Positions 1 through 64,000 of a stretch of DNA of 64,000 nucleotides are shown piece by piece (position 1 is the first letter of the stretch; each line of letters starts with the position of its first letter). Where the stretch lies: contig JAGXRK010000046.1 of the NCBI GenBank assembly GCA_018335755.1, positions 1 through 64,000 on the forward strand. Reading direction: 5' to 3'. The translations under genes were made by a program, and so were the position numbers. The notes below the pieces were generated by a model. It was not told where the DNA came from. It did not search any database and saw nothing but the letters and a program-made list of their open reading frames with translations. The DNA is from Ignavibacterium sp. (lineage in GTDB: Bacteria; Bacteroidota; Ignavibacteria; Ignavibacteriales; Ignavibacteriaceae).

Positions 1-472
1 CTCTGCAAATCAATCCTGGACACAAATCGGATTTGTCAAGTCAGCCGGAACAACAACCGAACCACAGAACTACAGCTTTGTTGATTCTAAGTTAGAAACA
101 GGTTCATACTCATACAGACTTAAAATGGTAGATCTTGATGGAAGCTTCAGCTACAGTAAAGCTGTTGAAGTTGAAATAGGAACACCTATGACGTTTGCTT
201 TGAGTCAGAACTATCCAAATCCGTTCAATCCGACTACACGCATTGACTATCAGGTTCCGTTCAATGCAAATGTACAGATTGAACTTTACAGTATAACTGG
301 TGAAAGAGTAGCAACTCTTGTAAATACCGAACTCTCAGCCGGTTACTACATAATGGATGTTGATGCTTCATCCTTAAGATTGGCTTCCGGTGTATACTTC
401 TATAGAATGATTTCTACAGATGTACAGGGAAGTAAATTTATGGATACAAAGAAGATGGTTCTTCTGAAGTAA
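1..472 (+). CDS. C-terminal part of a T9SS-secreted protein (5' truncated by window)
   Basis: The reading frame is open from base 2, so the gene begins outside the window; the first in-frame ATG at 125 is internal. The visible ~156 residues hold a beta-rich segment (WTQIGFVKSAG, YSFVDSKLETGSYSYRLKMVD) typical of the module before a sorting domain. A type IX secretion C-terminal domain follows: QNYPNPFNPTTRI near residue 72, a GERVATLV strand, ASGVYFYRM, and the KKMVLLK end. In Bacteroidota this domain carries exported proteins through the outer membrane and is then removed. The functional domain is not visible. A strong terminator follows 25 bp after the stop. Confidence 0.9.
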   Translation, partial: SANQSWTQIGFVKSAGTTTEPQNYSFVDSKLETGSYSYRLKMVDLDGSFSYSKAVEVEIGTPMTFALSQNYPNPFNPTTRIDYQVPFNANVQIELYSITGERVATLVNTELSAGYYIMDVDASSLRLASGVYFYRMISTDVQGSKFMDTKKMVLLK

Positions 473-497
473 TACTGCTCTAATTTGTTCTATAAAG

Positions 498-530
498 AGA
501 CACCCCGATAAGCACGGGGTGTCTTTTTTT
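498..530 (+). terminator. Rho-independent terminator of the T9SS cargo gene
   Basis: A perfect 10-bp stem (AGACACCCCG at 498-507, CGGGGTGTCT at 515-524) encloses a 7-nt loop and runs into a T tract ending at 530. It lies directly after the stop at 472. Confidence 0.9.
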
Positions 531-757
531 AATGAAACCTCATAATTGAATATTGAAATATGTTTAGTTAAATTTCTATTAAGAAAATGAATTAATAGTG
601 ATGCAGCAACAGTTTCTAATATTTTTTTTAGTTACCGGGTTAAAAGTCCTCAGAAGCTACTTTATATCCAGTTTCGAAAATGTTTTTTAAGCACTTCCCT
701 TCTTCCTTTCCTCAATAATTAACTTATTCATTTAATATAATCCATCAGGGGTTAATT

Positions 758-2122
758 ATGACAGCTGATACTAAAACAATTGACGATATAGAATATAAGG
801 GTAAAATAAGTTCTAAAGATGTTCACAAAGTAATTTCAAAGCATATGCTTGCTGATGGTTTTGAAATTGTTTTGGATCTGAAGCGCAGCAGAGGTATTAA
901 ATTAGTTGATGAAATTTCAGGCGATGAGTATATAGATTTTTTCACATTCTTTGCTTCGTCTCCGCTGGGACTAAATCATCCATTTTTAAACTCTGAAGCA
1001 GTTAAAAATGTACTTGGACAAGCTGCGGTAAATAAACCTTCCAATTCAGATATTTATACAACCTATATGGCTGATTTTGTTGATACATTCGGACGCATAG
1101 CAAAACCGGAATATATGAAATATCTTTTCTTTATAGCCGGTGGTGCTTTAGCAGTTGAAAATGGCTTAAAGGCAGCATTCGACTGGAAAGTAAGGAAGAA
1201 CTTTCAGAAAGGCATTAAAGAAGAAAAAGGGCACCAGGTAATTCACTTCAAGGAAGCTTTTCATGGAAGAAGCGGATACACTTTATCTCTTACAAACACA
1301 GACCCTGTCAAGATACAGCACTTTCCGAAATTTAGCTGGCCGAGGATTGTAAATCCAAAAATTAAATTTCCTTTAGAAGATAACCTGGAAGAAGTAATAA
1401 AGCTTGAAAATCAGGCAATTGAAGAGATTAAATCAGCCATAATTAAAAATCCTGACGATATTGCAGTTATGATAATTGAACCAATACAGGCAGAAGGCGG
1501 AGATAATTTTTTCAGAAAAGAATTTTTTCAACAGTTACGGCAAATAGCAGATGAGAACGATATTCTCTTAATGTTCGATGAGGTTCAAACGGGATTTGGA
1601 ATAACAGGGAAATTCTGGGCTGCAGAACATTACATTAAACCTGATATTATTGCTTTTGGCAAAAAGGCTCAGGTCTGCGGTATTATGGTTTCTGATAGAA
1701 TTGACGAAGTAAAAGATAACTGCTTTAAAGTTTCAAGCAGAATTAATTCTACCTGGGGTGCAAATTTTACTGATATGGTAAGATCCAAATATATTATGGA
1801 TGTTATTCAGGATGAAAATCTTGTTGAGAATGCCCGAATTGTTGGTGAGTACTTAAAGAATCAAATCCAATCTATTGAAGCAGAATATTCATCATTGGTC
1901 AGTAATTCACGTGGATTAGGATTAATGTGTGCATTTGACCTGCCGAATCACAAACTTCGTGATGATTTCAGAAAACTTGCATATAAAGAAAAACTAATGA
2001 TACTTGGATGCGGCGATCATTCGATTAGATTCCGTCCGCCATTAAATATTACAACTAATGAACTGGATGAGGGCTTGAATGTTATTAAAAAAGTTCTCAA
2101 ATTAATGGTGTCCAATAATTAA
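758..2122 (+). CDS. lat: L-lysine 6-aminotransferase
   Basis: PLP-dependent class III aminotransferase that moves the epsilon-amino group of lysine to 2-oxoglutarate, giving 2-aminoadipate 6-semialdehyde (piperideine-6-carboxylate). The 454-residue length is normal for the family. Seen: the N-terminal HKVISKHMLADGFEIVLDL block, IEPIQAEGGDNFF, LMFDEVQTGFG with the PLP-pyridine Asp, and FGKKAQVCG with the Schiff-base Lys near residue 302. The FGKK.QVCG signature separates this subgroup from acetylornithine and GABA aminotransferases. ATG at 758 is preceded by AGGGG. It stands alone between a terminator and rsmI; no lysine-catabolic partner is adjacent. Lysine degradation or osmolyte/2-aminoadipate supply is inferred. 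Confidence 0.9.
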   Translation: MTADTKTIDDIEYKGKISSKDVHKVISKHMLADGFEIVLDLKRSRGIKLVDEISGDEYIDFFTFFASSPLGLNHPFLNSEAVKNVLGQAAVNKPSNSDIYTTYMADFVDTFGRIAKPEYMKYLFFIAGGALAVENGLKAAFDWKVRKNFQKGIKEEKGHQVIHFKEAFHGRSGYTLSLTNTDPVKIQHFPKFSWPRIVNPKIKFPLEDNLEEVIKLENQAIEEIKSAIIKNPDDIAVMIIEPIQAEGGDNFFRKEFFQQLRQIADENDILLMFDEVQTGFGITGKFWAAEHYIKPDIIAFGKKAQVCGIMVSDRIDEVKDNCFKVSSRINSTWGANFTDMVRSKYIMDVIQDENLVENARIVGEYLKNQIQSIEAEYSSLVSNSRGLGLMCAFDLPNHKLRDDFRKLAYKEKLMILGCGDHSIRFRPPLNITTNELDEGLNVIKKVLKLMVSNN

Positions 2123-2147
2123 TTATTATTAAACTACTTGCACGAGG

Positions 2148-2174
2148 CGGCTCCGCTATGGAGCCGTTATCGTT
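2148..2174 (+). terminator. hairpin between lat and rsmI, weak terminator
   Basis: A 7-bp stem CGGCTCC/GGAGCCG (2148-2154, 2160-2166) is followed by an interrupted T-rich stretch. It lies 25 bp after the lat stop and 18 bp before the rsmI start, so it could be a weak terminator or a leader hairpin. Confidence 0.4.
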
Positions 2175-2184
2175 TTAAATTATA

Positions 2185-2883
2185 GTGAATAAAAAACTTT
2201 ATATAGTAAGTACACCCATAGGTAATTTATCTGATATTACATTGCGTGCGCTTGAAATTCTGCGCTCCGTTGATTTTATTGCGTGCGAAGATACACGAGT
2301 TACATCAAATCTACTAAAGCATTATGAAATATATAAAAAACTATTTTCGTTAAATGCTTTTAATGAATCAAATAAACTGAATACTGTAATTGAGCGTATT
2401 TTAAGTGGCGAGGATGCAGCTTTGGTTTCAGATTCAGGTACTCCCACTATTTCCGATCCCGGCAGCAGACTTATATCTGAGGCAATTTTAAAAGGGATTG
2501 AAGTTATTTCAATACCGGGACCATCTGCTATTATATCGGCTTTATCTATCTCCGGACTTCCAACTGATTCATTTGTATTTGAAGGGTTTCTACCTCAAAA
2601 AAAAGGACGACAAAAAAAACTACTTGAATTATCAGATGAATCCAGGACAATTGTGTTATACGAATCTGTTCACAGGATTGAAAAATTAATTTATGAATTG
2701 ATTCAATATATGCCGCAAAGATATACTGTAGTATGCAGAGAGCTGACAAAAAAATTTGAAGAGTGCTGGCGTGGCTATCCTTCCGAATTAGAGAATAAAC
2801 TTCCAGGTAAAACTGTTAAAGGTGAATTCGTTGTTGTAATTGCTCCCAAAAAATGGGAAGTTCGAAGTAGTGATGAGAACTAA
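2185..2883 (+). CDS. rsmI: 16S rRNA 2'-O-ribose methyltransferase RsmI (C1402)
   Basis: SAM-dependent tetrapyrrole-methylase-fold enzyme that methylates the ribose of C1402 in the 16S rRNA decoding centre. Diagnostic blocks: [19 protein letters not shown] at the N terminus, [26 protein letters not shown] (SAM-binding loop) and [17 protein letters not shown]. The 232-residue length is typical. The start codon is GTG at 2185, supported by the family's conserved N terminus beginning with this residue. The gene ends by overlapping the convergent apt stop by 4 bp. Confidence 0.95.
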
Positions 2884-3407
2884 TTTTCATCATCATAAAC
2901 TACCAGCGAATTTACTTTGTAATTTTTCAGTTTATCTCTTCCATTTAAAAAAGATAGTTCAATAATAAAACTTATTTGAACCACTTCCCCGCCGAGTTTT
3001 TCTATTAACTTGCAGGCAGCTTCCATAGTTCCACCGGTTGCCAAAAGATCATCGTGCATAAGAACTCTGTCCCCTTTTTGAATGGCATCTTTGTGAATTT
3101 CAATTTTATCTTCGCCATATTCAAGGTAATAAGATTCTGATATTCTCTCAGCCGGAAGCTTGTTTGGTTTTCTTACAGGTACAAATCCGCATCCAAGCTT
3201 TTCTGCTAAAGCTCCTCCAAGAATAAAACCTCTTGATTCAATCCCGACTACCTTATTGATATTTTTATCTTTTGCGATATCATATAACTGATTGATAGTT
3301 TCTTTAAGTGCATCCGGATCTTTAAGTAAAGTCGTTATATCACGGAACATTATTCCCTGTTTCGGAAAATCTTTGATGCTTCTAATAAATATTTTAAAAT
3401 CGCTCAT
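2880..3407 (-). CDS. apt: adenine phosphoribosyltransferase
   Basis: Salvage enzyme converting adenine and PRPP to AMP in the cytoplasm. The 175-residue protein has the family start ([21 protein letters not shown]), [17 protein letters not shown], and the PRPP-binding loop [17 protein letters not shown]. In that loop HDD replaces the usual VDD at the first position, while the two acidic residues and the ATGGT core are kept. It is the last gene of a minus-strand run that starts at dus, 7 bp after the enoyl-CoA hydratase stop. Confidence 0.95.
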
Positions 3408-3414
3408 GGAAAGT

Positions 3415-4164
3415 TTACTCCTTGTTCAAAAACTTTTGAATACCTTTTTTAAAGTCATCTGAAGTTCTGCTAATTACATTTAAGTTAACACAGAAATCAA
3501 TAGCAGTATTCAGATTCATATCTGATACTGAATGAATCATTTTTTTTGTAAGTCCGGTACTTAATGCTGAGTTTTTATTAATCTTTGCAGCAAGGTTTTT
3601 TGCTTCACCTAGAACATTATCAGCGAGATAATTTACGAAACCAATTTCATAGGCTCTTTTACCGGAAATAATATCTCCTGTTAAAAGCATTTGCTTGGCA
3701 TGGCTTTTAGAAATCCGTCTTAAGAGAAATACAGAAACTATTGCAGGTATGAACCCGATTTTAACTTCACTGTAACCAAACTTAGAATCTTCAGGATGGG
3801 CAACTATAAAATCACATACACTAGCCAAACCACAGCCCCCTGCAATTGCAGCACCATTTACAGCAGCTACAGTAGGTTTATTGAAATTATAAATTTGAAA
3901 AAATAATTCAGCTAGTGATTCTGAGTCCTTTTCATTTTCAATTACTGAATTATTGCTAAACTGTTTCAGATAACTTAAATCTGCTCCGGCACAAAAAGCA
4001 TCACCGGCTCCTGTTAAAATAATCGATTTTATATCTTTATTATCAGCAGATTCTGTGAAAGCAGATTTTAATCCGGCTACCATTTCCGGATGCAAAGCAT
4101 TTCGTTTTTCAGGCCTGCTAAGTGTAATCAATAATGAATTATTTATAATTTCTTTTGTAATCAT
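3415..4164 (-). CDS. enoyl-CoA hydratase/isomerase family protein
   Basis: Crotonase-fold protein of 249 residues. Start taken as ATG at 4162-4164 ([12 protein letters not shown]); the frame stays open upstream to 4275, but that stretch has no family homology and would run into the upstream gene. Oxyanion-hole and CoA-binding segments are visible: [15 protein letters not shown] and [20 protein letters not shown]. The second catalytic Glu is kept ([13 protein letters not shown]), but the position of the first (GGGCELA in classical hydratases) is Gly. That pattern suits one-glutamate members such as isomerases or methylglutaconyl-type enzymes rather than a classical short-chain hydratase. Substrate unknown; fatty-acid or branched amino-acid degradation is plausible. 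Confidence 0.85.
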
Positions 4165-4181
4165 AATTAAAATCCATCTGC

Positions 4182-4784
4182 CTAACTGAAATATTTTGTT
4201 ATAAAATATACCTGAATATAAGTGGAAACAAATGCAAGTAACGTACCGGCAGCTACCTGTCCAAATGTATGGCATTTAAGTTTTATTCGAGCCCAACCTA
4301 TCAAAACGATTAATAATAGAAAGTAGCTTGCAGAAACACCAAATAAAAAAACTATCGCAGCAAAAGGACCCGCTGCACCCATAGCGTGTGCACTTATCTT
4401 CCAGTACCTGTTAATAAATATTGTAATAATTGTGTTGGAAATATAGCAAATCCAGAAAGCTATTGAAATTATGTTTACATCAAAGTAAATGAATATTACA
4501 AGTCCTATCAAATAAAATATTATTGCTATTGAAAATGGAAGTGCTCTTTCCTCTTTGATAGAAGCATCGCTGTCAACAATTAAATTCTTTCTTCTTAAAA
4601 AAAAGAATAAAATAATCGGTGCGGCAAAACCGAGTGTGTAAGCAACAAGCAACGTAACAATAATTTTTATTGATTCGGTTTCCAGATAAAACGCAAGGAA
4701 GGTAAATATTATGATAGTGAAAGAAGGCGGTACAAATAAGGTCGATATAATCCTTGCAATTTTATTTTTGAGTGTGTTTGACAA
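4182..4784 (-). CDS. PAP2-like integral membrane phosphatase
   Basis: A 200-residue protein with about five or six hydrophobic helices. Three spaced motifs resemble the type 2 phosphatidic-acid-phosphatase active site: KEERALPF for the first, SAHAMGAAG for the PSGH loop, and WARIKLKCHTFGQVAAG for SRxxxxxHxxxD, with H kept and Gln where Asp normally sits. Probable substrate is a lipid phosphate or isoprenoid diphosphate; this is inferred. Both neighbours on the same strand lie within 20 bp (dus upstream, crotonase downstream), suggesting co-transcription. Confidence 0.7.
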   Translation of the reverse strand: MSNTLKNKIARIISTLFVPPSFTIIIFTFLAFYLETESIKIIVTLLVAYTLGFAAPIILFFFLRRKNLIVDSDASIKEERALPFSIAIIFYLIGLVIFIYFDVNIISIAFWICYISNTIITIFINRYWKISAHAMGAAGPFAAIVFLFGVSASYFLLLIVLIGWARIKLKCHTFGQVAAGTLLAFVSTYIQVYFITKYFS

Positions 4785-4790
4785 TTCGGT

Positions 4791-5813
4791 TTATACCTGA
4801 AGATCTTCCTGCAGCCTGAATGGATTTGGAAAAAATGCCGGTAATTCTTTTAGTTCATCTGAATAGCGAAGCAATATATTTTTTACTGATTCAAAATCTG
4901 TATACTGCATTAATTCCATTCTTATTTTTGAAGCATGGTGCATTCCCTTAAGATAACCGGAATAAAATTTCCGGTGTTCAACAACAGCTCTTCGTTCTCC
5001 TTTTATTTCAATTGCAAGCTCAAGATGCCTTAAGCAGGTATTAATTTTAATATCGTCATTTATTACAGTGGAAATTTTCCCTGTAGTAAGTAATTCTTTT
5101 GCTTCTTTAAAAATCCAGGGATTGCCTATCGCTCCACGGGCAATCATAACGGCATCAGCATTTGTATCATCAAAAGATTTTTTTACGTCCTGCGCTGTGA
5201 GAACATTGCCGTTAAGAATTACAGGAATAGATACAGCATTTTTAACCTTATCAATCCAGCTCCAATCAGCATCACCCTTGTGACCCATTTGCCTGGTCCT
5301 GCAATGAACCGTTAATGCTTTTATCCCAACATCTTCAAGCATTTTAGCTGCTTCTACAATTCGAATGCTTTTACTGTCCCATCCTATCCTGGTTTTTACA
5401 GTGACAGGAAGAGAAACGGAATCAACAACTGCTTTAACCATTTTTTGCAGGTAAGGTAAATCCTTTAGGAGAGCAGAACCGGCACCGCATCCAACTACAT
5501 TTTTAACCCAGCATCCGGCATTTATATCAATCAGATCAGGATTTTCTGCTTCAGCAATTCTTGCAGCACCAACCATTGAATCTATATTTCCTCCATAGAT
5601 CTGTATTCCAACAGGTCTTTCCTCTTCAATGATTTTTAGTTTTTTATGTGTGCGTTCATTGGCACGGACTAATCCCTCTGAATTTACAAATTCAGTGTAA
5701 ACGAGATCGGCACCGAGTTCTTTGCAAACTAACCTGAAAGATATATCTGTAATATCTTCCATCGGTGCAAGCAGAATTCCTTTTTCTATTTCTATGTTTC
5801 CAAATTTTAACAT
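4791..5813 (-). CDS. dus: tRNA-dihydrouridine synthase (DusB-like)
   Basis: FMN-dependent TIM-barrel enzyme reducing uridines in the tRNA D loop. Seen: GILLAPMEDITDISFR (FMN phosphate region), IQIYGG, DINAGCWVKNVVGCGAG with the catalytic Cys, VTVKTRIGWD, LTVHCRTR and ADAVMIARGAIGNPWIF. The usual GCPVK is GCWVK here; the acid Cys is intact. Start chosen as ATG at 5811-5813 (MLKFGNIEIEKG, 340 aa); the alternative four codons upstream is TTG. First gene of the dus/PAP2-like/crotonase/apt run. Confidence 0.93.
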   Translation of the reverse strand: MLKFGNIEIEKGILLAPMEDITDISFRLVCKELGADLVYTEFVNSEGLVRANERTHKKLKIIEEERPVGIQIYGGNIDSMVGAARIAEAENPDLIDINAGCWVKNVVGCGAGSALLKDLPYLQKMVKAVVDSVSLPVTVKTRIGWDSKSIRIVEAAKMLEDVGIKALTVHCRTRQMGHKGDADWSWIDKVKNAVSIPVILNGNVLTAQDVKKSFDDTNADAVMIARGAIGNPWIFKEAKELLTTGKISTVINDDIKINTCLRHLELAIEIKGERRAVVEHRKFYSGYLKGMHHASKIRMELMQYTDFESVKNILLRYSDELKELPAFFPNPFRLQEDLQV

Positions 5814-5973
5814 AACTGTTGGCAAAGATAATCATTAGTAATAATATTATTAAGCCTTTATTTAAGCTCTTTCGATGAATTTATTACCAGATCAAAAAGA
5901 GTTTAATAGACTTTAATAACATCATTATTTTTTTTAATATTGTTCAGCTAATACTCAATATTTTGGAAACTTA

Positions 5974-8127
5974 ATGCAATTTTTCTTACCTGTTCTTACA
6001 TTCATAATTATCAGTGCTCTCAGCTTATCGGCACAAATTACTAACGATACAATAAAAATTCCTGATATTGATAAAATAAGAATGGCTGATTCTTTATTTT
6101 ATCAAACAGATGATGTTGTAATTACCGGCACAAGAATTCAGAAAAAAATCATTGATATCCCTTATTCAGTAATCAGAATCAGTAATAAGCAATATCAATA
6201 CGATAGAAAAATTTCAATTAGTGATGTATTAAATTTTGTTCCGGGTGTATTTCTTCAATCCAGATACGGTAATCACGATGTTCGCATTTCAATAAGAGGT
6301 TTTGGTAGCCGATCTAATACCGGTATTCGGGGTGTTCGAATACTACTGGATGGAATCCCCGAATCTGAACCTGATGGACAAACGAGAATTGAAGCAATCG
6401 ACTTTAACTCCATTGGCAGCATTGAAATAGTAAAAGGTAACTCATCTTCATTATATACAAATGCCCCCGGCGGTGTTGTGAATTTTATAAATGATATAAA
6501 CTTCCCTCGTACATTTGGTATATCATTTAATGACTTCGGCTCTTTCAGTCAGCGAAGAAATGGCTTTAAAGTTGGGATACGTGAAGGAAATCAGGCATTA
6601 CTTGCCACTTATACTTATCATCATTCTAATGGATATAGAGTGCATAGTCAGGATTACTGGCACATTTTAAATCTGGTTTATGATGTGTTTCCAAGCCGAA
6701 ATACAAATTTTCAGGTACTGGGATACTTTGTGGACGGTTTGATTCGCTTAACTGGTTCACTTACAAAAGAAGAATATGATGAAGACCCCCTTCAGGCAGG
6801 TCCTCAAGAGATAGCACGCGATACCAGACGAATAAGTAAAAAAGGAAGGGTTGGTACTCGTTACATAAGCAAATTTGGAAAAGATCTTAATAACGAAATT
6901 GAAATAACAACTTACGGCACTATTAAATATTTTGAGCGAACTGCCAGAACTTATAGAATATTAAATCGGTATGGACTCGGTACTACAGTCCGCTACGTAA
7001 ATAAATCCAACATTCTGGAGAGACTTAATGAATTTTCTGTAGGAGGAGATGCGTTATATCAAACCGGTCCAATTGAAGAATATAGAAATGTCGGCGGTAG
7101 AAAAGACGATGTCAATATCGGTATAACAGATGAAACTATCGGCAACAGCGGATTTTATATTCTTAATAATTATGAAATTATTCCAAACAGATTTTCATTT
7201 CTCTTTAGCGGACGGTATGATAATGTTTATTTTTCACAGAAAGATCAGCTGCTTGAATCACGCAATTCATTGAGAAGGTTTGAGGCATTTACTCCTAAAT
7301 TTGCTTTAAATTATAAAATAACTCCATCAGTGGCTGTTTATACTTCTTACGGCTTAAGTTTTGATTCTCCGGCAGGTAATGAACTAAATAATTTTCCGAT
7401 AAGCTCAAATCCATCAATAAAACTCAATCCTGATCTTGAGCCTCAAAAGTCCAAAAATTTTGAGATTGGCATTAAAGGAAATTTGATATTTCCTCAACAA
7501 ACATTTCTCCGTAATACTTTTTTTGAATTAACCTTCTTTAACAGCATTATAGAAGATGAAATTGTACCGTTTGAAGTTTTTGGAGATGTATTTTTTAGAA
7601 ATGCAGCTCAAACCCACAGAAGCGGCCTTGAATTCGGAACTAATACTGAATTACTCAAAGGATTAAGACTGGCTGTATCATACACCTTTTCGGATTTTAC
7701 TTATGATAATTACATTGCAAGAACTATCGATATTATTGATGCCCAGATCGTAACTGAGGAGCAGGAATTTTCCGGTAATGTTGTTCCAAGTGTTCCTAAA
7801 AATAATTTATTGTTTTCAATTTCTTATGAACGAATTTTTTTTGAATTATTAACCGCTTTTAGTAAAATATCAACCCAGTATGTCAGCGGTATGTATGTTG
7901 ATGATAAGAATACTGATAAAACAAATGATTATCAGACAATTAATGCAACAGTTGGAATTGACCTGCAATTAAATAAATTTAATATAAGGTTATCTGGCGG
8001 GATGAATAATATTCTTGATGAAAAATACGTGGGTTTCATAAATATAAATTCTACTGCGGCAAGATTTTACGAAGTGGGTGAGCCAAGAAACTTCTTTACC
8101 AGTATACAGCTTGGATATTCATTTTAA
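5974..8127 (+). CDS. TonB-dependent outer-membrane receptor
   Basis: 717 residues with a signal peptide (hydrophobic 3-20, cleavage near LSAQ). It lacks the N-terminal carboxypeptidase-like extension common in Bacteroidota. A plug domain follows (VVITGTRIQKKIIDIPYSV; ISDVLNFVPGVFLQSR; RISIRGFGSRSNTGIRGVRILLDGIP; IEIVKGNSSSLYTNAPGGVVNFI), then a beta-barrel ending in the aromatic strand SIQLGYSF. It imports a scarce ligand, siderophore or other, using TonB energy. Nothing nearby identifies the substrate; the next gene, 34 bp downstream, is a T9SS cargo protein. Confidence 0.92.
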   Translation: MQFFLPVLTFIIISALSLSAQITNDTIKIPDIDKIRMADSLFYQTDDVVITGTRIQKKIIDIPYSVIRISNKQYQYDRKISISDVLNFVPGVFLQSRYGNHDVRISIRGFGSRSNTGIRGVRILLDGIPESEPDGQTRIEAIDFNSIGSIEIVKGNSSSLYTNAPGGVVNFINDINFPRTFGISFNDFGSFSQRRNGFKVGIREGNQALLATYTYHHSNGYRVHSQDYWHILNLVYDVFPSRNTNFQVLGYFVDGLIRLTGSLTKEEYDEDPLQAGPQEIARDTRRISKKGRVGTRYISKFGKDLNNEIEITTYGTIKYFERTARTYRILNRYGLGTTVRYVNKSNILERLNEFSVGGDALYQTGPIEEYRNVGGRKDDVNIGITDETIGNSGFYILNNYEIIPNRFSFLFSGRYDNVYFSQKDQLLESRNSLRRFEAFTPKFALNYKITPSVAVYTSYGLSFDSPAGNELNNFPISSNPSIKLNPDLEPQKSKNFEIGIKGNLIFPQQTFLRNTFFELTFFNSIIEDEIVPFEVFGDVFFRNAAQTHRSGLEFGTNTELLKGLRLAVSYTFSDFTYDNYIARTIDIIDAQIVTEEQEFSGNVVPSVPKNNLLFSISYERIFFELLTAFSKISTQYVSGMYVDDKNTDKTNDYQTINATVGIDLQLNKFNIRLSGGMNNILDEKYVGFININSTAARFYEVGEPRNFFTSIQLGYSF

Positions 8128-8161
8128 TGAGCTTTAATTTATTTATCAGAAAGCACTTCAT

Positions 8162-9817
8162 TTGAAAAAAATATTTTACTTCATATTATTTGGATTTTTG
8201 TTTGTATCCTCAGTTTATTTAAACTCACAGGAAAGATTAAATAATAAAAATCTGTCTGATATAATTATTGGAAGCAATTTCAGAATCTATCCCAGTAATG
8301 TAAGCCAATCTGAAACTTTTATTGTAAATCATCCTAACGATCCTGATGTACTATTTGCATCTGCTTATACGATAGTAACCAATCCTTTTTTTATCAGTGA
8401 AGGAGTATATCTTACAACAAATTCAGGTGTAAACTGGTCTGGAAGCGACACCTGCAGTGGTGCTCCCATACAATTTCATGGCGGCGAACCCGCTATTGCC
8501 ATTGATAAGGATGGTACTTTTTTATTGAATCGTTTAGGTCGGCAGCCAACTTTTATTGGCTTATACTCACATTATTCAAATGATAATGGAATAACCTGGA
8601 GTAACCAAAAAACAATTTCAACTGATGATCTGGAAAAACACTCTTTATCAAGTGATGTAAATTCTTTAAGTTTATATTATGGAAGAAGTTACGCTGTTTA
8701 TACAATGTTAGAACCACCATATAAAGTTCGAATGACATATACGAATGATGGTGGGCAGAACTGGGTTCAACCTTTTGATGTGAATAATCCCCCGCAAAGA
8801 TGCTTTGGAACTGATATTAACATTAATAAAAACAGCGAGGTGTTAGTTTGCTGGGCTGTAATGTCTGCTCCGCCTTCACCTAATGAGATAAGTATTGGAT
8901 TTGCAAAATCTAATAACGGAGGTTCTAACTGGACTGTTCAGGAAAGCCCAATTCAAACTAAAGGAATAACCGGAGTGCTTTCGCAAAAACAAAATATCAG
9001 AGTAAACAGCACTCCCAGGATTGCAGTTGATAATAGTAATAGTCCTTACAGTGGAAATATTTATATTGTTACATCACAAAAAGAACTTGCACCGGCTGGT
9101 AACGACCCAGATATTGTGCTTTTTAGATCAACTGATAACGGAAATACCTGGTCCCAGGGAATAAGGGTAAATCAGGATCCGGTTAATAATGGAAAGTTCC
9201 AGTTCTTCCCTGCCATCCATATTGATCCTCACGGAGGTATAAACATCATTTATCTCGATGACAGAAATACTACAAGTGACTCAAGCGGTATTTTCCTTTC
9301 ACGCTCAACTGATGGCGGCAATAGCTGGACAGATTACGAAATAAGTGATCATAATTTCCGACCCACTGCTGTTAGCGGAATTGGCGCAGGCAATATATCA
9401 GATCATATTGATATAACTTATACAAATGGCAAGCTTTGGCCGGTCTGGATGGATAACTCTACCGGTGTTTATCAAATATGGACTGCTCCTATAACTTTAC
9501 CACCTGTAAGTGTTGAGTACGAACAACATTTAGTTTCAGGTTTTAAACTAAATCAGAATTATCCAAATCCTTTCAATCCATCTACTAAGATCAGTTGGCT
9601 GTCACGAACTGGCAGTTGGCATACATTGAAGGTACTAGATATTCTTGGAGGAGAAATTATAACGCTCGTAAATGAATATAAACCAGCAGGTAGTTATGAA
9701 ATTGAATTTAATTCCAATGATTCCGGTAACCGAAACAAATTAACTAGTGGAATATACTTTTACAGATTACAAACTGGTGAGTTTTCAGAAACAAAACCAA
9801 TGGTTTTACTTAAGTAA
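8162..9817 (+). CDS. secreted sialidase-like BNR-repeat protein with T9SS sorting domain
   Basis: 551 residues. The start is TTG at 8162 (KKIFYFILFGFLF is an ideal signal peptide); no ATG in frame sits before it. The body is a beta-propeller with recurrent Asp-box repeats, visible as SNDNGITW, TNDGGQNW, SNNGGSNW, STDNGNTW and STDGGNSW, as in exo-sialidases and sortilin-like proteins. Sialidase catalytic residues were not established, so glycosidase activity is not claimed. C-terminal sorting domain: LNQNYPNPFNPSTKI ... SGIYFYRL ... KPMVLLK. The last 12 bp overlap the convergent gene in a palindrome. Confidence 0.88.
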   Translation: MKKIFYFILFGFLFVSSVYLNSQERLNNKNLSDIIIGSNFRIYPSNVSQSETFIVNHPNDPDVLFASAYTIVTNPFFISEGVYLTTNSGVNWSGSDTCSGAPIQFHGGEPAIAIDKDGTFLLNRLGRQPTFIGLYSHYSNDNGITWSNQKTISTDDLEKHSLSSDVNSLSLYYGRSYAVYTMLEPPYKVRMTYTNDGGQNWVQPFDVNNPPQRCFGTDININKNSEVLVCWAVMSAPPSPNEISIGFAKSNNGGSNWTVQESPIQTKGITGVLSQKQNIRVNSTPRIAVDNSNSPYSGNIYIVTSQKELAPAGNDPDIVLFRSTDNGNTWSQGIRVNQDPVNNGKFQFFPAIHIDPHGGINIIYLDDRNTTSDSSGIFLSRSTDGGNSWTDYEISDHNFRPTAVSGIGAGNISDHIDITYTNGKLWPVWMDNSTGVYQIWTAPITLPPVSVEYEQHLVSGFKLNQNYPNPFNPSTKISWLSRTGSWHTLKVLDILGGEIITLVNEYKPAGSYEIEFNSNDSGNRNKLTSGIYFYRLQTGEFSETKPMVLLK

Positions 9818-9823
9818 TACCAT
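9800..9823. repeat. palindromic shared 3' end of two convergent T9SS genes
   Basis: TTACTTAAGTAA at 9806-9817 is a perfect palindrome that reads Leu-Leu-Lys-stop on both strands. Extending to 9800-9823 (ATGGT... on the left, ...ACCAT on the right) only one base pair breaks symmetry, so each strand encodes Met-Val-Leu-Leu-Lys-stop. Confidence 0.95.
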
Positions 9824-11104
9824 TTTCTTTGTAATGCTGCGGGATATGGTAGGTTCGTTAATATTTAATTGATACAAATAAACCCCCGATGGAAGGTCAT
9901 TCAGTTCAATACTTACTGAATGAATTCCCCTGTTTCGCCAGCTGTTATCAAGTGTTTTAATTTCTTCGCCAAGAAGGTTAAATAATTTAAGACTAATAAA
10001 TGATTCATTTTCTAAAGCATATTTGATTTCAGTCTGAGCATTAAACGGATTTGGATAATTTTGAAATAAATGAAAATGATCCGGGTTTTTTAGTTTAGAA
10101 AAATCTATTACTGAAGATGGTTCCTGCGGCTGATAAACAAAGAAACTTCCTCCTTCACCCACCATAAAACCGTTTAATGAGTCAATGAATTGAACATCAT
10201 ATATCGCGGTGCTATCAGGCAGCGGATAATAATCCCAGGTTTTTCCGCCATCAAAAGTATTTAATGCCAGCTTATCTCTACCCATAGTAGCCCAACCTTC
10301 AAAATTATTTCTGAAAGAAATTGCTGATACCGTACCAAACACATCCAGAATTTCTACAGTCCAATCGATTCCTCTGTTTAAAGTTTTTAACACTTCAATA
10401 TTATAATTTTTTTCTATGTCGCTCGTTAATGCGTATGCTTCATTCGCGCTAAAAATGTGAATATCGTATGGAGGATCAGCAGTAACTAACCTTGAATCCC
10501 AGGACTTTCCTGAGTCTACTGTAGTCCAAACGACACCGACAAAATCAATGTATCCTCCTACAGCATATCCGATTTGCCTGTTGAAAAACTTCAGGTCGTA
10601 AATTGGTAAATAAATAAATGTTGAATCAATATTTTGTGGAACTAACCAGTTCTGACCTCCATCTTCAGTATATGCAAGCTCTATATCGCCGCCTATCCAT
10701 CCGCTTAATGTATCAAAAAAAACTATGCTGTATAAAAAAACATTTTCAATTCTGTAAAAACTATAATCCCAATCAATTCCGCCATTAGTAGTATTTAGAA
10801 TGATGGATCGGTATTCAGGGAAATTTTCATAGTGGACTATTCCCCATCCGAGATTTTCATCAAGAAAAAATAATTTGACTAAGTTTTCATTCCTACCTGT
10901 TTCACTTATTCGCCAGGTATTACCTTTATCGGAAGTATAAAGAACTTTACCACTATCTGCACCAACCCAAATATTAGAAGAATCCAGACAATATATTGTA
11001 TTTAGTTTTAGATCAACCGGTGTTTGAATCTTCTGCCAGTAATCTTGCGAATAAATAAGGCAGGAAAAAATGAGTATAATAATTGAAATGGATATCTTCA
11101 TCAA
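9806..11104 (-). CDS. secreted Ycf48/BNR-like propeller protein with T9SS sorting domain
   Basis: 432 residues. Signal peptide 1-19 (SISIIILIFSCLIYSQ). Residues ~25-340 form WD/BNR-type repeats of the Ycf48-like kind: GKVLYTSDKGNTW, LNTTNGGIDWDY, AYTEDGGQNW, TTVDSGKSWDS, LNTFDGGKTWDY, alternating with GW.. and GY.VG strands. Sorting domain from HLFQNYPNPFNAQTEIKY to SGVYLYQL and KKMVLLK. The function of the propeller is not recognisable. Convergent with the neighbouring cargo gene and overlapping it by 12 bp. Confidence 0.85.
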   Translation of the reverse strand: MMKISISIIILIFSCLIYSQDYWQKIQTPVDLKLNTIYCLDSSNIWVGADSGKVLYTSDKGNTWRISETGRNENLVKLFFLDENLGWGIVHYENFPEYRSIILNTTNGGIDWDYSFYRIENVFLYSIVFFDTLSGWIGGDIELAYTEDGGQNWLVPQNIDSTFIYLPIYDLKFFNRQIGYAVGGYIDFVGVVWTTVDSGKSWDSRLVTADPPYDIHIFSANEAYALTSDIEKNYNIEVLKTLNRGIDWTVEILDVFGTVSAISFRNNFEGWATMGRDKLALNTFDGGKTWDYYPLPDSTAIYDVQFIDSLNGFMVGEGGSFFVYQPQEPSSVIDFSKLKNPDHFHLFQNYPNPFNAQTEIKYALENESFISLKLFNLLGEEIKTLDNSWRNRGIHSVSIELNDLPSGVYLYQLNINEPTISRSITKKMVLLK

Positions 11105-11235
11105 TAAATAGCTAATTCTATGAAGTAATTATACAGAAAAACCTCGCGGAAAAAAAAGAACATTATTTTACATATGATTAATTGAATTACGTAAAATGAC
11201 TCAATTTCTTCACATAAAATATTTAATTGTTTTTA

Positions 11236-11243
11236 TATATTTG
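11236..11243 (+). promoter_or_regulatory. possible Bacteroidota -7 promoter element
   Basis: TATATTTG matches the Bacteroidota -7 consensus TAnnTTTG and sits 28 bp before the lipoprotein ATG at 11271. No convincing -33 TTTG was found at the expected spacing. Confidence 0.3.
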
Positions 11244-11270
11244 TAAATAATATAAACTAAAGGAAAAAAA

Positions 11271-11981
11271 ATGAAAATAATTTTGTTGCAGCTGATCGTG
11301 ATCTCAATTTTTCTATATTCATGCAGTGAAAAGAATGATAAGTCTCGCATGGAAAATGATTTTTCTGAAGATGTAACTACTGAACAGCATACGGTTTTAG
11401 TGAAAGAGAGACTTGATGCATCGGATTATTCTTACCTGAATGTTGATGAGACCGGAAAAGAATACTGGATTGCAATTCCACAATCAGAGATCTCTGCCGG
11501 TGATGAAATTTCTTTTTCAAGATATATGGAAATGAAAGATTTCAGAAGTGATAAATTAGACAGGACATTCGAATCTTTATTATTTGTTGAAGATGCAAGA
11601 CGCAAAGGCGATGCTCATTTGCCTAATCCTCACCAGACGGAATTAGGTGCAATAACAAAAGAAGATTTACAAATTGCCAAAGCCAAAGAGGGTTTTACAA
11701 TTGAGGAACTTTTTACAAGAAAAAATGAATTAAGTGAAAAACTCGTTTTAGTTCGTGGTAAAGTAGTTAAAGCGAATTTAGGAATTATGAACCGCAACTG
11801 GTTTCATATTCAGGACGGAACCGGCGAGGAAGGAAAACATGATCTTACAATTACCAGCAACGATGCTGCAAAGATCGGTGATATAATCCTTGTTGAAGGT
11901 AAATTAGTAAAAGATAAAGATTTTGGCTCAGGTTATGTGTATTCCTTGTTATTGGAAGATTCAAAAATTAAGGTAGAGTAA
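11271..11981 (+). CDS. lipoprotein with two OB-fold-like domains
   Basis: 236 residues. Signal peptide with lipobox FLYSC (Cys18), so membrane-anchored after processing. The segment at ~42-105 (VLVKERLDASDYSYLNVDETG ... WIAIPQ ... GDEISF) and the one at ~155-233 (VLVRGKVVKANLGIMNRNWFHIQDGTG ... GDIILVEGKLVKDKDFGSGY) look like related small beta-barrels of the OB-fold/NrfJ-like type found in Bacteroidota lipoproteins. Ligand unknown. Good ribosome site (AAAGGA 8 nt before ATG). Terminator follows 33 bp downstream. Confidence 0.75.
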   Translation: MKIILLQLIVISIFLYSCSEKNDKSRMENDFSEDVTTEQHTVLVKERLDASDYSYLNVDETGKEYWIAIPQSEISAGDEISFSRYMEMKDFRSDKLDRTFESLLFVEDARRKGDAHLPNPHQTELGAITKEDLQIAKAKEGFTIEELFTRKNELSEKLVLVRGKVVKANLGIMNRNWFHIQDGTGEEGKHDLTITSNDAAKIGDIILVEGKLVKDKDFGSGYVYSLLLEDSKIKVE

Positions 11982-12014
11982 TAAAAGACTTAGTCACAGA
12001 ATGTTATATTCGAG

Positions 12015-12045
12015 AAAAAAGACACCTTTATGGTGTCATTTTTTT
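12015..12045. terminator. bidirectional terminator shared by OB-fold lipoprotein and HD hydrolase
   Basis: Stem GACACC/GGTGTC (12021-12026, 12032-12037) flanked by an A tract on the left and T tract on the right, so it can work in both directions. The loop contains the stop codon of the minus-strand gene. Confidence 0.85.
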
Positions 12046-12633
12046 TAGTTTTTCTTCAAACAATTTAATATTCTTATTTTTTTGAGCACCAAATTTCTCA
12101 TTAGCATAATCAGTATAGAATGTATGTTCATTTAAGAACTTGAGACTGTTTTCAAGCCAATCAACATCTGATATTTTACAGATATTTCTGTTTTCGAGTT
12201 CCTGTCTGAATAACTGACTTCTTTTTTCGATGTCGTTTTTACCAAGATGATGAAGATCTGCATCACAGATTATTTTTTCATATATGTTTGCAGGATTAGT
12301 TGGAACTTTTGTGGCAAGTATTCTTGCTTTAATTTGTTTTATTCTATCGTTCGGAAAATTTTGTTCAGATAAATATCGATTGGCATATTCAGCGCTTAGT
12401 TCTTCGTGACCTGAACAGGTTTCAAAATATCCGACATCATGAAACCATCCCGCTATTATTAAATTTTCTCTTTCAATTTCAGAAATCTTCATTACGTCAC
12501 AAAGTTCTGTTATAACTTTAACAACTTCCTTTGCATGTTCTAAGCTGTGATAGCATAATAAATCAGAGCTGTGCTTCTTATATAAACCCTTAATGTATTT
12601 TTCAACGTTCTCTATTATGGTTATTCCGGTCAT
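12028..12633 (-). CDS. HD-domain phosphohydrolase
   Basis: 201 residues forming one HD domain: CYHSLEHAKEVVKV (first His), AGWFHDVGYFE (the HD pair), GHEELSAEYA, and IICDADLHHLG (last Asp). All metal ligands expected for the superfamily are present. Such small stand-alone HD proteins are usually nucleotide or phosphoester hydrolases; the substrate cannot be read from sequence. It is a single-gene unit sharing a bidirectional terminator with the convergent lipoprotein gene. Confidence 0.8.
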   Translation of the reverse strand: MTGITIIENVEKYIKGLYKKHSSDLLCYHSLEHAKEVVKVITELCDVMKISEIERENLIIAGWFHDVGYFETCSGHEELSAEYANRYLSEQNFPNDRIKQIKARILATKVPTNPANIYEKIICDADLHHLGKNDIEKRSQLFRQELENRNICKISDVDWLENSLKFLNEHTFYTDYANEKFGAQKNKNIKLFEEKLKKMTP

Positions 12634-12746
12634 TTACTCCTCTGAAATGTTGTATTATATTACAACCGATTTGTTATTAAAACTTTGTTAAATTTATCAT
12701 TAATAATAAATTCGTTATAAAGTTATAACTATGATTAAAATTTAAC

Positions 12747-12762
12747 AGTGATAATTGTCACA
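12747..12762 (+). promoter_or_regulatory. CRP-like palindrome upstream of sixA
   Basis: AGTGA-N6-TCACA at 12747-12762 matches nine of ten defined bases of the CRP/FNR-family consensus TGTGA-N6-TCACA. It ends 15 bp before the sixA ATG, close enough to overlap the transcription start. A regulator is not identified in the window. Confidence 0.35.
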
Positions 12763-12777
12763 GAAATAATCTAACAT

Positions 12778-13281
12778 ATGTGTGCTAAAAGACTTTTACT
12801 TATACGCCACGCAAAATCAAGCTGGAAAGATTCTAACTTAGCTGATTTTGAAAGACCCTTGAACAGCCGGGGTAAACGCGATGCCCCATTTATGGGGGAA
12901 ATGTTAAACAAGAGAAATATTTATCCTGATCTGATCATTACAAGTTATGCTGAAAGGGCGAAAAGAACTGCTCAAATTATCGCGGGCAAGCTCGGATATT
13001 CTGATGAGAAATTAATAATAGATGAAGGACTTTATGAAGCAAACTATAAAGATATTTTGGATGTTATACGGCAAACAAAAAACAATATTAAAGTTTTATT
13101 CGTATTTGGGCATAATCCGGGACTAACCACATTGCATAATTTTTTATGTGAGAGTTATATAGATAATATTCCTACATGTGGAATTACAGAATATGAAATC
13201 GGAGAAGATTGGATAAATTTATCAGCAAAATCAGTAAAACTTCTTTCATTTGAATATCCTAAAAAGTACTTTAAAGATTGA
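12778..13281 (+). CDS. sixA: SixA-type phosphohistidine phosphatase
   Basis: 167-residue histidine-phosphatase (phosphoglycerate-mutase-like) protein. The catalytic LLIRHAKSSW (the RH motif, His11) opens the protein; DFERPLNSRGKRDA, SYAERAKRTAQ and the second His in FGHNPGL complete the site. The LIRHAKSSW form is the SixA subgroup, which removes phosphate from histidines of phosphorelay or PTS proteins; here the target is unknown. The ATG at 12778 follows a CRP-like box. Convergent with the cyclase-TPR gene, gap 31 bp. Confidence 0.85.
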   Translation: MCAKRLLLIRHAKSSWKDSNLADFERPLNSRGKRDAPFMGEMLNKRNIYPDLIITSYAERAKRTAQIIAGKLGYSDEKLIIDEGLYEANYKDILDVIRQTKNNIKVLFVFGHNPGLTTLHNFLCESYIDNIPTCGITEYEIGEDWINLSAKSVKLLSFEYPKKYFKD

Positions 13282-13312
13282 TTATTTAATTCAAACACAG
13301 CGTCAGAAGAAT

Positions 13313-15250
13313 TTAGTTGAGTGGAAGATTCATCCTTTTTAATAAGTTATTATAACGTGGATCATTTTGTATTTCCCGCCAGTGTCGAGTTCGAAGAAAA
13401 ACCAATCCGCCTAGTTTTTCATCAAAGCCCTTCTCCAGATATTCAAATACCTTATCATAATCTCTTAAGCCAAGATAAATCACGGCATAATCAATAGAAA
13501 GTGAAACCTCAGATTCAATTTTTTGTCTTTTCTCAAGTTTCTCAAAGCATTTTTTTACTTCTTCGTGATTACCCAATCTTGCATAGACAAATCCAAGAGG
13601 AGTCACACCCTTCAGATCATCTCCAATAAGAGATTGAGCTTTCTGAAACTGCTGTAGTGATTTTTCGAATTCATCAATGTGATAATATACCCAGCCAAGA
13701 CCTTCAATCGAGGCTCTGAATGTATTATCAAGTTCTAAAGTTTTTTTATATTGCTCAAGCGCTTCGTTAAACATCCCCGCAAAAAAGTAATTATCTCCCA
13801 ATGAATTATTAATTTGAACATTTAAGGGATCAATTTCTAGAGCCTTTTCATTTTCAATTATTGCTTTCTTTAAATTACCTATAGCTATCTGGTAATAAGA
13901 ATAGTAAAGGTGAGCTTCTGCACTGTTGGGATTAAGCATTAAAGCACGCATAAAACTTTTATAAGATTCATCCCATTCCCAATCGAAGAAATGAACCATA
14001 GCAAGCGAAACATGGCAGTCTGGTAATGATTCATCCAGGCTGAGTGCTTTTAATGCGTAACTTTTTGCCAATGGATAAACGTCTTTAGGAGGTAACTGAC
14101 CAACTGCACCCAGATAAACATAGCAAGCAGATAATGAAGAATAAGACAATGGGTAATCCGGATCAATCTTAATAGATTTCTTCAGCAGTTCAAGAGATTT
14201 TTTTATATCATTCGGTGTCCACCTGTTCCAGTAATAACTGGCTTTAAGGTAAAGGTTATATGCTTCCATATTGCTGGTATAAGCTTTGACCATTTTTCCT
14301 GCCGGTGAAGTAAGCGAAAAAGATTCTTTTAGTTTGTTAGTGATTGCTTTAGCAATTTCATCCTGCACGCTAAAGATATCCTCAATGTTTCTGTCGTATG
14401 ATTCAGACCAGCGATGATAGCCGTTTCTTGTATCAATTAACTGTGCAGTTACCCTTACTTTATTACCGACTTTACGAACACTGCCTTCGAGCACCGTTTT
14501 TACGCCAAGCTGTCTTCCAATCTCTCTCATATCTTCATTCTTTCCCTTAAAAGCAAAAGATGATGTACGTGATGTTACCAGCAAACCATCGACCCTGGCA
14601 AGTGCGTTTAAAATTTCCTCGGTAATACCTTCAGAAAAATATTCATTATCAGGATCGGCACTCATATTAACAAAAGGAAGAACAGCAATTGATTCCTTCT
14701 TACCTGTAATTCGACCATCAATTTCATTTGGCCTTGGAATAGCCAGGTCCGGCAGATCAACAGAATAAATATCTACAGGTAGTCTTACATTTTTTAATTC
14801 ATAAGTACCTAGATATTGAGTAGGCAGTTCTTTGTGATTCTGTAATTCCTCATTGACCTTATTTGATAGTAGAATTGAATTAGCTACACCAATTGATTCG
14901 ATTCTGGAAGCAACATTAACACTATCGCCATAAATTCCATCGTCGTCATAAACAACATCGCCAGAATGAATACCTATTCTTAGTGGAACTTTAGGATTGG
15001 TCTGGAGTTGGCGTTGAACTTCAATTGCGCACATAATTGCCTCTACTACACTTCCAAAAACAAGCAGAGTACCATCCCCAAAAAACTGAATTATTCTACC
15101 TTGATGAGAAAGTGCTATATTATCTAAAACTTTTCTACAACGATCTCTTAGTTTTATGGCTTTTATTTCATCTTCCTGCATCATAGCTGTATATCCAACA
15201 ATGTCAGTAAACATTATTGCAGCTAACATTCTAATTCCTTTGTTTATCAT
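13313..15250 (-). CDS. class III nucleotide cyclase domain + TolB-like domain + TPR repeats
   Basis: 645 residues, no clear membrane segment. Residues ~8-165: class III cyclase homology domain with both metal Asp residues (FTDIVGY Asp16; FFGDGTLLVF Asp59) and the transition-state N/R pair (DSVNVASRIE). The purine-selecting Lys before the second motif is Gln55. Residues ~185-310: TolB/FlgO-like domain (SIAVLPFVNMSADPDNEYFSEGITEEILNAL ... in parts), continuing through VLEGSVRKVGNKVRVTAQLID. Residues ~330-640: about eight TPR units (ALMLNPNSAEAHLYYS, ALEIDPLNVQINNSLGDNYF). This architecture is common in Bacteroidota and Ignavibacteria; cAMP production is unproven. Confidence 0.88.
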   Translation of the reverse strand: MINKGIRMLAAIMFTDIVGYTAMMQEDEIKAIKLRDRCRKVLDNIALSHQGRIIQFFGDGTLLVFGSVVEAIMCAIEVQRQLQTNPKVPLRIGIHSGDVVYDDDGIYGDSVNVASRIESIGVANSILLSNKVNEELQNHKELPTQYLGTYELKNVRLPVDIYSVDLPDLAIPRPNEIDGRITGKKESIAVLPFVNMSADPDNEYFSEGITEEILNALARVDGLLVTSRTSSFAFKGKNEDMREIGRQLGVKTVLEGSVRKVGNKVRVTAQLIDTRNGYHRWSESYDRNIEDIFSVQDEIAKAITNKLKESFSLTSPAGKMVKAYTSNMEAYNLYLKASYYWNRWTPNDIKKSLELLKKSIKIDPDYPLSYSSLSACYVYLGAVGQLPPKDVYPLAKSYALKALSLDESLPDCHVSLAMVHFFDWEWDESYKSFMRALMLNPNSAEAHLYYSYYQIAIGNLKKAIIENEKALEIDPLNVQINNSLGDNYFFAGMFNEALEQYKKTLELDNTFRASIEGLGWVYYHIDEFEKSLQQFQKAQSLIGDDLKGVTPLGFVYARLGNHEEVKKCFEKLEKRQKIESEVSLSIDYAVIYLGLRDYDKVFEYLEKGFDEKLGGLVFLRTRHWREIQNDPRYNNLLKRMNLPLN

Positions 15251-15431
15251 TAGCGCTTCCAGAATACAGAAAGAGGTTTAATTATTGTAAGAAATTTTAA
15301 ATGTCAAAATAACTTTTGAAATGTTAAAAGGCAATGAAACTTTGATTAACGGTTTGAAAATAAAAAAAATGATAAAAAATAATCGGTAAAAATTAGTTTT
15401 ATTATTTTTATCCTTTTAGCTAAAATGAAAT

Positions 15432-15457
15432 AATAAGGCCGGAAAAGATCCGGCCCT
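15432..15457 (-). terminator. terminator after maeB
   Basis: On the minus strand a 7-bp stem GGCCGGA/TCCGGCC (bases 15437-15443 and 15449-15455) begins 14 bp after the maeB stop and is followed by the T-rich TTATTATTT. Confidence 0.7.
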
Positions 15458-15468
15458 GATTAAGAACA

Positions 15469-17724
15469 TTATGCAGATTTGCGATTTGCATCTACAACAG
15501 CTATAGCCGTCATATTGATTATATCATCAACAGTTGCTTCACGCTGCAACACATGTACTGGTTTTTTCATTCCCATAAGTACCGGTCCAATAACTGTAGC
15601 TTGCCCGATCCTTGCCATTAGCTTGTATGCAATATTTCCTGCATCGAGTGATGGAAAAATGAGTACATTTGGTTTACCCTTAAAATTTGTAAATGCAAAT
15701 GTAGTAGAAAGCAATTCGGGTACAGTAGCTGTATCAGCCTGCATTTCTCCTTCGATCATAATATCAGGTCTGAGTTGCTTTACTATTTTTGCTGCTTGTG
15801 CAACTTTTATTGACTCAGGATATGGAGCAGAACCAAAATTGCTAAAAGATAACATGGCAACCCTGGGTGTAATATCAAATTCTTTAACCGTATCTGATGT
15901 AAGAATTGCAATTTCAGCAAGTTCTTCAGCAGTTGGGTTAACATTAACAGTACAATCTGCAAAGAAGTAAGTGTCTTTCTTAGCAACAACAATATATAAA
16001 CCAGCTACAACTTTAAAACCTTCTTTTACACCAATACACTGAAGTGCTGGTCGAATTGTATTAGGATAGCTGGTTGTATACCCGCTAATAAGTGCATCTG
16101 CATCTCCAAGTTCAAGCATCATAGAGCCGAAGTAGTTTGGCTTCTTAATTAATTCTCTCGAATCATACAAGGTTGCTCCTTTCCTCTGGCGCTTGCTGAA
16201 GAAAGCCTGCGCATAATCTTCATTCCTTGAACTAGTTGAAGGATCGTGGATGATGAATTCATTGAGATCATATCCGATTCTTTGAATTTCCTTTTTAATT
16301 ATATCTTCATACCCGATAAGTATTGGAGTTGCAATACCGTCGTTATAAACTGCATGTGCAGCACGTATAATATTTTCAGATTCACCTTCCGGATATACAA
16401 CTTTTCTCGGTTTTTTCTGAGCTTTATGCACCATTACCCTTACAACTTCTTTTGATAAACCAAGTCTTTCTTTTAATTGTTCTTCATAAGCAGCCCAGTC
16501 TACATCAGTTATTTTTGCAACACCTGTTTCAATGGCAGCTTTTGCAACAGCGGGAGCAACATACCATAATACTCTTGGATCAAATGGCTTTGGAATTATA
16601 TATGTTTTACCGAATTCAAATTCTTCGCCGCCGTAAGCTTTAATAACCATTTCAGGTACTTTTTCTTTAGCAAGTCTCGATAGTGCCATAGTTGCGGCCA
16701 TTTTCATTTCTTCATTAATGGCAGTTGCACGAACATCCAATGCACCACGGAATATGAACGGGAAGCCAAGTACGTTATTTACCTGGTTGGGAAAATCACT
16801 TCTTCCGGTTGCCATAACCAGATCTTCACGAACTGAAACCGCATCATCATACATTATTTCCGGATCAGGATTTGCCATCGCGAAAATAATCGGATCTGGA
16901 GCCATCACTTTAACCATTTCCTTTGATACTACACCGCCGACAGATAAGCCAACAAATACATCAGCATCTTTAAACGCATCAGCCAGTGAAGGGAAACCTT
17001 TTTCCTGTGCAAATTCTTCTTTATACTTATTAAGATCTTTTCTATCCTTAGTAATGCATCCCTTGGAATCAAACATAAAAATGTTTTCTTTCTTTGCGCC
17101 AGCCCTGAGATATAGTTTACAGCAGGAAATTGCAGAGGCGCCTGCACCATTTACTACAATTCTTACCTTGTCAATTTTTTTTCCTACTAATTCAACTGCA
17201 TTTATTAATGCAGCACAGGAAATGATTGCCGTTCCATGCTGATCATCGTGAAATACAGGAATTTTCATAGTTTCTTTTAGAGTTTCTTCAATCTCAAAAC
17301 ATTCCGGTGCCTTTATATCTTCAAGGTTGATTCCTCCGAAAGTAGGTTCAAGTAATTGACAGGCTCTGATAATTTCCTGTGTATCTTTACTTGCTATTTC
17401 AATATCGAAAACATCAATGTCTGCAAATCTTTTAAAAAGAACTCCTTTGCCTTCCATAACAGGTTTTCCTGCTTCTGGACCAATATCACCCAATCCCAGA
17501 ACTGCAGTTCCATTAGAAATAACTGCTACAAGATTACCCTTTGCAGTGTATTTATATACATCCTCAACATTTTTATGAATCTCTCTGCAAGGTTCTGCAA
17601 CACCCGGGGTATATGCCATTGAAAGATCTCTTGAGGTTAAACAAGGTTTAGTTGGAATAACTTCAACTTTACCTTTTCTGCCACTGCTATGATATAGCAG
17701 GGACTCTTCTTTTGTTAATTTCAT
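15469..17724 (-). CDS. maeB: NADP-type malic enzyme fused to phosphotransacetylase domain (MaeB)
   Basis: 751 residues, the normal MaeB length. Malic-enzyme half (1-~420): [59 protein letters not shown] (metal site), [10 protein letters not shown], and the dinucleotide fold [18 protein letters not shown]-terminal phosphotransacetylase-like half (~430-750): [65 protein letters not shown]. It decarboxylates malate to pyruvate with NAD(P)H formation; in characterised MaeB the PTA half is regulatory (acetyl-CoA). ATG at 17724 preceded by GGAG. Monocistronic. Confidence 0.95.
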
Positions 17725-18152
17725 AAATTTCTCCGATAGGAAGATTAAATAGGAATAAGTTAATTAAATAATGATTTGATAATAAAGATGTAATACACTG
17801 AAGATGATTTGTTTTAGAATCATTAATCGATTTTGCTGAACAATAATGAATAAATCGATCGAAGTGAGTTCCCCTGAAACAGGAATAGTAAAGTGCTGAC
17901 AACTTTTCCTCTAATGCATAAATTCGAGTACTAATAATTTAGTATCTCAATATTTTGAGTAATTACTAATCGAAAAATAAGAAAAAATTACCAGTTTGGG
18001 AATGAAATTGGAGGAAATTCAAGAATAAATTGCTTTTATTATCCACTTAAAATATTTTTTAGTGAATGACTCTCAACAATTTTAACGATTAAATGTTAGA
18101 TTTTTAAAGAAAAATAAATGTTTTTTAATCAGCTAACCATTTATTTAAAGAA
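17725..18152. other. 428-bp AT-rich gap upstream of maeB
   Basis: No credible gene. The 71-codon frame at 17687-17902 (minus) overlaps the maeB start and lacks coding features. A small inverted repeat (CTCAA-TATT-TTGAG, 17946-17959) lies in what would be the maeB upstream region. No terminator was recognised after the yhhQ gene on this side because that gene ends at 18153 and reads toward maeB. Confidence 0.5.
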
Positions 18153-18911
18153 TTAATTTAATGTTGCCTCATAAGTTAGTTTTTCAGAAAGTTCTTTGCC
18201 CAAATATTTATCAATCATAAAATGGAGAAGATATAAAATTGGTGTAAGCAATACTGCAATTAAAAACTTGTAAATGTAGTTAACAAAACCTATGGCTAAA
18301 ACCAACTTCATATCCCATCCGGCCCCAATATAAAAAGCTATAAAAAGAACCACAAAACTATCGATGAATTGTGAAACCAAAGTTGAACCGGTTGCTCTTA
18401 ACCAGATTTTGGAACTTCCTGTTATAGCTCTGAAATAATGAAATACAGTAACATCGACAACCTGACCAATTAAAAAAGCAATTAGAGAACCGATAATAAT
18501 CCATAATCCTTGACCAAATATTGCATTGAATGCAAGATCCATATTTACATCACCGTCTGGCGTAATACGATTTATCCAAAAGTCAGAGGGAGCTAAACCC
18601 ATAGCAAAGTAAACCATAAAAAATGCATAAGCAATTAAACCGGCCGCAGTAAAGGATAAAAATCTAACTCCCCTCTTTCCAAAGTATTCATTTATCACAT
18701 CTGTCATTATAAATACAACAGGCCAAAGTAAAACACCGGCTGTAAGGTTAAATGAAAGATTTTCCACTCCCAGTAATGTAAGATTAGCAGGTGAAATTCC
18801 CAGCGAATGCTCAAGTGAAAAAATCTTAACTCCAATGAATTCTGCCAGAAGCGCGTTAGCAACAAAAAAAGATCCCAAAATATAAAAAAGGCGTGTGGAT
18901 TTATCTTTCAT
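18153..18911 (-). CDS. yhhQ: queuosine precursor transporter (YhhQ/VUT family)
   Basis: 252-residue integral membrane protein with about six or seven helices. Family landmarks: LAEFIGVKIF near residue 24, VVFIMTDVINEYFGKRGVR around 65-85, FLIGQVVDVTVFHYFR, and GSTLVSQFIDSFVVLFIAF with the conserved SQ..D. Family members import queuine or preQ0/preQ1 for the Q modification of tRNA. No queuosine biosynthesis gene is adjacent. ATG at 18911. Confidence 0.9.
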   Translation of the reverse strand: MKDKSTRLFYILGSFFVANALLAEFIGVKIFSLEHSLGISPANLTLLGVENLSFNLTAGVLLWPVVFIMTDVINEYFGKRGVRFLSFTAAGLIAYAFFMVYFAMGLAPSDFWINRITPDGDVNMDLAFNAIFGQGLWIIIGSLIAFLIGQVVDVTVFHYFRAITGSSKIWLRATGSTLVSQFIDSFVVLFIAFYIGAGWDMKLVLAIGFVNYIYKFLIAVLLTPILYLLHFMIDKYLGKELSEKLTYEATLN

Positions 18912-18954
18912 ATAACATTGTTTTTTGTGGGTTAAATTATTTTATTTTTGAATT

Positions 18955-18998
18955 AAAACAAAAAAGCGGCATCAAAAGTTTAACATTTAATGCCGCTT
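18955..18998 (-). terminator. terminator after the DUF6600-like gene
   Basis: Read on the minus strand, AAGCGGCAT (bases 18998-18990) pairs perfectly with ATGCCGCTT (18972-18964) over a 17-nt loop, then runs into a T-rich tail. It starts 24 bp after the stop at 19023. Confidence 0.8.
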
Positions 18999-19022
18999 CA
19001 GGAGAGAGATGGACAATTTAAT

Positions 19023-20483
19023 TTATCTACTGCGTTCTCTGTTTCTATTATTCAATTCAGTCTGTCTAGGGCTATTTGATTCATTTCTTTTCTTTGTTTC
19101 AACCCCTGACTCTCTTTGTGTATTTTGAGTTGGTCTTTCTATAGTTCTGCTTTCCTGCTTAGACTGAGTATTTTCTCTTCGTTGTTCCCTGATATTGTTT
19201 TCACGTGATCCAGTATTTGAATTACTTCTTTGCACCTGCTTAGAATCTCTTTTCTGAGTTTGCGGACTTTGATTTCTTTTTACTTCAGTATTTCTCTGAA
19301 CTTCAGAAGTTCTTCTTTCGATTACAGGGTTTTCATTTCTTTTTACCTCATTGTTTCTCTGAGGAATCGGGAAACTTTCATTCCGCTTCACTTCAGTCTC
19401 ACTTCTGGAGCGGTTTTCCTGCCTAACATCATTTCTGTTTCTATTTACATTTTCAAGAGTATTTAATCTTTCACTTGAACGATTTTCATGTGAGTCGGTT
19501 TTTCTCTCATCTATAACTTTACGCTCACTCTGGATATTTCTTTCCCTGTTAGTGTCTCTAATGTTTTCATCTTTTCTAATTTCCCGGTTTTCTTCTCTTG
19601 ATGATTCTTTACGAATTCTTTCTCTATCCAGGTCTCTGGTTGAACCGAGTTCAACTCTTGAGAGATCAAGCGAACTTCTTCTATCAGATCTTTTTACTTC
19701 AATGTCTCTCAAATTCTCACGAGATAATTCATTTTTATCAGCATAAAATGTTCTTAATCCGTCCCGGCTGATATCTCTGTTTTTGTCGTAAACTACTTGT
19801 CTCGGATCATTTGCAGTTCTTATGTTTGTTTGTCTGATCTTCTGACCTGTTCTCTTTTCAATAAAACTTACATCAATACCGTTATTTCTAACTTTACCAT
19901 TATAGTAAGCATAATTAGTTCGATATTTTGTTTTAGAGTGTATCCTATATTTATACTTCGGTCCAACGTAATAACTGGTAAGGTACGGACTGTAAAAATG
20001 ATTTACATGTACATAGTGCCAGTTATTATAAGGGACATAGTAATTACGAGTAAAGTGTATTCCTACTGAGATTGAGAATGTTCCGTAAGGTGAAAGCGGA
20101 GCCCAACCTATATAAGAATCCGTATATCTCCACTCAACCCAGGCAGGTGCCCATTCATAATCAGGAAGCCAGATCCAACCATAATAGTCGTCATAATACC
20201 ATCTACCGTAGTGATAAACTATATGTCCGAATGGTTCATGTGAGTACCAATACCATCCGTAATCACTCCAGATCCATCTTCCTTGATTGTATGGCTGCCA
20301 GGTTCTTAGCATAATTGTAGGTTTCCATGCAACTGTCCCGTAACCAATATCAATCCAGGTTCCATGCGGTGAAAGTGATGCATAGAAATATCCGCCAACT
20401 CTGCTGGCGATATTTGAACTAGCTTCAAGATTTGTGTTGAAGCTGAAAAGTAATATGACTGCTGCGAATATTAAGTTTTTCAT
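19023..20483 (-). CDS. DUF6600-like secreted protein with Arg/Asn/Glu/Ser-rich disordered tail
   Basis: 486 residues. Signal peptide 1-22 (LIFAAVILLFSFNTNLEA). Residues ~30-190 are extremely rich in Trp and Tyr (GRWIWSDYGWYWY, GRWYYDDYYGWIWLPDY, YIGWAPLSPYG), matching the W/Y-repeat domain of DUF6600-type proteins often found beside FecR or sigma-factor genes. From ~210 to the end the protein is low complexity, dominated by R, N, E, S, Q and K, with recurring EVKRNE/EVQRN units, hence probably disordered and highly charged. A perfect AGGAGG precedes the ATG. Expected location is periplasm or surface; function unknown. Single-gene unit with its own terminator. Confidence 0.8.
   Translation of the reverse strand: MKNLIFAAVILLFSFNTNLEASSNIASRVGGYFYASLSPHGTWIDIGYGTVAWKPTIMLRTWQPYNQGRWIWSDYGWYWYSHEPFGHIVYHYGRWYYDDYYGWIWLPDYEWAPAWVEWRYTDSYIGWAPLSPYGTFSISVGIHFTRNYYVPYNNWHYVHVNHFYSPYLTSYYVGPKYKYRIHSKTKYRTNYAYYNGKVRNNGIDVSFIEKRTGQKIRQTNIRTANDPRQVVYDKNRDISRDGLRTFYADKNELSRENLRDIEVKRSDRRSSLDLSRVELGSTRDLDRERIRKESSREENREIRKDENIRDTNRERNIQSERKVIDERKTDSHENRSSERLNTLENVNRNRNDVRQENRSRSETEVKRNESFPIPQRNNEVKRNENPVIERRTSEVQRNTEVKRNQSPQTQKRDSKQVQRSNSNTGSRENNIREQRRENTQSKQESRTIERPTQNTQRESGVETKKRNESNSPRQTELNNRNRERSR
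19261..19395 (-). repeat. internal EVKRN-type repeats in the DUF6600-like tail
   Basis: Four units of about 10-16 residues, each beginning EVKRN or EVQRN (EVKRNESFPIPQRNN, EVKRNENPVIERRTS, EVQRNT, EVKRNQSPQTQKRDS), are encoded by near-repeated DNA in this stretch. Confidence 0.75.
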
Positions 20484-20488
20484 TTTAT

Positions 20489-20494
20489 CCTCCT
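20489..20494 (-). promoter_or_regulatory. perfect Shine-Dalgarno of the DUF6600-like gene
   Basis: AGGAGG on the minus strand with a 5-nt spacer (ATAAA) to the ATG at 20483. Few genes in the window have such a site. Confidence 0.85.
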
Positions 20495-20698
20495 ATGGAC
20501 TGCCAATTATTACCCAATCAGAATGCCAGTAATTAAATCAGTTTTTCGTTAGAAAAACAGCTTTTTTACAATTTAAACTGTCTATAAAACTATACGGTGT
20601 GACTAAAAAGAAGTGAAGAGTGATAGGACTTTTTTAGTGGTATTTAATACCTTGCTGCATTTTATTATGCTGATCGTATTTTACTTGGGACAAATTTA

Positions 20699-21835
20699 TT
20701 ACCGATAAACTTTTCTGTTTTTCCATTTATAATTACCAAATAAACCTGATACTCCGGCTAAAATTATGTAAGGAATTTGAAATAATTCTGCCCAGAAGAA
20801 GGACCGAAGCAGTGCTGGTTCAAAAAGAAGATTAACACCCTTTTTAAGGGTCAAGAATTCTGCCAGAAGTTTTGCGACAAAACTAATCAGAGTTGCAAAT
20901 AAAAAAACATTTGAAAAAAATAAGCCAAGAATTAACTGAATAGGTATAGAAAGATAGAATAAGTAAATTAAAATTAACTTCACTACCAGCATTTTATTGT
21001 TATAAAACAACCCTTTACTAGCCCACCTCTTTCTTTGTTGATAGAATTCAGTAAGATTTTTGTTAGCCGTTGTTTTAACTATTGCATTACGATTTAGTGC
21101 AAATCTGACCTTAAATTTAGAATCCTTGTGTATCTTCTGCATAAGCAACTCATCATCACCGGACGAAAGATTCATTTGGTAAGTAAATCCTCCAACCTCT
21201 TCATACACTTTTTTTCTATAAGCGATATTAGCAGCATTACAAATTGTAGGTTTTTCAGCACCAATTAAACCTGCACCTGTTATTACCAATCCAGCAAACT
21301 CTGACTTTTGAATTCTGTTGAATACTGAATTATCATCAAGAAACTCAACCGGACCGGATATAAAACCGGTATCATTATCAAAGAAACTTAAAAGGCTTTT
21401 TAACCATTTTGTTGAATGAACACAATCGGCATCAGTAGTAACTATTATATCACCAACAGAATTTTCAATTCCATAACGTATTGCTCTTTTTTTGTGTGCA
21501 TTTATAGAATAACTATCAGGAACTGAAAAAACTTTTACATTTTCAAATGTATTATTGGCATTTAATTTTTCTAAAGAATCATCAGTTGAAAAATCATTCA
21601 CAAAAATTATTTCATACTTATCCTTTGGAAAATCCTGCTCAGTTAAGCTTTCGTAACAATGCAAAATACTTTCTGTTTCATTCCTGAATGGAACAATGAT
21701 CGAAACAAACTCTTCAGGGTATTCTGATGAATGAGAAGTTCTGAGATTATTCAGTCCATAATATATAACTGAAAGAAAAGCCAAATAATGAATGAGAAGC
21801 AAAGCAAAAAGGATTATTAAGATAGTTTCAGCCAT
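20699..21835 (-). CDS. membrane glycosyltransferase, family 2
   Basis: 378 residues. N-terminal membrane helix (3-25), a cytoplasmic GT-A domain, and two or three C-terminal helices. Motifs: SIIVPFRNETESI, IIFVNDFSTDDS, IIVTTDADCVHS (DxD-like), SGDDELLMQKI (catalytic acidic residue) and QQRKRWASKG (QxxRW). This set is that of inverting, often processive, family 2 transferases using an undecaprenyl or lipid acceptor. Third gene of a tight operon with the flippase-like and radical SAM genes; overlaps the former by 8 bp. Sugar and acceptor unknown. Confidence 0.88.
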   Translation of the reverse strand: MAETILIILFALLLIHYLAFLSVIYYGLNNLRTSHSSEYPEEFVSIIVPFRNETESILHCYESLTEQDFPKDKYEIIFVNDFSTDDSLEKLNANNTFENVKVFSVPDSYSINAHKKRAIRYGIENSVGDIIVTTDADCVHSTKWLKSLLSFFDNDTGFISGPVEFLDDNSVFNRIQKSEFAGLVITGAGLIGAEKPTICNAANIAYRKKVYEEVGGFTYQMNLSSGDDELLMQKIHKDSKFKVRFALNRNAIVKTTANKNLTEFYQQRKRWASKGLFYNNKMLVVKLILIYLFYLSIPIQLILGLFFSNVFLFATLISFVAKLLAEFLTLKKGVNLLFEPALLRSFFWAELFQIPYIILAGVSGLFGNYKWKNRKVYR

Positions 21836-22820
21836 TTGATTTCTTGGTCAGCAATAACATTCCAACAATAGAAGGAAGAAGTACATTTATTAAAAATAAG
21901 AAGAAAGATGCATTAAATCCTGCAGAAGCACTTTCGCCAAGTCTTGTTATAAAATAAACTGAAGCACCTTCTCTTATACCAAGTTCTCCAAGTGATATGG
22001 GTGGTATTATAGTTTTTGCAAACATAATTAAATTACCGGCCCATAAATATTCTATAAACGCTAAATTGTTCGAGAAAGCCGAAACCAGCAGAGCATACTG
22101 AACTAAAAAACATAGGTAAAAGAGAAAGGATACAATAAGCATTTTTATTGAATAAGTTTTATCTAGATATTTTAACTCTTTCAATTTTTCAAGAAAATAA
22201 TTTAACCGATCTGATTTGCGGAGTTTTGCGAAAATAAAGCTGTCCCAGAATTTTTCATTAAAAAGAAGATAGAAAAAAAAGTAGAATAAACTAAAAAAGA
22301 CAACGAAAAGTGATATGGTTAAAAAGGTTGTAACTTCATATTGAAAATGAATAAATATTATTGAACTTATCGAACCGAAAAAAGCGACCATGAGTAAGGG
22401 AAAAAACTTATCCAGCAATGTTGCCAGTCCAACTTTATAAACCGGAAGATCTCTGAACACGATTGCTCTTCCAAAATACTCACCTATTCGTGCTGGGGTA
22501 AAAACTCCGGCAGCCAATCCGTGAAGTAATGATACAGCAATTTTACTTTTTGAATTTTCTTTTAAAAGAATATTGCAGGTAAGTTTCCATTTAAAGTATT
22601 GCAGATATAGGTTAAAAAACGTAAGCAGAAAAGCAGAAATTAAATAAATTGTGTTAGCACCCTCAATGGCTGAAATAATTTCGTTAAGTTTAACTTCTGA
22701 AACAATGTAAAGCAGCAATCCTGCAGCAATAAAGATTTTGAAAAGAAAAAAAATCAATTTCTTATTCTTGGAGAGGTAGCTTTCACTGCCCAAATATTTT
22801 TTAATGACTGCTTCTATCAT
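21828..22820 (-). CDS. flippase-like membrane protein (lysylphosphatidylglycerol synthase TM family)
   Basis: 330 residues with roughly eight membrane helices. The family signature region is seen at ~70-130: YLQYFKWKLTC, GLAAGVFTPARIGEYFGRAIVFRD, GLATLLDKFFPLL; later IIPPISLGELGIREGASVYF. This is the MprF N-terminal/AglD-like (UPF0104) module, thought to move lipids or glycolipids across the membrane; the synthase domain is absent. Its ATG overlaps the stop of the radical SAM gene (TAATG) and its end overlaps the GT2 start, implying translational coupling. Confidence 0.85.
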   Translation of the reverse strand: MIEAVIKKYLGSESYLSKNKKLIFFLFKIFIAAGLLLYIVSEVKLNEIISAIEGANTIYLISAFLLTFFNLYLQYFKWKLTCNILLKENSKSKIAVSLLHGLAAGVFTPARIGEYFGRAIVFRDLPVYKVGLATLLDKFFPLLMVAFFGSISSIIFIHFQYEVTTFLTISLFVVFFSLFYFFFYLLFNEKFWDSFIFAKLRKSDRLNYFLEKLKELKYLDKTYSIKMLIVSFLFYLCFLVQYALLVSAFSNNLAFIEYLWAGNLIMFAKTIIPPISLGELGIREGASVYFITRLGESASAGFNASFFLFLINVLLPSIVGMLLLTKKSNG

Positions 22821-23842
22821 TACTGCTCAATTTCAAAAATATTAATTTTAAGTCCTTCAGTACAATTTGTACAAATATTAATACTTTTTCTGCTGTCTAA
22901 AACTCTTTGCCTGAAATGATTATATTCTTTGGATTTCCAAATTTGCTGAAAAGATTTTCCATTTAATGTCCCTAAATTATATTCAGCATCTTTATCAAAG
23001 CAACAAGGAACGACTTTTCCATCCCAGGTTAATACTGAAGTACGCCATAAAGCAAAACAATGGTTCTTCATTTTATTCTTTATTTTATAAGAGCCATTCT
23101 CAACCGTATAACGGCTGTACTTTTTGTTTGATGGAAGAAACTTAATTGCGTTTTCATAATTTGATATCTGCATAGTCTTGAAAACTACTTTATCCACACC
23201 GGCTTCTTTACAGTACTTCATAACTTCATCGAGCTGATGTTCGTTTTGTTTCATCACTATAAACTGAAACTCAATAAATGGTTTTTTTAGCCGTCGTTCT
23301 TTTTTTCTTTTAATCAGTGCTCTTAATCCTTCGTCTGCCTGCTTAAACGTTCCACCTACGCGGTAGTTTTGATAGCTTTCTTCATCCAGTCCATCAACTG
23401 AGTAAATAAGTTTATCAGGTGCATTGTCAAGAATAAAATCCACATTACTTTGGTTAATAAAATGACCATTAGTGCTTATAGAAATGTAAACTCTATTCTC
23501 CTGAGAATATTTAATCATCTCAGGCAGCTGCTTGTTAATAAAAGGTTCACCCTGAAAGAATAATTGCACATAAAAACCAGTTGATTTTATTTGATCTATC
23601 CAGTTTTTGAATTCATCATATTTCAATAGGCCAAGTGGTCTTGTTAAGGATCCTAATCCTGAGGGACATTCAGGACATTTTAGATTACAATGGTTAGTTG
23701 GTTCAATAGAATATGAAATAGGCAAGCCCCAAACGATAGGTTTTCTGGTAATTCTTGAAAGGATGAAAGAAGATACCACCATTAATAAATTCAGAAAGCG
23801 TTTTACGGAGAAATATTTAATTAGATTTATTTCCAAACTCAA
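22820..23842 (-). CDS. radical SAM/SPASM protein
   Basis: 340 residues. Residues ~45-60 carry the [4Fe-4S]-SAM motif CNLKCPEC within EPTNHCNLKCPECPSG; FFQGEPFINK, ISISTNGHFIN and YSVDGLDEESYQNYR follow the fold. A C-terminal SPASM-like region has Cys in HCFALWRTSVL, VVPCCFD and ICTNC, for an auxiliary cluster. Substrate unknown; SPASM enzymes modify peptides, sugars or other small substrates. The start appears to be TTG at 23842; no ATG with conserved context lies before the domain, so the first ~20 residues are uncertain. First gene of the three-gene operon. Confidence 0.87.
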   Translation of the reverse strand: MSLEINLIKYFSVKRFLNLLMVVSSFILSRITRKPIVWGLPISYSIEPTNHCNLKCPECPSGLGSLTRPLGLLKYDEFKNWIDQIKSTGFYVQLFFQGEPFINKQLPEMIKYSQENRVYISISTNGHFINQSNVDFILDNAPDKLIYSVDGLDEESYQNYRVGGTFKQADEGLRALIKRKKERRLKKPFIEFQFIVMKQNEHQLDEVMKYCKEAGVDKVVFKTMQISNYENAIKFLPSNKKYSRYTVENGSYKIKNKMKNHCFALWRTSVLTWDGKVVPCCFDKDAEYNLGTLNGKSFQQIWKSKEYNHFRQRVLDSRKSINICTNCTEGLKINIFEIEQ

Positions 23843-23916
23843 TAATCAATTGTTTTAATTGTTAAGATAATCATTTAACAGAAGCTAAAAAACAACCTTT
23901 ATAGATGAATTAAGAA

Positions 23917-23948
23917 GTTGTCAACTGCTGATCTTTTATTTACTTTTG
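23917..23948 (+). promoter_or_regulatory. Bacteroidota-type promoter of bshC
   Basis: GTTG at 23917-23920 and TACTTTTG at 23941-23948 fit the -33 TTTG / -7 TAnnTTTG pattern with a 20-bp spacer, 28 bp upstream of the bshC ATG. Confidence 0.55.
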
Positions 23949-23976
23949 TGCATTAAATTCACATCCAAGGTGCATA

Positions 23977-25605
23977 ATGCAAATTAATTTCTCTGATATT
24001 CCTAAAAATCACAACTTGTATCTCGATTATTTATATGAATTTGAAAATGTATCGGAATTCTATAAATATGACTTTAGAGAGAAAGAAAAATATTCTGGTC
24101 ATTTTAAAGATATTATAAATTCCAGAAGCGATTTAGAGATTAATCTGACCTCAATAGTTAAAAATCAGTATGTATCTCTTCCTCAGGCATCAGAAAAAAC
24201 TTTAACCAATATTAATAATCTCAATGAAAAGCGAACACTTGCAATAGTAACAGGGCAGCAGCTTGGAATTTTCGGCGGACCATTATACACATTTTATAAG
24301 ATTATTACAGCTATAAAACTTGCGATACAATTAAAAGAACGCTTTGAAGAATATAACTTTGTTCCTGTTTTCTGGCTTGAAGGAGATGATCACGATTTTA
24401 ATGAAATAAGAAAGATAAAGTTAATAAACAAAGAAAATGAATTGTCTGAGTTTACTTATTCGGAAGAAATACCCGAAGACGATACAAAGAAGAGTGTTGG
24501 AAGTATAACTCTCACTTCTGAAATAGATTCAGTTTTGGATCTTATTAAAAATTCACTGCGTGAGACGGAATTTACACCCGACCTTTTATCCAGGCTTGGT
24601 AAATTCTATACCGAAGGAAAAACTATTAAACAGTCATTTAAAGAGTTGATTTTCTGGTTGTTTGATGAATACGGATTAGTAATTTTAGATCCACAGGATA
24701 AAGAAATCAAATCATTACTTATACCCATATTTACCAGTGAGGTTGAAGGTTTCAGGGAACACACTCAAAAGCTTGTTCTAACAAGTGCCAAACTTGAGGA
24801 AATATATCACGCTCAGGTTAAGATAAAACCGGTTAATCTGTTTTACAGCACTGACGATGGAAGATATTCAATCGAACCGTTAGATGATACCTTCAGGTTA
24901 AGGAGAAAAAGAAAGCAGTTTACCAGAGCGGAACTTCTTGATACGATAAAAAATGAACCTGAGAGAATCAGTCCGAATGTTTTACTAAGACCGATTTGCC
25001 AGGATTATCTCCTTCCAACTGCATTTTATGTTGCCGGGCCAAGCGAAATAGCATACTTTGCCCAGGTTACTCCATTATATGATTTCTTTAAAGTTAAGAC
25101 ACCAATTGTATATCCTCGTGCATCAATCACTGTAATTGAAAAAAATCTTCAATCTCACTTGGATAAATTCAATCTTGAATTAAAAGATATATTTATTAAA
25201 ACAGATACATTAAAAGATCAGATTATTGCATCTGTGTCAGATAAAAATTTAGATACTCTGTTTGAAGAGACAAGCAGGCAGATAGAATTTATTATAAATG
25301 ATTTAAAGACTCATTTATTTTCTATTGATAAAACTCTTTCAGATTCCAGCGACAGGTATAGAGATAAGATGTTATCTTCGTTATCTGAATTAAAAAACAA
25401 AGCTTTGCAGGCGCAAAAAAAGAAGCACGAAATTTCGCTTAAACAAATAGACAAAATATCTGAATCTCTGTATCCTGCTGAAAATTTACAGGAAAGAGAA
25501 CTTAACTTCATATATTTTGCTAATAAATATGGTGATGCTTTCTTGAAAAAAATATTTGATCAGACGATAGTAAACTGCTATGAACACCAGGTTATTATTG
25601 TTTAG
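23977..25605 (+). CDS. bshC: bacillithiol biosynthesis cysteine-adding enzyme BshC
   Basis: 542 residues, full family length. It joins cysteine to GlcN-malate in the last step of bacillithiol synthesis. Diagnostic block ATP-loop-like VTGQQLGIFGGPLYTFYKI near residue 90 and PVFWLEGDDHDFNEI near 135; LRPICQDYLLPTAFYVAGPSEIAYFAQ at ~340-365; PIVYPRASITVIE. The C terminus (~400-510) is a long coiled coil, as in solved BshC. bshA and bshB are not in the window. Ends in a 4-bp overlap with convergent aroA. Confidence 0.95.
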   Translation: MQINFSDIPKNHNLYLDYLYEFENVSEFYKYDFREKEKYSGHFKDIINSRSDLEINLTSIVKNQYVSLPQASEKTLTNINNLNEKRTLAIVTGQQLGIFGGPLYTFYKIITAIKLAIQLKERFEEYNFVPVFWLEGDDHDFNEIRKIKLINKENELSEFTYSEEIPEDDTKKSVGSITLTSEIDSVLDLIKNSLRETEFTPDLLSRLGKFYTEGKTIKQSFKELIFWLFDEYGLVILDPQDKEIKSLLIPIFTSEVEGFREHTQKLVLTSAKLEEIYHAQVKIKPVNLFYSTDDGRYSIEPLDDTFRLRRKRKQFTRAELLDTIKNEPERISPNVLLRPICQDYLLPTAFYVAGPSEIAYFAQVTPLYDFFKVKTPIVYPRASITVIEKNLQSHLDKFNLELKDIFIKTDTLKDQIIASVSDKNLDTLFEETSRQIEFIINDLKTHLFSIDKTLSDSSDRYRDKMLSSLSELKNKALQAQKKKHEISLKQIDKISESLYPAENLQERELNFIYFANKYGDAFLKKIFDQTIVNCYEHQVIIV

Positions 25606-26885
25606 ACCTGTTCACATACTGAATCAAGTTGTTTTAAGAAACCGGGATTGGAAATATTTACACATTCAAAATTATTTACAACACCGCCTTTTTTATTAAG
25701 AATTGACAGGATTGTAAAAGCCATTGCAATCCTGTGATCATCATAGCTTTCATATATAATTTCTTTATGCTTTAATTTACCCTCAAACGAAAAACCATCC
25801 TCAAATTCTTCAACGGATAAACCTGCAAGGTTAAGATTATTGCAAATTGATTTTATCCGGTCAGATTCTTTTATCCGCAATTCGTTACAATTTCTTATTT
25901 CAAATCTCCCCTCTGCAAATACACCTGCAATTGCAAGAATTGGTATTTCGTCAATAATGGATGGAATTATATCTTCTCCAATGAAAACGTTTTTTAACTG
26001 ACTTGACGAAACCATTAAATCCCCATATGATTCATTGCAGCTTTCCTTTTTACTTATAGTGTGTATTTTAGCCCCCATTTTCTTCAGTAGTTGTATGATG
26101 CCTGTCCGTGTAGGATTTAATGATACATTTTTAATTATCAGTTCTGAACCTTTTGTTAATAGTGCTGCCACAATTAAAAAGGATGCTGAAGAAATATCGC
26201 CCGGAACGAAATAATTATTTGGTTGCGGATAGTTTTTAATGGATGATTTTGAAATTACTTTGTTTTCCGCAGTTTGCATATTTAAACCAAGCATTCTTTC
26301 CGTATGATCTCGTGTGATTAATTTTTCAGCAACAACAGTCTCATCATCAAGATGTAATCCTGCAATGAGTATAGCACTTTTTACTTGTGCGCTCGGTATT
26401 TCAAGATAATAGTCTATAGCTTTGAGATCATCTGAGGGATGAATAACCAGAGGTAAAATATTATTTGAGCCTTGGATTTTACCGCCCATAATTTCTAAGG
26501 GTTCAATTATTCTGCGCATCGGGCGTTTTGAAAGTGAATCATCTCCTGTTAAGATGCTGTTGAATTTTTGAGCAATAAGCAAACCTGATAATAATCTTGC
26601 AGTTGTACCAGAGTTGTGACAGTTAAGTGATAAATCCGGTTTTTTAAATCCATTAAAACCACATCCCTGAACTAATGTCATGTTTTTACTACTGCTTATA
26701 TCAGTTCCAAGTTGTTTAAGACAGTTTAATGTAGCATTAACATCTAATCCATCAGAGAGGTTTTCTATTGAAGAAATGCCGGAAGCCATTGCAGAAAAAA
26801 TTAAAGCACGATGTGAAATTGATTTATCACCGGGCAATGATAATTCTCCATTAACTTTTTTAACCCTATTAAAACGCTGTTTCAT
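25602..26885 (-). CDS. aroA: 3-phosphoshikimate 1-carboxyvinyltransferase (EPSP synthase)
   Basis: 427 residues; transfers enolpyruvyl from PEP to shikimate-3-phosphate in the chorismate pathway. Seen: GDKSISHRALIFSAMASG (PEP-site Lys), CHNSGTTARLLSGLL (the NSGT loop), SKRPMRRIIEPL, PSAQVKSAILIAGL, PGDISSASFLIVAALL, and CNELRIKESDRI (catalytic E/R). N-terminal KVNGELSLPGDKS fits. Last gene of the seven-gene minus-strand operon starting at 31164, 6 bp after the trmH-like stop. Confidence 0.95.
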   Translation of the reverse strand: MKQRFNRVKKVNGELSLPGDKSISHRALIFSAMASGISSIENLSDGLDVNATLNCLKQLGTDISSSKNMTLVQGCGFNGFKKPDLSLNCHNSGTTARLLSGLLIAQKFNSILTGDDSLSKRPMRRIIEPLEIMGGKIQGSNNILPLVIHPSDDLKAIDYYLEIPSAQVKSAILIAGLHLDDETVVAEKLITRDHTERMLGLNMQTAENKVISKSSIKNYPQPNNYFVPGDISSASFLIVAALLTKGSELIIKNVSLNPTRTGIIQLLKKMGAKIHTISKKESCNESYGDLMVSSSQLKNVFIGEDIIPSIIDEIPILAIAGVFAEGRFEIRNCNELRIKESDRIKSICNNLNLAGLSVEEFEDGFSFEGKLKHKEIIYESYDDHRIAMAFTILSILNKKGGVVNNFECVNISNPGFLKQLDSVCEQV

Positions 26886-26891
26886 TCAATT

Positions 26892-27473
26892 TTATTTTTT
26901 CAACCAGTCATCAATTATTTTTTGTAATTCTTTTTCTGAAAGATCTTTTGCCGGATACATACCTGATTTTTTTCTCTGCCTTAGAGCTTCATAAACCGTT
27001 ATTGCTGCAGCTACTGAAACGTTTAAACTTTGTACCATACCATACATTGGTATCTGGAATTTATGATCAGCAAGGTTTGCAGCTTCAACTGAGACACCAC
27101 GATGTTCATTACCTAATACAATTGCTGTTTTTTTCGTAAAATCTAATTCATACAATTCTTTTGAATCACTTGAAATTGATGATGCAATTATTTGAAAACC
27201 GTGCTTTCTCAAATTCACATAACATTCATCAACAGTTTTGTGTTTATGTTTTTCAACCCATTTATAAGCCGAGGCTGAGGATTTTTTACCTATTCGCGGA
27301 AATTTTTCGTAATTATAAATGAGCGATACAGCAGGTATACCGACAGCATCACAGGTTCTGAAGATTGCACTTACATTGTGAGGATCATGTATATTTTCAA
27401 GTACTACATGTAAGGAGTGCTGCCTGGACCGAACAACAAAATCAATTTTTTTTGAACGTTTTTCGGATCTCAA
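26892..27473 (-). CDS. trmH: TrmH-family (SpoU) RNA 2'-O-methyltransferase
   Basis: 193 residues of the SPOUT knot fold: VVLENIHDPHNVSAIFRTCDAVG (motif 1, N and R), AIVLGNEHRGVSVEAANLAD (motif 2) and IPMYGMVQSLNVSVAAAI (motif 3, SAM knot). This set and length match tRNA Gm18 methyltransferase TrmH more than the longer RlmB; target is inferred. Start is TTG at 27473, overlapping the upstream TGA as TTGA, so coupling is likely. Confidence 0.88.
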   Translation of the reverse strand: MRSEKRSKKIDFVVRSRQHSLHVVLENIHDPHNVSAIFRTCDAVGIPAVSLIYNYEKFPRIGKKSSASAYKWVEKHKHKTVDECYVNLRKHGFQIIASSISSDSKELYELDFTKKTAIVLGNEHRGVSVEAANLADHKFQIPMYGMVQSLNVSVAAAITVYEALRQRKKSGMYPAKDLSEKELQKIIDDWLKK

Positions 27474-27700
27474 AGTGAAGGCTTATCAATAATAAGTTTA
27501 TAAATTGTGATATTATTTTCCACACGTGCTTTATCCAGCTTAAGTAATTTAGGATCAATATGAAGAAAAAAAGTTACTCTTTCTAAAATATTACTTATAG
27601 CAGTTTCTTCGTCATGAGCCCAGGTATCACAATCCTGAAGCGACGGAACATCAGCATTAAATCCATCATTTGTTTTTTCAATTATTAAATCAAGTATCAT
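27470..27700 (-). CDS. small HicB-like/UPF0150-type protein
   Basis: 76 residues. The N-terminal LDLIIEKTNDGFNADVPSLQDCDTWAHDEETAISNILERV resembles in overall plan the HicB/UPF0150 fold (short beta strands, PxLpgc-like PSLQDCDTW, then an amphipathic helix). No DNA-binding tail and no HicA toxin gene beside it. Lies 3 bp after deoC and overlaps trmH, so it is an operon member. A solitary HicB-like protein of unknown role is the most cautious reading. Confidence 0.6.
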   Translation of the reverse strand: MILDLIIEKTNDGFNADVPSLQDCDTWAHDEETAISNILERVTFFLHIDPKLLKLDKARVENNITIYKLIIDKPSL

Positions 27701-27703
27701 TTT

Positions 27704-28465
27704 TTAATAATCAGATTGTGAGGCAGATTTTTCAACGATATTTATACCCGAACTTGTACCTATCCTGGAAGCTCCATTAATTATCATTAAAACTGCATCT
27801 TCATAACTTCTTATACCGCCAGAAGCTTTTATCTTTGCTCCGTTACCAACTGTAAATTTCATAAGAGCTACATCCTGAATTGTTGCACCTCCTTTACTGA
27901 AACCCGTTGAGGTTTTAACAAAATCAGCTTTAGCATTGAGCGCCAGTAATGAAGCTAATACAATTTCTTCTTTTTTCAACAAAGATGTTTCAATTATCAC
28001 TTTCAATAAGACGTTATTTTTATGACACAATTCAGAAATGGATAGTATTTCAGTCTGCACATCATCCTGTTCATTGTCTTTAAGCTTTCCAATATTTAAT
28101 ACCATATCTATCTCAGTTGCGCCAGATGTAATGGCAAGTTCGGCTTCATCGATTTTTGTAGCAGTTTCATTTGCACCGAACGGAAATCCGATGACAGTAC
28201 AGACTTTAACCGTGCTCCCAAATAATAGTTTGGTGCAAAGATCCACGTAAGAAGGATTTATGCATACCGATGCAAAACCATATTTTTTTGACTCATTGCA
28301 CAGAGTAATTATTTCAGATATAACAGCATCAGGTTTTAATAATGTATGGTCGATATAACCAGCGATCTCTTTACCATTAAAATGTCTGTTTTTCGGGTCA
28401 CTAACCAGATTGAAGGAGCCATTAAATTCATTAATAATATGAGTTAAGTTATCTTTATTAAACAT
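27704..28465 (-). CDS. deoC: deoxyribose-phosphate aldolase
   Basis: 253 residues, class I aldolase splitting deoxyribose-5-phosphate into acetaldehyde and glyceraldehyde-3-phosphate. Seen: IDHTLLKPDA, VCINPSYVDLC, VCTVIGFPFGANETATK, EIDMVLNIGKLK (catalytic Asp), KVIIETSLL, DFVKTSTGFSKGGAT with the Schiff-base Lys, and IKASGGIR. The N-terminal ~30 residues precede the core, as in many longer DeoC. Operon member between folD and the HicB-like gene. Confidence 0.95.
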   Translation of the reverse strand: MFNKDNLTHIINEFNGSFNLVSDPKNRHFNGKEIAGYIDHTLLKPDAVISEIITLCNESKKYGFASVCINPSYVDLCTKLLFGSTVKVCTVIGFPFGANETATKIDEAELAITSGATEIDMVLNIGKLKDNEQDDVQTEILSISELCHKNNVLLKVIIETSLLKKEEIVLASLLALNAKADFVKTSTGFSKGGATIQDVALMKFTVGNGAKIKASGGIRSYEDAVLMIINGASRIGTSSGINIVEKSASQSDY

Positions 28466-28479
28466 TGTTTTATAATAAG

Positions 28480-29370
28480 TTATATATTTTTATTAATATT
28501 AATTTCAAATGATTTAAAAGTATTGCTTAAAAGCATTGCTATTGTCATTGGGCCTACGCCTCCGGGAACCGGCGTTATAAAAGACGCTTTTTGAGAAACA
28601 GTTTCAAATTCAACATCACCAACAATCTTATATCCTTTAGTCGCTTCCGGAGCATCAATTCTGTTGATCCCGACATCAATAACTACTACACCATCTTTCA
28701 CCATGTTTTCTTTGATAAAATTGGCTCTCCCTATTGCAGCTATAAGAATATCCGCCTGTCTGGTAAAGTATGCAAGATCCGAAGCGGCAGAATGGCAAAT
28801 AGTAACAACAGCATTAGCAAATTTTTGTTTTTGAAGCATAATGTTAGCAATTGGTTTGCCTACAATATTGCTCCTTCCCACTACAACAACATGTTTTCCT
28901 TCAGTTTCTATTTCGTATCTTTTTAATAATTCCTGAATACCAGCCGGTGTGCAGGATGCAAAGGTATCTTTACCAATAACAAGATTTCCAACGCTTACCG
29001 GATGAAATCCGTCAACATCCTTTTCAGGTGAAATTCTTTCTATAACTTTATTTTCATCGATGTGTTTTGGAAGTGGTAACTGGACAAGAATTCCGTGAAA
29101 ATCGTTATTTGTATTATAATGATCAATAATTTTAAGAAGTTCATCCTGACTAATATTTGCAGGAAGGATTTCGGTCTTGGATGTCATTCCGATTTCCTGG
29201 CACGCCTTTCCTTTGCTTGTAACATATATTTTAGATGCAGGGTCATCCCCCACCAATATAGCTACGAGGCCCGGTACACCTTTTCCGTTTTCTTTTAATT
29301 TAAGGATTTTTTCTTTGAGTTCATTTCTTATATCAGAAGAAGTTTTTTTTCCGTCAATCAGAACCATCAT
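28480..29370 (-). CDS. folD: methylenetetrahydrofolate dehydrogenase/cyclohydrolase FolD
   Basis: 296 residues; interconverts 5,10-methylene-, methenyl- and 10-formyl-THF. Seen: ILVGDDPASKIYVTSKGKACQEIGM (Tyr and Lys of the active site), GILVQLPLPKHID, SPEKDVDGFHPVSVGNL, PCTPAGI-equivalent CTPAGIQELL, VVVVGRSNIVGKPIANIML and FITPVPGGVGPMTIAML. Two adjacent ATGs (29370, 29367). Its 5' end overlaps the methyltransferase stop by 17 bp. Confidence 0.96.
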   Translation of the reverse strand: MMVLIDGKKTSSDIRNELKEKILKLKENGKGVPGLVAILVGDDPASKIYVTSKGKACQEIGMTSKTEILPANISQDELLKIIDHYNTNNDFHGILVQLPLPKHIDENKVIERISPEKDVDGFHPVSVGNLVIGKDTFASCTPAGIQELLKRYEIETEGKHVVVVGRSNIVGKPIANIMLQKQKFANAVVTICHSAASDLAYFTRQADILIAAIGRANFIKENMVKDGVVVIDVGINRIDAPEATKGYKIVGDVEFETVSQKASFITPVPGGVGPMTIAMLLSNTFKSFEININKNI

Positions 29371-30358
29371 TTTCTTTCCAGTAGTTTATTTTATGTTTAA
29401 CAGCGAGATACTCTTTAATTTCATTATCCTGGATTATTTCCTCATAAAAAGGATTAGAGTTCTGCCATCCTGTTTTTCCGGTATTACGAAATCTTTCCAA
29501 ACGGCGTATACTAATTTCGCAAAAGATAGGATCAATATCAGCAGTGAAACATTTTCTTTTTAATTTTTCACACGATATAAGTGTAGTACCGGAATGAGCA
29601 AAAAAATCTATTATAATATCGTTTTCATTACTGCTCGCATTAACAATTCTTTCAATAGCTTTTAAAGGTTTCTGAGCAAAGCACCCATTGACATTTTCTT
29701 CCATCCTGTAAAAAACCTGCTGAACGTCAACCCAAACATTACCTGGTCGAATAAATTCAGATCTGCTCCGCTCAGTGTTTTCAGTAATTTCTCCGCCAAC
29801 TTCTTTATAATAACCCTTCAGAATTTTTGGAATATCAGTATAAACAGTTTCAACATTAAAAACGGGAGCACCCTTAGTATAATAAAGTAATTCCTGCCTG
29901 ATAGCCATCCAGTTCTGAGTTGTACCATATCCCCTTTGATTTCGTAAAGTAATATAATTTCTTGATTCAAACCCGGAATTTTTCATCATCTGAATAAAAC
30001 TTGCAAATGGCTGAAAATGGTTTTTATAATCTGCCCCTAACCATATATAAATAGATGAATTTAGAGCAAGTGAGTTAAATGAGTTTTTTATCCATTTTTC
30101 TGACCAGCTTATAAACTGTTCTTCTTTTAATTCATCAAATGCGATGAAGTTATACGGAGGATCGTGAATCGCTAAAACAGATTCTGTGCCATTCATTAAT
30201 TCTTTAACTGCTTTCGGATCAGTGGAATCAATACAGGCAATTCTGTGCTCCGAAATGGGATCACGCCAGATTTCTCCTTTTGTCAACCGGCAGTATTTTA
30301 TCAGCAATTTCCTTAGTTCAGCATCTGTGTCAACTCTTGGTAAAGGATATTTTTCCAT
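29354..30358 (-). CDS. orphan DNA methyltransferase (N4/N6 type, beta-class order)
   Basis: 334 residues. The catalytic motif IV DPPYNF is at ~91-96 and the SAM-binding motif (IIDFFAHSGTTLISCEKLKRKCFTADID... in parts) comes afterwards at ~256-285; catalytic motif first and SAM motif last is the beta-class order. The middle part (~130-240, with ITLRNQRGYGTTQNWM and PGNVWVD) would hold target recognition. No restriction endonuclease or specificity subunit is nearby; it sits between a phosphodiesterase gene (5-bp gap) and folD (overlap). N6-adenine versus N4-cytosine and the recognition site cannot be decided from sequence alone. Confidence 0.88.
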   Translation of the reverse strand: MEKYPLPRVDTDAELRKLLIKYCRLTKGEIWRDPISEHRIACIDSTDPKAVKELMNGTESVLAIHDPPYNFIAFDELKEEQFISWSEKWIKNSFNSLALNSSIYIWLGADYKNHFQPFASFIQMMKNSGFESRNYITLRNQRGYGTTQNWMAIRQELLYYTKGAPVFNVETVYTDIPKILKGYYKEVGGEITENTERSRSEFIRPGNVWVDVQQVFYRMEENVNGCFAQKPLKAIERIVNASSNENDIIIDFFAHSGTTLISCEKLKRKCFTADIDPIFCEISIRRLERFRNTGKTGWQNSNPFYEEIIQDNEIKEYLAVKHKINYWKENDGSD

Positions 30359-30363
30359 TATTA

Positions 30364-31164
30364 TTAAACACTTCGATCGAATTCCGGAAAGAATATTCTT
30401 TCAATTGAAGTTGACTTCCCTGTTTCAGGATTAACCACAAGAAAAACTCCGGCAAGATGGACATTATCGCTCGCAGTTTCATACTTCTGAGGTGTCTGGT
30501 AAAGAAACCTGTTTATAGCTGCAACTGTTTTCATACCTATCACGGAATCGTAAGGACCTGACATACCCACATCTGTAATGAATGCAGTACCTCCGGCAAG
30601 AATTCTTTCGTCTGCAGTTTGAGTATGTGTATGTGTACCTATCAAAGCGCTGATCTTTCCATCAAGGTAATGACCCATTGCCATTTTTTCTGCTGTAGCT
30701 TCTGCGTGGAAATCCAGTATAACTACTTTGGTTTCACTCTTAATTCTTTGAAGCGCCCAGTCTGCAGACCTGAACGGACAATCTAAGGGACTCATAAAAG
30801 TTCTGCCCTGAAGATTTAGAACTGCTGCCTTTCCCTTTTTAGTTTCTGTAATAATAAATCCATTTCCGTAAGTACCTTTTGGATAATTGAGAGGTCTTAT
30901 AACTCTCGGTTCGGATTTAAGATAATCCTGCGACTGATGTTTATCCCAGGTGTGATTACCTCCTGTAATAACATGTACACCGAGATCAAATAAGATCTGA
31001 CCTTCCTTAGAAGTGCAGCCTTTGCCATCGGAAGCATTTTCGCCGTTTGCAATAACTAAATCCGGTTTATATTTTTGAATTAATCCGGGCAGCCACGTTT
31101 GAACTAAATCCAATCCGGGTTTGCCAATTATATCACCGATGAATAGAATATTAAATGAAGACAT
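30364..31164 (-). CDS. YmdB-family metallophosphoesterase
   Basis: 266 residues of the TIGR00282/YmdB family, known as 2',3'-cyclic-nucleotide phosphodiesterases. Metal ligands in family order: LFIGDIIGKPG (Asp, first), IANGENASDGKG (Glu/Asn), ITGGNHTWDK (Asn-His), VILDFHAEATAEK (His), and IGTHTHTQTADERIL (His-x-His). Full length. First gene of the seven-gene operon; divergent from the DnaQ-UvrC gene with an ~90-bp spacer. Confidence 0.93.
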   Translation of the reverse strand: MSSFNILFIGDIIGKPGLDLVQTWLPGLIQKYKPDLVIANGENASDGKGCTSKEGQILFDLGVHVITGGNHTWDKHQSQDYLKSEPRVIRPLNYPKGTYGNGFIITETKKGKAAVLNLQGRTFMSPLDCPFRSADWALQRIKSETKVVILDFHAEATAEKMAMGHYLDGKISALIGTHTHTQTADERILAGGTAFITDVGMSGPYDSVIGMKTVAAINRFLYQTPQKYETASDNVHLAGVFLVVNPETGKSTSIERIFFPEFDRSV

Positions 31165-31253
31165 AATTTGTAATTTTTATTAACAATATATCTAAATTGA
31201 ATGTGAATTTAAAAGAAGTTTAATGATAAGTACTCATTTAATCTTAATTTTTT

Positions 31254-32972
31254 ATGTCCCCTAAGTATTTACCTGATATTAAACCTGAAGAAGCATCCTT
31301 CACAGTAATTGACGTTGAAACTACCGGTTTATCCGCTGTAAAAAACCGGATTATTGAAATCGGAATGGTAAGGGTTGAAAAACTAAAAATAGTTTCTAAG
31401 TTTCATTCTTTATTGAATCCTGATACCTATATACCATCCTTCATAACACAGTTTACGGGAATAACAAACGATGATGTTGAAGATGCTCCGGCATTCAAAG
31501 ATTTAGTTGACGAAATACTGGCATTTACAGAAGATTCTGTTCTCACGGCACATAATCTTCCTTTTGATTTTTCATTTCTTAAAAATGAATTAAGTATTTG
31601 CGGATATGAGACTCCCAATTATCCTACATTATGTATACTAAAATTAGCCCGCCGGATCTTTCCTTTTCTTAAAAGCAGATCCCTTGGTTCGGTTGCTATG
31701 CATTTAAAGATAAAGAACTCAGATGCACACAGGGCATTATCCGATGCAGAAACAACCGCAAGAATATTGATTAAACTTATTAAGCAGTTAAAGAATGACA
31801 ATCAAATATCTTCAGTTCAGAATTTATTGGATTACCAGAGCAGCATAAGTTCTAAGCCAGCATTAAAGATTAAAAAAGATCTTGCAGATGACGTAGGGTC
31901 AGTTCCAGAGGCACCCGGTATATATTACTTTTTGAACAAAAAAAATGAGATCATCTATGTAGGTAAAGCAAAATCACTACGAGAAAGAATGAAAGGTTAT
32001 TTCTCCGTTTCAGCACAGAAAAAACCTAAAAAAATTATTAAGCAGGCTGCTCGTCTTAAAGTGGAAATAACAAACTCCGAATTGACTGCATTACTGCTTG
32101 AAGCTGAATTAATTAAAAAAGTAAATCCAAAACACAACAAGCAATTAAAGTCATACGGAAATAAATATTTTTTAAGAATTAACACTACGCACAAGGTTCC
32201 TGATCTGGAAATAACAAATCATTTTGACTTTGACGGCAACGATTATTTCGGATTGTTTACGACCAAAAAGAAAACAAGAATTTTATTCGATGTTTTAACC
32301 AAAACTTTTGCATTGAGGGAATGTGATGATAAAGAACTTATAAAAGGCAAGGGCTGTTTTCTCAAGGATATCGAAAGATGCACTGCTCCCTGTCTGAAAG
32401 AACCTCCAAATATGATTATTTACAATGAAGAGTTAAATCACGTTTACGAATTCCTGGGAGGAAAAAACCAAACAGCATTAAACAGGCTGCTTAATAAAAT
32501 GAAATTATACTCCTCTCAGCAGAAGTACGAAAAAGCTGCTGAAGTTAAAGAGCTGCTTGATCTTATTCTTGCACAGGTGCATAAAAATTCATTACTCGCT
32601 GAGCCCATAAACAATGCCAAAGTGGTTTTTGAAATTGATGCAGCCTGGGGTAAAGATTATATCCTTATGATCGATGGTAAAATTTTTGTAAAGAAATATT
32701 TGCTTGATAAAAAAGACAGATTTGAAGAGGCGCTTGATGATTTTTATAATTCAACTATACATAATGAGATTAATCCCTCAGATGAAGATATTGAGAAAAT
32801 GAAAATCTCATTGAACTGGCTGATAAAGAACAGAAATCACGTTCGGGTTTTTTATCTTAAAGATTTTAAATCAAAGAGTGATTTGTATAGGGCATTATCA
32901 TCTTATATAACATCCCGGAATTCTGCATCAGAGAAAATTTTTGAAGTCAATGAGTTATTAAACAAGATTTAA
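31254..32972 (+). CDS. DnaQ-like 3'-5' exonuclease fused to UvrC-type GIY-YIG nuclease
   Basis: 572 residues. Residues ~15-185: DEDDh exonuclease with VIDVETTG, TAHNLPFDFSFL and HRALSDAETTARIL (all acidic ligands and His). Residues ~218-300: GIY-YIG nuclease (GIYYFLNKKNEIIYVGKAKSLRER..., Tyr/Arg kept). Then four Cys spaced as in the UvrC [4Fe-4S] site (LREC, GKGC, IERC, APC), and a UVR-like helix at ~420-445 (QQKYEKAAEVKELLDLI). The UvrC RNase H-like and HhH C-terminal domains are absent. Such Pol III epsilon/UvrC fusions are known in bacteria; likely role is DNA repair. Followed after 5 bp by the eIF2B-like gene. Confidence 0.92.
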   Translation: MSPKYLPDIKPEEASFTVIDVETTGLSAVKNRIIEIGMVRVEKLKIVSKFHSLLNPDTYIPSFITQFTGITNDDVEDAPAFKDLVDEILAFTEDSVLTAHNLPFDFSFLKNELSICGYETPNYPTLCILKLARRIFPFLKSRSLGSVAMHLKIKNSDAHRALSDAETTARILIKLIKQLKNDNQISSVQNLLDYQSSISSKPALKIKKDLADDVGSVPEAPGIYYFLNKKNEIIYVGKAKSLRERMKGYFSVSAQKKPKKIIKQAARLKVEITNSELTALLLEAELIKKVNPKHNKQLKSYGNKYFLRINTTHKVPDLEITNHFDFDGNDYFGLFTTKKKTRILFDVLTKTFALRECDDKELIKGKGCFLKDIERCTAPCLKEPPNMIIYNEELNHVYEFLGGKNQTALNRLLNKMKLYSSQQKYEKAAEVKELLDLILAQVHKNSLLAEPINNAKVVFEIDAAWGKDYILMIDGKIFVKKYLLDKKDRFEEALDDFYNSTIHNEINPSDEDIEKMKISLNWLIKNRNHVRVFYLKDFKSKSDLYRALSSYITSRNSASEKIFEVNELLNKI

Positions 32973-32977
32973 CCAGT

Positions 32978-33724
32978 ATGGAACACGACTTTAAAAATAT
33001 ACTGAGTGATAAAACCTCTGGTTCTGCTGAACTTTTCACTAAACTATTCAGGTATTTCAGAAAAAAAATTTCCGCTGGTAATTCAATTGAACAGGAAATT
33101 ATAATTGCTCGCAGACAGCTTGGTCATTTTGCAGAAATAAAGAATCATCTGAATAAACTTAGTAAAACATTAAAAACAAAAGAGCAGGAATATATTTTAT
33201 CCTATCTTTCTTCCACTATTAAACTTGAAAAAAAAACCTACGACAGAATCTTTAATGAACTGCCTGATTATATAAAGAATTATAAGAAAATATTGACCTT
33301 ATCAAACAGCAAAACAATATTAGAAGTAATCAAACGATGGAATAAGCTTAACAGTAAACTTAGAGTGAAAGTACTGTATTCCAATCCGGGTGGTGAGGGT
33401 AAATTGCTTTCAGATAAACTAAAAAAACACGGAATAAACTCAGTTGTTATCCCTGATACTTCGATACAGAAATACATTAAAAAAGCTGATTTGCTGCTAC
33501 TAGGTTGTGATATAATTTTTAAGAACGGCGATATTCTAAATAAAACAGGCAGTAGAAATGCTGCTGTAGTAACACGGAATTTAAATAAATCTGTTGTAGT
33601 AGTTGCTTCAAGATCAAAAATAATTCATGCTGATAATTTTAAGATTATTGGCAGAGATGAATCTGAAAAACAATTTTTTGAAAGAGTTGAAAAAGAACTT
33701 ATTACGCATCTTGTAACAGACTAG
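32978..33724 (+). CDS. bacterial eIF2B-alpha/beta/delta-like protein
   Basis: 248 residues. The C-terminal half follows the eIF2B/MtnA/ribose-1,5-bisphosphate isomerase fold: VKVLYSNPGGEGKLLSDKLKKHGI, SVVIPDTSIQKYIKKADLLLLGCDIIFKNGDILNKTGSRNAAVV with the GxD...NG...NKxGs signature, and VVVASRSKI. The N-terminal half is helical and Lys-rich. Bacterial members without the MtnA catalytic residues have no assigned reaction. It is probably co-transcribed with the DnaQ-UvrC gene; its stop is 6 bp from the convergent MATE gene. Confidence 0.75.
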   Translation: MEHDFKNILSDKTSGSAELFTKLFRYFRKKISAGNSIEQEIIIARRQLGHFAEIKNHLNKLSKTLKTKEQEYILSYLSSTIKLEKKTYDRIFNELPDYIKNYKKILTLSNSKTILEVIKRWNKLNSKLRVKVLYSNPGGEGKLLSDKLKKHGINSVVIPDTSIQKYIKKADLLLLGCDIIFKNGDILNKTGSRNAAVVTRNLNKSVVVVASRSKIIHADNFKIIGRDESEKQFFERVEKELITHLVTD

Positions 33725-33730
33725 AAACTA

Positions 33731-35077
33731 TCATATTGTTACTGGATGCCTGCTTTTATAATTAAATCTTAATGTTAGAAATATTGCTGAACAAAATAAT
33801 CCAATAGACAAACCGATCCATATTCCTTCAACCCCCAGATCAAAAATAAATGCCAGCAAATAACCTGATGGAAGACCGATTACCCAATAAGCAATAAAAG
33901 TAATCAGAGTAGGACCTTTAACATCAGTAAGCCCTCTAAGTATCCCAATGCCTACCGCCTGAACACCATCAGCAATCTGGAAAAAAGCTGCTATAATTAA
34001 TAGTACTGATGCAATTTCTATTACTGCAGCATCATTTACATATAGTGATGGAAGAAATTTATTAAATGATATAAAAACAATTCCGGCAAACATCATTATC
34101 GCTCCACCTAAAAAGGATGCAATAAAACCAGAACGCCTTATTTCTGAAATATTTTGTCCTCCAACGGCATTACCCACTCGTATACTTCCGGCGTGAGAAA
34201 TACCAATTGCTATCATAAATGAAATTGAAGCAAGATTTATTGCTATCTGATGTGCTGCTTGCTCATTTGCCCCGATCCATCCGACCATAATAATTGCAAA
34301 GACAAATGCGCCTGTCTCAAAAAAGTATTGGAAACCACTGGGAATACCGAGACTTAAAATCTTTTTTATTACAGGATAATTCAGTTTCTTAACTTTAAGT
34401 GATAAATCGAATTGAACAAAGTGAGTGGACTTTACTACATAAAACATAATCACTAAAGCCATAAAAGTTCTGGAAATAAGTGTTGCGTAACCTGCACCGT
34501 CTAAGCCATATGCAGGAAATCCAAGATTTCCATAAATAAGCACCCAATTTGAAAAAGCATTAACCAAATTTGCACTTATTGCAACTATCATTGCAGGACG
34601 CATTATAGAATAACCTTCAATGAACTGTTTATAAGTTTGAAAAATCATCATTGGTATTGCTGAAAATGCAAGTATGCGGGTATATGATTCTGCAAACGGA
34701 ATTACATCGGGCGGTTGATTCATCGCAGTGATAAAAAACGAAGCTGAAAAAGTTGCTAAGCAAATGATCAGAGAAAGAAAAAAGTTAATAACAAGCGACT
34801 GCTTGAAATAGGTTTCTGATTCCTCAAATCTTCTTGCGCCCACAAGTATTGCAACTAATGGTGTAACAGCAATTGAATTACCTAAACCAATTATGAAAAT
34901 TAATATAGTTATGCTTGAACCGAGTGCAGAAGCTGCAAGTGGAACAGCACCGAGTTGACCAACCATTACGCTGTCAACCACACCCATCATCATAAACCCA
35001 AGCTGACCAATAATAACAGGCAGTGCTAAGGTAAAAGTTTTATACAAATGCGCTTTGTAAATATGTATCAAATACAT
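33731..35077 (-). CDS. MATE-family efflux transporter
   Basis: 448 residues with about twelve membrane helices in two halves. Seen: LALPVIIGQLGFMMMGVVDSVMVGQLGAVPLAASALG at the N terminus, GNSIAVTPLVAILVGAR, YGNLGFPAYGLDGAGYATLISR in the first half, and GWIGANEQAAHQIAINLASISFM with GISHAGSIRVGNAVGG in the second. This is the NorM type, exporting cationic drugs by Na+ or H+ antiport. ATG at 35077; a nearby terminator separates it from the upstream HEAT gene. Confidence 0.92.
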   Translation of the reverse strand: MYLIHIYKAHLYKTFTLALPVIIGQLGFMMMGVVDSVMVGQLGAVPLAASALGSSITILIFIIGLGNSIAVTPLVAILVGARRFEESETYFKQSLVINFFLSLIICLATFSASFFITAMNQPPDVIPFAESYTRILAFSAIPMMIFQTYKQFIEGYSIMRPAMIVAISANLVNAFSNWVLIYGNLGFPAYGLDGAGYATLISRTFMALVIMFYVVKSTHFVQFDLSLKVKKLNYPVIKKILSLGIPSGFQYFFETGAFVFAIIMVGWIGANEQAAHQIAINLASISFMIAIGISHAGSIRVGNAVGGQNISEIRRSGFIASFLGGAIMMFAGIVFISFNKFLPSLYVNDAAVIEIASVLLIIAAFFQIADGVQAVGIGILRGLTDVKGPTLITFIAYWVIGLPSGYLLAFIFDLGVEGIWIGLSIGLFCSAIFLTLRFNYKSRHPVTI

Positions 35078-35146
35078 TCCGGAAAAAATGATTGGAAAGA
35101 TAACCTATTTATTGTTAAGCTTAAATAAGTATAAGGAGGGTATTTA

Positions 35147-35171
35147 AGAAAGCCGGATTTATAATCCGGCT
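35147..35171 (-). terminator. terminator overlapping the stop of the HEAT-repeat gene
   Basis: Perfect 9-bp stem AGCCGGATT/AATCCGGCT (35151-35159, 35163-35171) with the gene's TAA in its 3-nt loop region, followed on the minus strand by TTTCTT. Confidence 0.75.
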
Positions 35172-35584
35172 AATAAATTCTGTGCATTTGAATGTTCAAA
35201 GTGAAAGGTGTTATAAATTTTTTCACACATCTTTTTAACACGATCACTTTCATCGAAGCGAATTGCCTGCTTAACTGCAAATATTCCTCTTGCATCACCA
35301 ATCTTAAATAACGAAACCGCTGCCATAATTCTTGCCTCCTCATTTTCTTCATTACGCAGCATTTTCATTAATGGAATAACAGATTCTGAAAACTCAAGTT
35401 CTCCAAGCATGTATGCAGAACTGGTTCTCAGCCCGTAATTTTCCGAGTTGATACCCATCAGTAATGATTTTAATACAGCGTCTTTATGTTTGAGCTGTTT
35501 GTTCGTCGGTAATGAATTACCGAAGGTGGAAAATGCAAAAACAAAACAGATAATAAAAATTATCCAAATATTATTCTTGTTCAT
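35159..35584 (-). CDS. exported HEAT-repeat protein
   Basis: 141 residues. Signal peptide 1-23 (IWIIFIICFVFAFSTFG). Residues ~35-130 form two to three HEAT-like helical pairs (SENYGLRTSSAYMLGELEFSESVIPLMKML, ENEEARIMAAVSLFKIGDARGIFAVKQAI). A periplasmic scaffold is suggested; no partner is identified. Perfect AGGAGG at 35591-35596, 6 nt before ATG. Stop lies inside its own terminator hairpin. Confidence 0.75.
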   Translation of the reverse strand: MNKNNIWIIFIICFVFAFSTFGNSLPTNKQLKHKDAVLKSLLMGINSENYGLRTSSAYMLGELEFSESVIPLMKMLRNEENEEARIMAAVSLFKIGDARGIFAVKQAIRFDESDRVKKMCEKIYNTFHFEHSNAQNLLAGL

Positions 35585-35590
35585 TACATA

Positions 35591-35596
35591 CCTCCT
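35591..35596 (-). promoter_or_regulatory. perfect Shine-Dalgarno of the HEAT-repeat gene
   Basis: AGGAGG on the minus strand with spacer TATGTA to the ATG at 35584. Confidence 0.8.
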
Positions 35597-35737
35597 GAAA
35601 TAAATAAATTGTTGTAGAACCTGAATAAACTTAAGAAGTAAGTGTTAAGTTGTAAATTGTTTAAGGATAAAAGGACTAGTTAAGTGATGGTATGATAATT
35701 ATCAATATCTGCGGAAGGTTGGAAATAAAAAACAGAT

Positions 35738-35953
35738 CTATCTTAACGCATTTTTTATTGTAAAACTTAAATTGGATGCAGCACTCAGACTGTCTATCTG
35801 CCGCATTGACAATTTATCACCAAATGAAAATCTTTCGCTATCTGCAATTGAAATATAACCGGATGCTTTTCCTGAATGGAAAACATTTATAGATGTTCCG
35901 ATTATGCCGCCTATAAGCAGCACTACTAAAATTAGCAAAACAAAGCTTTTCAA
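35738..35953 (-). CDS. small single-pass membrane or secreted protein, unknown
   Basis: 71 residues from a TTG start at 35953 with AAGGGC 6 nt upstream. A hydrophobic segment (FVLLILVVLLIGGIIGTSINVF, in two parts) follows one Lys, then a polar ~45-residue tail (SIADSERFSFGDKLSMRQIDSL). The topology and start make it plausible as a real gene, but there is no recognised family and it is short, so it may be spurious. Confidence 0.45.
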   Translation of the reverse strand: MKSFVLLILVVLLIGGIIGTSINVFHSGKASGYISIADSERFSFGDKLSMRQIDSLSAASNLSFTIKNALR

Positions 35954-36132
35954 TTAAGCCCTTATAAGATTAGTGAAATAGTTTATACAAATGTAGAAAA
36001 ATCAGGCAAATAATCAAATTCAAACTGCCTGGAAAGAATGCCTGAGCTGTTTTTTTTCATCAGATAAAGGAATTTACTTTTCAGATGTTAAATAAGAAAA
36101 GTTCATAAAATGAAAAAAAACAAACTTTTTTG

Positions 36133-36221
36133 CGGAAAGGGGGGGATTCGAACCCCCGATACCAGTCACCCGGTATAACGGTTTTCGAGACCGCCGCATT
36201 CAACCACTCTGCCACCTTTCC
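36133..36221 (-). tRNA. tRNA-Ser (anticodon CGA)
   Basis: 89-nt class II tRNA read on the minus strand: acceptor GGAAAGG/CCTTTCC, D-loop GCAGAGTGGTTGAATGC, anticodon loop CTCGAAA, long variable arm, T-arm GGGGGTTCGAATCCCCC, discriminator G. CCA is not encoded. Decodes UCG. Confidence 0.96.
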
Positions 36222-36425
36222 GGTTTTTTAACAATAAAAGACTTCGTTTGAATCAATTATTAAATAATAATATTGTTATATGAATAACAATCACTATTTC
36301 CTGATGTAAATTTAAGAAAATGTATTTACAATCAGATGTAAAACTAACAGAGATTTCTTAAAAATTGTATTGCGGCTGTAGTGGCATTTCGATCCCGAGA
36401 CAATCCGGCTGAGATATTTTTTATT

Positions 36426-36485
36426 GTAGCCGCAAGCTTCAGTTTGCGATAATATAACAAATACGCAATTGAAATTTGCGGCTAC
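36426..36485. repeat. 60-bp REP/MITE-like palindrome
   Basis: Outer arms GTAGCCGCAA (36426-36435) and TTGCGGCTAC (36476-36485) are exact complements, and inner parts (GCTTCAGTTTGCG against CGCAATTGAAAT) pair with a few mismatches around an AT-rich loop. Resembles dispersed palindromic intergenic elements; copy number unknown. Confidence 0.7.
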
Positions 36486-36495
36486 CTTGGGTTAA

Positions 36496-36636
36496 GACTT
36501 TTTGAGACAGCCTCTTCCCTCTTCCAGCAAATTCATTGAGATAAAGGACGATGAATTTTTTAATTCCTCACTAAAAACTAATAATGGAATAGACAGAATG
36601 ATAGATATAGCATTAAGAGAGCGTTTCTGTTTATGA
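36496..36636 (+). pseudogene. possible 3' remnant of a gene
   Basis: An open stretch with no start codon near its 5' end encodes FIEIKDDEFFNSSLKTNNG then IDRMIDIALRERFCL before a stop. It has amphipathic, gene-like composition but no recognised family, and its 5' boundary is close to the palindromic element. May also be chance. Confidence 0.25.
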
Positions 36637-36647
36637 ATAAGCAGAAA

Positions 36648-37058
36648 TTATACTGAATATTTTCTAAGTTTTTTTATTCTTTTCGGTAAGTACTTTATCA
36701 ACACCACTGTAAACAGGGCGCCGGATAAATTAGCAATCATATCGTTCACATTAAATGAGCGTGTGGGATTGTATAATTGATATACTTCAACTCCAATTCC
36801 AATTAGTGAAGCAACTATAACTGTTAAACCTGTTCTATGTTTTTTGATGAACCAGATTTTTTCCTGGTATGAGAATGTGAAGAATAAAAAATATGTAAGC
36901 ATACTGAAAACACCGAAGTGAACTAACTTATCAATGGACAATATTTTTTCGGATGGATCAAAAAGAAGTACAATAAATATTGAAAAAAGCGTACAGTAAG
37001 CTAATATCCCGAAAACTGCCAGGAGATATGCTTTATTTTTTTTGACAAGGTAGAGCAA
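36648..37058 (-). CDS. VanZ-like membrane protein
   Basis: 136 residues, four helices. VanZ-family pattern: IDKLVHFGVFSMLTYFLFF (DK..HF), GIGVEVYQLYNPTRSFNVNDMIANLSGAL (E..Q...P.R.....D...N..G). VanZ of enterococci gives low-level teicoplanin resistance; chromosomal relatives have no clear role. It lies between the two tRNA-Ser genes in the variable region. Confidence 0.85.
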   Translation of the reverse strand: MLYLVKKNKAYLLAVFGILAYCTLFSIFIVLLFDPSEKILSIDKLVHFGVFSMLTYFLFFTFSYQEKIWFIKKHRTGLTVIVASLIGIGVEVYQLYNPTRSFNVNDMIANLSGALFTVVLIKYLPKRIKKLRKYSV

Positions 37059-37227
37059 ATGATTAATGATTAGTTTGTATTAGTAAAATTTTACCGTCTC
37101 TGAAAAAACATTATGCGTTAATAACATAAGTGAGTTTTGTATAAAGCTAAACAAAGTTAAATAAAAAATGCATGTCAGGAAACATCAGCTAGCATATCTT
37201 TGGTAAACTCTGCTTGTATGGATATAT

Positions 37228-37257
37228 TTGCAAGCGGTTTTTTGGATCTTTTATACT
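37228..37257 (+). promoter_or_regulatory. candidate promoter of tRNA-Ser(GGA)
   Basis: TTGCAA (37228-37233) and TATACT (37252-37257) are 18 bp apart, 13 bp upstream of the tRNA. A TATATTTG box (37223-37230) overlapping the first element would be the alternative Bacteroidota-type reading. Confidence 0.35.
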
Positions 37258-37269
37258 GTTTTTATCTCC

Positions 37270-37357
<88 letters not shown>

Positions 37358-37388
37358 TCAATAAAATAGCTTTTTAACTTTTTCGAAC

Positions 37389-37480
37389 TACCGTGGGTTC
37401 CCCCATCGGTCCGAAGGACTCCTTTGGAGGACTCCCGAGTTGCTATCGAATACCCGGAGGAATCCCACCCTCACCCTCCA
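37389..37480 (+). repeat. interrupted duplicate of the tRNA-Ser(GGA) 3' end
   Basis: TACCGTGGGTTC (37389-37400) and GAATCCCACCCTC (37460-37472) reproduce the tRNA T-arm and acceptor sequence but are split by ~59 bp inserted in the T loop. The insert holds small hairpins (GTCC-GAA-GGAC, CTCC-TTT-GGAG). The second copy cannot form a tRNA. A tRNA 3'-end duplication is what integrase-mediated insertion leaves behind. Confidence 0.75.
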
Positions 37481-37647
37481 TTTTTCCCTTTTCATCCTAA
37501 ATGATTTATTATTTTTTGGGTGAGTAGGAGCCATTTCAATTTTAGCGTAATGCGACATCATCTTTCAATACAATCCCGCCATTTAATTATGTCTTCAATT
37601 TCTTTGAATTGATCATAACATTTTCGCCTAAAAGCAAAAAAATTAGC

Positions 37648-37677
37648 GAATAATTTTGCCTACAGGCAAATATTCAC
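37648..37677. repeat. small palindrome next to the broken Rhs tip
   Basis: Core TTTGCCT-AC-AGGCAAA (37655-37670) is perfect; flanks GAATA/TATTC extend pairing with one 1-2 nt bulge. Part of the 332-bp gene-free gap 37357-37689, which otherwise holds only the tRNA duplicate and a possible short coding remnant on the minus strand. Confidence 0.6.
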
Positions 37678-37761
37678 GAAGAGGAAAATCTACGGCCATC
37701 TCGCTAACTCGCTGTCATAGTACCTTGCCCCGAAGTAATCGTAATTGGTTTCTGTGTCGCG

Positions 37762-37794
37762 CCTGTCCACCGCAGTCAAGTAAACGAATAGGGG
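37762..37794. repeat. 33-bp in-frame insertion in Rhs copy C
   Basis: Absent from copy B at the aligned position; adds PLFVYLTAVDR between FTEKE and RDTET. Contains CCTGTCCACCGCAG, resembling the other mini-element nearby. Confidence 0.7.
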
Positions 37795-37931
37795 CTCTTT
37801 CTCGGTGAATTTGTATTTGTCATTTGCACCGCTGCCTAAAGTGTATTGGCGTAGTATTTTTCCGTAAGGATAATAGTCTTGTGCGGAGACTATCTCGCTG
37901 TTCTCGTCTAGTGTCATATGAATACTACCAA

Positions 37932-37953
37932 CCCGCCTGTCGGGCGAGGCAGG
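37932..37953. repeat. 22-bp GC-rich palindromic mini-insertion
   Basis: Begins CCCGCCTGTC and ends GGCGAGGCAGG-like; its GCCT/AGGC arms are symmetric. Excising it leaves the reading LKDHLGSI, so the boundaries are exact. It shifts the frame of copy C. Confidence 0.75.
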
Positions 37954-37981
37954 GGTGGTCTTTAAGTTTTAACAATTCATT

Positions 37982-38173
37982 CTATGTAAAAATATATTTT
38001 ATAAGAAGAAATAAGCCGAGCAGAATAAAGCCGAAGCCACCAATATATGCCCGATTTTTTTTCTGCTTATTAGTCATTAATATCCCTTCAACTTTATTGT
38101 CAGAAGGAAAATTCCTATACATAATTACGATTATAAATCCTATTACAAGTAAAACAATTGAGAGCGATAGCAT
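37982..38173 (-). CDS. small two-helix membrane protein, candidate immunity for Rhs tip B
   Basis: 63 residues with two membrane segments (LSLSIVLLVIGFIIVIMY; YIGGFGFILLGLFLLIKYIF) separated by a short polar loop. It starts 30 bp after the stop of the Rhs tip at 38204 and ends just before copy C, exactly where polymorphic-toxin immunity genes sit. No recognised family. The immunity role is inferred from position only. Confidence 0.6.
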   Translation of the reverse strand: MLSLSIVLLVIGFIIVIMYRNFPSDNKVEGILMTNKQKKNRAYIGGFGFILLGLFLLIKYIFT

Positions 38174-38203
38174 AATAATTTAAATTTAATTTAACGTGAA
38201 AAA

Positions 38204-39022
38204 TCAGAATCCGTAATTTCCAAGCTTACGGTATCTTTCTATTTGCTCTTTAAAGTTAGTTCCATTTATTTCTTTCTGTATACTCTTGGGAATTTCACTT
38301 TTTTGAAAACAACCAAAATCATATAAAACCTGAGTTCCTTGCGCACCATATATAACGGCTTCACTTTTAGACATAGATAAAGTAGTAGTGAGTATAGAAA
38401 CAGCCGAATTATCAAAATCACCGGTATTCAAATCATTTTTTGCTGTCCAAGCAGTAGCAAAAGTACTTAATACCAATGATGCTTGTGGAGCAACCGGTAA
38501 TAAAACAAGACTCAAACTATTCAGTACTTTAGGTGCATTTTTGTCAATGGCGTTGCCTATTGCACTTACTCTATTACTAGCATCTTTAGTAATTTCAACA
38601 GCATTTTTGTCACCTAGTTTATAGTTATCCGCTGATAAATCCTTTGGTGTGTTGTTTATTGGTTTACCTGCAAACCGATTCTCTTCAGGATCGTCTGGAT
38701 CAGCTTTAACAGCTTCCCTTCCATCCGGATCAACATATTTTAGCGGATTATTTAACGTATAATTATACGGACTCCAGCCAGGAAATTTGTCTGCGAGCGG
38801 GTCAATCGTTGTCCACCTGGCTAACTCACTGTCGTAATACCTTGCCCCGAAATAATCGTAGTTCGTTTCGGTGTCGCGCTCTTTTTCGGTGAACTTGTAT
38901 TTGTCATTTGCACCGCTGCCTAAAGTGTAGCTTCTTAGTACTTCTCCGTAAGGGTAATAGTCTTGTGCGGAGAATATGTTGCTGTTCTCGTCAAGTGTCA
39001 TACGGATTCTGTCAGAGAGCAT
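38204..39022 (-). CDS. Rhs-core tip with unknown C-terminal toxin-like domain (copy B)
   Basis: 272 residues. Residues 1-~100 are Rhs repeat-associated core: IRMTLDENSN, SAQDYYPYGEVLRSYTLG, KYKFTEKERDTETNYDYFG, ARYYDSELARWTTIDPLAD, PYNYTLNNPLKYVDPDG. The remaining ~170 residues are unique (AIGNAIDKNAPKVLNSLSLV, LSTFATAWTAKNDLNTGDFD, ending KEQIERYRKLGNYGF) and match no toxin family known to me. It begins inside the core, lacking the thousand-residue YD-repeat shell, with a plausible ATG but only a weak ribosome site. Either an expressed orphan tip or a silent recombination donor. Confidence 0.8.
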   Translation of the reverse strand: MLSDRIRMTLDENSNIFSAQDYYPYGEVLRSYTLGSGANDKYKFTEKERDTETNYDYFGARYYDSELARWTTIDPLADKFPGWSPYNYTLNNPLKYVDPDGREAVKADPDDPEENRFAGKPINNTPKDLSADNYKLGDKNAVEITKDASNRVSAIGNAIDKNAPKVLNSLSLVLLPVAPQASLVLSTFATAWTAKNDLNTGDFDNSAVSILTTTLSMSKSEAVIYGAQGTQVLYDFGCFQKSEIPKSIQKEINGTNFKEQIERYRKLGNYGF

Positions 39023-39115
39023 AGTTAAAGCACTTCTTTTTATTAGTTATTCGAAATTATTTTCCTTCTGAGTTATTAACTAAAAATAAAATTCAATATT
39101 AAATTGAAAAATTTC

Positions 39116-39370
39116 CTAATAAAAGAATAATAAAAGTAAAATAAATCCGTATATACCTAAAATAATTACCAACAATCTTACTCTTGTTAAATATTTTTTC
39201 CCCTGTTCGTTAAAATATTTTTGGGTAGTAAATATTCCTAAATTACTAATTTTAAACTTGGAGTCGATATATTCATTCTTCAAATTTTTCATTAGTAAAA
39301 TATGATTGTATATATGATATATAAACAATACTACCAGAATTATTAAAAGAATAATGGAATGTACCTGCAT
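39116..39370 (-). CDS. small two-helix membrane protein, candidate immunity for Rhs tip A
   Basis: 84 residues: N-terminal helix (SIILLIILVVLFIYHIY), a ~35-residue polar stretch with NEYIDSKFKISNLGIFTTQKYF, and a C-terminal helix (LLVIILGIYGFILLLLFFY). Starts 9 bp after the tip-A stop with GAGGA as ribosome site lying across the end of the tip gene, so translation is coupled. No known family. Immunity role inferred from position. Confidence 0.65.
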   Translation of the reverse strand: MQVHSIILLIILVVLFIYHIYNHILLMKNLKNEYIDSKFKISNLGIFTTQKYFNEQGKKYLTRVRLLVIILGIYGFILLLLFFY

Positions 39371-39379
39371 AATATATCC

Positions 39380-40114
39380 TCATCTACGATAAAATTTTGA
39401 AGGCTTTTGATTAAACTCTTTACCAACGTTATTATAATATACTGTTTTAGTTTCATAAGATTGGAAGGTTTCATTTATCACAAGACTGCCTTTCCCTAAT
39501 CCGAATTGAAAAGATCCACCTATGATACTACCACCATTTTCTTTGGAATCTAAAATAACAGAAAGACCATAATCTCTAGTACTTGCTTCAATTTCGGTGG
39601 TATTCTTTTCAGGAGCAATCTCTAAACCACTGCCGCTGGCGCGTGTTTCTTCAATATCTTGGTCAGCAACGCCTATACTAACACTACCTGACAAAGCTGC
39701 TCCTGCAGACATCCCGTGTCTGACGAAACCGTACATCTTACCTTGTCCAGGATTAATAGCAACTCCAAAACTACCGTTATATCCAAACAATGCTGCAACA
39801 GATCCATTTATGCTAATGATAAAGGTAGGTGTTGGTGATTTTCTGGTACTCTTAACCTTTTGTGACTTTTGAGCTTTCTGAGGTTTTGGTTTTTCGGCAA
39901 AGAATTTACCATCATCACCCAACATTTCATTTAAAATGTTATCAACTTCTTTCCCATCCGGATCAATAAACCTTAGTGGGTTATTTAACGTATAATTATA
40001 CGGACTCCATCCCGGATATTTATCAGCAAGCGGGTCTACCTGCAGCCATCTGCCAAGCTCGCTGTCATAAAAGCGGGCATCTGGCATAGCCAACTCTTTG
40101 GGTAAAATAATCAT
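39380..40114 (-). CDS. Rhs-core tip with glycine-rich C-terminal domain (copy A)
   Basis: 244 residues. Only the end of the Rhs core is present: ARFYDSELGRWLQVDPLAD, YPGWSPYNYTLNNPLRFIDPDG-type residues to ~50; it lacks the KYKFTEKERDTET segment that copies B and C have. The unique part is a Lys/Pro/Gln linker (~65-95) followed by a beta-rich, glycine-rich domain (SVAALFGYNGSFGVAINPGQGK, GLSVILDSKENGGSIIGG in parts) and YRR at the end. No recognised toxin family. Shares a 29-nt exact run with copy B (39981-40009 = 38748-38776). Confidence 0.78.
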   Translation of the reverse strand: MIILPKELAMPDARFYDSELGRWLQVDPLADKYPGWSPYNYTLNNPLRFIDPDGKEVDNILNEMLGDDGKFFAEKPKPQKAQKSQKVKSTRKSPTPTFIISINGSVAALFGYNGSFGVAINPGQGKMYGFVRHGMSAGAALSGSVSIGVADQDIEETRASGSGLEIAPEKNTTEIEASTRDYGLSVILDSKENGGSIIGGSFQFGLGKGSLVINETFQSYETKTVYYNNVGKEFNQKPSKFYRR

Positions 40115-40244
40115 AGTTTATTTGCATTTTACAGCTTAGCTACGTACTTAATTTATTTATCTGTTGTTAAAATAAAGCTTTAAAATCATTCAATAAATAA
40201 TCGGTATGATTATATTTGAATAATTAATAAAAAATATTGAGACT

Positions 40245-41312
40245 ATGGAAAAATATATACTAATTATGGCAGGCGGAGTCGGCTCAAGATTCTGGCCAAG
40301 AAGCAGAAAAAATCTTCCCAAACAACTGCTGAATATTTTCGGTCAGCATACTATGATACAGGAAACAGTTGACAGAATAAGAAATTTAGTCCCGCCGGAA
40401 AATATTCTTATTATAACAAACAAAGTTCAAAAAGCACTTGTTGAGGAACAGCTTCCTTTTATTCCAAAAGAAAATGTTGTTGCTGAACCTGTCGGCAGGA
40501 ACACCGCACCCTGCGTGGGATTAGCAGCAAAGATAATAAGTAAAAAAAGTAAAGATGCTGTTTTTGTCACTCTTCCGGCAGATCATCTTATTAAGGATAG
40601 AAAGAAATTTATTGATACTCTGAATAAATCAATTGAGTTTGCGTATAACTCAAAAGGATTGGTTACTTTTGGTATTACTCCAACCCGCCCTGATACCGGA
40701 TATGGTTACATAAATTTTGAAAAATCAGAAGTTGAAAAAAATATACATAAAGTAATTAAGTTTGTTGAAAAACCTGATGCAGATAAAGCAAAGTTGTATC
40801 TTGAATCCGGAGATTACTTCTGGAACTCCGGTATGTTCGTATGGCGTACGGATGTTATACTGGATGAAATATCCGCCTACCTCCCTAATCTTTCAAAAGG
40901 ATTGATTGAATTGGATAAATCGATAGGCACCAATGAGTTTGATGGAGCTTTAGAAGTGTTTTTTAATTCTATTAAAGGAATTTCAGTTGATTACGGCATT
41001 ATGGAAAAATCCGATAAAGTTTTTATGATCGAAGGTGATTTTGACTGGAGTGATGTAGGAAGCTGGGAAACTGTTTATGAACTTAGCAGCAAGGATGAAA
41101 ACGCTAATGCAGTTGTGGGTGATGTTTACACAAAGAAAACAAATAGTTCATACATATATTCGCCAAATAAATTCACTTCCGTCATTGGTCTGAAGAATGT
41201 TGTTGTTATAGATACTCCTGATGCTCTTCTTGTATGTAATCGGGAAAATGTGCAGGAAGTGAAGGATGCTGTGGAGTATTTAACAAAAAACAATAAGCCG
41301 GAATTAATCTAA
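40245..41312 (+). CDS. manC: mannose-1-phosphate guanylyltransferase
   Basis: 355 residues, the single-domain form without the phosphomannose-isomerase part. Makes GDP-mannose from Man-1-P and GTP. Seen: IMAGGVGSRFWPRSRKNLPKQ (nucleotide loop), EPVGRNTAPCVGLAA, VTLPADHLIKD, GYGYINFE, KFVEKPDADKAKLYL and WNSGMFVWR, FDWSDVGSWE. Supplies nucleotide sugar for surface glycans or glycosylation. The last 9 bp overlap the convergent MFS gene. Confidence 0.94.
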   Translation: MEKYILIMAGGVGSRFWPRSRKNLPKQLLNIFGQHTMIQETVDRIRNLVPPENILIITNKVQKALVEEQLPFIPKENVVAEPVGRNTAPCVGLAAKIISKKSKDAVFVTLPADHLIKDRKKFIDTLNKSIEFAYNSKGLVTFGITPTRPDTGYGYINFEKSEVEKNIHKVIKFVEKPDADKAKLYLESGDYFWNSGMFVWRTDVILDEISAYLPNLSKGLIELDKSIGTNEFDGALEVFFNSIKGISVDYGIMEKSDKVFMIEGDFDWSDVGSWETVYELSSKDENANAVVGDVYTKKTNSSYIYSPNKFTSVIGLKNVVVIDTPDALLVCNRENVQEVKDAVEYLTKNNKPELI

Positions 41313-42485
41313 TTTTATTTTCTTTGGCAGGTAGAATACACTAAGCAAGAAGATAAGAAAAGTAAAAACCGCTCCTGTTAAAAACGGGAATGGATAACCG
41401 AGAAATTCAAAAGCAAATCCTCCCCAAAGCGGACCGAGCACTCTTGCAAATGCAGAAAACGACTGATTGATTCCTAGTGTAATACCCTGCTCTGCATCAG
41501 ATGTAACTTCAGAAATAAGACTTAGTATTGTCGGTTGTAAAGTACCTGTACCATAAGACAGCACCACAGAAATTATTGCCAGCCCTAAAAATGTTTGTCC
41601 ATACGGTATAAGAGCCAGAGTGATCATTATAAGAAAAGCACCTATAATAATGATATATTTTTTCGACATTATTTTATTCACGTAACCTATCAACCCGCCC
41701 TGAACAATTGCGGAAGTCAGTCCCACAATTCCAAACATATATCCATTCTGAAGATCAGTAAAGCCATACACCTGGATACCAAGCAAAGCGAATGTTCCGT
41801 AAATATTGGCAAAGGAAAAGGTTAGTATAAAAAAGAGCAGTACAAGAATAAATAATTCCGGTCTTGAAAGAATTTTCCTTGTTCCCTGGATATCAAATAA
41901 AGTTCTTTTTTTCTGAACTGATACTTCCCTGTTAAGATTTGATTCAGGCAGATAAATAAGTGTTAACAGAAATGCAAGTAAAGAAAAACCTGCCGCTGCA
42001 AAACCGGTGATCATATAACCGTACTCAGCAAGAAAACCGCCGATTAAAGGACCAAAAACAAAACCCAATCCGAATGCTGCTCCTATGAGTCCCATTCCTT
42101 TGGAACGATTTTCCTTAGTTGTAACATCAGCTATGTATGCCTGAGCAACTCCAATGCTGCTACCGCCAATACCGGCAATAATTCTGGAAATCAAAAGCAT
42201 TATGTATGAGTGCGTATAAGCAAAAATTATATAACCGATTGCATTAAGGAAAAGCGATATAACAATAACAGGTTTGCGTCCGTGCTTATCCGAAAGTTTT
42301 CCAAAAAACGGATTGAATAAAAACTGCACAAAGGAATAAATAGCTATTGCAATCCCGATTGCTGCTTCGTCAACGCCTAATTCTTTTTTTGCAAACGAAG
42401 GAAGGATAGGTATAAGAATTCCAAACCCTAGCAGGTCTATAAAAACAGTTAAAAATATTAATGATAAAGCGGATTTTTTCTTCAC
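41304..42485 (-). CDS. MFS transporter, tetracycline-efflux-like
   Basis: 393 residues, about twelve helices. TetA-like N terminus (LIFLTVFIDLLGFGILIPILP), the MFS A-motif GKLSDKHGRKPVI between helices 2 and 3, and motif C-like GAAFGLGFVFGPLIGGFLAE in helix 5, characteristic of drug:H+ antiporters. Start is GTG at 42485. Drug range cannot be deduced; resistance is not implied. Confidence 0.88.
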   Translation of the reverse strand: MKKKSALSLIFLTVFIDLLGFGILIPILPSFAKKELGVDEAAIGIAIAIYSFVQFLFNPFFGKLSDKHGRKPVIVISLFLNAIGYIIFAYTHSYIMLLISRIIAGIGGSSIGVAQAYIADVTTKENRSKGMGLIGAAFGLGFVFGPLIGGFLAEYGYMITGFAAAGFSLLAFLLTLIYLPESNLNREVSVQKKRTLFDIQGTRKILSRPELFILVLLFFILTFSFANIYGTFALLGIQVYGFTDLQNGYMFGIVGLTSAIVQGGLIGYVNKIMSKKYIIIIGAFLIMITLALIPYGQTFLGLAIISVVLSYGTGTLQPTILSLISEVTSDAEQGITLGINQSFSAFARVLGPLWGGFAFEFLGYPFPFLTGAVFTFLIFLLSVFYLPKKIKLD

Positions 42486-42558
42486 AAGTAGATTTAATTT
42501 CTATTGAATGACTGCAAATATAACTAAAGAAATTTTGATAAAAGGAAATGAAAAAACA

Positions 42559-43725
42559 TCAGTTAGTTTCATACAATTTTATTCTGTTATTAAACTGAGT
42601 AAGAATTGACCTGGTATCTTCAAACGCCTGCTTCATTTGATTTTTATTCTGTTCTGAAAGGAAGTACAATAAAGAATCATCATAACTTTGTGATGAAAGA
42701 ATTATATACTCCTTCCCCGCATTTGTCTCTCCCCTGAAAACCCAGGTGGGCAGATAATTAACTTCAGAAATGAATAAAGAATCGGCAGTAAAATTCTTTG
42801 TGATATTGATGTTCAATATAACTCCAGCATCAGAGTAGCGCCATCTCTGGTTAGATATAAAATTGCCGAGTGAGTAGGCAATAAATCCTGAGTCGAGTCT
42901 TGCATTTTGTGTTTTATAAAAGTCAACTGGCTGAATTACGTGCGGATGTGAGCCGATTATAATATCTGCACCCGATTCAATTGATTTACTTACCACTTCC
43001 TTCTGATATTGATTTGGTAAACGCTTGTACTCATCACCAAAGTGATAATAAACAATAACAATATCTGCAGTACTTCTTGCCTCAGCTATATCTTTCTCAA
43101 TCAGGTTATAATCGATCAGATTGACTATATAGTCCTTTCCTTTAGGTTTTTCAATTCCGTTAGTTCCGTAGGTATAAGATAATACAGCGGCATTTATTCC
43201 ACTGATATTGAATACTCTGATGGAATCGCGGTCTTCCTGAGAAGAAAAAGTTCCAACGCGATGCAGTCCATTTTTATTGATCTGTTCAATTGTTCTTAAA
43301 AGTCCCTTTTCTCCTTTATCCAGAGAATGATTGTTCGCTGTAACAAGCAGGTCAAATCCTGCGTCTTTTAATGCGGTAATATAATCATCGGGTGTATTGA
43401 AGAAAGGATAGCCCGAATAGCCGGCTTGACTTCCTGCAGTAACAGTTTCCAGGTTGCCAATTATAAAGTCCGGTGATGATAAATAATTTTTTATTTCACG
43501 ATAAACCGGTCTGAAATCGAATGAGTCTTTGTCAACCCTTGCATAGTTATACTGCGTAGAATGGCACATCAAATCCCCTACAAAAGATATAGTAATAGTA
43601 ACTACAGAATCTTTATCGTCAGTCAGTAATTCGGCCTTAACTTCTGAATCGGAAATAAATGTTAAGAGTAAAGATACTGCTCCAATAACTAAAATTATTG
43701 AAATAGTCAGCCAGATTTTTTTCAT
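42559..43725 (-). CDS. CapA-family (poly-gamma-glutamate synthesis-type) protein
   Basis: 388 residues with one N-terminal membrane anchor (IWLTISIILVIGAVSLLLTF). The metallophosphoesterase-like CapA domain spans ~45-345: SFVGDLMCHSTQY, FIIGNLETVTAG, LLVTANNHSLDKGEKGLLRTI, VIVYYHFGDEYKRLPNQYQ, ADIIIGSHPHVIQPVDFY and YSLGNFISNQRW. CapA takes part in poly-gamma-glutamate capsule export in bacilli; no capB/C genes are here, so a general envelope role is as likely. Confidence 0.87.
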   Translation of the reverse strand: MKKIWLTISIILVIGAVSLLLTFISDSEVKAELLTDDKDSVVTITISFVGDLMCHSTQYNYARVDKDSFDFRPVYREIKNYLSSPDFIIGNLETVTAGSQAGYSGYPFFNTPDDYITALKDAGFDLLVTANNHSLDKGEKGLLRTIEQINKNGLHRVGTFSSQEDRDSIRVFNISGINAAVLSYTYGTNGIEKPKGKDYIVNLIDYNLIEKDIAEARSTADIVIVYYHFGDEYKRLPNQYQKEVVSKSIESGADIIIGSHPHVIQPVDFYKTQNARLDSGFIAYSLGNFISNQRWRYSDAGVILNINITKNFTADSLFISEVNYLPTWVFRGETNAGKEYIILSSQSYDDSLLYFLSEQNKNQMKQAFEDTRSILTQFNNRIKLYETN

Positions 43726-43734
43726 AGATATAAA

Positions 43735-43766
43735 TAAAAGAAGGCTGGATTTTAATCCAGCCTTCT
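43735..43766 (-). terminator. terminator after the Hc1 gene
   Basis: A 12-bp perfect stem (AGAAGGCTGGAT at 43739-43750, its complement at 43755-43766) followed on the minus strand by TTTTATTTAT. Confidence 0.85.
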
Positions 43767-43798
43767 TAACTAAAAGTAATTATTAAAAATAATAATTC

Positions 43799-43990
43799 TT
43801 ATTGTTTCTCAGCTTTTCTCTGAGCTTTCACTGCCTGCACATCATTTCTGACATCCTGGCAGAGCTTACGTAATTCGCTTAAGCCTTTTCTTACTCGGGT
43901 ACCCGCTGCAGATTGACCCTTCTCGTAGAATTTTTGAAAATCCGGCTCAAGACCCTGTACAAATCTGACCAATTCATTATATTTTTCCAT
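43799..43990 (-). CDS. histone H1-like protein Hc1
   Basis: 63 residues, basic and helical: MEKYNELVRFVQGLEPDF, FYEKGQSAAGTRVRKGLSEL, RKLCQDVRNDVQAVKAQRK. This is the Bacteroidota/Chlamydiae Hc1-type DNA-binding protein (nucleoid packing). Start set at the ATG of 43990, not the GTG at 43996, because a perfect AGGAGG sits 5 nt before this ATG and would overlap the GTG. Own terminator; probably strongly expressed. Confidence 0.88.
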   Translation of the reverse strand: MEKYNELVRFVQGLEPDFQKFYEKGQSAAGTRVRKGLSELRKLCQDVRNDVQAVKAQRKAEKQ

Positions 43991-43995
43991 GAACA

Positions 43996-44001
43996 CCTCC
44001 T
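43996..44001 (-). promoter_or_regulatory. Shine-Dalgarno deciding the Hc1 start
   Basis: AGGAGG with a TGTTC spacer before the ATG at 43990; the upstream GTG shares bases with the site and is excluded. Confidence 0.85.
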
Positions 44002-44020
44002 GAATAGTGGTTAATAATAG

Positions 44021-46027
44021 TTAATTAGAATTTTCCAGAACAATTTCTGCAATATCCTTTACTGAAATTTTTTCAGTCTTTTCAAAATGTTTAACACCAT
44101 CTGTCATCATAGTCATACAAAACGGGCAAGCAGAAGCAATAGTTGACGCATTAGTTTCAATTGCTTCGCGTGTTCTTTCTTCATTAATTCTACCGCCTTC
44201 TTCATCTTCAAGAAACATTCTTCCGCCTCCGGCACCGCAGCAGTATCCCCTGCTTTTATTTCGTTCCATTTCAACAAGATCAACTGAGGCAATTTTATTT
44301 AAAGCTTTTCTTGGCGGATTATAAACATCGTTATATCTTCCAAGGTAGCAAGAATCGTGATAAGTAACCTTATGAGTTTCAGCCGTACCGTTTAATTTGA
44401 TCTTTCCGTCTTCAATAAGTTCATTTATTAATTCTGTATGATGCTTAACTTCAAAATTGCCGCCGAATTGTTTATACTCATTCTTTAATGAATGATAACA
44501 ATGCGGACAAGCTGTTACAATCTTTTTTACACCGTAGTTATTTAAAGTTTCAACATTCTCCATCATCATCATCTGGGCAAGATATTCATTTCCCAATCTA
44601 CGGGCTGTATCACCGTTGCATTTTTCTTCAGTACCAAGAATTCTGAAATTAACACCGGCTTTCTGCATTAAAGAGGCAAAAGCCCTCGAAACTTTTTTAT
44701 ATCTGTCGTCAAATGAACCCGCACATCCAACCCAGAACAAGTATTCTGTGTTTTTATCTTCCGCCATTGTTTTAACGTTTAATCCTTCCGCCCATTCGGC
44801 ACGGTCTGCAGCATTAAAAGCCCAGGGTGTAAAGTTTGTTTCCAGACTCTTAAATACATTGTTAAGATTGGACGGAAACTGTGATTCTGAAAGAACAAGA
44901 TATCGGCGCATATCAACTATTGAGTCAATGTGCTCTATCATAACTGGACATTCCTGAACACAAGCCATACAGGTTGTACACTGCCAGAGCTCTTTGTCAG
45001 ATATATAATCGTGAACTAAAGTTTTTCCGAAAATTCCTTCATCATTATTACCTGCAGCCAGTAAAGGTGCTTTTTCTTCTGTCCTTTTTCTGATATCTAC
45101 GATTATCTTTCTGGGTGATAATGTTTTTCCAACAATATTAGCCGGACAAACAGCTGTACACCTTCCGCATTCTGTACAGGAATAGCCATCCAGAAGCTGC
45201 TTCCAGGAAAAATGTTCAATGTCAGAATTACCAAACTGTTCTGCACTTTCATCTTCAAGGTTTAGCTTTTTAAGTGTATTTCTGTCAGGTTCAAGGTTAG
45301 AAAAATACACATTCGGAATTGAAGATAAAACGTGAAGATGTTTTGAATAAGGTAAAAAGTTCAAAAAAGCAAAAATGATCAGAATATGCGCCCACCAGAA
45401 AAATTCATAAAAGAAGGGAGCGCTGGAACCATCAGTAAACATAATACTGCTTAATGCAGCAGATATGGGTCTTATCTCGTCTTCTCCGGTTGTAAATGCG
45501 TTCATTGCAATACCGGAAGCATATTGTCCAAGCATTGTAATGCAAACGAACATTATCATCAAAAGAATAAACGCTGCATCTATTTTGCCGGATTTATCAA
45601 CTTCTAACCGAGGAACCTTTATTACAAATCTTCTATAAAGAGAATATATTACTGATAAGATTACCAGTATTGCAAAAACTTCGTGCACAATACTTATTAT
45701 TGAATAAAAGCCGCCTAAAAACTCAAGATTAAAAGGAGTATAAAAACCCTGAAATATTGTTTCAATTACTGCCACGATAAAGAGAACAAAGCCCCAGAAG
45801 ATAAGAAAATGGAGAATGCCTGCAACAGGATCGCGTAATAGTTTTGATTGAGCAAATGCAATAGTCCAGACCCGTTTTAGTCTTTCTCCAACATTATCAA
45901 AACGATCATCCTTTTTCTTTGCAACCTTAAGATATTTTATAAGATTGGAGCAGCTGTATATAAAAAATCCGATTGCTCCTGAGAACACCAGAATGAAAAT
46001 TATATTCTTAATTCCGAAAGCAGGCAT
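44021..46027 (-). CDS. membrane FeS oxidoreductase (HdrD/GlpC-like with NarI-like domain), probable ETF:menaquinone oxidoreductase
   Basis: 668 residues. Residues 1-~250: five or six helices of the NarI/cytochrome-b type with histidines (GILHFLIFWG, ISIVHEVFAI, FFWWAHILIIF, YSKHLHVL). Then two [4Fe-4S] motifs, CTECGRCTAVCP (~285) and CTTCMACVQECP (~350), and two CCG domains (TACPHCYHSLKNEY; HDSCYLG ... YCCGAGGGRM ... SACPFCMTMM). This matches the membrane ETF:(methyl)menaquinone oxidoreductase group that links acyl-CoA dehydrogenases to the quinone pool. No etfAB genes are adjacent, so this role rests on architecture. Confidence 0.85.
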   Translation of the reverse strand: MPAFGIKNIIFILVFSGAIGFFIYSCSNLIKYLKVAKKKDDRFDNVGERLKRVWTIAFAQSKLLRDPVAGILHFLIFWGFVLFIVAVIETIFQGFYTPFNLEFLGGFYSIISIVHEVFAILVILSVIYSLYRRFVIKVPRLEVDKSGKIDAAFILLMIMFVCITMLGQYASGIAMNAFTTGEDEIRPISAALSSIMFTDGSSAPFFYEFFWWAHILIIFAFLNFLPYSKHLHVLSSIPNVYFSNLEPDRNTLKKLNLEDESAEQFGNSDIEHFSWKQLLDGYSCTECGRCTAVCPANIVGKTLSPRKIIVDIRKRTEEKAPLLAAGNNDEGIFGKTLVHDYISDKELWQCTTCMACVQECPVMIEHIDSIVDMRRYLVLSESQFPSNLNNVFKSLETNFTPWAFNAADRAEWAEGLNVKTMAEDKNTEYLFWVGCAGSFDDRYKKVSRAFASLMQKAGVNFRILGTEEKCNGDTARRLGNEYLAQMMMMENVETLNNYGVKKIVTACPHCYHSLKNEYKQFGGNFEVKHHTELINELIEDGKIKLNGTAETHKVTYHDSCYLGRYNDVYNPPRKALNKIASVDLVEMERNKSRGYCCGAGGGRMFLEDEEGGRINEERTREAIETNASTIASACPFCMTMMTDGVKHFEKTEKISVKDIAEIVLENSN

Positions 46028-46046
46028 ATTAATGGATAAGAATTAA

Positions 46047-46619
46047 TTACTTAATTGATTTCTTAATGCCAAAATAAATTGACGCTGACGCAATAACCTT
46101 GGCTACTGTCCATACAGAAAATATTACAGCACCAAGTTTGAATGCTTCAGAAAAATCTCTTACATAAAATGTATAGAGGAAAGACATTCCTGATAGAATA
46201 ATGAGGGCATTTCCTGCAAACATTGCCAGAACAACAGGTATATAACTTTTATTTTTTTCAATAACATATCCGGTTAAGTAAGCTGCAACCGGAAATGCAA
46301 GAAGATATCCACCTGTAGGACCAAATAATCTGGCAAAACCCACTAAACCATCAGGGGTTTGGGCAAATATCGGCAGACCAACAGAGCCTAATGCTAAATA
46401 CAGCAACTGGCTGTAAGCACCATTCCTGGCACCAAGAAAAGCACCGGCAAGAACAACCATCATTGTCTGTAACGTAAAAGGAACAGGTTTAATTGGAATG
46501 GTAATTTGAGCAGCAACTGCTGTAAGAAATGTAAAAGTTATTATCCAGAATAGTGAAGAAGATTTAACTAAGTTAAATGTTTTTAGAAGTTTACTGTTTT
46601 TAACAGATTCTTGAATCAT
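46047..46619 (-). CDS. bioY: biotin transporter BioY
   Basis: 190 residues, six helices. BioY signatures: AAQITIPIKPVPFTLQTMMVVLAGAFLGAR (the I.P.P.T.Q pattern), LGSVGLPIFA, and GPTGGYLLAFPVAAYLTGY. S-component of biotin ECF transporters; the ECF module is not nearby and BioY may act alone. Its 5' end overlaps the hydrolase gene by 20 bp, implying one transcript. Confidence 0.93.
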   Translation of the reverse strand: MIQESVKNSKLLKTFNLVKSSSLFWIITFTFLTAVAAQITIPIKPVPFTLQTMMVVLAGAFLGARNGAYSQLLYLALGSVGLPIFAQTPDGLVGFARLFGPTGGYLLAFPVAAYLTGYVIEKNKSYIPVVLAMFAGNALIILSGMSFLYTFYVRDFSEAFKLGAVIFSVWTVAKVIASASIYFGIKKSIK

Positions 46620-47463
46620 CGTTTATTTCCTTAAATAGATTTATATTAAAAAATTTTTCAGTTTTAGTTAATACCATATCGAACTTTTCATTTGAGCCGG
46701 AAAACGGGTGAACAATGTTAAATGTATGTCCCGCCGATCTTATGATTTCTATTTCTGAATTATTTTTATCAGACCATTCATACAACTGCTCTGCTTCTTT
46801 AAAAGGAACAGTAACATCTTGTTCACCGTGTACAATTAAAAATGGAATTTTTATAGAGTTTAATGCTTTCTCTAAATTGAGTGAAGAATCTTTATTATTT
46901 TCAATATCATCCAGCAATGTTACGTTTAATCGCATTAACTGTTTTGTACGGGCATTCAGGATTTCAACATAGCCTTTTTCACGCCATTCATTCTTCTGTC
47001 TCTCAGTGTACCTGTCAATTTTTGCAACAGAAGCCCAAACTGTTAAGGCAGATACCGCTTTATTTTCTGATGCTGCTAAAATTGAAACTGCTCCACCGCG
47101 GCTATGGCCTAGTAAACCAAATTTTTTATTATTGGTTTTACCAAAAAAACCGCTTCGGTAATTTTCAATTAGCTCATTTAATTCATCAATTTCTAAAGAA
47201 ATAGTATTATTCGCAAATTTATCCAGTTCAGTAAATTCTGATGGATTATCGCCTATGCCGTTATGAGAAAAATTAAATGAAAGTACAAAGTAATTCTTAT
47301 CAGCAAAGTAGTTCGATGTAAAATTCCAAAAACCCCAATCTTTAAAACCTTTGAAGCCATGAACAAATATCAAACAGGGAGAAGAAGCAAGATTTTTCAT
47401 TCCATAAGCAGTAATTCTTAAAATATCATTTCTGCTTGTTTTTAGAATAAAATCTTTACTCAT
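46600..47463 (-). CDS. alpha/beta-hydrolase family protein
   Basis: 287 residues. CLIFVHGFKGFKDW (oxyanion His-Gly), FNFSHNGIGDNP, LLGHSRGGAVSI with the nucleophile Ser near residue 122, VHGEQDVTVPFKEAEQLY (Asp) and SAGHTFN (His) give a full catalytic triad. Resembles dienelactone-hydrolase/acyl-peptidase-like bacterial hydrolases; substrate unknown. First gene of a two-gene unit with bioY. Confidence 0.88.
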   Translation of the reverse strand: MSKDFILKTSRNDILRITAYGMKNLASSPCLIFVHGFKGFKDWGFWNFTSNYFADKNYFVLSFNFSHNGIGDNPSEFTELDKFANNTISLEIDELNELIENYRSGFFGKTNNKKFGLLGHSRGGAVSILAASENKAVSALTVWASVAKIDRYTERQKNEWREKGYVEILNARTKQLMRLNVTLLDDIENNKDSSLNLEKALNSIKIPFLIVHGEQDVTVPFKEAEQLYEWSDKNNSEIEIIRSAGHTFNIVHPFSGSNEKFDMVLTKTEKFFNINLFKEINDDSRIC

Positions 47464-47775
47464 TGTATTGAAATATGCTTAATAAAGCAAACAATGTCAA
47501 TATTTTAGCTCAATTTCTCAATTTTTTAATTTAAGATTATTTTTCGGAAAGAGCCGTTTTTTAATCATTTTTTAGGCTTTTAAGGAATTTTGATCGATAA
47601 GTGAATTTTTTTCATAAAAATTTAATGCAAATCTTACTCAATTTCTATAAATTTTATCAATCACTCTAAACTTATCGATTAAGGATTTAAAATGAATAAT
47701 TGCCATTTCAGTTTATTTTGTCACTTCCTTTGATTATTTTTTAACAGGAAGAATAACATAATCTTATCAGAATAA
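47464..47775. other. 312-bp AT-rich divergent intergenic region
   Basis: Between the hydrolase and hisA-like genes, which read away from it. Contains a 10-bp perfect inverted repeat ATCGATAAGT (47593-47602) / ACTTATCGAT (47670-47679) 67 bp apart. No coding sequence or RNA recognised. Confidence 0.6.
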
Positions 47776-48537
47776 ATGAATATCCGCAGATTTTTACTAG
47801 TAATTCCTTCAATTGACATTAAGGATGGAAAAACTGTTAGAGTTGTTCAGGGAATACCGGAACTAAATTGTTTAGAGTATGGCGATGATCCCGTTGAAAT
47901 GGCAAAACTGTGGCGGGCTGAAAATGCAAAGATGATCCACGTAGTTGATTTTGATGGTGCTTTCGATCATTCTAATAAAAACCTTAAAATAGTTGAAAAA
48001 ATTTGTTCATCAGTGGTTATTCCTGTCGAATTTGCCGGTGGAATAAGAACCCTTGATGATGCCAAAGCTGTAATGGAAACAGGAGTTGCAAGAATAGCTA
48101 TTTCAACTTTAGTCTTTGAAGACAGAGCTGAGTTCGAAAAAATTTTTAATCTCTATGGGCCAAATAAAGTGATTGTGTGCTTTGATATTATTGATGAAGA
48201 GTTGATAATAAGAGGAAAAAGAAAAAAAACAGGTTTAAACTATCTTGATTTTGCAAAGGAAATTTCGTTAATTGGTGTAGAAAGATTCATTGTTACAGAT
48301 ATTCAAAGAAACGGTTTACTTAAAGGTCCAAACCTTGAATACTCATATAATATTGCCAAACAAACCAATTCAAAAGTAACTCATTCAGGCGGTATTAGAA
48401 ATAAAGATGAATTGATGGATCTGCAGCAATATTTGGAAGATGGAATTGACTCCGTTATTGTAGGAAGGGCATTTTATGAAAACAGATTTCCTTGTCAAAA
48501 ATTATGGCGTGTGGCAGAATCAGGAATTTTTAATTAG
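47776..48537 (+). CDS. hisA: HisA-family phosphoribosyl isomerase
   Basis: 253-residue TIM barrel. The general-acid/base aspartates are kept: VIPSIDIKDGKTVRVVQG (Asp near 14) and FIVTDIQRNGLLKGPN (Asp near 175). Phosphate loops EFAGGIRTLDDAKAVM and THSGGIRNKDEL and the end VGRAFYE also fit. HisA converts ProFAR to PRFAR in histidine synthesis. No other his genes are adjacent, and the second motif is TDIQRNG where TDI.RDG is usual, so a HisA-like variant is possible. First gene of a run with cNMP-binding and Usp genes. Confidence 0.85.
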   Translation: MNIRRFLLVIPSIDIKDGKTVRVVQGIPELNCLEYGDDPVEMAKLWRAENAKMIHVVDFDGAFDHSNKNLKIVEKICSSVVIPVEFAGGIRTLDDAKAVMETGVARIAISTLVFEDRAEFEKIFNLYGPNKVIVCFDIIDEELIIRGKRKKTGLNYLDFAKEISLIGVERFIVTDIQRNGLLKGPNLEYSYNIAKQTNSKVTHSGGIRNKDELMDLQQYLEDGIDSVIVGRAFYENRFPCQKLWRVAESGIFN

Positions 48538-48546
48538 AGGTTGATT

Positions 48547-49104
48547 ATGCAAAATTCAAATGATAAAGTTGTTCATAGTAATTTTTGGACCAACATTTTC
48601 AACTCACCAACAGAAAAGATGGATCTTGAACAATCTCTTCTGTCTATTCCTGTATTTAGATCAATTAAGAAAAGAGATCTTCATTTACTATTAAAAATTA
48701 TCCACAACAGGAGTTACGTTCCGGGTGAGTTTATCTTTTACCAGGGTGATCCTGGTATTGGATTATATATTATCCGTGAGGGTGAGGTTCAAATAGAAAG
48801 AGAAACTGATGCTGGAGAAAAAATTACTCTCGCAACTTTTTCCAAAGGCGACTTTTTTGGTGAATTAGCACTTGTGGATGGAGAAAAAAGATCAGCGTCG
48901 GCAGTAGCAGTAAATGAATGCAGGGTGGCAGTAATTTTCAAACCTGATCTTGATGAATTTATAGAAAGATATCCTAAAAAAGGTATTAAAATTTTGAGCG
49001 GTATATCAAGTATTGTCGCCATTAGATTGAGAAAACTGAATGAAGATTATTTTCAGTTAATTAAAGAAAAACTAAAAACAAAGGAAGAAGATCATGGAAC
49101 TTAA
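48547..49104 (+). CDS. cyclic-nucleotide-binding domain protein without HTH
   Basis: 185 residues from ATG 48547 (the TTG at 48541 overlaps the GAGG ribosome site). Residues ~33-150 are one cNMP-binding domain with an intact phosphate cassette FGELALVDGEKRSASAVAV (Glu and Arg kept) and IIREGEVQIERETD. The C terminus is a short charged helix, not a winged helix, so it is a signal receiver rather than a transcription factor. Overlaps the Usp gene by 11 bp, indicating a joint function. Confidence 0.85.
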   Translation: MQNSNDKVVHSNFWTNIFNSPTEKMDLEQSLLSIPVFRSIKKRDLHLLLKIIHNRSYVPGEFIFYQGDPGIGLYIIREGEVQIERETDAGEKITLATFSKGDFFGELALVDGEKRSASAVAVNECRVAVIFKPDLDEFIERYPKKGIKILSGISSIVAIRLRKLNEDYFQLIKEKLKTKEEDHGT

Positions 49105-49585
49105 TATTAAAAAGGTATTGGTGCCTATTGACTTCTCGGATTATTCAAAAAGTGCTTTAAGATATGCAGTTAATTTTGCAAAAATTTTCAAAGCCGAAAT
49201 ATTTCTTATTTATGTTGTTGAACCCATAATTTATCCGCCTGATTTCAGTATGGGGCAGATAGCTATACCTGCTGTTACAACGGAATTTGATGAAAGAGCA
49301 AAAGAAGAATTAACCAAGCTTGCCAAAACTGAAATTCCGGGTGAAATAAAAGTTACAACCATTATTAAAACAGGTAAACCATTCGTTGAAATCATCGAAA
49401 CAGCATCTGAGTCTGATATTGATATAATTATTATTGCTACACACGGACATTCCGGTGTTGAACATATTTTATTTGGAAGCACAGCTGAAAAAGTTGTTAG
49501 AAAAGCACCCTGCCCTGTTCTAACTTTACGGGAGCCTGTAAAAGGATTTTTATTTAAGGAAGAAATTAAAAAAACTAAAGGCTAG
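49094..49585 (+). CDS. universal stress protein (UspA family)
   Basis: 163 residues, single Usp domain: KKVLVPIDFSDYSKSALRYAVNFA at the N terminus and the ATP-binding GHSGVEHILFGSTAEKVVRKAPCPVLTL-like segment (GxxG(9)GS/T) at ~120-147, so the ATP-binding branch. Coupled to the cNMP-binding gene upstream, overlapping by 11 bp; ends in a 4-bp convergent overlap with the polyprenyl synthase gene. Confidence 0.92.
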   Translation: MELNIKKVLVPIDFSDYSKSALRYAVNFAKIFKAEIFLIYVVEPIIYPPDFSMGQIAIPAVTTEFDERAKEELTKLAKTEIPGEIKVTTIIKTGKPFVEIIETASESDIDIIIIATHGHSGVEHILFGSTAEKVVRKAPCPVLTLREPVKGFLFKEEIKKTKG

Positions 49586-50562
49586 TTTTTTCTTTCCGTA
49601 ATGAAATCAACGAGTGATTCAAGAGCTATTTTTGCTGGTGAGTCAGGAAAAATACTAAGAGATTCTTTTGCCTCAACGGAATATTTTTGCGCTGTTTGAA
49701 GTGCATAGTCGATACCATTATTTTCTCTTACAAACTGAATAATCTTTTTTACTTTATCTTTATCTTTTCCATTTTTTAGCAGCTTCTTAATTTCAGATGC
49801 TTTACTGTCACTCACTTGCCGCAGAGAATATATCAAAGGTAAAGTAATCTTTTTTTCTTTTATGTCTCCCCCCACCGGTTTGCCAATCAGACTGGAAGTT
49901 CCTTCATAATCAAGAATATCATCACGTATCTGAAATGATATACCTATAGAATGACCGAATTTTTTCAAAGCTTCGTGATATTCAGAATTATCGGAGGCAC
50001 TCATTGCTCCAATTACACAGCAGGTTTCTAACAATGATGCAGTTTTATCTGAGATAACCTTAAAATAAGTTTCTTCATCAATATCAAGCTTGCGTGTTTT
50101 TTGAATTTGAAGGAGTTCACCCTCCGACATTCTTCTAACTGCATTTGTAATAACACCCAGAAAATCAAAATCTTTACCTTCAACAGCGATCATTAATCCT
50201 CTGGATAAAAGGTAATCGCCCATAAGAACAGAAACTTTATTCTTAAATAATGCGTTTATTGACCACACTCCCCTGCGCTTATCTGCATTATCAACCACAT
50301 CATCGTGAATAAGTGTTGCTGTGTGAAGAAGTTCAACTAAAACTGCACCACGATAACTTCTGTCATTAACCTTCCCTGCAGTTTTCGAGGACAAAAGAAC
50401 CAGTAAAGGACGGATTTTTTTACCTTTCTGACGAAGTATGTATCTGGTAACGAGATCAACTATACCAACTTTGGATTTCATGGAGTTCTTGAAAAGAAGG
50501 TCGAATTCCTCAAGTTCTTGTTTAATAGGCCGGCTTATTTGTGAAAGTGATTTACTTATCAA
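49582..50562 (-). CDS. trans-polyprenyl diphosphate synthase
   Basis: 326 residues of the FPP/GGPP/octaprenyl synthase family. First Asp-rich motif LIHDDVVDNADKRRG near 83, KIRPLLVLLSSKTAG, LLQIQKTRKLD, GISFQIRDDILDYEG (second Asp motif) and GGDIKEKKITLPLI. The residues before the first motif (VELLHTATLIHDD) are small, typical of long-chain products such as the menaquinone side chain; exact chain length not deducible. Start TTG at 50562 overlaps tatC stop as TTGA. Confidence 0.92.
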   Translation of the reverse strand: MISKSLSQISRPIKQELEEFDLLFKNSMKSKVGIVDLVTRYILRQKGKKIRPLLVLLSSKTAGKVNDRSYRGAVLVELLHTATLIHDDVVDNADKRRGVWSINALFKNKVSVLMGDYLLSRGLMIAVEGKDFDFLGVITNAVRRMSEGELLQIQKTRKLDIDEETYFKVISDKTASLLETCCVIGAMSASDNSEYHEALKKFGHSIGISFQIRDDILDYEGTSSLIGKPVGGDIKEKKITLPLIYSLRQVSDSKASEIKKLLKNGKDKDKVKKIIQFVRENNGIDYALQTAQKYSVEAKESLSIFPDSPAKIALESLVDFITERKN

Positions 50563-51320
50563 CTTTTTCTTTGGGATATTTTTGAAATTAAAATACTTAT
50601 TTCATATAACAGAACCAAAGGAACACCTAAAACCAGTTGTGATACAGGATCGCCACCAGGAGTAAGGAAAGCAGCAAAAATCAGTATAATTACTATTGAA
50701 TGTTTACGATACTTCCTCATTAAACGCGGTGTTAAAATGCCTAGTTTCGAAAGGAAAAATGACAGCATCGGCAGTTCAAATACAAGTCCTGCAGCTAACA
50801 TAACACTCAATATAATTGACATATATTCATCTATAGCAAACTCATTCTTTATTGCTTCAGTTCCAAACTGGGCTGCAAATCCGAATGTAAGAGGCAGCAT
50901 AACAAAATAGGCAAATAAAATTCCGGCTATAAAACAGAAAGAAGAAAAAACAACAATGCTTACTATATATTTACGTTCATTTTTTCTTAAAGCCGGAGAA
51001 ATGAACTTCCATAACTGATAAAATAAATTAGGTATGCTGAAAATAATGCCTACCATTATAGCTACCTGAAAGTATAAAAAAAGTTGTCCGAATGGCCTGA
51101 GATTCTGTAAACCAATTTCATTATCATCAGCCGGTTTAAGCAGTACATCTTCTATTAGAAAATCAATAAATAGCCAGGCAATAACAGTTCCAACTATAAT
51201 ACCAATTGCCGAGTATATAATTCTCCATCTTAATTCCTCGAGATGATCAAGAAAAGACATTGCAGCCCCCATATCTTCTTCTTCTACATCTTCTCTTTTA
51301 ATTACATCTGTATCTGACAC
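50559..51320 (-). CDS. tatC: Sec-independent translocase TatC
   Basis: 253 residues, six helices. MSFLDHLEELRWRII is the TatC N-terminal signature (signal-peptide contact), with later FRPFGQLF-type GLQNLRPFGQLFLYFQVAI, FSIPNLFYQLWKFISPALRKNERKY (conserved P and Glu) and FLTPGGDPVSQLVLGVPLVLLYEISI. Core subunit for export of folded proteins. Start GTG at 51320. Coupled to the polyprenyl synthase downstream and 9 bp after glyA. tatA/B are not in view. Confidence 0.94.
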   Translation of the reverse strand: MSDTDVIKREDVEEEDMGAAMSFLDHLEELRWRIIYSAIGIIVGTVIAWLFIDFLIEDVLLKPADDNEIGLQNLRPFGQLFLYFQVAIMVGIIFSIPNLFYQLWKFISPALRKNERKYIVSIVVFSSFCFIAGILFAYFVMLPLTFGFAAQFGTEAIKNEFAIDEYMSIILSVMLAAGLVFELPMLSFFLSKLGILTPRLMRKYRKHSIVIILIFAAFLTPGGDPVSQLVLGVPLVLLYEISILISKISQRKS

Positions 51321-51329
51321 ATTGCCTCT

Positions 51330-52625
51330 TTAATTACAATATGCAAATAAAGGAAATCCTGAAGCTATTTTTTTTACTTCTTTACTTAGGCTTTCAAGCT
51401 GTTGTTCATCTTTAAAGTTGCTGACGGCTTTATTAATTATTTCAGCAATTGCTTCCATTTCTTTTTCTTTCATCCCCCTTGTAGTCAATGCGGGAGTTCC
51501 TATTCTGATACCGCTTGTTACAAACGGACTTCTTTTATCAAAAGGAACCATGTTCTTATTCACTGTTATACCAGCCTTTTCCAGTGAATGTTCAGCTTCC
51601 TTACCGGTTATATTTTTGTTTGAAAGATCAATCAGCATTAAATGGTTATCAGTTCCTCCGGATACAACATCAAAATCATACTCCATCAATTTTGCAGAAA
51701 GGGCTTTAGCATTCTTTCTTACCTGATCAATATAATTTTTGAACTCACTATTTAATGCCTCACCGAATGCAACAGCCTTTGCCATAATTATATGCATTAG
51801 CGGACCTCCCTGAATGCCAGGCATTACCATACTGTCATAAAGTTCAGACATCATTTTAACTCTATCTCCTTTTGGGGTAGTTAATCCAAATGGATTTTCT
51901 TTATCTTTACCCATAAGTATAATTCCTCCACGTGGACCTCTTAAAGTTTTATGAGTAGTCGATGTAACCACATCACAATATTCAAGCGGATTATTTAAGA
52001 AACCTGCTGCAATTAAACCGGCAGGATGCGCCATATCACATAATAAAAAAGCGCCTACAGAGTCAGCAATTTCTCTGAACTTTTTATAATCCCATTCTCT
52101 TGAATATGCACTTGCCCCGGTTATGATTAATTTAGGTTTTTCCTGTTTTGCAATATCTTCAATTTTATTATAATCAAGCGTTTTTGTTTCTTCATTTAAC
52201 TCATAACCAATCGCTTCATATAATTTGCCCGAAAAGTTTACCGGAGAACCGTGAGTTAAATGACCACCGTGTGCAAGACTTAAACCTAAGAACTTATCTC
52301 CGGGTTTAAGCAAAGTCATAAGCACTGCCATATTTGCCTGAGAACCACTATGCGGCTGAACGTTAACATATTCTGCTTTGAATAATTTTTTTAACCTTTC
52401 TCTTGCAATATCTTCAGCCATATCAACATATTCACAACCACCGTAGTATCGTTTACCGGGATATCCTTCAGCATATTTATTGGTGAGAACTGTACCTGCA
52501 GCTTCCAGAACTGCCGGACTAACAAAGTTTTCAGATGCAATTAATTCTAGTTTATTTAATTGTCTATCTGTTTCAAGTTGTACAACTTTGAATATATCGG
52601 GATCATTTTTTAGATGGTTTTCCAT
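51330..52625 (-). CDS. glyA: serine hydroxymethyltransferase
   Basis: 431 residues from ATG 52623-52625 ([15 protein letters not shown]); the frame continues 13 codons upstream but only to a TTG and without homology. PLP enzyme making glycine and methylene-THF. Seen: [78 protein letters not shown] with the Schiff-base Lys, [18 protein letters not shown]. Links with FolD elsewhere in the window for one-carbon flow. Confidence 0.96.
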
Positions 52626-52667
52626 AATTACAACATTTTTTATTGGTAAATAAGACGAATTCAAAAA

Positions 52668-52700
52668 TAGAAAAGCTTCCCTGAAAACTCAAGGAAGCTT
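52668..52700 (-). terminator. terminator after the TPR lipoprotein gene
   Basis: Arms AAGCTTCC (52673-52680) and GGAAGCTT (52693-52700) pair over a 12-nt loop; the minus-strand 3' side reads TTTCTATTTTT. Confidence 0.75.
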
Positions 52701-52730
52701 ATAATCAATGCAATAAAACTCTTTTATGAT

Positions 52731-53996
52731 TTAAGGAACTGTAACGGATCTTCCAATCCATCCAACACAGGTAATCTGAATAACGTCACCGGATTTATAG
52801 TTCCTGAAAAAGTAATCTTCTTTAGCAGGAACCGCACCGGAAAGTGCTCCAATTCTATCACGAGCCATATCCAGAGATGCATCCATAGATAGTGCTCTTC
52901 TATATGTTTGCTGTGCTAAAAGAAAAACAATTTTTGCATCAAAATCAGAACAACTTCTTGCAGCCTGCTCATATAGAAAACCTTCATAATAAATTGGGAG
53001 CGCCCAATTACCGCCTACGTCACTTGCTTTTTGAAATTCACTGCGTGCTGCAGAAAGTTTGCCCTGTTCTCTCAGGTTTATACCTAAATTCAGGTAGTGT
53101 TCCCTGGTCTGAGGCTCAAGTTGAATAAGATTTCTGTAAGCGTTTTCTGCTTTGGTTAACTGATCAGTTTTTTGATAAGCTGATGCAAGCTGATTCCAAT
53201 AGTTGATCGCTTCTGGAGATTTTTCAACAAGAAATTCTAATGGTTCAATAGCTACAAGAAATTCACTGGCGCGGATAGCCATTGAGGCATAACGCCATGC
53301 TTTCTGCAGATTGTCTTTGTCTAATTCCCAGGCACGTTTAGAAAGCTGAACTAGCTCATCAATATTTTCCGCTAGGCTTTCTAATTCACTTATCCATTGA
53401 GGATTATCAGTCTCTCTTTCCGAAAGCATTGAATACAAATCAAGAGCTTTATTTTTGTAATCGTTTTCATCCGAAGTATTATTTTTATACAACTGTCCTA
53501 ACCGATTATAGTAAAAAGATGAAAAATCATTTTTCCATTCAAATGCTAATTCATAGTCCTTTATAACCTCATCTGCATCAGCTTCCAGCCAAATTTCCTT
53601 AACATACGCTTTACGAACCTGGTAATATGCTTTATCTTCCGGATGATATTTAATCGCATTATCATAAAATCCCACAATAGAATCCTGTATTTCAGCAACT
53701 AATTCAGCAGAGGCATCAGAAGAATCATGTACAAACCATAGTGTTTCTTCCATTTTATAATAGAACCACCGCGCAAAACGCGCTGGATCCATCTCCAAAA
53801 CTTTCCAGCCATACGGTAATGCACTGATGAAGTCTCTGTTTTTGTGGTACTCTGAAAAAAGACTGTACTGCTCAAGAACCAGCATTGAATCTGCTGGAGA
53901 CAATGTTGAACGAACATTTGCAGTTGAAGTACTTCCGCAATTGCAAATTAAAACTATTAACAGCATAAAAGCACTTGCTTTAACTAAAGTTTTCAC
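52731..53996 (-). CDS. TPR-repeat lipoprotein
   Basis: 421 residues. Lipobox LICNC (Cys20). Helical repeats of TPR type from ~40: ALPYGWKVLEMDPARFARWF, SKRAWELDKDNLQKAWRYAS, EPLEFLVEKSPEAINYWNQLASAYQKTDQ, AENAYRNLIQLEPQTREHYLNLGINLREQ, AARSEFQKASDVGGNW. The last ~45 residues (KSGDVIQITCVGWIGRSVTVP) leave the repeat pattern. Start is GTG at 53996, with GAGGAAAACA ahead. Probably a cell-envelope scaffold; heads the transcript end of the OMP/lipoprotein block. Confidence 0.8.
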   Translation of the reverse strand: MKTLVKASAFMLLIVLICNCGSTSTANVRSTLSPADSMLVLEQYSLFSEYHKNRDFISALPYGWKVLEMDPARFARWFYYKMEETLWFVHDSSDASAELVAEIQDSIVGFYDNAIKYHPEDKAYYQVRKAYVKEIWLEADADEVIKDYELAFEWKNDFSSFYYNRLGQLYKNNTSDENDYKNKALDLYSMLSERETDNPQWISELESLAENIDELVQLSKRAWELDKDNLQKAWRYASMAIRASEFLVAIEPLEFLVEKSPEAINYWNQLASAYQKTDQLTKAENAYRNLIQLEPQTREHYLNLGINLREQGKLSAARSEFQKASDVGGNWALPIYYEGFLYEQAARSCSDFDAKIVFLLAQQTYRRALSMDASLDMARDRIGALSGAVPAKEDYFFRNYKSGDVIQITCVGWIGRSVTVP

Positions 53997-54014
53997 TGTT
54001 TTCCTCGTATAATT

Positions 54015-55256
54015 TTAATAATCATATCTTAAGAACCAGATTTCACCAAAACTGATTCCAAAATTTAATTTAAATATATTTTCTTTGAGAAGCCCAAAAT
54101 CAGTTGTTCCTCTCGTTGAATACTGAAGAGCAATATCTATGCTATTCTCAAGCCCAAGCGGGAATGAGAATCCGCCAAATATCGAAAATTGATCAATTCC
54201 CTGATTATTTATTAAATATTGCGTTTTTTCAAAGCTTAAACCGGCACGCCAGATTATTTGTTCCCATACTGAAGCACCCAAAATTTGTCCTGGTTTGTAT
54301 TCAAATCCTGTACTTATTTTGTGCATATCTCTTAACACATTTTGTGTTTTATTGGCTAATTTATATTCACTCCACGGCTGAAATGCATAATCCATTGTTA
54401 TTAAATAATTCGAAAACAAGTTAAAGCTTAAACCTGCTGAGACACGTTGAGGAATAGCCATAGTCGTTCTGTTATTAAACAGTGTATCCTCAATTGTTAC
54501 TGAACGTGAAATTAATAACGTATCTGTATCCATTTCAGGAATGATTTTAACAGATGCACCTAAACGAAGATTTGAAACGACTCCCTTAATACCAAATACA
54601 GATATTAAATCAGGGGTTAAGATTCCTAATGTACTTCCGAAACCAGTTGATTTATGAAGTTTTTCAAACTGTGAAGGAAATGTGGTTTGATTTACAAAAT
54701 TAATATCAGTTTTGTAAGAGATGTTTCCAAAATAATAATCTAAAGTCGCACCGATTGATATTTCTCCCGGAAGAAGCACCGAGGTACCAATATATATTTG
54801 AGATAACCCTCCCTTACCTTCATATTCTGCTGTGTATGATTCTGTACCGGCAGCAATTTCCTTTGCTTTGTAACTTACTCTGGAGTAAGGTATCAATCCT
54901 GTTGCAACTCCAATACCATAATCTTCACTAACAGGAAAACCAAAACTAAAACCTTTAAAGTCGGTTTCAGAATAGAAGCTTGAAGAATTATTGTCAGAAA
55001 TAAATAAACCAGTATAAGAAAGATCTACACTGAATCTTGTTCCTTTGAATTTATACCAGGCAGCAGGATTAAGTGAAGAGATAGAATTGTCATCTATAAC
55101 AGAAACCGCTAATTGGCCGATACCAATTTTTCTCGCAGAAGTTGAAAACTCAACATCACCTATTCCAAATCGTGTATAAGCAGAATTACTTTGTGCAAGC
55201 GATGTATTTACAGCAAGTAGTAATAATGCTGTTGCTAAGAATATTTTTTTTATCAT
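54015..55256 (-). CDS. outer-membrane beta-barrel protein (PorV/FadL-like)
   Basis: 413 residues. Signal peptide to ~21 (LATALLLLAVNTSLAQ). The mature start SNSAYTRFGIGDVEFSTSARKIGIGQLAVSV and SSLNPAAWYKFKG resemble FadL/PorV-type barrels of Bacteroidota (NPA motif). Amphipathic strands run to the C terminus. Could be a transport or T9SS-associated barrel; it is not clearly PorV. The gene 3 bp upstream (392-aa lipoprotein) reads in the same direction. Confidence 0.8.
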   Translation of the reverse strand: MIKKIFLATALLLLAVNTSLAQSNSAYTRFGIGDVEFSTSARKIGIGQLAVSVIDDNSISSLNPAAWYKFKGTRFSVDLSYTGLFISDNNSSSFYSETDFKGFSFGFPVSEDYGIGVATGLIPYSRVSYKAKEIAAGTESYTAEYEGKGGLSQIYIGTSVLLPGEISIGATLDYYFGNISYKTDINFVNQTTFPSQFEKLHKSTGFGSTLGILTPDLISVFGIKGVVSNLRLGASVKIIPEMDTDTLLISRSVTIEDTLFNNRTTMAIPQRVSAGLSFNLFSNYLITMDYAFQPWSEYKLANKTQNVLRDMHKISTGFEYKPGQILGASVWEQIIWRAGLSFEKTQYLINNQGIDQFSIFGGFSFPLGLENSIDIALQYSTRGTTDFGLLKENIFKLNFGISFGEIWFLRYDY

Positions 55257-55258
55257 AA

Positions 55259-56437
55259 TTAATTATATGAATAGACTATTTCTAAATAGGGTCTTTTTGT
55301 TAAATCTGAGGCCAGGCTGCTGTAAAGATAAAAAAGCTCAGCACCCGCTTGTTCACTACCTGACCTGATAATCATTCCGTAATTATCATCATCTCTTAAC
55401 CACTTCCTTATCATAGGGGTAATATCGCCGGAATACTTAAAATTTTCATGTGCAAGACGAATAAAAAGTTCGTTATTGACCTCATTTGTCTGGCTGTTTG
55501 TAATAAGTAAAGCCACTAAAGAGTTTTCAAAAGCCGAACCAAATAAATTCTTTGATGAATCTGATTGGACAACCAATGTTGCCCTATTAATAACAATATT
55601 TCTAGGTAGTGCAGAAAGATCAAAAAATAATTTAGAGTTAATAGCTAAACTTGACTGAACCAGCATATAGTCAGGTTCACTGGATGGTAAATCACCAAGA
55701 AGAACACTTATGTCAGAAGCTATAAAACCCTGCAGAGTATCTACATAAGAACCCTGTTTACTTACAATTACTTTTAATTTGGTTGCTGTATCCGAAAAGG
55801 GATCAAAAGCACGAAACCCAAGAATCTTTTCTGTACCTAACGTAGGCGAGATCAGTATTCCATAGTTAGTTAACGAATCTGGTTTAATCGCAAAGGCAAT
55901 CCATTTTCTGGCAACATCATTATTAATTTTAAAGGAGTATATAGAATCGGCCAATGATTTATCTGAGCTCAGATCATCAGAATTAAATTGAAGTGTATTA
56001 AAAGAATCGGCGGTAAATCCGGATGAGCTCCAGTTTGATAAAATTTCGAATACTGAAAAATCAAATGAAGCTAAACTATCATTTGATGTAAACACATAAT
56101 TGGGAAACATCTCTATTTCAGCAGATTCGATTATTAGATTTCCATCGTTAAAGTCAGTTTTTATAGAATCGGGTAGAATAAACGCAAAATTCATCAACGA
56201 GTGGGCAGTATAATTTTCCTTTTTGCCAATCAGTAAACGTGCTGAATTACCCAGTGAGACTACTTTTTTAAAGTAAGAAGAGGTTTGAGTATAATTAGCA
56301 TCAACAGAATTTACAGTATCTATTTTAAGAAAGTCTTGCTCTAATAAATCCAATCCTACAGATGATGGATCATCTGCACAGGAATGAAAAAATAAAAGAA
56401 AGATTGAAAGAGAAGAAACAAGAAGTTTGTTTAACAC
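55259..56437 (-). CDS. lipoprotein with DNRLRE-like domain, unknown function
   Basis: 392 residues; start is GTG at 56437. Lipobox FFHSC (Cys19) within LVSSLSIFLLFFHSC. The body is beta-rich, with two related halves (IIESAEIEMFPNYVF; VINRATLVVQSDSSKN) and end ITPMIRKWLRDDDNYGMIIRSGSE ... RPYLEIVY, the pattern of DNRLRE/jelly-roll domains in extracellular proteins. No catalytic residues recognised. Overlaps gmhB by 7 bp. Confidence 0.75.
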   Translation of the reverse strand: MLNKLLVSSLSIFLLFFHSCADDPSSVGLDLLEQDFLKIDTVNSVDANYTQTSSYFKKVVSLGNSARLLIGKKENYTAHSLMNFAFILPDSIKTDFNDGNLIIESAEIEMFPNYVFTSNDSLASFDFSVFEILSNWSSSGFTADSFNTLQFNSDDLSSDKSLADSIYSFKINNDVARKWIAFAIKPDSLTNYGILISPTLGTEKILGFRAFDPFSDTATKLKVIVSKQGSYVDTLQGFIASDISVLLGDLPSSEPDYMLVQSSLAINSKLFFDLSALPRNIVINRATLVVQSDSSKNLFGSAFENSLVALLITNSQTNEVNNELFIRLAHENFKYSGDITPMIRKWLRDDDNYGMIIRSGSEQAGAELFYLYSSLASDLTKRPYLEIVYSYN

Positions 56438-57012
56438 AAATTATCTCCGTGAGAATCTTTTATTATAAAATTGTAAGCATCGGTTATGTTTTCAGCTACA
56501 AAACTTGGAAATATATTCTGATTATGCAAGATAGAAATACTATCCTTAAATTTTTCGGTTTTGAGCAGAATACTCTTAACACCGGCCTGAATTCCAGATT
56601 GAATATCAGTTGCAAAATCACCTATCAAATAAGAACTGCTTAAGTCTATGTCGAAAACTTCTTTAGCCTTTAATATCATATAAGGTGAAGGTTTTCTACA
56701 GATACATTCCTCTTCTGAACTGAATTCCGGATGAGCCGGGCAATAATAAAATGCATCTATTTTTGTGTTTTTTAAAGCCAGCAATTCAGAAATTTTGCTA
56801 TTAACAGCATCAACTTGTTCCGATGTAATTAATCCTCTGGAAATGCCGGATTGGTTTGAAACAACAATCAGCAAAAAATTATATTTATTTTTTAATTTTG
56901 ACAGTGCGTCAGCAACACCCGGCAATAATACCACTTTGTCAGGTTCACCTAAATAACCGGGGTCCTCATTAAGAGTACCATCCCTGTCAAGAAAAACAGC
57001 TTTAACCGGCAT
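56431..57012 (-). CDS. gmhB: D-glycero-D-manno-heptose 1,7-bisphosphate phosphatase (HAD-IIIA)
   Basis: 193 residues. HAD nucleophile motif FLDRDGTLNEDPGYL at the N terminus, SNQSGISRG (motif II), the zinc-binding CPAHPEFSSEEECICRKP (Cys-x-His ... Cys-x-Cys) specific for GmhB, KPSP with motif III Lys, and IGDFATDIQSGIQAG. Makes ADP-heptose precursor for LPS core or S-layer glycan. Gene lies 4 bp after glgA stop. Confidence 0.9.
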   Translation of the reverse strand: MPVKAVFLDRDGTLNEDPGYLGEPDKVVLLPGVADALSKLKNKYNFLLIVVSNQSGISRGLITSEQVDAVNSKISELLALKNTKIDAFYYCPAHPEFSSEEECICRKPSPYMILKAKEVFDIDLSSSYLIGDFATDIQSGIQAGVKSILLKTEKFKDSISILHNQNIFPSFVAENITDAYNFIIKDSHGDNLC

Positions 57013-57016
57013 TAGA

Positions 57017-58510
57017 TCAGTTGCTAGTTAGGATAGTTTTATAAAGGTCGATATACTTTTTAGCAGAAGTTCCCCAACTAAAATCAGACTTCATTCCAGC
57101 TTTCATTATTTTATTCCAGGTTTTTTTATCATCAAAAGCACTTAATGCGTGTTTGAGTTCTTTTAAAAAATCCTTGGAATCATATTTCTTAAAAACAAAA
57201 CCGTTTCCATCACCTGTTTTTCCATTATAACTAATAACTGTATCGGCAAGTCCTCCTGTTTCGCGCACCAGAGGCACAGTACCATACATTAAGCTGTACA
57301 TCTGGTTTAATCCGCACGGTTCGTATTTAGATGGCATCAAAAAAATATCAGAACCTGCTTCAATAAGATGAGCCAGTTCATCATTAAAACCCAGATAACA
57401 AGCAAATTTTTTACTGTATTTTGAACTCATCTTTTCAAAGAATTGATGATACTTAGCATCTCCTGTACCAAGCAATATCATTTGAATATTTAATTTCATC
57501 AATTCCGGAAATACCTTTTGAACCAGGTCAATTCCCTTTGAATCAAATAATCTTGATATCATACCAATGACAGGCAGATCAGGATTGTAAGTGAACCCGA
57601 ATCGTTCAGCAAGGTCTTTTTTATTTTCTAATTTTGCTTCAAGATTTTTTGCGGAATATTTTTTGGGAATCATTTTATCTTTTTCGGGATTCCAGACCTT
57701 AGTATCAATTCCGTTTACAATTCCGAACAGGTCTCCTTTTCGTTTTGCAAGAACTTCTTTTAATCCTTCGCCTAATTCTGTAACTGTACGAATTTCGTTT
57801 GCATAAGTTTCACTAACGGTGTTAATTGTATCAGCATACAATAAAGCACCTTTCATAAAGTTTACTTTGCCTTTATGAATTATTCCTTTATCAGATTTTA
57901 ATTCTTCCGGTAATCCTAATTTTTCAAATGTTGATTTTGGAAATTCACCCTGGAATCCAAGGTTATGAATAGTATATAAAGTGTTAAACTTATCAAATCC
58001 TGGTTCATTTTTGTAAACAGTTTTTAAGTAAACAGGCACCAAACCGGTCTGCCAGTCATTGCAATGAATAATATCAGGTATCCAGCCAAGTTTGATAATA
58101 AGCTCCATCACTGCGCGGTTTAATAAAATAAATCTTTCATCGTTATCGGGATAATCTTTTCCCGTTTTAGGATCTACATAGAGACTGTTTCTGCTTCCAA
58201 AATATTCCTGGTTATCAAGAAAATATATTTGAACTCTTATTCTCTGACCGGGTAAAAAACATGATTTTAGAGAAAAAGTAACTTCCTTATCACCGATTTT
58301 TATTTGCAGGTCTTTGAGTCTAACAATTTCGTGAATTTTAAATTTTCTTTCATCAACAGCACCGTATTTAGGAACTACAATCCTGACTTCGTGACCCAAT
58401 TCTGAAAGCATTTGTGGAAGTGCTGCAGATACGTCTGCCAAGCCGCCGGTTTTTACGAAAGGAACTACTTCTGATGTAACGAAGAGAATCTTTAATTTTT
58501 TTGCAGCCAT
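57017..58510 (-). CDS. glgA: glycogen/starch synthase
   Basis: 497 residues from ATG 58508-58510 (MAAKKLKILFVTSEV); upstream frame adds 19 residues of poor context. GT5 fold: ADP-glucose motif KTGGLADVSAALP, IIHCNDWQTGLVP, TIHNLGFQGEF, NFMKGALLYADTINTVSETYANEI, GIVNGIDTKVWNPEKD, ISRLFDSKGIDLV, and MPSKYEPCGLNQMYSLMYGTVPLVRETGGLADTV. Full length. Makes glycogen; other glg genes are not in the window. Confidence 0.95.
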   Translation of the reverse strand: MAAKKLKILFVTSEVVPFVKTGGLADVSAALPQMLSELGHEVRIVVPKYGAVDERKFKIHEIVRLKDLQIKIGDKEVTFSLKSCFLPGQRIRVQIYFLDNQEYFGSRNSLYVDPKTGKDYPDNDERFILLNRAVMELIIKLGWIPDIIHCNDWQTGLVPVYLKTVYKNEPGFDKFNTLYTIHNLGFQGEFPKSTFEKLGLPEELKSDKGIIHKGKVNFMKGALLYADTINTVSETYANEIRTVTELGEGLKEVLAKRKGDLFGIVNGIDTKVWNPEKDKMIPKKYSAKNLEAKLENKKDLAERFGFTYNPDLPVIGMISRLFDSKGIDLVQKVFPELMKLNIQMILLGTGDAKYHQFFEKMSSKYSKKFACYLGFNDELAHLIEAGSDIFLMPSKYEPCGLNQMYSLMYGTVPLVRETGGLADTVISYNGKTGDGNGFVFKKYDSKDFLKELKHALSAFDDKKTWNKIMKAGMKSDFSWGTSAKKYIDLYKTILTSN

Positions 58511-58629
58511 TTTATAATCTTTAATAAATGAATGTGTAAAAATACAAAAAAATGACATTTTACTCAAAAAAACTTAAATTAAAGGTTACTAGTCTTTTTC
58601 TTTATTCAAATAGGAGATTTTAAGCTGAA

Positions 58630-59202
58630 ATGACCGGATTAAGAGAACTTTATAAAAATTCAACACTAAAAATTGCACTGCTTTCAATAATATTATTTTA
58701 TTTTTTTGCCGGATGCGGTGCTGTTTCAACTTCAGGCAGGTACGAAACATCCGGAAGAAGTGAGGATGTAAAAGAAGAAAAAAAAGATAAAATTGCATCT
58801 GATGAAAAAGAGTCTTTTGATTTAACACCTTACAGACCATCAATAATATTAAATGAAATGGAATTTATAACAGATTCTTATTCCGAGACCTCTGAGGCCT
58901 GGTATGAATATAAAGAAAAGTCTGAACCGAATGAAAATAAAAAGATTGTTGGTACTACAGATGGATTCCGTGTTCAGGTAATTGCAACAGATAATCTTGA
59001 TGAAGCTAATAGAGTTAATTCAGAATTAAGTTCATTAATACGTAATCAAAAAAGTTATGTTAATTTTGAGCCTCCATTTTATAAAGTAAAATTAGGAGAC
59101 TTTATAGAAAATTCTGAGGCAAATGACATGAGATTCAGACTCAACCAGTTGGGATTTACTGAAGCTAAAGTAGTTAGGGAAACAATTAACAAATTTGAAT
59201 GA
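58630..59202 (+). CDS. SPOR-domain lipoprotein
   Basis: 190 residues. Lipobox FAGC near residue 29; a charged linker rich in E/K/S/D; a C-terminal SPOR-like domain (~113-185: DGFRVQVIATDNLDEANRVNSEL, VNFEPPFYKVKLGDFIENSEANDMRF, GFTEAKVVRE). SPOR domains bind denuded peptidoglycan at division sites. Its stop overlaps hutI start (ATGA), though a functional link is unclear. Confidence 0.85.
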   Translation: MTGLRELYKNSTLKIALLSIILFYFFAGCGAVSTSGRYETSGRSEDVKEEKKDKIASDEKESFDLTPYRPSIILNEMEFITDSYSETSEAWYEYKEKSEPNENKKIVGTTDGFRVQVIATDNLDEANRVNSELSSLIRNQKSYVNFEPPFYKVKLGDFIENSEANDMRFRLNQLGFTEAKVVRETINKFE

Positions 59203-60461
59203 TGAAATTACTTATTATAAATGCCGACCAAATTGTTACTGTTAATACAAATGGTAAGTATGAAAAACGAAGAGGTGAATTAAGTCAACTTGCTGTGCTG
59301 ACTGATCATTCTATATTTATTGAAGATGGAAAAATTGCGGACCTTATACCTAATTCATCAATCATTAAGTATAATAGTTATGAAACAATTGACGTTAAAA
59401 ATAAGATCATACTTCCCGGCCTGGTAGAATGCCATACACACACCGCATTTGCCGGTTCAAGAGCTGATGAGTTCAGACAGAAACTCTCCGGTATTCATTA
59501 TGAAGAAATTGCAAAAAAAGGCGGTGGAATTTTAACTACTGTAAAAGCAGTAAGAGAAAGTCCGCTGCATACTTTAGCCGATATAATGAAACCCCGAGTT
59601 GAAGAATTTATTAAACAAGGTGTAACCACACTTGAAATTAAAAGCGGGTATGGATTGGATTTCGAAAATGAAATTAAGCTTCTTAATGCCGTTAAGATTA
59701 TTGACGAACTTTATGCAATAGATATTATAGCTACTTTTTTGGGTGCACATACATTTCCGCTGGAATATAAAAACGATCATCAATCGTACATTAATGAGAT
59801 TGTTGATAAAATGCTTCCGTACATTGCTAAAAATAAATTGGCTGAATTTTGCGATGCTTTTTGTGAAACCACTGCTTTTTCACCCGAAGAAATTGAAATT
59901 ATATTTTCAAAAGCAACGGAATTGGGCTTAGGAATTAAACTTCACACTGATCAGTTTAATAGCATTGGTGGAATTGGTTCCGCAATAAAATACAACGCTG
60001 TAAGTGTTGATCATCTGGAAGTATTAAGGGATTCGGATTTACTCAAGCTGTCTGATCAGGATATAGTTTGTGATCTATTGCCGGGGGTTTCATTCTTTCT
60101 CAATTATCAATATGCACCTGCACGAAAACTAATTGATAGCGGAGCAATTGTTGCTTTGTCTACAGATTATAACCCGGGTTCATCTCATATTAATAACCTT
60201 CACATGATAATGAGTTTGGCTGCACTTAAAATGGGAATGAACATTGAGGAAACCATCAGCGCAGTAACGATTAACGCAGCTAAGTCAGTCAATAGAAATA
60301 TTACTGCCGGAAGCATTGAAATAGGAAAAGATGCTGACTTTGCCGTTTTCAATACTAATGAATATGCGGATATTGTTTACAATGTAGGCAAAAATCTTAA
60401 TTGTATGACTATTAAGCGAGGACGAGTAATATATCAATCTGATAAGGAAAAGACTATTTAG
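59199..60461 (+). CDS. hutI: imidazolonepropionase
   Basis: 420 residues, amidohydrolase fold. Metal ligands and signatures: LPGLVECHTHTAFAGSRADEF, IKSGYGLDFENEIKLL, FLGAHTFPLEY, HTDQFNSIGG, SVDHLEVL, LSTDYNPGSSHINNL. Hydrolyses imidazolone-propanoate to formiminoglutamate in histidine breakdown. hutH/hutU are not adjacent. Translation-coupled to the SPOR gene. Ends in an 8-bp overlap with the convergent Ig-like lipoprotein gene. Confidence 0.94.
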   Translation: MMKLLIINADQIVTVNTNGKYEKRRGELSQLAVLTDHSIFIEDGKIADLIPNSSIIKYNSYETIDVKNKIILPGLVECHTHTAFAGSRADEFRQKLSGIHYEEIAKKGGGILTTVKAVRESPLHTLADIMKPRVEEFIKQGVTTLEIKSGYGLDFENEIKLLNAVKIIDELYAIDIIATFLGAHTFPLEYKNDHQSYINEIVDKMLPYIAKNKLAEFCDAFCETTAFSPEEIEIIFSKATELGLGIKLHTDQFNSIGGIGSAIKYNAVSVDHLEVLRDSDLLKLSDQDIVCDLLPGVSFFLNYQYAPARKLIDSGAIVALSTDYNPGSSHINNLHMIMSLAALKMGMNIEETISAVTINAAKSVNRNITAGSIEIGKDADFAVFNTNEYADIVYNVGKNLNCMTIKRGRVIYQSDKEKTI

Positions 60462-62136
60462 CATCAAAACGTAAATCGGTTATGCTCCATCTTGGTCTTA
60501 ACTCCAGAGTATCTTTGTAAACAAAAAACCTTTCTGAGTATTTAAGAGGAGATGGATATCCATAGTCATACTTTTCATTTGTATTATTATCATAATAACC
60601 CCAAAGCATATATTTTCCTGATTCAACTCTTTCAAAATTAAATTCTGATTTGGAGTTTGGTTTTGCTTGATAAAATATTCCTGCTTTATCAATACTGGTA
60701 AGAACTAATAGGAAGTTATTTAATGAATCAGCCACTACCTGCCCGGATGCACCGGTAAACTCAAGTCCGCTTATAGTTCTCATTCTTTGCGTAATTGTAG
60801 TATCTGTAAAATTACCTGCTGCATCTTTGAATTTTGATAAGTCAAAATTGATCAAATAATCTTTTTCAGTCTGCAGGTTACTCACAGGTTTCAATTGAAC
60901 TGTTGCATCATCAGGAAAAAACAAATTAAAAGGAACATTGTTACCTAATGTATCTGTGAAAGTAATAGCAGTTTTTAATTCAGTTGTGTTAAATGCATCA
61001 TCAAAATAAAATAGAACTGATGGTTCTTTGAAATCAACTCTTCTTAAATCAAGGGGAAAATTATTAAATATTTTAGCAGCTGAAGTATCTTCTCTATCAG
61101 AAACTGTCAGATTGGAGTAATCGTCCGTGTAAGTATTTCCTGCCTCATCAACGAGCCTGTCTGCCCGCAGATACATTTCATTTTGACCGGAAAAGCTTTG
61201 ATCTGTTACGACCACTAATTCTTCCGGTTTTGTATTACCTTTAAATGCGTAAATAATGGAGTACTCAATATTTTCAGTTGAATCTATAATAGAAAAATTA
61301 TTTGCTGAAATTATGCTTGAATCAACAGGCTTTGAAGTAGTAATCAACACATGGTTTCTATCCGTCATAACTGCACTTACAAGTCGTGGTTTGGTGGTAT
61401 CAGCAGACATAAGGAAATAATTCAAACCAGTAAAACTTGAGTCTTCATCTTTCAAAGAAATGTCAGCAAAAGGAATTCCTATTTTGTCTGATTCTGCTTG
61501 AAACAACATATCTCTAAGCTGATCTTTAATTGCAAATATTCTGAAATTATCTTCAGCTAGTCCGTTAAGCATAAAGTTTCCATTTTTGCCAACCTGAGAA
61601 ACGTAATCAGGTTTTTGTTTTAAGTAGTCAGTAGTGTCATCAACAATCCTGTACGCAAAAATCAAAACACCATCAGCCTCTTTATCAAAAACTGTTCCTG
61701 AAATACTCCGGGTATCAATTTTATCACCAGTTGCAAATAAAATGGTAAATGATTGAGCCATTCTGTTCCGGTTATTTAAGTCAACCACATCAGTTCCGAT
61801 AGTAACTACATAAGTATAATTATCCCGCAGTCCTTCGGGAAAAGTAACTGTTACGGTTCTTCCGGTCCAGCTGATCTCCAGTTCACCTTCAACAGTTGGT
61901 GAAATAAAAATTGCTTCTCTGAAAGACCTCTTATCTACATATTCTGAAAATCTTAGTTTAAAATGATCATCATTAAAGTTAACCTGCCCGTCTTTAGGAT
62001 AAACTGAGATTATTTCAGGAGGAGTTGTATCTTCTTCGCCTCCGCCGGGCGGCAGTTGATTTGCACAGTTTGATATAAAAATCAAACTTAAAAATGCTAA
62101 TACAAACTTTATTTTTTTTGCTGCTTTTTTAACCAT
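60454..62136 (-). CDS. Ig-like (Big_5/SbsA-like) lipoprotein
   Basis: 560 residues. Lipobox IFISNC (Cys24) then a NQLPPGGGEEDTTPPEIISVYPKDGQVNF segment and the SbsA-type Ig-like domain (~37-130: LRFSEYVDKRSFREAIFISPTVEGE, VTVTFPEGLRDNYTYVV, FTILFATGD). Later parts are beta-rich with a second Ig-like block near 365-480 (AGNFTDTTITQRMRT). This lipoprotein kind, starting with QLPPGGG, recurs across Bacteroidota; role unknown. Overlaps mltG by 28 bp. Confidence 0.85.
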   Translation of the reverse strand: MVKKAAKKIKFVLAFLSLIFISNCANQLPPGGGEEDTTPPEIISVYPKDGQVNFNDDHFKLRFSEYVDKRSFREAIFISPTVEGELEISWTGRTVTVTFPEGLRDNYTYVVTIGTDVVDLNNRNRMAQSFTILFATGDKIDTRSISGTVFDKEADGVLIFAYRIVDDTTDYLKQKPDYVSQVGKNGNFMLNGLAEDNFRIFAIKDQLRDMLFQAESDKIGIPFADISLKDEDSSFTGLNYFLMSADTTKPRLVSAVMTDRNHVLITTSKPVDSSIISANNFSIIDSTENIEYSIIYAFKGNTKPEELVVVTDQSFSGQNEMYLRADRLVDEAGNTYTDDYSNLTVSDREDTSAAKIFNNFPLDLRRVDFKEPSVLFYFDDAFNTTELKTAITFTDTLGNNVPFNLFFPDDATVQLKPVSNLQTEKDYLINFDLSKFKDAAGNFTDTTITQRMRTISGLEFTGASGQVVADSLNNFLLVLTSIDKAGIFYQAKPNSKSEFNFERVESGKYMLWGYYDNNTNEKYDYGYPSPLKYSERFFVYKDTLELRPRWSITDLRFDAK

Positions 62137-63131
62137 TCTCTGTATTCCCGTACATACTTTAAGTGTTCAGAATATGTTCTTCCGAAATTATGTCCGCCCT
62201 TTCCATCAGCCACAAAATACAAATAACTATGTCTTTCAGGATATAGCACTGCAAGTATAGGATTTTTTCCCGGATTATTTATTGGTCCCGGTGGAAGACC
62301 GGCATATTTATAAGTGTTATAGGGTGAATCAATATTTAGATCTCTATACAATAATCTTCTCCATCCATCGGGAAGCAAGTACTGAATAGTTGGATCGGCT
62401 TGAAGCCTCATCCCGACTCTGAGCCGGTTGTGATAGACACCTGCAATTCGTGGCATTTCATCAATTAAGTTTGTTTCACCTTTTACAATGGAAGCCAGTG
62501 TAATTACTTCATGGATACTGAATCCAATTTCACTTACTCTGGATTTTAGTGTGTCTTGCCAGAAGTCCGTAAAACCGTTGTAGAAGATTCTTATTACTTC
62601 CTCAGGTGAACTTCTTTCATATATTTTATAATTACCGGGAAATAAATAACCCTCCATTGTTGGGTGTTCAATTCCCAGTGATTTGACAAATTCAGGATTA
62701 CGTGCAGTGTTCGCAAATGAAGCACTATCAATCCTGAGATCTCTTCGTACTCTTCCTGAGAGCCACTTTATAGTTTGTCCGTCATTGACTCTGATATTTC
62801 TTAAATAATCTGCAGGCCCATGCACCAAAATATCAAGCAAAGCCAGGTAGCTTAAATCATTAGGTAATTTAAAGCGGGCAGCTTTAATTTTTTTTTCAGC
62901 ACCATATAAAAAAGCAGCAATCCTGAAATTCAATTTATTTGGAATGACCTTTTTATCAGCCAGTCGATCAGCAACAGATAAGAACGGTTCGCCTTCCTTA
63001 ATTTCAAAAATAACAGGTTCATCAAGGGAATAATGATTCGGAGTAAAAAAAGTAATGTATCCTGCTATGACTATAATCAGAAATAGCGCAAGTACTGCAA
63101 ATAATTGTTTTTTACTTAAATATTTATTCAA
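62109..63131 (-). CDS. mltG: endolytic peptidoglycan transglycosylase MltG
   Basis: 340 residues, start TTG at 63131 with no better ATG upstream. One N-terminal membrane helix (LFAVLALFLIIVIAGYITFF), a LysM-like part (~40-100), then YceG domain: TMEGYLFPGNYKIY, EVITLASIVKGETNLIDEMPRIAGVYHNRLRVGMRLQADPTIQY in parts with the catalytic Glu in KGET, and SPYNTYKYAGLPPGPINNPG. Sets glycan chain length at the inner membrane. Confidence 0.93.
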   Translation of the reverse strand: MNKYLSKKQLFAVLALFLIIVIAGYITFFTPNHYSLDEPVIFEIKEGEPFLSVADRLADKKVIPNKLNFRIAAFLYGAEKKIKAARFKLPNDLSYLALLDILVHGPADYLRNIRVNDGQTIKWLSGRVRRDLRIDSASFANTARNPEFVKSLGIEHPTMEGYLFPGNYKIYERSSPEEVIRIFYNGFTDFWQDTLKSRVSEIGFSIHEVITLASIVKGETNLIDEMPRIAGVYHNRLRVGMRLQADPTIQYLLPDGWRRLLYRDLNIDSPYNTYKYAGLPPGPINNPGKNPILAVLYPERHSYLYFVADGKGGHNFGRTYSEHLKYVREYREWLKKQQKK

Positions 63132-63189
63132 ACTCGTTATAAATCATTGAATGATACAATATAATATAAACAAAAATTATTGAGTGAAA

Positions 63190-64000
63190 TTAAAGTCCAT
63201 CAGAAAAATGATTTTCAGATAGACCCGGGAAGGGCTTGCTTTCGAGCGTATCTCTTATACCTGCAGCGTAAAGTGATTCTCCCCGAAAAGCTATCATAGC
63301 AGCATTATCACCACAGTATTCAAAAGCAGGTATAATAAGTTTTACATCATGTTTATTTCCTAATTCGCCGGCTGATTCTCTTAATAATCTGTTGGCAGCA
63401 ACTCCTCCAACAACTGAAATAGATTTTATATTAAAATTTTGAATTGCTTTCTCAAGTTTTCTAATCAGTGCCTGAACAACTGCAAATTGAAATGAGGCAG
63501 CAATGTCATTAATAATTTGTTCATTCATGTTACCATTTAATGATTGAACATATCTCAGTACAGAAGTCTTAATTCCACTGAAGGAAAAATTATACGGATC
63601 TTTTAACTGTGCGATTGGAAAATTTATTTTATTTTGATCCCCTTTTATTGCAGCAGCCTGTATTTTAGGTCCACCCGGATAACCAAGCCCAAGCATTTTT
63701 GAAACTTTATCAAATGCCTCACCGGCAGCATCATCAACAGTAGAACCGAGTTTTACGATTTCAGTAAAACTTTTTACCAGCAGCAGCAATGTATGTCCGC
63801 CCGAGACAACCAATGCAATAAACGGGAATACAGGTTTTTCTTCCATCAGAAAACCTGAAAATATGTGACCCTCGATATGGTTGACACCGATAAAAGGTTT
63901 ATTAAGTGAGTATGAAAGTCCCTTAGCATATGTTAATCCAACTAATAAAGCTCCAATCAGGCCCGGACCAGCAGTCGCAGTGATCAATTCAACATCATTT
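63190..64000 (-). CDS. tsaD: tRNA N6-threonylcarbamoyladenosine synthase subunit TsaD (5' truncated by window)
   Basis: The frame runs off the window end, so the N-terminal ~80 residues are missing; a TTG at 63987 is internal. ASKHA-fold motifs visible: TATAGPGLIGALLVGL, NHIEGHIFSGF (metal His-x3-His), FIALVVSGGHTLLLLV, STVDDAAGEAFDKVSKMLGLGYPGGP, SFSGIKTSV, VVGGVAANRLLRE and CGDNAAMIAFRG. Transfers threonylcarbamoyl to A37 of ANN-decoding tRNAs with TsaB/E. Confidence 0.94.
   Translation of the reverse strand, partial: NDVELITATAGPGLIGALLVGLTYAKGLSYSLNKPFIGVNHIEGHIFSGFLMEEKPVFPFIALVVSGGHTLLLLVKSFTEIVKLGSTVDDAAGEAFDKVSKMLGLGYPGGPKIQAAAIKGDQNKINFPIAQLKDPYNFSFSGIKTSVLRYVQSLNGNMNEQIINDIAASFQFAVVQALIRKLEKAIQNFNIKSISVVGGVAANRLLRESAGELGNKHDVKLIIPAFEYCGDNAAMIAFRGESLYAAGIRDTLESKPFPGLSENHFSDGL

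Follow-up and report, generated by a model that had tools for sequence, protein, structure and literature searches.

Convergent gene pairs in prokaryotes, whose members lie on opposite strands and share their last bases, commonly overlap by short stretches, with the permitted registers set by the stop codons and the genetic code (PMC2174442). The overlap length distribution of such pairs has a peak at 4 bp, in the forms CTAA, TTAA, CTAG and TTAG, and terminators of convergently overlapping genes have been reported from E. coli (PMC2174442). Separately, PMC11285876 describes a C-terminal motif with a conserved lysine, together with a C-terminal strand, as relevant to the function of the T9SS. 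The window analyzed here, a stretch of 64,000 nucleotides from Ignavibacterium sp., contains a convergent pair whose coding sequences overlap by 12 bp at 9806-9817, a segment read in both frames. This pair resembles the described ones in that opposite strands share their last bases. It differs from the usual convergent overlap in that the two genes end in one and the same functionally constrained peptide, which rules out the 4-bp register, and in that the bases they share form a perfect palindrome.

The plus-strand gene (8162..9817) encodes a BNR/sialidase-like beta-propeller body with a match to BNR_2 (PF13088, E 8.3e-10), followed by a type A sorting domain that ends in TKPMVLLK*. The minus-strand gene (9806..11104) encodes a YCF48-like propeller body that matches PSII_BNR (PF14870, E 4.8e-16), also followed by a type A sorting domain, with the tail TKKMVLLK*. 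Both score above the curated cut-off of 23 bits for the T9SS type A sorting domain TIGR04183, at 26.4 bits for the plus-strand gene and 37.6 bits for the minus-strand gene; with the Pfam model Por_Secre_tail, only the minus-strand gene passes, the other reaching 25.8 against 27 bits. Both genes are therefore predicted, from their C-terminal sorting domains, to encode T9SS type A cargo. The two domains (TIGR04183 / PF18962) carry a C-terminal strand like that described in PMC11285876 and are in themselves nothing unusual. Since the C-terminal motif with its conserved lysine is reported to be relevant for T9SS function (PMC11285876), change in the two tails is probably constrained.

Of 80 genomes from the family, 40 contain homologs of the plus-strand gene. 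Besides the window's own genome, 17 from the family keep the two genes in a tail-to-tail arrangement, a conservation that points to both being real genes. Among plus-strand gene homologs, the bodies change far more slowly than the sorting domains (L090 vs L091, L096 vs L099 and others), for example with bodies 88% identical and domains 62%, or bodies 85% and domains 54%. One homolog of the minus-strand gene (L049, G032:C95:4505-5782) carries a single in-frame TAG stop. Elsewhere, G000 holds two 787-codon cargo ORFs (C19:18201-18428 and C33:28278-28505) with equal sorting-domain scores and the same flanking 12-mer, TTACTTAACTAA; these reflect either a duplicated gene or an assembly or contamination effect, the genome being listed at 7.47% contamination.

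At their 3' ends, the genes read ATG GTT TTA CTT AAG TAA on the plus strand and ATG GTA TTA CTT AAG TAA on the minus strand, and both translate as MVLLK*. The overlap itself (9806..9817), TTACTTAAGTAA, is a perfect palindrome that encodes LLK* on either strand and is the sole overlap compatible with both tails. It lies at the center of a 24-bp near-palindrome (9800..9823) with the letters ATGGTTTTACTTAAGTAATACCAT, which encodes MVLLK* on either strand and has 11 of its 12 base pairs matched, the one exception being the wobble base of the Val codon (GTT vs GTA). The original prediction had described an LLK-stop palindrome common to both gene ends, within a 24-bp symmetry that encodes MVLLK on each strand. 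Both translations confirm the 12-bp core, and the wider symmetry is borne out apart from that single base.

The genetic code leaves these two tails very little choice. An exhaustive enumeration, which tried two convergent tails at each overlap length with all synonymous codons allowed, shows that LLK* against LLK* permits 12 bp and no other length, with four possible words, all of the form YTACTTAAGTAR. For the longer tails TKKMVLLK* and TKPMVLLK*, 12 bp is again the only possibility among lengths of 1-27 bp, and the shared sequence is forced to YTACTTAAGTAR. The combinations LIK*/LIK*, LIK*/LLK* and LLK*/LLR* permit no overlap in the same enumeration, and LLR*/LLR* and LIR*/LIR* permit only one of 4 bp. 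The usual 4-bp overlap needs T or C at the third position of the last codon, where Lys codons have A or G, and is therefore barred for Lys-ended tails. The suggestion that the shared end is a compact convergent solution was thus correct and can be put more strongly, as the 12-bp YTACTTAAGTAR is the only overlap that the code permits for these two tails.

Lys-ended tails are frequent in this genome. A sample of 1.23 Mb contains 83 cargo-like ORFs, of which 60 have Lys as their last residue (LLK in 18 cases); these counts are approximate, as ORFs came from a crude caller with an 80 aa minimum and sorting domains from a motif test. Convergent overlaps are also common in this genome, the same crude ORF call giving 17 overlapping pairs among 124 convergent ones, seven by 4 bp and two by 12 bp. 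This sample shows no significant overlap deficit at cargo ends relative to other gene ends (2/22 vs 15/102, Fisher p 0.73).

The exact word is rare in the genome, while a palindrome of such quality is not. The window contains 31 perfect 12-bp palindromes and two 24-bp spans with at least 11 of 12 positions paired; a further 1.17 Mb from this genome has 20 of these spans, or about 1.1 per 64 kb. The 12-mer TTACTTAAGTAA is expected 0.03 times per window and has two copies in the 4.27-Mb genome, and in the 1.23-Mb sample the 16 other LLK tails all have a different spelling. Across the class, YTACTTAAGTAR occurs in 127 of 391 genomes, mostly with 0-2 copies each. These counts are well below those of a reversed control word, so YTACTTAAGTAR is not an enriched element. 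Many of the copies belong to single cargo tails, since it is a possible way to write LLK*.

Comparison with relatives shows that the pair is conserved and the overlap is not. None of the 17 orthologous pairs in the family overlaps: in 14 genomes the gaps measure 0, 1, 1, 2, 2, 3, 4, 14, 16, 20, 26, 26, 53 and 55 bp, and in the remaining three they span 347-682 bp. The sister species G001 has the plus-strand gene (79% identical) with the tail KSMVLIK and a different neighbor downstream. A census of 164 genomes of the order, requiring a hydrophobic (NTN) codon before LLK* on both strands and counting ORFs of at least 70 codons as long, yielded 53 distinct sites. Long ORFs are present on both strands at one of them, the window, on one strand at 30, with cargo-type tails, and on neither at 22. 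With other residues allowed before LLK, the window is again the only two-sided site among the sampled loci.

In genome contigs, a first scan for MVLLK on both strands, with any Val codon and TAA or TAG as stop, returned no match, and a relaxed M-x-LLK scan returned three loci (Melioribacteraceae, Scytonema and Zixibacteria), all of them lacking long ORFs on one strand or both. Patterns for facing, non-overlapping tails at most 30 bp apart, which are too strict for a census of convergent cargo pairs, gave no match and then four. The only true pair of long cargo ORFs among these is L135 (G058:C2:73183-73225), where unrelated convergent genes end in KKMVLLK* and RKMILLK* with a gap of +3 bp. At L134 (G432:C62:55863-55914), facing KMLLLK* readings enclose the palindrome TATCATATGATA to form a 48-bp near-palindrome; the second ORF there has just 36 codons and is perhaps a decayed gene end. 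The original prediction looked to other convergent cargo pairs for the same palindromic end and would have treated its absence as a sign of coincidence; none was found across the 164 genomes of the order. The palindrome in the window is real, well explained and ordinary, a neat one-off coincidence.

These observations very probably describe an ordinary convergent overlap, with a sequence that the genetic code imposes and that is not a separate signal. An old convergent cargo pair, almost stop to stop in relatives, would have lost its remaining gap in the window's lineage until the coding sequences overlapped. The overlap would then have landed in the single register, 12 bp of YTACTTAAGTAR, that keeps both (K/P)MVLLK tails intact, and the palindrome follows from the overlap and the identical tails. 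The rarity of the exact word, which no other sampled LLK tail uses, counts against this account, as does G001, whose different downstream gene leaves the step of gap closure unseen. A small deletion in the window's lineage may have closed the gap, possibly by slippage between the tails, which form direct repeats on one strand. In that variant of the preferred explanation, one deletion between two copies of the 12-mer would remove the gap and leave a single shared copy. The idea follows from the sequence, since the 12-mer is its own reverse complement and two convergent tails therefore form a direct repeat; L100 (G422), where the tails CTGCTTAAGTGA and CTGCTCAAGTAA face each other across 2 bp, is a near-match of such a repeat. 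Slippage nevertheless requires two side-by-side copies of a rare tail spelling, and no intermediate was found; this particular route is rather unlikely.

The proposal that palindromic ends ease recombination between cargo genes, through tail swapping, gene conversion or inversion, fares worse. Cargo tails are indeed replaceable, as L097 (G423:C20) from another genus illustrates with the only clear replacement seen: relative to the G019 ortholog, the body of the plus-strand gene is 84% identical and the sorting domain only 24%. The last ~550 bases of this homolog consist of an FN3-like stretch and an unrelated sorting domain, and the conserved minus-strand gene lies 2 bp downstream of the replaced tail. 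The junction of that replacement, however, has no palindrome. The two sorting domains encoded in the window share 45% identity, a value inside the span of 21-47% that the pair shows across the 17 relatives. The plus-strand domain is closest to an orthologous plus-strand domain (64%), and neither figure supports the suggested swapping of tails. A stretch of 12 bp is also very short for homologous recombination. The window pair is unique among the 164 genomes, and a single two-sided site without excess similarity between its two domains is not the pattern of a recurrent recombination site. Recombination promoted by the palindrome is therefore highly improbable.

Bidirectional intrinsic terminators are a further point of comparison, as they too have a symmetric stem that lies between convergent genes and can fold in both transcripts. 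The 24 nt at the center of the junction form an RNA hairpin of -6.5 kcal/mol, and a longer imperfect hairpin (9788..9835), with T-rich stretches beside the stem, can form in either transcript (-11.1 and -12.6 kcal/mol, z ~ -4 against dinucleotide shuffles for both). These folds, the T-rich DNA adjoining the stem and the reported terminators of convergently overlapping E. coli genes (PMC2174442) are consistent with the two tails acting as a bidirectional intrinsic terminator. However, random synonymous codons that preserve the peptides and the overlap give hairpins at least as stable in fractions of 0.60 and 0.39, and at 14 orthologous junctions the corresponding fractions scatter evenly, with means of ~0.46 and 0.54. 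Against this synonymous-codon null, neither the window nor the 14 junctions support selection for a terminator hairpin. The T-rich stretches are the antisense of Lys codons. Unlike a bidirectional intrinsic terminator, the stem is A/T-rich and lies inside coding sequence, and a consensus terminator scan makes no call; the junction lacks the G+C-rich stem, followed by a U tract and stronger than coding implies, that marks an intrinsic terminator. A terminator role is thus improbable, and the hairpin arises as a side effect of the two tails, no stronger than their peptides imply. The broader idea that fixed secretion tails limit convergent overlaps and that, where two of them meet, the coding sequence supplies a T-flanked hairpin ending both transcripts is slightly less probable still.

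The window pair adds one more case to the known convergent gene overlaps, made attractive by its coding constraint. It carries little weight as a mechanism, and it warns against taking such palindromes for DNA signals. Its value lies in showing cleanly how the ways in which two genes can overlap are narrowed by a conserved C-terminal peptide.
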